Source: a virus. From it: a DNA stretch of 20,947 nucleotides. Location: IMG/VR virus record IMGVR_UViG_3300035698_017853, positions 1 through 20,947 of that record. The stretch is one strand, 5' to 3'. The position numbers were made by a program, and so were the translations under genes. Positions 1 through 20,947 of this stretch are shown here, in pieces. Position 1 is the first letter of the stretch; every line of letters begins with the position of its first letter. The notes beneath the pieces were generated by a model. It saw only the letters and a program-made list of their open reading frames with translations. It ran no database searches and had not been told where the DNA came from.

Positions 1-82
1 CGTCCAAACCATTATCCTTGCAGCATACAAGATACAGGCAGACTCCAGCGGACTAGACATAGTTGATCTGGCAGGACGGTGA
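1..82 (+). CDS. 3' end of an unidentified upstream gene (partial)
   Basis: The reading frame starting at base 2 is open from the window edge and ends at TGA 80-82. It gives 26 C-terminal residues beginning VQTIILAAYK and ending IVDLAGR. The stop overlaps the GTG start of the next gene (GTGA, 79-82), the usual sign of translational coupling inside an operon, which is the main reason to treat this short stretch as coding. The fragment is too short to assign a family. An alternating A..Y..Q..SSG..IV.L pattern faintly recalls the C-terminus of Gfo/Idh/MocA-type oxidoreductases, but that is a guess from a few positions only. Confidence 0.6.
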   Translation, partial: VQTIILAAYKIQADSSGLDIVDLAGR

Positions 83-474
83 TCGAGTTTGAGATACCCG
101 GAAAGCCTGTAGCGAAGAAGCGGCCCAAATTCGCCAGGCGCGGCAATTTTGTCAAAGTCTACGACCCAGGACAGAAAGAGAAGGAAGCAACAAAGGCTCA
201 CCTACTCACAGTATGGTCTAGAAACCCCATAGAAGGCGCTGTAGAGCTTAACGTCGGGTTCTACATGCCGATACCCCCCAGTTGGTCGAAGAAACGTCAG
301 GAAGCTGCGGTGGGGCAACCACACATAGTCAAGAGCGATTTGGACAATATTTTGAAATTTTACTGGGATTGCATGAGCGGGATTGTTTACGTAGACGACC
401 GGCAGATACACAAACTTACTGCGACAAAAAAGTACGACAGAAATCCAAGGACTTCGATCCAGGTCCTTTTCTAG
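79..474 (+). CDS. rusA: RusA-like Holliday junction resolvase
   Basis: This encodes a 131-residue protein of the RusA family, metal-dependent endonucleases that cut four-way DNA junctions and, in phages, help resolve replication or recombination intermediates before packaging. E. coli RusA is 120 residues. The diagnostic segment is KSDLDNILK (residues 85-93) followed by IVYVDDRQI (102-110). Asp87, Asp89 and Asp106/107, with Lys93 four residues after the second Asp, match the known catalytic pattern D70, D72, K76 and D91 of E. coli RusA. The N-terminus (EFEIPGKPVAKKRPKFAR) has the expected beta strand and basic patch. The GTG start is chosen because it overlaps the upstream stop and gives a family-length protein. 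The gene is the last on the plus strand before a block transcribed the other way. Confidence 0.93.
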   Translation: MIEFEIPGKPVAKKRPKFARRGNFVKVYDPGQKEKEATKAHLLTVWSRNPIEGAVELNVGFYMPIPPSWSKKRQEAAVGQPHIVKSDLDNILKFYWDCMSGIVYVDDRQIHKLTATKKYDRNPRTSIQVLF

Positions 475-633
475 GAACTTTGTTGGGATTGGGTAGCTAC
501 CGTCAGACTGTCTATGCTAACAGTACAAAAAATAGCGGGGTCTTTCCCGCGACAAACATCGACCTTCCTGCATAGGTTGGCTCTGGCTGGGTAGCGATCT
601 CCTCACCGTGCATTAATTCCGTTGTTGTGCGGG
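475..633. other. Non-coding convergent spacer
   Basis: This is the 159-bp gap between the rusA stop and the end of the minus-strand cassette. Open frames crossing it are extensions of shadows of flanking genes and lack credible starts. The one structured element is the hairpin with a T-run on the minus strand listed separately at 527-550. A weak 5-bp inverted repeat (ACTGT 507-511 with ACAGT 520-524) lies beside it. No plus-strand terminator with a T-tract is evident. Confidence 0.6.
527..550 (-). terminator. Intrinsic terminator of the minus-strand cassette
   Basis: On the minus strand, GCGGG (550-546) and CCCGC (539-535) form a 5-bp all-GC stem around a 6-base loop, followed at once by TA and six Ts (534-527). 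This is the layout of a rho-independent terminator. It sits 83 bp past the stop of the last minus-strand gene and faces the rusA gene, so it would end the cassette transcript before it runs into rusA antisense. On the plus strand the hairpin is not followed by Ts, so it should act in one direction only. The stem is short, hence moderate confidence. Confidence 0.6.
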
Positions 634-897
634 CTATCCAGCTGGAGTGTTTTCCTCAAGTGGTTGCGGCAGGGAGCGGATCGAAAGGCTTTTCTCTACC
701 TCTTGGAAAATCTTGATATAGACCTCGCCTTTCATCGAGTTCCAGTTCAGCGAGGGGTTATTAGTCTCTACCTCGCCGCTAAACCCGCCCAAATCTATCT
801 CTCCCGACAAGACGAGCTTCTTTGTCCACCCACCGTCAGAAAGACGGCTGATGGTGAAAAGGGCTTGGAAGCCGTTTTTGTCGCTGTAGTCATGCAA
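634..897 (-). CDS. Unknown 87-aa protein, last gene of minus-strand cassette
   Basis: I do not recognise the family. It encodes 87 residues with a TTG start at 897-895. A GGGAGA sequence at 909-904 lies six bases upstream, and the first eight bases overlap the end of the RHH gene, which suggests coupled translation. The alternative ATG at 893-891 would give only a 32-residue peptide in another frame. Composition is that of a soluble small protein: a strand-rich middle (FQALFTISRLSDGGWTKKLV, then EIDLGGFSGEV) and a C-terminal KGEVYIKIFQEVEKSL helix. A 98-residue frame on the plus strand covers the same DNA. I prefer the minus frame because it joins a co-oriented, coupled series with a promoter and terminator. 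No function can be inferred beyond likely early or accessory phage gene. Confidence 0.6.
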   Translation of the reverse strand: MHDYSDKNGFQALFTISRLSDGGWTKKLVLSGEIDLGGFSGEVETNNPSLNWNSMKGEVYIKIFQEVEKSLSIRSLPQPLEENTPAG

Positions 898-1102
898 TTG
901 GTTTCTCCCGCCCAGTAGTTGGAAAGTGTGCGTCTAGCGCACGCCGAACGACCTCACTAAGACCGATCTTTCTATTTTCTTCAGCACTGAGCTTGTAGCT
1001 CATTTGCTTTAGGAATTGGTAATATTCCTTCTCGATGCAAACGGTCATATTGGTTTTGGACGGTGTATTTTTGATCTTACGTAGCATTATTTTGGGCCCC
1101 AT
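890..1102 (-). CDS. Ribbon-helix-helix-like DNA-binding protein
   Basis: It encodes up to 70 residues. After a basic N-terminus comes a strand-like NMTVCIEKEYYQFLKQMSYK, then an insertion and GLSEVVRRALDAHF, which fits the beta-helix-helix plan of MetJ/Arc/CopG-type regulators, where the strand contacts the DNA major groove as a dimer. The charged linker LSAEENRKI between the two helices is longer than in minimal Arc. The start is uncertain: ATG 1102-1100 gives 70 residues, ATG 1087-1085 gives 65, and neither has a good ribosome binding site. A TACAAT at 1134-1129 is a possible internal -10 box. As the only DNA-binding candidate in the minus-strand cassette, it is the natural candidate ligand of the dyad at 1844-1866. 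That link is inference. Confidence 0.7.
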   Translation of the reverse strand: MGPKIMLRKIKNTPSKTNMTVCIEKEYYQFLKQMSYKLSAEENRKIGLSEVVRRALDAHFPTTGREKPIA

Positions 1103-1160
1103 ATGTGAAGAGTGCTTGTAGCAAACAGATTGTACCCGAGAGCTTGATTATTGGGCAGTG

Positions 1161-1334
1161 TCACACCTGGACTTTTTCGAGCAGGAGGCCAAAAACCACG
1201 GTAACGGATAGCACAAGCAAGATTGAAAACGGCCTCGACAAACAAGCCCAGTCGATCAGATCGGTCCAAACCAAAATCAGGCTCAGTGCTATCAAAAAAC
1301 TACAGATTCGTTTTTGCATCTTTATGGACATCAT
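1161..1334 (-). CDS. Small two-helix membrane protein (57 aa)
   Basis: The predicted protein has a short basic N-terminus (MMSIKMQKR), a hydrophobic segment at about residues 11-24 (CSFLIALSLILVW), a polar turn TDLIDW, and a second hydrophobic segment at 35-52 (PFSILLVLSVTVVFGLLL). It should sit in the inner membrane with two spans. The ATG at 1334-1332 is preferred over an upstream one because it overlaps the TGA of the preceding gene (ATGA) and follows GGTGGA. A frame starting at 1373 only adds residues that overlap that gene. Small proteins of this shape in phages include holins, antiholins and superinfection-exclusion proteins. Nothing in the sequence decides among them. The 58 bp to the next gene hold only a weak -10-like element. 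Confidence 0.65.
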   Translation of the reverse strand: MMSIKMQKRICSFLIALSLILVWTDLIDWACLSRPFSILLVLSVTVVFGLLLEKVQV

Positions 1335-1780
1335 TCCACCACACCGTCGATGAGTTCGACCAGGTCTATGCAATAGACGCCGGCATGTTGTGCGACAAGG
1401 TTCCTTTGCACGTCACAAAACCTCACGTCATAAAGATCAGGACCAGGCATGTACTCAATCTCCACGTAGCCCGCAAACTTTCCGCCCTGCACCTTGAAGA
1501 TTAAACCCGAAGCGTGGGGGATCAGCCCGTGTACCCCCCAACACATCATCGCTAGGCGGCCTTTTGTACCGCATGCCGTCTGCCCGTATTGGAGTTGGTG
1601 GAGTATCTGCCTAGCAGCTTGGAGGTCCATATTTGCATGCTCTGTAGGGGGGCGGTAGACCCGTTCGAATGCGGCTGTATAGTCGAGTTCTGGAGAGCTT
1701 TTGTCCCCTACAAATACGATGTCTAATGTCCGCTTGCCGATTTTTCCAGAATCGCCGATAGATAGAGTGCTCGTGTCCAT
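1331..1780 (-). CDS. Unknown 149-aa protein, first gene of minus-strand cassette
   Basis: This encodes 149 residues with no family I can name. The start is well supported: AAGGAGAGG at 1792-1784 lies just upstream of ATG 1780. The N-terminal third is strand-like (STLSIGDSGKIGKRTLDIVF). The middle MDLQAARQILHQLQYG looks helical and is followed by a Cys-rich MMCWGVHGLIP. The C-terminal part (GLIFKVQGGKF, GYVEIEYMPGPDLYDVRFC) alternates like a small beta sheet and ends in an acidic LVELIDGVVE. The five cysteines include no spaced CxxC pair. It leads the minus-strand cassette and overlaps the membrane-protein gene by four bases, so the two are probably made together. A soluble early or accessory function is likely but not assignable. 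Confidence 0.75.
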   Translation of the reverse strand: MDTSTLSIGDSGKIGKRTLDIVFVGDKSSPELDYTAAFERVYRPPTEHANMDLQAARQILHQLQYGQTACGTKGRLAMMCWGVHGLIPHASGLIFKVQGGKFAGYVEIEYMPGPDLYDVRFCDVQRNLVAQHAGVYCIDLVELIDGVVE

Positions 1781-1843
1781 TTACCTCTCCTTGGTTGAGT
1801 GGTTGAATGTTACAAGGGATGGGGAAACAAGGCAAGTAAAAGT

Positions 1844-1866
1844 AAAGTGTTGATAATATACACTTT
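1844..1866. promoter_or_regulatory. Inverted repeat, candidate operator
   Basis: AAAGTGT (1844-1850) and ACACTTT (1860-1866) are perfect 7-bp complements separated by the AT-rich nonamer TGATAATAT. The dyad lies in the 131-bp divergent spacer between the minus-strand cassette and the packaging genes. It covers the -10 box and expected start point of the minus-strand promoter candidate, and also contains TTGATA on the plus strand. A protein bound here would be placed to control one or both directions. Symmetric half-sites with a 9-bp gap are typical of operators for dimeric regulators. Confidence 0.5.
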
Positions 1867-1882
1867 GCACCGCAAATATAAA
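1853..1882 (-). promoter_or_regulatory. Sigma70-like promoter for minus-strand cassette
   Basis: On the minus strand, TTTATA (1882-1877) and TATTAT (1858-1853) match the -35 and -10 consensus at four and five of six positions, with an 18-base spacer. Transcription would begin near 1846 and leave a leader of about 65 bases before the strong ribosome binding site of the first gene. A TTGATA on the plus strand (1850-1855) could be a -35 for the terminase operon, but no -10 box sits at a normal distance from it. Confidence 0.4.
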
Positions 1883-1911
1883 TCTTAACAAGGTACACAA
1901 AAGGTTTTTGA

Positions 1912-2559
1912 ATGTCGGAAAGTAGGATCAAAAGAATCTCTTGGGATCAGCACACAGAGGAGTTTATCCACTTGTATTGTGATCAAAATCTAGGGACTAC
2001 AGAAATTGCCGCCATATTCGGAAAGAAATACAACCGAACCGTACACCCAAGCCAGATCCATACAGCAATCCGAAGGTGCAGACTCTGGGCCACAGAAGAA
2101 CAGCTTAATAAGCTACGTAAGCGAAGCCCGGGTTGGTTCAAGGACCTACCCGTATCCAAAGAGATAGTGGTGGACTACGAGGAAGAGGCTAGAAGCCTAA
2201 TCGAATGGTCTAAGCTTGAAGACTCTGACCACCTGTGCAAGTGGACTCTGAGCCGAGGAACATATGCGGTAAAACTCTACGAATATCGTGACAACTCCAC
2301 GGTTTTTGCCAAAGCGTTGAAAATGACAAAGGATCGAATTAATCTGAGAATCCGTGACAAACTCAACGATCCCGAGAAGAGTTGTGACCGAATATTAGCC
2401 CTTCGAGACATCAGGGCCCATGATGTTTTGCTCAAAGATCAAGAGAGAGACGACAAGCGATTTGAGTCAGAGCTAAAGAGAAAAGAGATTGAGGTAGCCA
2501 CCCTGACACTCGATCAGATGGCCGCCAAGCTCAAGATAAACGACCTACTCCAAGAATGA
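1912..2559 (+). CDS. Small terminase subunit candidate
   Basis: The predicted protein has 215 residues. Small terminase subunits recognise viral DNA, often at a pac or cos site, and hand it to the large subunit; they usually have an N-terminal helix-turn-helix, a central oligomerisation region and a C-terminal large-subunit contact. Here residues about 12-60 (HLYCDQNLGTTEIAAIFGKK, then HPSQIHTAIRRCRLW) look like a helix-turn-helix. A charged helical middle follows (NLRIRDKLNDPEK), and the end is a long helix (RFESELKRKEIEVATLTLDQ). The gene directly precedes terL and overlaps it by four bases (ATGA), the classical terS position. AAAAGG lies seven bases upstream of the ATG. The assignment rests on position, length and the DNA-binding N-terminus rather than on a recognised signature. 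Confidence 0.6.
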   Translation: MSESRIKRISWDQHTEEFIHLYCDQNLGTTEIAAIFGKKYNRTVHPSQIHTAIRRCRLWATEEQLNKLRKRSPGWFKDLPVSKEIVVDYEEEARSLIEWSKLEDSDHLCKWTLSRGTYAVKLYEYRDNSTVFAKALKMTKDRINLRIRDKLNDPEKSCDRILALRDIRAHDVLLKDQERDDKRFESELKRKEIEVATLTLDQMAAKLKINDLLQE

Positions 2560-4055
2560 CAGAGGCCAAGCTCTGGGACAAAATGTGGAGGCTTAACAAC
2601 CTCTACAGAATAGTGGATAAGAACGGATCTTCTATTCCATTCCGGCTGAACGAGGTTCAGAATGTAGTGGCTCTAGGCCCACACAAGCGAAAGATAATTT
2701 TGAAGGCCCGTCAGCTTGGAATGTCAACATACGCAGTCATAAGCCTGCTTGATGACGTGCTGTTCAATAAGAACCTAACAGCTGGCATAGTCTCATATTC
2801 TCTACAGCACGCCCAGCACATCTATAAGCGAATCATTGGACACGCGCTAGACACGATGCTGCCAGATCTAAAGCCACTGGTAGGAATCGTGAATCAATCG
2901 GCGAGAGAGATAACCTTTCAGAATGGAAGCTTGCTCAGAGTCGATACGTCGCTTCGTGGGGGCTCATACCAAAGTGTCCTAGTGTCGGAGTTCGGCAAGA
3001 CATGTGCTCGATATCCACAAAAGGCAGAGGAAGTGGTGACAGGGACGTTGCAGGCGGTAGGTATAAGCGGCTCAGTGGTGATTGAAAGCACAGCCGAGGG
3101 TAATCAGGGGTTCTTTGCCGAGATGTGCCATACGGCCATTCTAAGAGGCTCGGATAATCTGGGGGATTTGGAATACAAAATGTTCTTCTTTCCATGGATG
3201 ACGTCTGAGTACAGAACGACCCAGGAAATATCCTACGACATAGAGATGTCTGATTATTTTGATTCGGTAGAGAAAGAATCCGGAGTGACCATAGATCAGC
3301 AGCAGCGGTACTGGTACGCGCAGCAATCGAAGGTGTTGGGGGACAAGATAAAACAAGAATTCCCGAGCACCGCCAAGGAAGCTTTCCTATCCTCCTCAGA
3401 CGCCTATTACTACGCCACCTACATAGAAGAAGCCTACAAGTCTAACAGATGCCTACACACGAGCCTGTATGACGCTCTAGAGCCTGTATACCTGGCCATG
3501 GACATAGGGGTGAATGATCTGACGGTGATCATCTTTTTCCAGGTGATACACGGAGAGATCCGGATCATCGACTATTACGAAGACAAGAACAAGGGCTTGG
3601 ATTTCTATGCCCATTTTCTTTTGCAGGACAAGAAATACACATACCACACGATATATCTTCCCCATGACGCTGTACAGCGAAGCAAGTTAGACGCGGCAAA
3701 CACGTATGAACGAGACTTCCGTCGGCTGTTTCAGGGAGTGGACACCAAGTTTCATGTGCTTGCTCGCACCGACGTGAATCTGGGCATATCCCACGCAAAG
3801 ATAAAGTTTGAGCGCTGTGTATTTGCCATTAATCGCGTAAAGCCCTTGCTGGATCATCTTGGAAAGTACCGCAAAAAGTGGCACCAAGGATCTGGGAGAT
3901 ATTTGGATTGTCCGTTACATGATATTCACAGCGATTTTGCTGATTGTTTTCGCTACGCCATGGCGGCGGTCACAAAGATTGAAATGGTGAGCAATATGGG
4001 TGGTGCTATGGATAGGCACAACAAAGCAGTGGACCTAAGAAGGGGCCTGATTTAA
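2556..4055 (+). CDS. terL: Terminase large subunit (packaging ATPase-nuclease)
   Basis: The 499-residue protein is the motor that drives DNA into the prohead through the portal and cuts it to length. The N-terminal ATPase has a Walker A-like KARQLGMST (residues 50-58), a Walker B-like VLVSEF with catalytic Glu145 (141-146), and a coupling motif STAEG (178-182). The C-terminal RNase H-like nuclease shows AMDIG with Asp316, PHDAV with Asp371, and ADCFRYA with Asp463, the three acids expected to bind two metals. Length is normal for the family. It is translationally coupled to the preceding terS candidate and followed by an 88-bp gap before the portal gene. Together with a P22-sized portal, a headful (pac) mode is plausible, but the packaging type is not determined by this sequence. 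Confidence 0.95.
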   Translation: MTEAKLWDKMWRLNNLYRIVDKNGSSIPFRLNEVQNVVALGPHKRKIILKARQLGMSTYAVISLLDDVLFNKNLTAGIVSYSLQHAQHIYKRIIGHALDTMLPDLKPLVGIVNQSAREITFQNGSLLRVDTSLRGGSYQSVLVSEFGKTCARYPQKAEEVVTGTLQAVGISGSVVIESTAEGNQGFFAEMCHTAILRGSDNLGDLEYKMFFFPWMTSEYRTTQEISYDIEMSDYFDSVEKESGVTIDQQQRYWYAQQSKVLGDKIKQEFPSTAKEAFLSSSDAYYYATYIEEAYKSNRCLHTSLYDALEPVYLAMDIGVNDLTVIIFFQVIHGEIRIIDYYEDKNKGLDFYAHFLLQDKKYTYHTIYLPHDAVQRSKLDAANTYERDFRRLFQGVDTKFHVLARTDVNLGISHAKIKFERCVFAINRVKPLLDHLGKYRKKWHQGSGRYLDCPLHDIHSDFADCFRYAMAAVTKIEMVSNMGGAMDRHNKAVDLRRGLI

Positions 4056-4143
4056 ACGGCTGGGATTTCCGGCCGGATTGATTAAATATTAGCAGATTTA
4101 AATTTTAGATGCTATAAAACCAATCAAAGTACAGGGCGTAAAT
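4056..4143 (+). promoter_or_regulatory. terL-portal spacer with 10-bp palindrome
   Basis: In a region of tightly packed late genes this 88-bp gap stands out. It begins with a GC-rich block containing the perfect palindrome TCCGGCCGGA (4068-4077) and continues as a strongly AT-rich stretch. The TTGATT at 4078-4083 and TAAATT at 4099-4104 are promoter-like, but their spacing (15) is short, so a promoter is only possible. No terminator with a T-tract is seen. The portal ATG at 4144 has a weak AGGG upstream. Confidence 0.3.
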
Positions 4144-6339
4144 ATGATTGATGGTCAAGGGGTGAAACAGGAGTTCTTCGAGAACTACCGTTACGCTCAC
4201 GATTTTTGGGCCCCATTCGTAGAAGACAACAAAGTGTATACCCTAGCGCAGTCAGGATACACTTGGTTCGAGGCTGAGAGAAAGCAGCTGGTCAAGGACG
4301 GGCGAGAGCCGCTAGAATTCAACATTATGCGTCGCCCACTGCAATTTTACTCCGGCTACCTCAGAGACAATGTTAATTCTATCGTGATAGCTCCCATGGA
4401 AGGCAGCGACCAGGAGACAGCCGACCAGTTGACCAAGATCAGCTCGTATATCTGGGACAAGGCTGAGGGCTTCCCTGTTTTCCTTGATGCTTGTGATGAG
4501 TGCTTCAAGTCTGCAATAAGCCTTTGCGGTCTTAGGATGGATTACAGCAAGGACTTCATCAACGGTGATATATCCTTCTACAAGCGGACATTTAACAGCT
4601 TTTACCTCGATCCAACGTTTGAGAATATCAACCTTAGCGACTGTGGCTTTGCCATCATGCGCGATCTTCTCAACAAAGATTCTGCTAAATCCCTACTCCC
4701 CTTCGTAGACCCTAAGCACATAGACGAGGTGAGCAACGGCTGCCGTGATGATAAATTCATGAGCTACCACCCTCAGTTTTCTACGTTTAGTAGAAACAGG
4801 AACCTTCTGGCGTACGATCAGTACTACAAGCGCACTTCGCGAAAGCGTCAGATGCTTGTAGACAGGGCGACGGGATTCTATCGGGACATTACCGACCAGG
4901 ATGCCGAGGAGAGGGAGAAGCTTCACCGTGGTATCAAGCGTTTCGACACTCTTAGAGAAGAAGCACGAGCGCTCAACGCTGATGAATCTGACATACCCAA
5001 TGTAGAGATCCAATCTGTAGATAGGCCCTTCGTAGAGCTGAACATCATGATTAATGGTGAGCAAGTCTATACGGGCGAGGATAAGACGGGGATCACAGAA
5101 GCTTACCCCTTTGCACCGATCATCTGTTACATGGAGCCATCAGTCTGGATGCCTTCCCAGAGGCTACAGGGGATTGCGTCTACACAATGGTCCATGCAGC
5201 GCCAGTTCAATAAGCGTCATATGAAGATCATCGACATGATGGACTCCACAATCTCTACAGGATTCAAGTACATTCTAGGCACAGTGCCAAATCCTCAAGA
5301 AATGCAGCAGACAGGACAAAACAAGCTGATTGGTGTTAGCCCAGAAGACAACCCGCTTGGGTTAGACTCTGTACAGCAGCTAAATGGTGGGGGTGCTAAT
5401 CCGGCTCTCCTTGAGTACCAAAAGGTCTTGGACGAACTCTCTCTCACGTTGGCAAACATCACCGAGAGCGTCCTAGGTATTGATGATAAGGGCAACACGC
5501 AGATAAGCGGTCGTCTGGCTCAGGTGCGTATTGCTCAGGGTCTCAGGAGCAATAGAAAGGTCTTCGATAACATCGAGCTGTCTCAACAGGTCCTTGGTGG
5601 CCTTGTCCTGCAAGCCATTCAGAAGAACTACCCTCCTGAAAAGATTCAGCGAATCCTCAATGAAGAGCCCACACCTGAGTTCTACGACAGAGATTTCCAG
5701 CAGTACGACGCTGTGGTTAAAGAGGGTGTCCGGTCCAAGAGCCAGAAAGACGCTTACTACTACGAACTCGTCAATCTCAAGAGAGATGGTATTGTTGATG
5801 TTCCTCAGTCAGAAATCGTCCGTGCTCTCCAGATGTCAGGCCTATCGGATCTTCAGGAGGCTATTGAGGCTCAGGAAGAGGATGCCGCTCAGCAGAAAGC
5901 CAAGGTGGACGAGCAAGAGCAGATGATTCTCAAGCTTGAGGCTTCTAAGATCGAGAGCAACCTGAGTTTGGCTAAAGAGCGTGAGTCGCGTATCCAAAGC
6001 AATATTGGCCTGAATTTGGAAAGAATCTCAGAATCTGAAGAGAACAGGGCACAAGCAGCATTAGCTAGAGCCAAGACAATCACCGAGATTGCTTCCATGA
6101 AGGAAGACCGGATCATGCGGGTGCTAAACTTCGTTCAGATGCTTGAGCAAGAAGAGATCGTGGATAGAGAAGCCATCGGGGCTAAAGCGGAAGCTAAAGC
6201 TTTTGCTGTTAATCAGTCGGTTGACCAGTCAGCACAACTTCAACAGGTCGATCAATCTCCTCAAGAACAGAATGTGCAGCAGCCCGCACAAGAGCAACAA
6301 GCTAGTGAAGTGCTAGAACAAGAAGGAAATTTATTATGA
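4144..6339 (+). CDS. Portal protein, P22-like size and layout
   Basis: The 731-residue protein probably forms the dodecameric ring at the unique capsid vertex through which DNA enters and leaves, and the docking site for terminase and connector. The length is close to the P22 portal (725). The N-terminal part begins DGQGVKQEFFENYRYAHDFW and continues with EFNIMRRPLQFYSGYLRDNV, typical of the wing/stem region of such portals. The centre carries NKRHMKIIDMMDSTISTGFK and TESVLGIDDKGNTQISGRLA. From about residue 570 to 690 the chain becomes a Glu/Lys/Gln-rich helix, as in the long C-terminal barrel of the P22 portal, and it ends in about 40 residues rich in Gln. It overlaps the next small gene by four bases. 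Confidence 0.9.
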   Translation: MIDGQGVKQEFFENYRYAHDFWAPFVEDNKVYTLAQSGYTWFEAERKQLVKDGREPLEFNIMRRPLQFYSGYLRDNVNSIVIAPMEGSDQETADQLTKISSYIWDKAEGFPVFLDACDECFKSAISLCGLRMDYSKDFINGDISFYKRTFNSFYLDPTFENINLSDCGFAIMRDLLNKDSAKSLLPFVDPKHIDEVSNGCRDDKFMSYHPQFSTFSRNRNLLAYDQYYKRTSRKRQMLVDRATGFYRDITDQDAEEREKLHRGIKRFDTLREEARALNADESDIPNVEIQSVDRPFVELNIMINGEQVYTGEDKTGITEAYPFAPIICYMEPSVWMPSQRLQGIASTQWSMQRQFNKRHMKIIDMMDSTISTGFKYILGTVPNPQEMQQTGQNKLIGVSPEDNPLGLDSVQQLNGGGANPALLEYQKVLDELSLTLANITESVLGIDDKGNTQISGRLAQVRIAQGLRSNRKVFDNIELSQQVLGGLVLQAIQKNYPPEKIQRILNEEPTPEFYDRDFQQYDAVVKEGVRSKSQKDAYYYELVNLKRDGIVDVPQSEIVRALQMSGLSDLQEAIEAQEEDAAQQKAKVDEQEQMILKLEASKIESNLSLAKERESRIQSNIGLNLERISESEENRAQAALARAKTITEIASMKEDRIMRVLNFVQMLEQEEIVDREAIGAKAEAKAFAVNQSVDQSAQLQQVDQSPQEQNVQQPAQEQQASEVLEQEGNLL

Positions 6340-6542
6340 AAGATATGAAAAGCGGCTCGATGAGCTCCGTTAAAGGGATGGCTAGTTACAAGAAAAATCC
6401 CCTACCAGCAGCAAAAATGACACAAGCTACCTCTGGAAAAGCATTGGCATCACCAGCTAATGCCGACCAGATGAAGGTACGTAAGCTTAGATCCAAGGCA
6501 TATGCGGAGAAAGATTCTCTCCGTGGAGCGGCAGGTATCTAG
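6336..6542 (+). CDS. Small basic protein of unknown function (68 aa)
   Basis: It encodes 68 residues, unrecognised. The composition is strikingly simple and basic: Lys, Ser, Ala and Met dominate (MKDMKSGSMSSVKGMASYKK at the start, MKVRKLRSKAYAEKD later), and no globular core is evident. It overlaps the portal stop (ATGA) and follows AAGGAA, so coupled translation is likely. Between portal and scaffold genes, small basic proteins could be minor head components or DNA/scaffold-binding proteins. That is speculation from position. Confidence 0.7.
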   Translation: MKDMKSGSMSSVKGMASYKKNPLPAAKMTQATSGKALASPANADQMKVRKLRSKAYAEKDSLRGAAGI

Positions 6543-6923
6543 GTGAAGTTGTCGAAGTGTCCAGTGTCAGGCTTGGTGCTACCCTCAGAGTTGATAGAAG
6601 CGAAGACTTCGTTAACAGCGAATATCAACAAAGTGGTAGAGGATGGCGTCAATAGCGTTAAGATCAGGGAAGACTATTTCCTTGTGCTACACGCAAAGTT
6701 TGATGCTGATGACCCCTCGACGTTCGTTATAAGTCAGTTGGTGGCATGTTTGAAATTGCCTCCATTTTCTTCTAACCAAATGGTTTTTTACGTTTCTCCA
6801 ACACGGGGTTTCGTAGAGCTGCTTTGGATGGTCCCAGCTAAGTTGCCGGGCGAGAAGCTGATTCCTCAGTTCAATGAAAAGGGTGTCGCCTACCTACAAG
6901 CAAAGGGTGCTATGCCATCTTAA
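6543..6923 (+). CDS. Unknown 126-aa protein between portal and scaffold
   Basis: It encodes 126 residues and starts with GTG directly after the preceding stop. An internal ATG would remove the conserved-looking opening KLSKCPVSGLVLPSELI. The sequence is that of a soluble alpha/beta protein, with DYFLVLHAKFDADDPSTFVI, QMVFYVSPTRGFVELLWMV and a C-terminal VAYLQAKGA helix. I do not recognise a family. Its place in the head-assembly block suggests a minor head or assembly role. The stop codon lies inside the 5' arm of a stem-loop (6919-6937). Confidence 0.75.
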   Translation: MKLSKCPVSGLVLPSELIEAKTSLTANINKVVEDGVNSVKIREDYFLVLHAKFDADDPSTFVISQLVACLKLPPFSSNQMVFYVSPTRGFVELLWMVPAKLPGEKLIPQFNEKGVAYLQAKGAMPS

Positions 6924-6941
6924 GGGGCTACCTTAAGTTTT
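6919..6941 (+). terminator. Stem-loop before scaffold gene (weak terminator or RNA-end element)
   Basis: CTTAAGG (6919-6925) and CCTTAAG (6931-6937) form a perfect 7-bp stem with the 5-base loop GGCTA, followed by four Ts. The stem has four A-T pairs, and the T-run is short, so termination would be partial at best. The element separates the small genes from the scaffold-capsid genes and may serve to set expression or to protect the 5' end of a processed capsid transcript. Confidence 0.4.
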
Positions 6942-6958
6942 AAATACGGAGAAAAATA

Positions 6959-7555
6959 ATGGATCAGGAAACCGTAAGTCCTGAATCAGACGTAGAAGAG
7001 TCACAAGAGTCCTTCGCAGGACAACCACAAGAAGCTCCAGAAGCTGTGCAGGAAGAGAGTACGCAAGTACCTCTACATGCATTGCAGAAAGAGAGGAAGA
7101 GACGGCAGGAGGCTGAAGAGCGCCTTCAGTCTTACGAGTATAATCAGCGTCAAGCTGAAGAGCCCGATGAGACCCGTTACGAATCTGCGACAAAGGAAGA
7201 TCTAGGCAAAGCTAAGTCTGCGTGGAAAAGAGAGATACAGGAAGAAAATTGGGCTCGTGAAAATCCCGAGATGTTTCAAAGGATTAATGACGAGTTACCA
7301 GCATTTTTGAAAACTCGACCTAACTTGGCGTCGGCTATTGAGTCGTCAACGAATAGATACATAGAGGCGTGGGAGCTGATGACAAAGTTATCTCCCAAGC
7401 AACAACAGAAAGTAGCGCAAACGTCGAAACAGCAAGCTCCTGGCTCACCGAGCGGAGTACCAAAAGCGGCATCTATGGGCGAAACTGTTGATCTGATGCA
7501 AATGTCAGACTCTGAATTCAATTCGTGGAGGCAACAACAGCGGGGGCGAAGATAG
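6959..7555 (+). CDS. Scaffolding protein candidate
   Basis: The predicted protein has 198 residues, very hydrophilic and charged. Its N-terminus is acidic (ESDVEESQESFAGQPQEAPE), followed by a heptad-like helix (LQKERKRRQEAEERLQSYEY), a Trp-containing helical segment (AWKREIQEENWARENPEMFQ), a Gln/Lys-rich linker, and a C-terminus ending WRQQQRGRR. A rod-like acidic protein with a short basic C-terminal end directly upstream of the capsid gene is the usual form of a phage scaffold, where the basic tail binds coat protein during prohead assembly and the scaffold leaves before DNA fills the head. The start has CGGAGAAAAATA upstream. Family membership is inferred from position and composition. 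Confidence 0.8.
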   Translation: MDQETVSPESDVEESQESFAGQPQEAPEAVQEESTQVPLHALQKERKRRQEAEERLQSYEYNQRQAEEPDETRYESATKEDLGKAKSAWKREIQEENWARENPEMFQRINDELPAFLKTRPNLASAIESSTNRYIEAWELMTKLSPKQQQKVAQTSKQQAPGSPSGVPKAASMGETVDLMQMSDSEFNSWRQQQRGRR

Positions 7556-7579
7556 GTTATCCTACAAAGGAATAATTTT

Positions 7580-8524
7580 ATGGCTAGCGCAGTTGTAACA
7601 ACTTCGAGCTATGGATCTATGAAAGACAGCTGGGCACATCGTGCTTTGCTGCAAAGACCTAAGCCAAACATCGTACACAATCTATTTGGTAGTGCTTTTG
7701 CTATACCTCTGAAAAGCACCGACACAATGGTGTTCCGGCGCCAAGAAAACCTAAACTCTGATCCTGTGGTTCTTCCTGAAGATGGAGACCCAGCACCAGA
7801 GCAGGTTCTGAAGTTCGACATTTCCGTTACTCCACAAGAATTCGGAAAAGTGGTTCTTCTTTCACGCAAAGTTCTTCTGGTCGTAGAAGACGACACAGCG
7901 AATGGTACAGCAGACAACCTGTCTCAGTGCATGCACACCATGCTTGATAAGGTTACTCGAGATGTTTGGGCCTCTTCGGTTGCTCAGATTTCTTGTCTCA
8001 ACGGTGCCAACGGAAATGCAATCACAGAATTGACTCAGATCGATGTCAATCGTGCTATTGCCTATCTAGACGAGAACAACACTGAGAAAATGACTCCTAC
8101 AATCGACGGTTCTAATCGTTTTGGAACGGGTCCTGTGGAAGCTGCTTTCTGGGTGGTCGCACACGTAAAACTCAAAGCCGACATCCGGGCTTTGGAAGAT
8201 TTTTTTCCGACTGCACAGTATGGCGCACAAGAGTCTGTGCTGAAATCTGAACTAGGTTCAACTGACGAGGCCCGATGGGTTACCTCGACGCTTGTCAATG
8301 TTTCAACTGATTCTCCACCACAATATAGCAACACATTTGTGGGTGCTAACGCGTATGGCTATGTCACAATCGATGAGATGGCGACGGAAATGATCATGAA
8401 GCCTTTGGGGTGGAACGATTATCTAAACAGGTTCCAGTCAATGGGATTCACGGCGTTTTTCAACGCTGCGATTCTTGATGATTCGCATATTATCAATCTT
8501 TTAAGCACAAAAGCTTCGGCATAA
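7580..8524 (+). CDS. Major capsid protein, N4-gp56-like
   Basis: The 314-residue protein is the likely coat subunit (HK97-type fold by family). The opening SYGSMKDSWAHRALLQRPKP, the strand TMVFRRQENL after it, the loop VVLPEDGDPAP and the stretch VTPQEFGKVVLLSRKVLLVV correspond in order to the N4-gp56 family pattern (helix, FRRYE-type strand, TEG.TP loop, Q-Y/F-G strand). The remainder (DKVTRDVWASSVAQISCLNG, WVVAHVKLKADIRALEDFFP, MKPLGWND) also fits that family, including the late 'PLG' segment. It follows the scaffold gene and has AAAGGA upstream. Pairing this coat with a P22-like portal makes the head module a mosaic compared with P22 itself. Confidence 0.85.
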   Translation: MASAVVTTSSYGSMKDSWAHRALLQRPKPNIVHNLFGSAFAIPLKSTDTMVFRRQENLNSDPVVLPEDGDPAPEQVLKFDISVTPQEFGKVVLLSRKVLLVVEDDTANGTADNLSQCMHTMLDKVTRDVWASSVAQISCLNGANGNAITELTQIDVNRAIAYLDENNTEKMTPTIDGSNRFGTGPVEAAFWVVAHVKLKADIRALEDFFPTAQYGAQESVLKSELGSTDEARWVTSTLVNVSTDSPPQYSNTFVGANAYGYVTIDEMATEMIMKPLGWNDYLNRFQSMGFTAFFNAAILDDSHIINLLSTKASA

Positions 8525-8535
8525 GGGGGTTATGA

Positions 8536-9306
8536 ATGTCTGATCTATTTTTGGGACAGTCAATGTCCGAATCGTTTCGATTCATTTCTGCCGGAACAGC
8601 CCACACGTTTAAGTGGGGATTCCAACCTGACAAGGTGGTGTTTAACAACATAACCCAGTGGACAAACACGGCGGCAAAACTTCCTATTTCTGTGTGGTTT
8701 AGAGACGAAACCGCGGCAGCTGAGTCCTATCAACAGCAGGTTATTGATAGTGCAGCGGCACAAAGTTTCAACTTTTTAAACGCACAGACTAACGGGTTTA
8801 CGGTTGCTGATACAGATGGAGGAGTGGCGGCAGTTCGTTCTCTAATCTCAGCTGTGTCTCAGGCGAATCCTTGCGTCGTGACTACAACAGCGGCACACGG
8901 TCTACAGACTGATCAAATCGTTAGGATCACTGATCTGGGTAGCAATGTCCCTACCGCTCGAGGTATGGATGAGTTGGAAGGACGGAGATATAGGGTTGTT
9001 GTTGTTTCTTCAACGACATTCTCGTTGAAGGATCCTGTAAGTGACAATCCTATCGATTCTACCTCCTTCACCACATGGGTGGCCGGTGGTCGTGTTAATC
9101 TTGAGAGTCATTCTTTGACCCTGAACAACCCTCAGACGGGTGCATATTCAGCTACTTCTCCTTATTCTCCGACTGGGTTCAAGTACGACCCTATCGATTA
9201 TAAGTTGACGGCCGGCACCGATGTTATGGGTGCTGACAGCGACCGGTACGTTATCGAGGTTTATAAGTTTGGATTGGTCACGAATTTGGGTGATCTTCTA
9301 ACTTAA
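8536..9306 (+). CDS. Capsid-associated structural protein with FCCH-like domain
   Basis: The predicted protein has 256 residues. Residues about 103-187 form a module that phage annotations commonly label an E1-type 'FCCH' domain: a strand, HGLQTDQIVRITDLG, then GMDELEGRRYRVVVV, TTFSLKD and a closing SFTTWVAGGRV. In phages this is a beta-barrel insertion in virion proteins and has no link to ubiquitin. The flanking parts (MSESFRFISAGTAHTFKWGF, SDRYVIEVYKFGLVTN) look like a beta-sandwich split by the insertion. It lies 11 bp after the capsid gene with a GGGGG ribosome site, so it could be a head decoration or head-tail protein. A related module occurs twice in the 711-residue protein downstream. 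Confidence 0.65.
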   Translation: MSDLFLGQSMSESFRFISAGTAHTFKWGFQPDKVVFNNITQWTNTAAKLPISVWFRDETAAAESYQQQVIDSAAAQSFNFLNAQTNGFTVADTDGGVAAVRSLISAVSQANPCVVTTTAAHGLQTDQIVRITDLGSNVPTARGMDELEGRRYRVVVVSSTTFSLKDPVSDNPIDSTSFTTWVAGGRVNLESHSLTLNNPQTGAYSATSPYSPTGFKYDPIDYKLTAGTDVMGADSDRYVIEVYKFGLVTNLGDLLT

Positions 9307-9326
9307 TTCTTTGAATGTACTTTCTA

Positions 9327-9359
9327 TCTCCTGCGGCTTCCTTGTGTTGCCGCAGGAGA
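9327..9359 (+). terminator. Strong stem-loop after the capsid block
   Basis: TCTCCTGCGGC (9327-9337) and GCCGCAGGAGA (9349-9359) are perfectly complementary over 11 bp, with an 11-base loop. The 3' flank is CCCTTTAAACC, so there is no full T-run. This is the strongest hairpin seen in the window. It could act as an attenuator that reduces transcription beyond the capsid genes, or as a 3' stabiliser of a capsid mRNA. It lies inside an apparent N-terminal extension of the next gene, which argues that that gene starts later (9390). Confidence 0.6.
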
Positions 9360-9389
9360 CCCTTTAAACCTAAACCTGGAGCCTCAGAA

Positions 9390-9935
9390 ATGGGAAGACC
9401 TTACGACACAGTCGAGCAGACCGAAGAACCTCAAGCGCCTACAGCGCCTGTTGTTTCAGTGGAAGCCCCTAAGAGGGGAAGACCTCGCAAGAATCAAGAA
9501 GTAAAAGAGACACAAATGGCAAAAATGATCGCAGCAGCCCCAATTTCTGGCGCTATTGAAGACATGCCAAAAACCAACTACGACGAGTACAAGGCCTACA
9601 ACGCAGCAGCCCGCAAAGAAAACAAGCGCTTGAGGCTTTGTCGATATCCCTGTGAACCGTGTCCAGTGGAGCTACACCCTAAAGAGAGAGTGGTCTTTGG
9701 GCGTGTTGACCAGCCGCTAAACGCGCTTCCGGTTTACCTAAGCAATCACCTTATCCACTTTGAGCAGACACTATACCCCGGTAAGACGTATGACCTTCCT
9801 AGGGTGGTCATAAATTACTTAGCCGAGAAGGGTGTCCCACATTGGAAATGGTACGAAAACGCAGATGGTTCACAAGAAACACGTATTTCTCATATGGAAC
9901 CACGGTTTTCCCTACGAACAGGCTACATGGAATAA
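9390..9935 (+). CDS. Unknown 181-aa protein with AT-hook-like motif
   Basis: An in-frame ATG at 9315 exists, but the 25 residues it would add are encoded by the hairpin. The ATG at 9390 has GGAG eight bases upstream and gives 181 residues. Residues 27-34 read PKRGRPRK, the core of an AT-hook (RGRP flanked by basic residues), a motif that binds the minor groove of AT-rich DNA. A second, partial GRP occurs at residues 2-4. The linker before and after is Pro/Ala/Glu-rich and probably disordered. The remaining domain has a Cys-rich LCRYPCEPCPVEL, then HFEQTLYPGKTYDLPRVVIN and VPHWKWYENADG. I know no function. Its place between head and connector genes suggests a minor virion or head-completion protein that touches DNA. 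A start at the internal Met near residue 43 cannot be excluded. Confidence 0.65.
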   Translation: MGRPYDTVEQTEEPQAPTAPVVSVEAPKRGRPRKNQEVKETQMAKMIAAAPISGAIEDMPKTNYDEYKAYNAAARKENKRLRLCRYPCEPCPVELHPKERVVFGRVDQPLNALPVYLSNHLIHFEQTLYPGKTYDLPRVVINYLAEKGVPHWKWYENADGSQETRISHMEPRFSLRTGYME

Positions 9936-9938
9936 GCA

Positions 9939-10631
9939 ATGACTAGAACCGTCAACGATGCTCTTACGATCATGAGACTAGCGATATCGCGGCGAAACGC
10001 CAGCGATCCTGACTCTAGCGACGAGACATTGCTGGGGTATCTTAACGACTTCGTTTCCCTAACCATGGGGAGCGAGGTCCGTCTCTTCGAGCAGTACGGC
10101 ACCCTAGTCTTTAACATCGACGAGACCAACACCACAGGCGTCTATACCTTCAATGATGTGGGTGCAGACAGTGACTTCCTAAGCATTTCTGGCAATGGCT
10201 TCATAAGCCTTACAGACCCCCCTACTGGATCCCTATCCTGGACACCGTTGTCAATATACCAAGACCCAGGTGAGTTCTTTGGCTTTTGGGGTGTGCAGAA
10301 CACTGATGTTCTCACGATAGGTCAGCCCACACACATGTTGTACTACGGCAATGAGTTCACATTCAGGACGATCCCCAACACTGAATATACTGTGACTCTG
10401 TATGGCTACAAGAAGCATGGGGACTTCTCTACAGCAGGGGACCCCCCTTTGGACTTTGACTACTGGTTACGGTTCTTAGCCTATGGGGCGGCATTCAACT
10501 ATGCGACGGACTTTAGGTACTCTGTAGAGGCGTTAGGGTCTATCAGCAGGGCGTACAGCCGGGAGAGACGGTTGATGCTTACGAACACGCATTATCAGCA
10601 AACAGCACAAAGAGGCCTTCCATCCTTCTAG
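9939..10631 (+). CDS. Head-tail adaptor (connector) candidate
   Basis: It encodes 230 residues. The N-terminal 45 residues (DALTIMRLAISRRNASDPDS, then DETLLGYLNDFVSLTMGSE) have the helix-loop-helix form seen at the start of many connector proteins that sit under the portal, such as the P22 gp4 group. A beta-rich centre (NTTGVYTFNDVGADSDFLSI and similar) follows, then EYTVTLYGYKK and a helical C-terminus (YWLRFLAYGAAFNYATDFRY). The P22 adaptor is shorter (166 residues), so this protein carries extra sheet structure. Gene position after the head genes and before the nozzle gene agrees with the role. It lies only three bases after the preceding stop. Confidence 0.55.
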   Translation: MTRTVNDALTIMRLAISRRNASDPDSSDETLLGYLNDFVSLTMGSEVRLFEQYGTLVFNIDETNTTGVYTFNDVGADSDFLSISGNGFISLTDPPTGSLSWTPLSIYQDPGEFFGFWGVQNTDVLTIGQPTHMLYYGNEFTFRTIPNTEYTVTLYGYKKHGDFSTAGDPPLDFDYWLRFLAYGAAFNYATDFRYSVEALGSISRAYSRERRLMLTNTHYQQTAQRGLPSF

Positions 10632-10660
10632 GTTGATGGCAAAAACGAAGAGGACAAAAC

Positions 10661-11323
10661 GTGAGTTGGAATTCGACTTGGCCCGTAGGCACTCAATCAG
10701 TGGCGGCAAACGCCTCGACTGGTGTTGCCAACACGACGTATATCAAGACAACGTTAAACCTGGATCACTATTGGGACGAAACGGGTGATCGAGATGGGCA
10801 CCACAAGTGGGTTCAGATGGTCAAAACCAACAGCCCTAAGGATCCAGCTACAGGAATGGACGGTATTGTCTACCTCCGCGCTAAGTCCGCTGGTGAGTCT
10901 CCAGACAATCAGGACGTGCAAGCCTTTCTAACCAACAACAAGTCTGTTGCTGTTCCTGGAACTACTCAGGAAATGCAGATACCCGCCTTGAGGGCATGCT
11001 GTTGTTTTGAAGTTGGGGCATCCCCGACCTTTACCGTCACCATCAAGTACGCACACAATATCTCGAGCATCACCAGAAGCGCTGTAGGTCAGTTTCGTGC
11101 AGTTTTTGATACCAGCTTCCCTTCGGTCAACTATTTTGCTCAGGGGTCTGGTGTTATAGCCAACTCCGACGCCTTAAAAGGGCCACATTTCCAGATAAAA
11201 TCACCGACGACAGCAAGTCTAGCATCAGTCAAAACAGCAGCTAACCTGTATTTCAACTATGTTACACCAAAAGGGACGGCAGTAGATCCGTTCCAGGCTT
11301 GGTTTTACTGCTTCGGAGGCTAA
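10661..11323 (+). CDS. Fibre-like or virion structural protein (220 aa)
   Basis: It starts with GTG, preceded by AAGAGGA. The opening WNSTWPVGTQSVAANASTGV, then LNLDHYW and DGHHKWVQM, recalls the short N-terminal segments of many phage fibre or collar proteins (W..T.P.G...V..., DH.W......DG.H). The rest is strand-rich and Thr/Ser/Asn-rich (ASPTFTVTIKYAHNISSITR), with an unusual run of three cysteines (ACCCFEVG) in the middle and a WFYCFGG end. No enzymatic motif is visible. Between the adaptor and the nozzle genes it could be an appendage of the neck or tail. The next gene starts at the base after its stop. Confidence 0.5.
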   Translation: MSWNSTWPVGTQSVAANASTGVANTTYIKTTLNLDHYWDETGDRDGHHKWVQMVKTNSPKDPATGMDGIVYLRAKSAGESPDNQDVQAFLTNNKSVAVPGTTQEMQIPALRACCCFEVGASPTFTVTIKYAHNISSITRSAVGQFRAVFDTSFPSVNYFAQGSGVIANSDALKGPHFQIKSPTTASLASVKTAANLYFNYVTPKGTAVDPFQAWFYCFGG

Positions 11324-13459
11324 GTGGAAGTATTTGAAATCACCGGTTTCCAGTCGGGTGTCTCTCGGGAGGGTGTCAACTTCCTCCAGCCTTCCGATTC
11401 GTTCCAAAACATTAGAAATGGGTTTGTATACCGACAGGTTTTGCAGTCTCGCAAGGGATACAAGCAGTTTTCGTTGGGTCACCATGTTGGGAACAACGAG
11501 CCAATCGGGCATCTTCCGTTCCGTATTATGGGTATCTTTGAGAACGTTTTGACTCTTACGAGCACAACGGAAACTTTGGTATTTGATACTGATAATTGCT
11601 ACAAGTACAACGAAAGCCTCAACGAGTTTGTGCTCGTTCCATTCAACGCTAGGCTGCTTGCGCTTGATCCAACCTACTCTTTCGGCATCAATAACCGAGA
11701 AGATTACGTATCTGGCACCACATACCCTACCAAGACTGGAGCAAATCGCTTCGTGTTTACTGGAAAGGGGATGAGTGAAGTCTATTTTTACAACGGCACA
11801 GATATTGGTATCTTTACCAACACTACGGATAATAGTGACTTTGCGACGTTCGGCTCCACCACGATCGATAACGCGACGCATGTGCTGTGGTTTGGGGAAC
11901 GCCTAAACTTTATTGCCCCTGTTTTATCGAGTAATCTACTCCCCCAAGGGGTTTTGTACTCTGGTATTAGAGATGCCGCAGGAAACGGAGACAAGTTCAA
12001 CGCCGTGGGTTCAGGCTTGCTTGAGCTTGATACATACGAACTCATAAAGGGCGCCGCAATCTTTGGTAATCGCATATCCATATCGGCTAGCAGGTCAAAT
12101 TGGATTTTGGAGAAGACGGAAGACGTGTTCAACCCATACTTTGCAAGGAAGATTCCCTCTGTCCTTGGCTCCGACGCTTCATTCTCCACCGTGCAATGGA
12201 GTGACCACATACGTTGTGTTGGCCGTACTGGCGTAATATCGACTGACGGCAGGCAATCCCTGCGTGTAGACAACAAGATACCCTACTTCACTGACGACGA
12301 AGTGGACGTTTTGGAGTTTGAGCAGACCTACGGTGGTTTTGACAAGGAAAACACCCAGTTTCTTTGGTCTTATGTGGAAAGCGGAAGCCCAGCTAGCTCA
12401 ACAGCTAACAAGGTTCTAGTCAGCAACTATGAGGAGAGCACTTGGTCTGTCTTCGATGCTCGCTTCAGTGTTTTTGGTGAGGTTATCTCAGGAAAAAACC
12501 TGTTATGGGAAGACATAAGCGCGACAAACGAAAACCCGTCCTGGGTACGGATGGACGAGACTGAGGAGACGTGGAACAAGATTGGTCTTGGCAAAGAGGT
12601 GCTCAAGACGATTTCAGGCGACGATATTGGGTTCTTGTATCAGCTTAACCAGGACTACGACGATCTATCTACAGCCGTAGCTAATATCACCCAGGGTAGT
12701 CCCACAGTCATAAGTACGTTAGACAATGCTTTTCAGGTGGGGGATACGGTTGTTCTTGCCGGAGTGTTGGGTATGACAGAGATCAACGGTAAATTTGCGA
12801 CTGTTACAGCCCGTGCTATTGATGAGATCTCTGTCAATATCGACTCTTCTTCATTTACGACCTACACGGGCGGAGGTTTCGTTAGTCAGCCCATCGATTT
12901 CTATGCAGAGACAATCCCCTTCAACCCGTACAGGTCAAATGGCCGACAGGTGAGGATTTCCCATATTGAGTTCCTGATAGACACTAACGGCGGAAGCATT
13001 CTCCTAGACATATTCATGGATGGTGAAGACTCGCCATTCAAGTCGGGTGTTCTACTCAAGCCGGGGAAGTCTGAATCTGGGAAAGTCCTAGCTATTGATA
13101 TCAGCGGTGATCCTACGATTGTGATTAGCACGGGGGACACGCTTGGACTGTCTAATGGTGACCTCGTTAAGTTTGATAGTGTGGGCGGGACGACAGAGCT
13201 TAACGCAAACACCTATCCGATCTCCAGTTTGACTGGCACAAGCTTTTCGGTCCAAGAGGCTGGAGCTAGTGCCTTTACCTCTGGCGGAACTTGGAAGTTT
13301 GATCTACCGCAGAGAAAAAGCAGAGAGTGGGTTAGTGTCAGTGTCAATAACACGGCAGACTTCATGGTTTTGGCGATGCGTCAGCTGTCAGCATCGGAAC
13401 AAGTCAAGATAACAAGCATTAGAATCCATGCCGAGATGGCTGGCAATACATCGGACTAA
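11324..13459 (+). CDS. Tail nozzle/tail-hub protein candidate with two FCCH-like modules
   Basis: It encodes 711 residues from GTG, with GGAGG upstream. The first 420 residues are repeating beta strands and turns (NGFVYRQVLQSRKGYKQFS; ISRSNW-like SASRSNWILEK; TVQWSDHIRCVGRTGVISTD; NTQFLWSYVE), which resembles the propeller-type hub/nozzle proteins of podoviruses such as P22 gp10 and T7 gp12. Residues about 451-520 (ITQGSPTVISTLDNAFQVGD, LGMTEINGKF, SFTTYTGGGFV) form an FCCH-like module, and 595-658 (DPTIVISTGDTLGLSNGDLV, TTELNAN, AFTSGGTW) a second, more divergent one. Between and after them lie sheets (RISHIEFLIDTNGGSILLDI). Position and length favour the tail nozzle. The exact homologue is unsure. 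Confidence 0.6.
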   Translation: MEVFEITGFQSGVSREGVNFLQPSDSFQNIRNGFVYRQVLQSRKGYKQFSLGHHVGNNEPIGHLPFRIMGIFENVLTLTSTTETLVFDTDNCYKYNESLNEFVLVPFNARLLALDPTYSFGINNREDYVSGTTYPTKTGANRFVFTGKGMSEVYFYNGTDIGIFTNTTDNSDFATFGSTTIDNATHVLWFGERLNFIAPVLSSNLLPQGVLYSGIRDAAGNGDKFNAVGSGLLELDTYELIKGAAIFGNRISISASRSNWILEKTEDVFNPYFARKIPSVLGSDASFSTVQWSDHIRCVGRTGVISTDGRQSLRVDNKIPYFTDDEVDVLEFEQTYGGFDKENTQFLWSYVESGSPASSTANKVLVSNYEESTWSVFDARFSVFGEVISGKNLLWEDISATNENPSWVRMDETEETWNKIGLGKEVLKTISGDDIGFLYQLNQDYDDLSTAVANITQGSPTVISTLDNAFQVGDTVVLAGVLGMTEINGKFATVTARAIDEISVNIDSSSFTTYTGGGFVSQPIDFYAETIPFNPYRSNGRQVRISHIEFLIDTNGGSILLDIFMDGEDSPFKSGVLLKPGKSESGKVLAIDISGDPTIVISTGDTLGLSNGDLVKFDSVGGTTELNANTYPISSLTGTSFSVQEAGASAFTSGGTWKFDLPQRKSREWVSVSVNNTADFMVLAMRQLSASEQVKITSIRIHAEMAGNTSD

Positions 13460-13461
13460 AG

Positions 13462-13728
13462 ATGACAAAACTCGCTCAGACTTTCAATGTGGGAGACCGC
13501 AGCGACATCACTCCAGAAAAGCTTTTGGAGCTGATAGAGGTCATGTACACGGATCTAGCAGTAGCAATCAACAGAAAGCCTGATTTTGTAGAGCGTGCGT
13601 CTGATGGTCTTACTACGGATGCTTTTCTTTCGAATGGGGATATAAATCTAAACTCAATCACCAAAAAGGTGGAGGTCCTTAGCAGTCACAGTAGCGCTAC
13701 GGCCGTAACATGGAAAACAATCAGTTAA
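13462..13728 (+). CDS. Small virion-associated protein (88 aa), unknown
   Basis: The predicted protein has 88 residues and lies two bases after the nozzle gene. A helical first half (ITPEKLLELIEVMYTDLAVA) is followed by INRKPDFVERASDGLTTDAF, LSNGDINLNSITKKVEVLSS and a C-terminal SATAVTWKTIS. The second half has the look of short phage proteins that form trimeric fibre-like ends. Similar small genes occur next to nozzle genes in podoviruses, and in P22 the needle gene 26 has this position, but this protein is much shorter than gp26 (233 residues), so it is not called a needle. Confidence 0.65.
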   Translation: MTKLAQTFNVGDRSDITPEKLLELIEVMYTDLAVAINRKPDFVERASDGLTTDAFLSNGDINLNSITKKVEVLSSHSSATAVTWKTIS

Positions 13729-13739
13729 GAGGCAAAAAA

Positions 13740-14339
13740 ATGGGTTCATTTTCAACACTTTTGGCTACTACGGCGGCAAACGTCGCAGGTTCTGCGCTTG
13801 GGGGTGCCTTAGCCAATAAAAGGCCTCAACAATCAAAGCTACAGAAGAAAAAGAATCAATTGATTGACGATCTTCTTGCGTCTCTTAGTGGAAACGGTCA
13901 GTTCAGTGATCTTTTCAACGTAGACGAGGATTCCTTTCAAAAGTCATTTGTGGACCCCGCTAAGTCCAGGTTTAAAAACCAGACAGCACCTCAGATACAG
14001 CAAAGCTTCATTGCTGGGGGACAGCAGCGCGGTACTGGCCTAGAAGACACGTTGACCCGTGCGGGCGTGGACATGGATCAGCTCTTGAACCAGCATTTTG
14101 CTCAATTCCAGGAAAGCGCCGATAGCCGAAAGACTGGTGCAATCAACACTATTTTGGGAACGGCGGATAATTCTCAGCAGGGAATAGGCGGAAGCCAGGC
14201 GGCCTCTCAAGCAGCGGGAGGGTTTTTGAGTAGTGGAGGCTTTAGCGCGGCAATTGAAAACTTCATGAATAGTAAAGCTAAACCTACTTTGGCTCCAAAA
14301 TCCAATCAAATTGAAACAATTCGCAAGGGGTTTGCATAA
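13740..14339 (+). CDS. Ejection (internal virion) protein candidate 1, gp7-like
   Basis: The ATG at 13740 is preferred over that at 13710, which overlaps the preceding gene, because AAGAGG lies at 13727-13732. This gives 199 residues. The start FSTLLATTAANVAGSALGGALA is a Gly/Ala/Ser-rich hydrophobic helix of the sort found at the N-terminus of ejected podovirus proteins, and the rest is Gln/Ser/Gly-rich and helical (TAPQIQQSFIAGGQQRGTGL, QLLNQHFAQFQESADSRK). Size agrees with P22 gp7 (229) and T7 gp14 (196), the smallest of the three proteins that leave the particle with the DNA and form a conduit across the envelope. The next two coupled genes would be the other two. The role is by position and composition. 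Confidence 0.65.
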   Translation: MGSFSTLLATTAANVAGSALGGALANKRPQQSKLQKKKNQLIDDLLASLSGNGQFSDLFNVDEDSFQKSFVDPAKSRFKNQTAPQIQQSFIAGGQQRGTGLEDTLTRAGVDMDQLLNQHFAQFQESADSRKTGAINTILGTADNSQQGIGGSQAASQAAGGFLSSGGFSAAIENFMNSKAKPTLAPKSNQIETIRKGFA

Positions 14340-15127
14340 TGTCATCGCCTCCATCACCATTTGAAATTGGTCGTTCCTTCGGGAATAACATAGCTCCTGT
14401 AATTAGAAGAGCTGGACAAAGATCCGCTTTGGACGACGTTCTGTTACAGGCTTCCAATGCTCAATCACCCGAAGAGGCTAGCGGCCTGATAGGTCAAATT
14501 CTCCAGAATGTTGCTCCAGAAAATCAAGCGACTGCTCTGAAAATCCTTGAAAACAGGATGACCCAACTGCAAACGACACGTCAAAATGATGCTGATATAA
14601 AAGCTGGTCTAGATCCCAATCTTATCAATGCGTCTGCAGACGTGCGCAAGGCTGGTTTGTCTAAAAGCGAGGAAAGCAAACTTCCTATCACCCTTCCGCA
14701 GTCACTCGACCAAGCGGAAAAACGCTTTAAAAATGAAAGCGCGAACTTGCGTCTCCCATTCGAGAAGAGTGATGCTTTTGGCAACATCTTCATTGATTTT
14801 GAAGGCGACGACGCAAAAAGAACCACTGTTCTAAAGCAGCTGGATCAGAAGTTATCGAACTACCAGAATCAGGTGGCTAGGGAGTACACAAGAGCTGGGC
14901 AACAAGTGCCCCAGGACGTTCTTGATTCGATTGCCGCATCGGTCATGGTGAAGGTTGGTGAGGAAGTGGTGCCACTAGACGTAGCGAATAACTTACAAGA
15001 TCTAGAAAAACGTGCTCCGGCTAAACAGAACAAAGGGAAAACAGCCACCGATCCTAGTACAGGCAGGAAGGTTATAAGCGACGGAGTAGAGTGGAAATTC
15101 GTTGAAACAGTACAGGAAGGTGTCTGA
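14339..15127 (+). CDS. Ejection protein candidate 2 (262 aa)
   Basis: It encodes 262 residues, and its ATG overlaps the preceding stop by one base (TAATG). The first 90 residues are amphipathic helices (NIAPVIRRAGQRSALDDVLL, LIGQILQNVAPENQATALKI), then a charged middle (DQAEKRFKNESANLRLPFEK), a helical stretch (LKQLDQKLSNYQNQVAREYT) and a C-terminus ending in a probable small sheet (GRKVISDGVEWKFVETVQ). No catalytic motif is seen. It lies between a gp7-like gene and the giant gene, the order expected for the middle ejection protein (P22 gp20 position), though it is shorter than gp20 (471). The stop overlaps the start of the giant gene (TGATG). Confidence 0.6.
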   Translation: MSSPPSPFEIGRSFGNNIAPVIRRAGQRSALDDVLLQASNAQSPEEASGLIGQILQNVAPENQATALKILENRMTQLQTTRQNDADIKAGLDPNLINASADVRKAGLSKSEESKLPITLPQSLDQAEKRFKNESANLRLPFEKSDAFGNIFIDFEGDDAKRTTVLKQLDQKLSNYQNQVAREYTRAGQQVPQDVLDSIAASVMVKVGEEVVPLDVANNLQDLEKRAPAKQNKGKTATDPSTGRKVISDGVEWKFVETVQEGV

Positions 15128-18100
15128 TGTTTGTACTCGACGAGCTGGAGATAGAGCAACAGGGGTCTTTGGGTCCCATCCCAGAGCCAGAACAGCAAGA
15201 GGAAGACGTTGCATCTGGCTTTCAGCTCGACGAATCCACTGACATCGAGCTTGTATCGACGAAGGGCTTTCAGCTCGACGAATCCTCTGACATCGAGAGT
15301 GACCCCGTCGTGGGTTTTCAGCTGGACAATCCGACAAGTGAAGATCCAAGCCTTTTGTCTAAGGCCCTTGAGACTCAACAGGACCTTTTGGAAGGAACAG
15401 GACTGTTTGTCAAAGCCTACAGAAATATTATAGAGCCCCTGTACAGCTTCTCTAAGAATCAGGAGGGGTCTGACGTTCTACTGCCTAATGAGAAGTTCGA
15501 GAAGCCTAAGCCGACCGACAGTGCTCAGTTGGCGACCATCGATATCCTGTCTCGCACCCCTGATATTATCCGTGAGGAGGTGCTTGAAGAGATTTCCAAG
15601 TTGATCAGTGAGAAGAAGCTGTTCAGCAAGGAAGCTGTGGAACGCCTTCCGATTGACAAAGCGATTAGCGAAGAAATCCTTCTTACTGGAAAGACAGACA
15701 CCAAGGAATTCAAGAGAGAAATATCGTTTGCTCAAGCGGCTAGGGAAGGAAAGCAGGAATCAGCAACAGGCATATTGACCGGACAGGGAGTGAAGGACTT
15801 CGAAACCTTACTCGCTCGCTCAGAGTCAGAGCTACCCTTCCTCAAGCGACAGGCAAAGAACCTCACCAAGATCATCTATGACCTTCCCGCGTTTGTAACA
15901 GGCGGTGCAGTAGCGTCGTTGCCTGCTGGTGGTCCTGAGACTCCCGCTGGAGCCATCTTAGCGGGTGCAGGGGCATTCGCGACACAATCCCTAGTAGAGT
16001 CTGCCAATGCAGAGGCTTTGCGCCTTGTGAGCGAACATCCAGAGCTTGAAGGTAAGACCCTAGGACAGCTATCTGCTCTAGTCACAGATAGACAAGCTTT
16101 AGAGGCCGTAGGTCTTAACGTTCTGGAGTCGGGCAGCATCGGCGCTCTTCTAGCGATCAACCCGTTGATGAGGGCATTGGAAAAGACTCCTTTAGCGAGG
16201 CTCTTTAAGATACCCATCGTCAAAACGGCGACGGCTGGAGCTTCAGAGGTAGCGACCTTAACAACCGTCCCAGCTGTTCTACGTGGAAAAATCCCCACCG
16301 CAGAAGACTTTTTAGACAATGCTGTTCTAATTGGGACTCTGAAAGCCACAGGCGCCACAGCCTCAAAATTAGCAAGTTATGCCAAACGCAAAGAGATCAC
16401 CAGCGAACAGTGGGTGAAAAAGCTTGGCGACCACGTTACAGAGAAGGATCTTTCTGATCTGGACAACGCTAGAACCATCGAGGAAGTGGACGCAATCCTA
16501 AAGGATGTTCAGAGCAGGTCGCCTGAAGAAGCCGAGCTTGAGAGCAAGCCTAAGGACGCGAAGGACGCTGAACCTAAGCGAGATACCTCCGAAAAGCCTA
16601 CAGAAGACGAGAAATCCCAAAAAGAACTTAAAGAGAAGCTCAAGACTCAAGAACGGGCTCTTGAAGACTTCATTGAAGAGGCTTCTAGCAGTGAATCGAT
16701 AACGGATAAGATTGAGTCCAAGCGTGTGAGAAAACTCAACCGCCGTATTGAAGACACTAAGAGGAAGTTGTCATCTCTGGAGCCAAGTGAAAACCTAAAG
16801 GCTGATAGAAGTGGCCTAGAACAACCTGAGCAAGCTCATCGTCCCGTGAAACTTGGAACTGAGCTGGATGTACCTAAAAGTAGAGAGGTATTGCAGCTTT
16901 TCAAGGACGCCTTCGAAGATACACCGATCAGGATTGGTAAGTTCGCCGCAGGAAAAAAGAAAACGACAGAAGGACGCTTCCGTCCAAGTGACAATGTCAT
17001 AAGACTAAAAAACGTTAGCGATCTAGAGACGGCCGCCCATGAGTTTGGCCACCGATTACATATGGAAATGTATGGCGGCGAAGGGGACCTCTTTACGCAA
17101 ATGAGCAATATCAAGGCCGCTCTAGCGCCACACCTTGGTGAACTTAAACCCATATCGAGATATAAACCTCATGATCTAGAGGGATTCGCAGAATTCACTA
17201 GAATGTACGTCACCAATCCAGAATCAGCAAAGAAGCTAGCACCGAACTTCTTCAAAGCATTCGAATCCTCTTTGGATAACGACGCCCCGAAAGTTAAGAC
17301 TGCGTTGCTTAAAGCTAGAGACATGTTTGAAAAGAGGATCAATGCCGATCCTGTGGCGAGGGTCTATTCCCATATAGAGAGTAGTCAGGACCACACCTTT
17401 CTCCAAAAGATTGGAAAGTCGGTAAAAAAGAACTTCAGTGCAGACTCGCTCAAGACCAATTTTCTTGATGATTCCTTCGCTGTAAAGCGAGCGACCGCAG
17501 ACACATTAGGAGTCAGTCCCTCTCAGGTAGAAAACTGGAAGAGTCCTCTCAACCCGTATATAGCCGTTCGTGTTCTCAAAGGGTGGGCTGGCAAGTCAGA
17601 GGTCATGCTTAGGCACGAAACGTTCAACTACGGCGATTTAAAGGCCAATGGCAAGAGTTTCGAGGAGGTTATGTCTCCTATCAAGACCGTCGCTGAAAGA
17701 AGGGAACTTTCTGCCTACCTAGTGGCAAAGAGATCCGCATTACTCCGAAAGAGAGGTGTGGCAAGTGGTATCGATGAGCGATCAGAAGGCGCCACCATCA
17801 AAAGGCTAGAGAAGCAGTACGATCCTATAGCTGAAGAATTGAACGACTATCAGAATAGACTCTTAGAATACTACCGTGACTCAGGGATGCTGTCGCAGGA
17901 AGCCTTCTATAAGATGAAAGCGGTTAACAAATTCTATGTTCCATTCTTTAGGTTCTTCGAAGAGAGCGAGAAGCGGGCATCTGACAAGAGCGGAAGAGAT
18001 ACAGGGAAGCTTCAGGCCAAGCAGCTCATTAAGAAGATATTTGGCAGTGATAAACCAATTATCGACCCTCTAGAGTCCATCGTCGGGAACACATTCGCTA

Positions 18101-20043
18101 TGATTCAGCAAGCGGAAAAAAACGGTTTTGCTCAGAAGCTTTCATCTCTTACCGCTTTGAATCCGCGCGGTGGAAAGTTCATGGAAAAACTTCCTCCCAA
18201 GATGCAAAAGGTCTTTCAGATATCTAGGCAAGAGATTGTAGAGGCAATGATCTCTGAGGCCAAAAAGAGATCGTCCAAGCTAGAGAATGTTTCGGCTGAT
18301 GTTGAAATGGTGAATAAAGTCGTAGAGATGCTACCCGACTCTATTGCTAAGTGGCGACCAGGGGCATGGAGTCCCGGCGAGAACATCGTTACCGTTTACC
18401 GTGATGGAAAGCCTACATATTACGAAACCACTCCCGAGATATTCGAAATATTCAGTCGTGGCGGCTCCAAAGTCGAGGCTGATATCTTCAAAAGCCTATT
18501 GATTGCACCTGCTAGAGTTTTAAGAGCGGGTGCCATCCTGAACCCCAAGTTCATGTTGAAAAACGCTGTACGTGATTTAGTCGGCGGCCTGGTCTTTACC
18601 AAGGAATCGGGTAGGCCGATAATCGACGACGTATATAAGCCAATGCAGGGCCTCTTTAGCTCGATCAAAAAGGATCAGCTATACGTTGACTGGCTCAAGT
18701 CAGGTGGTGGCATGGCAACTATGCAATCCATCGACAAGAGCGTGGCTACAATCAAGAAGGGTCTTGGTAAAGGGCTGGAAAAAGTCCGACCGATAGCATT
18801 TTTACGTCGTGTTGGTGAAATCTCTGAGGAGATGAACCGCCTAGCTGAATTTAGCAAATCAATGGAGGCTATGGGGACTGACAGATGGCAAATGGAAATG
18901 GCCGCCTTTCAATCTAGAGACATCTCGATCGATTTTGCTAAGGTGGGCCTACAGACCAAAGCCATCAACCAGATGATTCCTTTCTGGAATGCTACCATAC
19001 AAGGTGGTGATAAACTGATTAGAACCTTGGCGTCTAAGGATCCTAAGATTATCCAATCATTCCTTACTCGTGCAACGGCTGGAATCGTTACGCCTACTCT
19101 GCTTTTACAGGCTGCTAACCATGGCGATCCAGACATTGACGAGATTGACGAGGTCACCAAGGACACTAACTGGTTATTCAAGAATCCTGTCACTGGCAAG
19201 ATCACCCAAATTCCCGTTCCATTTGAGACAGGAGTTATATTTCATGGCCTTGCTCGACGAGCGTTCAACTACATAGTGGACAAGGATCCAAGAGCCTTTG
19301 ATGGGTACTTCGGAAGCATTGTGAGTGCTTCATCGCCTGGATTCATTCCAGCATTTGCCCAGGTGCCGATTGAGATACGGGCGAATAAGGATTTTTGGCG
19401 GAATCAAAGAATTGTTGCACCCTCCCAGCTGGGACTAATCAGCGAGGAGCAATACGGGGTCTATACGAGTGAAACCGCTAAGGTACTAGCTAAGATGATG
19501 GGCAACATGCCCGGAGTGGATGCCTATACCAGTACACTTGCTTCGCCTGCAATAGTTGACCATTTCATCAAGAGCTATGGAGCAGGCTTCGGGCAAATGG
19601 CTCTTAGAGCAAGCGATAAAGCTCTCAAAACTGCTGGCATAGAGCCTGCGGTTGTCAAGCCAGAGGAGAGTCTTTTAAGGAAGCTGGGTCTTGACGCTTT
19701 CACCAGAGAATTTCCTACAGCTCGAACTAAGTCAGTCGAGCGATTCTATGACACCTGGGACCGATGGAATATACTAAATAGATCCATCAAATCTAAGATC
19801 GAAAAGGGCGACGAAGCAGGGGCTAGGCGACTACAGGCCGATCAGACGAAAATCACAAAGTTAGACATGCCTAGAATGGCAAAAGCCCTTCAGAAGAACC
19901 AAGCTTTGATCAACAACGTTTTTCATAACCCGACGATGACTGCTAAAGAGAAAAGAGAAATAATTAACAGGCTGTACATGCAGCAAATTATTATGGCCCG
20001 TGGATTTGTGGCTAATATTGACAGAGCAAACAAAAGAGACTAG
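15127..20043 (+). CDS. Giant polyvalent/ejection protein with zinc-peptidase motif
   Basis: The 1638-residue protein is the last and largest of the ejection set (P22 gp16 / T7 gp16 position). Its N-terminus has three 16-residue repeats starting GFQLD (residues 31, 47, 63). Residues about 254-300 are Gly/Ala-rich and hydrophobic (GGAVASLPAGG, GAILAGAGAFATQSLV) and could insert in membrane. A charged coiled coil spans about 460-560. Residues 638-642 are HEFGH, and Glu689 in GFAEF lies 47 residues later, the HEXXH...E ligand set of gluzincin-type metallopeptidases. From about 870 on, the chain resembles the 'large polyvalent protein-associated' regions of phage proteins co-injected with DNA: NPKFMLKNAVRD (1139-1150) and, from 1259, QMIPFWNATIQGGDKLIRTL as in LPD38-type domains. 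No lysozyme or transglycosylase motif is visible. Its stop shares CTAG with the stop of the opposing gene. Confidence 0.82.
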   Translation: MFVLDELEIEQQGSLGPIPEPEQQEEDVASGFQLDESTDIELVSTKGFQLDESSDIESDPVVGFQLDNPTSEDPSLLSKALETQQDLLEGTGLFVKAYRNIIEPLYSFSKNQEGSDVLLPNEKFEKPKPTDSAQLATIDILSRTPDIIREEVLEEISKLISEKKLFSKEAVERLPIDKAISEEILLTGKTDTKEFKREISFAQAAREGKQESATGILTGQGVKDFETLLARSESELPFLKRQAKNLTKIIYDLPAFVTGGAVASLPAGGPETPAGAILAGAGAFATQSLVESANAEALRLVSEHPELEGKTLGQLSALVTDRQALEAVGLNVLESGSIGALLAINPLMRALEKTPLARLFKIPIVKTATAGASEVATLTTVPAVLRGKIPTAEDFLDNAVLIGTLKATGATASKLASYAKRKEITSEQWVKKLGDHVTEKDLSDLDNARTIEEVDAILKDVQSRSPEEAELESKPKDAKDAEPKRDTSEKPTEDEKSQKELKEKLKTQERALEDFIEEASSSESITDKIESKRVRKLNRRIEDTKRKLSSLEPSENLKADRSGLEQPEQAHRPVKLGTELDVPKSREVLQLFKDAFEDTPIRIGKFAAGKKKTTEGRFRPSDNVIRLKNVSDLETAAHEFGHRLHMEMYGGEGDLFTQMSNIKAALAPHLGELKPISRYKPHDLEGFAEFTRMYVTNPESAKKLAPNFFKAFESSLDNDAPKVKTALLKARDMFEKRINADPVARVYSHIESSQDHTFLQKIGKSVKKNFSADSLKTNFLDDSFAVKRATADTLGVSPSQVENWKSPLNPYIAVRVLKGWAGKSEVMLRHETFNYGDLKANGKSFEEVMSPIKTVAERRELSAYLVAKRSALLRKRGVASGIDERSEGATIKRLEKQYDPIAEELNDYQNRLLEYYRDSGMLSQEAFYKMKAVNKFYVPFFRFFEESEKRASDKSGRDTGKLQAKQLIKKIFGSDKPIIDPLESIVGNTFAMIQQAEKNGFAQKLSSLTALNPRGGKFMEKLPPKMQKVFQISRQEIVEAMISEAKKRSSKLENVSADVEMVNKVVEMLPDSIAKWRPGAWSPGENIVTVYRDGKPTYYETTPEIFEIFSRGGSKVEADIFKSLLIAPARVLRAGAILNPKFMLKNAVRDLVGGLVFTKESGRPIIDDVYKPMQGLFSSIKKDQLYVDWLKSGGGMATMQSIDKSVATIKKGLGKGLEKVRPIAFLRRVGEISEEMNRLAEFSKSMEAMGTDRWQMEMAAFQSRDISIDFAKVGLQTKAINQMIPFWNATIQGGDKLIRTLASKDPKIIQSFLTRATAGIVTPTLLLQAANHGDPDIDEIDEVTKDTNWLFKNPVTGKITQIPVPFETGVIFHGLARRAFNYIVDKDPRAFDGYFGSIVSASSPGFIPAFAQVPIEIRANKDFWRNQRIVAPSQLGLISEEQYGVYTSETAKVLAKMMGNMPGVDAYTSTLASPAIVDHFIKSYGAGFGQMALRASDKALKTAGIEPAVVKPEESLLRKLGLDAFTREFPTARTKSVERFYDTWDRWNILNRSIKSKIEKGDEAGARRLQADQTKITKLDMPRMAKALQKNQALINNVFHNPTMTAKEKREIINRLYMQQIIMARGFVANIDRANKRD
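15217..15330 (+). repeat. Three in-frame 48-bp repeats coding GFQLD motifs
   Basis: Units begin at 15217, 15265 and 15313, exactly 48 bp apart. The first two share GGCTTTCAGCTCGACGAATC, and their protein is GFQLDEST/SDIE; the third is shortened to GFQLDNPT with different codons. The strict 16-residue spacing, an acidic surround and a hydrophobic Phe-Leu core look like a series of short linear binding motifs in a flexible tail. Confidence 0.85.
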
Positions 20044-20216
20044 TTATCCTCGTCCCGCTGTTTTTCTTCGCAGAGAATGATCTCCTCTCTCAAAGCCACC
20101 CGCATGAATTGCGATACGCTTGTCCCCGCCTCAGCAGCACATATTTTGGCCTGCCTGTATAGTTCTTTTGGCAGGTAGACGGTCGTTCTTTGGAACTTTG
20201 GATTTTCTTTGGTCAT
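20040..20216 (-). CDS. Arc-like ribbon-helix-helix protein (58 aa)
   Basis: It encodes 58 residues on the minus strand, ATG 20216-20214 to TAG 20042-20040. FQRTTVYLPKELYRQAK forms the DNA-contacting strand and first helix, AAEAGTSVSQFMRVALREEI the turn and second helix, and the end is charged (CEEKQRDEDN). The layout and length match Arc of phage P22 (53 residues). It stands between the giant ejection gene and the fibre gene, where P22 keeps its arc and mnt repressors. It is the only minus-strand gene in the right half. No ribosome binding site is visible, and the promoter candidate at 20223-20251 would start the RNA about at the ATG, so a leaderless message is possible. A palindrome overlaps that promoter. 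Likely target: its own promoter and perhaps the fibre promoter, by inference. Confidence 0.85.
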   Translation of the reverse strand: MTKENPKFQRTTVYLPKELYRQAKICAAEAGTSVSQFMRVALREEIILCEEKQRDEDN

Positions 20217-20218
20217 GT

Positions 20219-20228
20219 CATAATTATG
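20219..20228. promoter_or_regulatory. 10-bp palindrome, candidate RHH operator
   Basis: CATAATTATG is a perfect 10-bp palindrome that contains the -10 box of the RHH gene promoter and ends three bases before its start codon. A protein bound here would block that promoter, which is the position expected for autoregulation. Its short, AT-rich form makes chance possible. Confidence 0.4.
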
Positions 20229-20251
20229 CTTTTATTTTCATAAAACCTCAA
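20223..20251 (-). promoter_or_regulatory. Sigma70-like promoter of the Arc-like gene
   Basis: On the minus strand TTGAGG (20251-20246) and CATAAT (20228-20223) match the -35 and -10 consensus at four and five of six positions with the ideal 17-base spacer. The ATG begins seven bases after the -10 box, so the transcript would have little or no leader. Confidence 0.55.
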
Positions 20252-20283
20252 GAAATTGCGCCTAGCAGAGCTAATGTATGCTA

Positions 20284-20292
20284 TGGTAAAAT
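20284..20292 (+). promoter_or_regulatory. Extended -10 promoter candidate for the fibre gene
   Basis: TGGTAAAAT is an extended -10 element (TGn plus TAAAAT). The start point would be near 20299, leaving about 25 bases of leader that include AAGAGGA before the fibre ATG at 20324. No good -35 is present, which extended -10 promoters can tolerate. A small inverted repeat TAGC-AGA-GCTA (20263-20273) lies just upstream. A divergent start from the RHH gene means the fibre gene need not depend on the long late operon. Confidence 0.4.
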
Positions 20293-20323
20293 TTTCAATC
20301 ACCACTCTAATCAAGAGGATTAA

Positions 20324-20947
20324 ATGTCTCGATATTCCAACCCAGTTTCCTACACGGGCCGCAAAGCAAGCAAAGTCACTTCAGGCCAAGCAAGGTTTGC
20401 GACTGCGACAGAAGCAACCTCAACCACCATCGACGATCTAATGATCAGTCCTAAGACTTTGGCGAGTGCGTCGGGTGCCGACTTCGCTTCCCCCCCAGCT
20501 ATCGGGAACACCACTCCAGCAGCAGGAACATTCACTGTATTGATAGGGAATACGTCTGTCTCCGCACCTAGCTATACAACAGCAGCAGCTGTTAACTTAG
20601 ATATGACCGTAGTGGCTGGCCAAGATATGGTCGTCAAGATGGGTGACGCAGCCGGAGCCAACAAAGTTAGCTTCACTGATTCTGCTGATGTTGAGGTAGC
20701 TGACCTTGATTCAGAAGGTACCCTGACAGTGGTCAATATGGACGGCATCATAGGTGCCTCCACGCCAGCAGCCATTACGGGAACGACTGTAGTGGGTAAC
20801 ACCTCAGTGTCTACTCCTCTATACACGACCGCAGCAGCTGTTAACTTAGATATGACCGTAGTGGCTGGCCAAGATATGGTCGTCAAGATGGGTGACGCAG
20901 CCGGAGCCAACAAAGTTAGCTTCACTGATTCTGCTGATGTTGAGGTA
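20324..20947 (+). CDS. Tail fibre/tailspike gene, N-terminal part (runs off the window)
   Basis: The frame is open from ATG 20324 to the window end (208 codons). AAGAGGA lies upstream. The N-terminus MSRYSNPVSYTGRKASKVTS is followed by FATATEATSTTIDDLMISPK, and then Gly/Thr/Ala/Val-rich beta-repeat sequence. An 83-residue module appears twice: NTTPAAGTFTV... / TTAAAVNLDMTVVAGQDMVV / KMGDAAGANKVSFTDSADVE. The module is typical of trimeric fibre shafts that repeat a strand-turn unit. It sits where phages place the host-recognition fibre or tailspike gene, after the ejection genes. The receptor-binding end and full length are not visible. Confidence 0.8.
   Translation, partial: MSRYSNPVSYTGRKASKVTSGQARFATATEATSTTIDDLMISPKTLASASGADFASPPAIGNTTPAAGTFTVLIGNTSVSAPSYTTAAAVNLDMTVVAGQDMVVKMGDAAGANKVSFTDSADVEVADLDSEGTLTVVNMDGIIGASTPAAITGTTVVGNTSVSTPLYTTAAAVNLDMTVVAGQDMVVKMGDAAGANKVSFTDSADVEV
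20582..20698 (+). repeat. Direct repeat in fibre gene, copy 1
   Basis: These 117 bp are identical, including silent codon positions, to 20831-20947, at a period of 249 bp (83 codons). The bases before (20581 vs 20830) differ. The unit is part of the fibre-shaft module. Confidence 0.95.
20831..20947 (+). repeat. Direct repeat in fibre gene, copy 2 (cut by window end)
   Basis: This is the second copy of the 117-bp sequence at 20582-20698 with no difference up to the last base of the window. Identity may extend further. Complete identity at synonymous sites points to recent duplication or gene conversion. Confidence 0.95.

Follow-up and report, generated by a model that had tools for sequence, protein, structure and literature searches.

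In the morphogenetic clusters of P22-like phages, foreign genes occupy a single site, the interval from the ejection genes to the tailspike gene. Villafane et al. (2008; PMC2629481), who pointed this out, asked whether this site is merely tolerant of insertions or reflects a single ancestral insertion, and also considered a possibly accidental role of the region in tailspike dosage. According to the account of Adams et al. (1985) given in the same paper, the P22 region preceding gene 9 is thought to influence the entry of the late transcript into the tailspike gene, and Mnt and Arc are possibly involved in gene 9 read-through. An mnt-only region has been described in phage L (PMC8022706). Likewise, in Salmonella phage ST64T, mnt stands alone on the minus strand, 135 bp from gene 9, and the spacer holds AAGACCACCGTGGTCTTA, an operator-like palindrome. 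In P22 itself, the order is mnt on the minus strand, arc and ant on the plus strand, a terminator, and gene 9. Among plasmid regulators, CopG is an established small ribbon-helix-helix (RHH) protein that represses its own promoter by means of a palindrome that lies over the promoter.

The DNA analyzed here, the window, is a 20,947-bp IMG/VR record from an uncultured bacterial virus. It encodes a portal protein of the P22_portal family (PF16510; 158 bits), an SU10-type adaptor, and a giant ejection-type protein of 1638 aa (15127..20043, plus strand) with an LPD38 domain (109 bits), whose relatives occur in short-tailed phages. The source is a P22-portal phage, probably short-tailed; since its portal is of the P22 type, the preliminary description of the DNA was mistaken in calling it a phage otherwise unlike P22. 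The last gene of the window is a fibre-type gene (20324..20947, plus strand) truncated at the contig end, with the N-terminal head MSRYSNPVSYTGRKA... and a ribosome-binding site, AAGAGG (20313-20318), ahead of its ATG at 20324. This fibre head belongs to a family common to 15 other records, and its full-length relatives match the tail-fibre PHROGs 910 and 972. No Rfam families or tRNAs were found in the window. A search for a T7-type RNA polymerase gave no match, and its control gave none either.

Between the ejection and fibre genes, the preliminary description had postulated an Arc-like RHH gene in the position of the P22 immI region, to be checked by profile search, structure prediction and comparison of the locus in related phages. 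The ORF in question (20040..20216, minus strand) encodes 58 aa, MTKENPKFQRTTVYLPKELYRQAKICAAEAGTSVSQFMRVALREEIILCEEKQRDEDN, with an ATG start and no internal stops. It converges with the ejection gene, and the stop codons of the two genes share CTAG (20040-20043), a 4-nt overlap. A gene of 58 aa is reachable for most gene finders; whether it falls below the usual ORF cut-offs, as had been claimed, varies with the program.

Pfam analysis of the 58-aa protein gave scores above the curated cut-offs for RHH_5 (26.1 bits; cut-off 26.0) and RHH_1 (24.8 bits; cut-off 20.5), which places it in the RHH superfamily. The AlphaFold2 model, obtained with 16 aligned relatives as input, has a mean pLDDT of 91.7 and predicted helices at residues 17-30 and 34-57; it has the strand-helix-helix fold, in which the N-terminal strand pairs only as a dimer. 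By analogy with CopG and Arc, the protein presumably forms a dimer pair. The top structural matches of the model are all RHH proteins, namely TacA1, AtaR, KacA, CopASO, Arc and CopG, with Z 6.3 over 45 residues for CopG (2cpg) and Z 6.3 over 46 residues for Arc (1baz). Because all the Z values are below 8, these matches support the predicted fold and point to no particular family. The Pfam Arc family (PF03869) is absent among the nine Pfam matches to the protein at E<=10, and comparison of the RHH family profile with Mnt gave a probability of 42% over 28 columns, and with Arc 2%. The 58-aa protein is a genuine RHH protein of the CopG/RHH_1 type rather than of the Arc/Mnt type. In the PHROGs search, the protein matched two families named 'Arc-like repressor' (E 3e-4).

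Homologues of the protein were found in two other phages, with 71-76% identity over the full length. Between the window and these two closest phages, third codon positions account for 27 of 36 and 29 of 45 nucleotide differences in the gene, and synonymous codon changes exceed non-synonymous ones (20 vs 8, and 24 vs 11). These ratios are indicative of strong purifying selection on the RHH gene in the closest three phages. A chance ORF with an RHH-like look, which only the short length would favour, was excluded by the third-position substitution bias, by the scores above the curated cut-offs and by the position, which is kept in 20 other records; we consider its probability negligible. The ORF, the Pfam matches, the fold and the substitution bias thus agree with the gene postulated before.

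The structural matches of the model comprise antitoxins and repressors. Many of them are antitoxins, and the best PDB sequence match is the antitoxin VapB26 (E 0.014), as might be expected of a solo antitoxin from a toxin-antitoxin pair. Nevertheless, the neighbours of the RHH gene in the window are the ejection and fibre genes, there is no toxin-sized partner gene and no other ORF of suitable size and strand, and the 58-aa protein has no long C-terminal toxin-binding tail, given that helix B ends at residue 57. We regard a solo antitoxin as very unlikely.

In the window, as in P22 and ST64T, the interval that separates the last ejection gene from the tailspike or fibre gene contains an RHH gene on the minus strand. 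The resemblance to P22 immI includes the place in the late operon, the minus-strand RHH gene (mnt in P22) and the P22-type portal. Unlike P22 immI, the window has no ant, which in P22 is the gene under immI control, no second RHH gene and no sar, its RHH protein is of another family, and the distance from the minus-strand RHH gene to the fibre gene is 107 bp, compared with about 1.4 kb to the tailspike gene in P22. There is no room for an antirepressor gene between the RHH and fibre genes of the window, and no ant, Bro-N or ANT antirepressor was found in the window record or in nine related records, several of them incomplete. The window locus is therefore not the immI region, and of the proposed equivalence only the place and the orientation, which are those of mnt, stand.

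The closest known arrangement is the mnt-only region of ST64T (and L). ST64T resembles the window in that a lone minus-strand RHH gene follows the last ejection gene and precedes the tailspike gene, with neither ant nor arc. However, ST64T Mnt is an 82-aa protein of the Arc/Mnt type with a C-terminal extension, while the window protein has 58 aa and is of the CopG/RHH_1 type; the ST64T palindrome is located in the middle of the spacer, while that of the window adjoins the RHH start codon; and the region is in flux in P22-like phages, while it is constant in the group of the window. What distinguishes our locus from the known arrangement would be the constancy of the site, the other RHH family and a positionally fixed, putative self-operator. 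In place and orientation the window gene corresponds to mnt, but it stands outside both the Arc/Mnt family and the immI system.

The divergent spacer between the RHH and fibre genes spans 20217..20323, i.e., the 107 bp reported initially, and ranges from 84 to 143 bp over 20 loci. A promoter scan identified a sigma-70-type promoter for the RHH gene (20223..20251, minus strand), with TTGAGG (20251-20246) and CATAAT (20228-20223) separated by 17 bp. The -10 box ends 6 nt ahead of the ATG, and, based on this distance, the RHH mRNA is probably leaderless, with little or no leader. The promoter hexamers are conserved with their 17-bp spacing: the layout TTG-N20-CATAATTATG-N-CATG is also present in L002 and L003, the records that carry the two homologues, and the L025 promoter reads TTGACA-17-TATAAT. 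An IMG/VR scan with TTG-N20-CATAATTATGNCATG also matched L008-L010, beyond the two known relatives; these have no RHH ORF, and the matches were attributed to chance.

We localized a candidate operator at 20216..20231 (TGTCATAATTATGCTT), with a perfect core, CATAATTATG (20219-20228), exactly over the -10 box of the RHH gene. As in an autoregulated RHH repressor, a palindromic candidate operator overlaps the gene's own promoter. In the window alone, the 10-bp core palindrome is not significant (p 0.4), and the case for it rests on comparison. The first conserved island in the alignment of the three closest spacers (20214-20231; 11 of 12 columns invariant) is the spacer maximum, and the two relatives in this alignment, L002 and L003, carry a full 16-bp palindrome, TGACATAATTATGTCA. 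Each of four phage records contains the core CATAATTATG a single time, at the position of the candidate operator, and its reversed control does not occur. Of the 20 loci, 10 carry a palindrome with 6 or more of 8 pairs whose centre lies 7-9 nt ahead of the RHH start codon; at other positions, the number of loci averages 1.8 and does not exceed 4, in a test that treats related loci as they are and ignores kinship. The sequence of the palindrome varies (TGTATATAATTACATACA in L025, GCATATATTCATATGC in L014 and GGTACAATGTACC in L043), and no palindrome was found at the operator position in L018, L026, L044 and others. A palindrome that stays in place while its sequence changes is the pattern that would be expected of a self-regulating repressor and its operator. 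In this respect, the locus resembles the CopG and ParD-type plasmid autorepressors, with a small RHH protein that may repress itself through a palindrome over its promoter; it differs from these plasmid systems in being located in a phage late region beside a fibre gene, with no replication or toxin partner.

A second conserved block was identified at 20286..20298 (plus strand), with the A/T-rich sequence TAAAATTTTCAA at 20287-20298; 10 of 12 columns are invariant in the three phages. It is located 26-38 bp ahead of the fibre ATG and may represent the -10/start region of a promoter for the fibre gene. This block, together with the divergent layout and the short spacer, would suit a repressor that occupies the fibre promoter and silences the fibre gene early. 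Nevertheless, the sole conserved palindrome lies approximately 55-80 bp from the block, on the -10 box of the RHH gene; no RHH half-site beyond chance was found near the fibre gene or at the second block; and the scan of the spacer detected no sigma-70 fibre promoter and nothing at 20286-20298. We consider such direct repression unlikely. It had been proposed that the spacer holds both promoters and that the RHH protein controls fibre expression or its own. The RHH promoter was found and is kept in relatives, but no fibre promoter was detected by the scan; self-regulation is favoured over direct control of the fibre promoter, with the palindrome only on the RHH -10 box.

The records L002 and L003 were retrieved from IMG/VR by a search with the RHH protein. 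They have the gene order of the window, and their spacers measure 107 and 108 bp. The genes adjoining the RHH gene encode 1638, 432 and 1049 aa in the window, L002 and L003 and show no BLAST relation; the RHH gene, the spacer and the fibre head are kept together while the neighbouring ejection protein varies. Thus, the gene, its candidate operator and the fibre head are a unit that is kept while the adjoining ejection gene is exchanged.

A wider search, with a 209-aa virion protein (window 13710-14339) and the fibre head, gave approximately 50 loci, among which many records end short of the ejection/fibre junction. In the 16 records with the fibre head (head-model E < 1e-17), the window included, a minus-strand RHH gene is located 84-133 bp ahead of the head without exception. 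RHH_1 is matched individually at E<=0.1 by nine of the 16 proteins. The L031 protein scores 37 bits with a model built without it, and those of L013 and L014, weak at 12 bits, were assigned mainly by place and sequence pattern. Additionally, five remoter records whose fibre gene is unrelated (L043, L044, L049, L050 and L054) have an RHH-type gene at the site, of a HicB/ParD/Omega-like flavour; that of L049 was assigned by similarity to the other four alone. The presence of the gene in all 16 fibre-head records supports the earlier suggestion of a kept regulatory site. In L037 and L032/L033, whose fibre heads are weaker or similar, there is no RHH gene at the site, and the RHH unit is therefore dispensable. 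The distances among RHH proteins correlate with those among fibre heads (Mantel r 0.31, p 0.011; 15 records) and less with those among virion proteins (A4; r 0.16, p 0.10; 15 records), a modest to weak correlation that fits an RHH-fibre-head unit partly independent of the structural genes. In cultured phages, the portal has a weak match to Pseudomonas phage Itty13 only, and the RHH protein, the 209-aa protein and the fibre-head consensus have none. The cultured relatives of the giant protein (HTVC204P, vB_ValP_FGH and BA3) have no annotated minus-strand gene before the next gene, and an IMG/VR scan with its C-terminal part gave no matches. The species genomes contain one weak RHH match (L011), at a contig end and without the fibre head of the window.

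Comparison of these loci reveals an RHH gene with its own predicted sigma-70-type promoter and a palindrome on that promoter, an arrangement that suggests autorepression by the RHH protein. In our main reading, to which we assign a probability of roughly 0.7, the RHH protein would be an autorepressor that mainly targets its own promoter, with a possible limit on late read-through into the fibre gene. The protein would bind the palindrome spanning the -10 box and the start of its own gene and would thereby shut off its own, probably leaderless, transcript. The rightward late transcript would cross the RHH gene and the occupied operator before reaching the fibre gene, and the RHH complex, together with the opposing promoter, might limit, lower or time late transcription into it. 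A read-through effect on the fibre gene is conceivable because no terminator was found between the converging ejection and RHH genes (the sole terminator-like match, 19971-19984, lies inside the ejection gene and is no better than chance), so that the transcript must cross the operator. Since there is no half-site near the fibre gene, this last step is one that we infer, along the lines proposed for P22; we consider it less likely than not, and any RHH effect on the fibre gene would be indirect, perhaps on late read-through. We are more doubtful still that a dedicated, old RHH-operator unit sets the receptor-binding-protein dose in this uncultured group of P22-portal podophages by gating late transcription. 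If it does, the effect of mnt and arc on the P22 tailspike would be an instance of a general device and not an accident. The question raised by Villafane et al. becomes testable here, in the form of whether a single RHH operator ahead of a fibre gene sets receptor-binding-protein dosage.

The RHH gene is not always alone at this site. In L043, L044, L050 and L054, it is the first gene of a 3-4.5 kb minus-strand cassette in the ejection-fibre interval, as the RHH gene is in CopG and ParD-type systems. The cassettes include a serine recombinase (Pfam Resolvase; 139 bits in L043, 137 bits in L044), an HTH_3 protein (43 bits, L043), a tyrosine integrase (Phage_integrase; 77.5 bits, L054) and, at the end of the cassette, a gene with an RNA polymerase alpha C-terminal domain (71 bits in L050, 65 bits in L054). 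Thus, a lysogeny- or plasmid-like module can occupy the site, and the RHH gene then lies at its promoter. With such company, the window gene could be a moron or relic, the leftover repressor of a former lysogeny or immunity cassette, directed at its own promoter or at incoming relatives and leaving the fibre gene unaffected. The varied morons at the corresponding place in P22-like phages (PMC2629481) and the different small minus-strand ORF that replaces the RHH gene in L032 are in line with this origin. Decay or variation would then be expected, yet the RHH gene is intact in all 16 fibre-head phages, and in the closest three, purifying selection on it is strong; the P22 group differs, with ten types across sixteen genomes (PMC2629481). 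We place a relic at somewhat below even odds. Returning to the autorepressor, the same kind of RHH gene heads cassettes in related phages, which suggests that the site goes back to an autorepressed leftward promoter, its old core, and that in the window it takes its minimal, one-gene form. From a lone gene to an integrase cassette, an intact RHH gene with a fixed candidate operator is present at the site in nearly all cases. An integrase was present in one of the ten records searched. Positions 7034-7627 of L050 resemble, by eye, the serine recombinase of L043 and L044.

The ribbon-helix-helix (RHH) proteins of three of the IMG/VR phage records compared with the window, L015, L026 and L019, are the three closest to one another. 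Their spacers have in common the sequence AATTGAATAA, which lies upstream of the RHH start in place of the window's palindrome, with L015 carrying a near match (ATTCAATTGAAT). This shared motif is a possible operator specific to the subgroup.

In four distant records with a fibre gene unrelated to that of the window, the RHH gene is the first gene of a leftward (minus-strand) cassette located between the ejection and fibre genes (L043, 6953-9937; L044, 13258-16829; L050, 5320-9312; L054, 14203-18577). These cassettes contain a serine recombinase or tyrosine integrase gene, together with HNH genes, and that of L043 includes an HTH_3 repressor gene. The final gene of the cassette in L054 (14203-14643), L050 (5320-5796) and L044 (13258-13650), also on the minus strand, encodes a small phage protein bearing the C-terminal domain of the RNA polymerase alpha subunit (alpha-CTD), detected at 65-71 bits in L054 and L050 and assigned by sequence similarity in L044. 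The N-terminus of the L054 protein is weakly HTH_17-like (19.8 bits). Proteins of this kind may be phage activators based on the alpha-CTD.

L032 is a relative that lacks the RHH gene; at its ejection/fibre junction the minus strand carries a small ORF (14207-14371) encoding a hydrophobic, possibly membrane-spanning stretch; in P22, the corresponding region holds the membrane protein gene sieA.

Beside the window's RHH gene, the 1638-aa giant protein (15127-20043) carries an LPD38 domain (109 bits), and the proteins encoded at the counterpart position in relatives, 432 and 1049 aa long, are unrelated. The window's fibre gene contains a 153-nt direct repeat (20546-20698 and 20795-20947; 91% identical, 249 bp apart), at which the assembly may have broken; the second copy forms the contig end.
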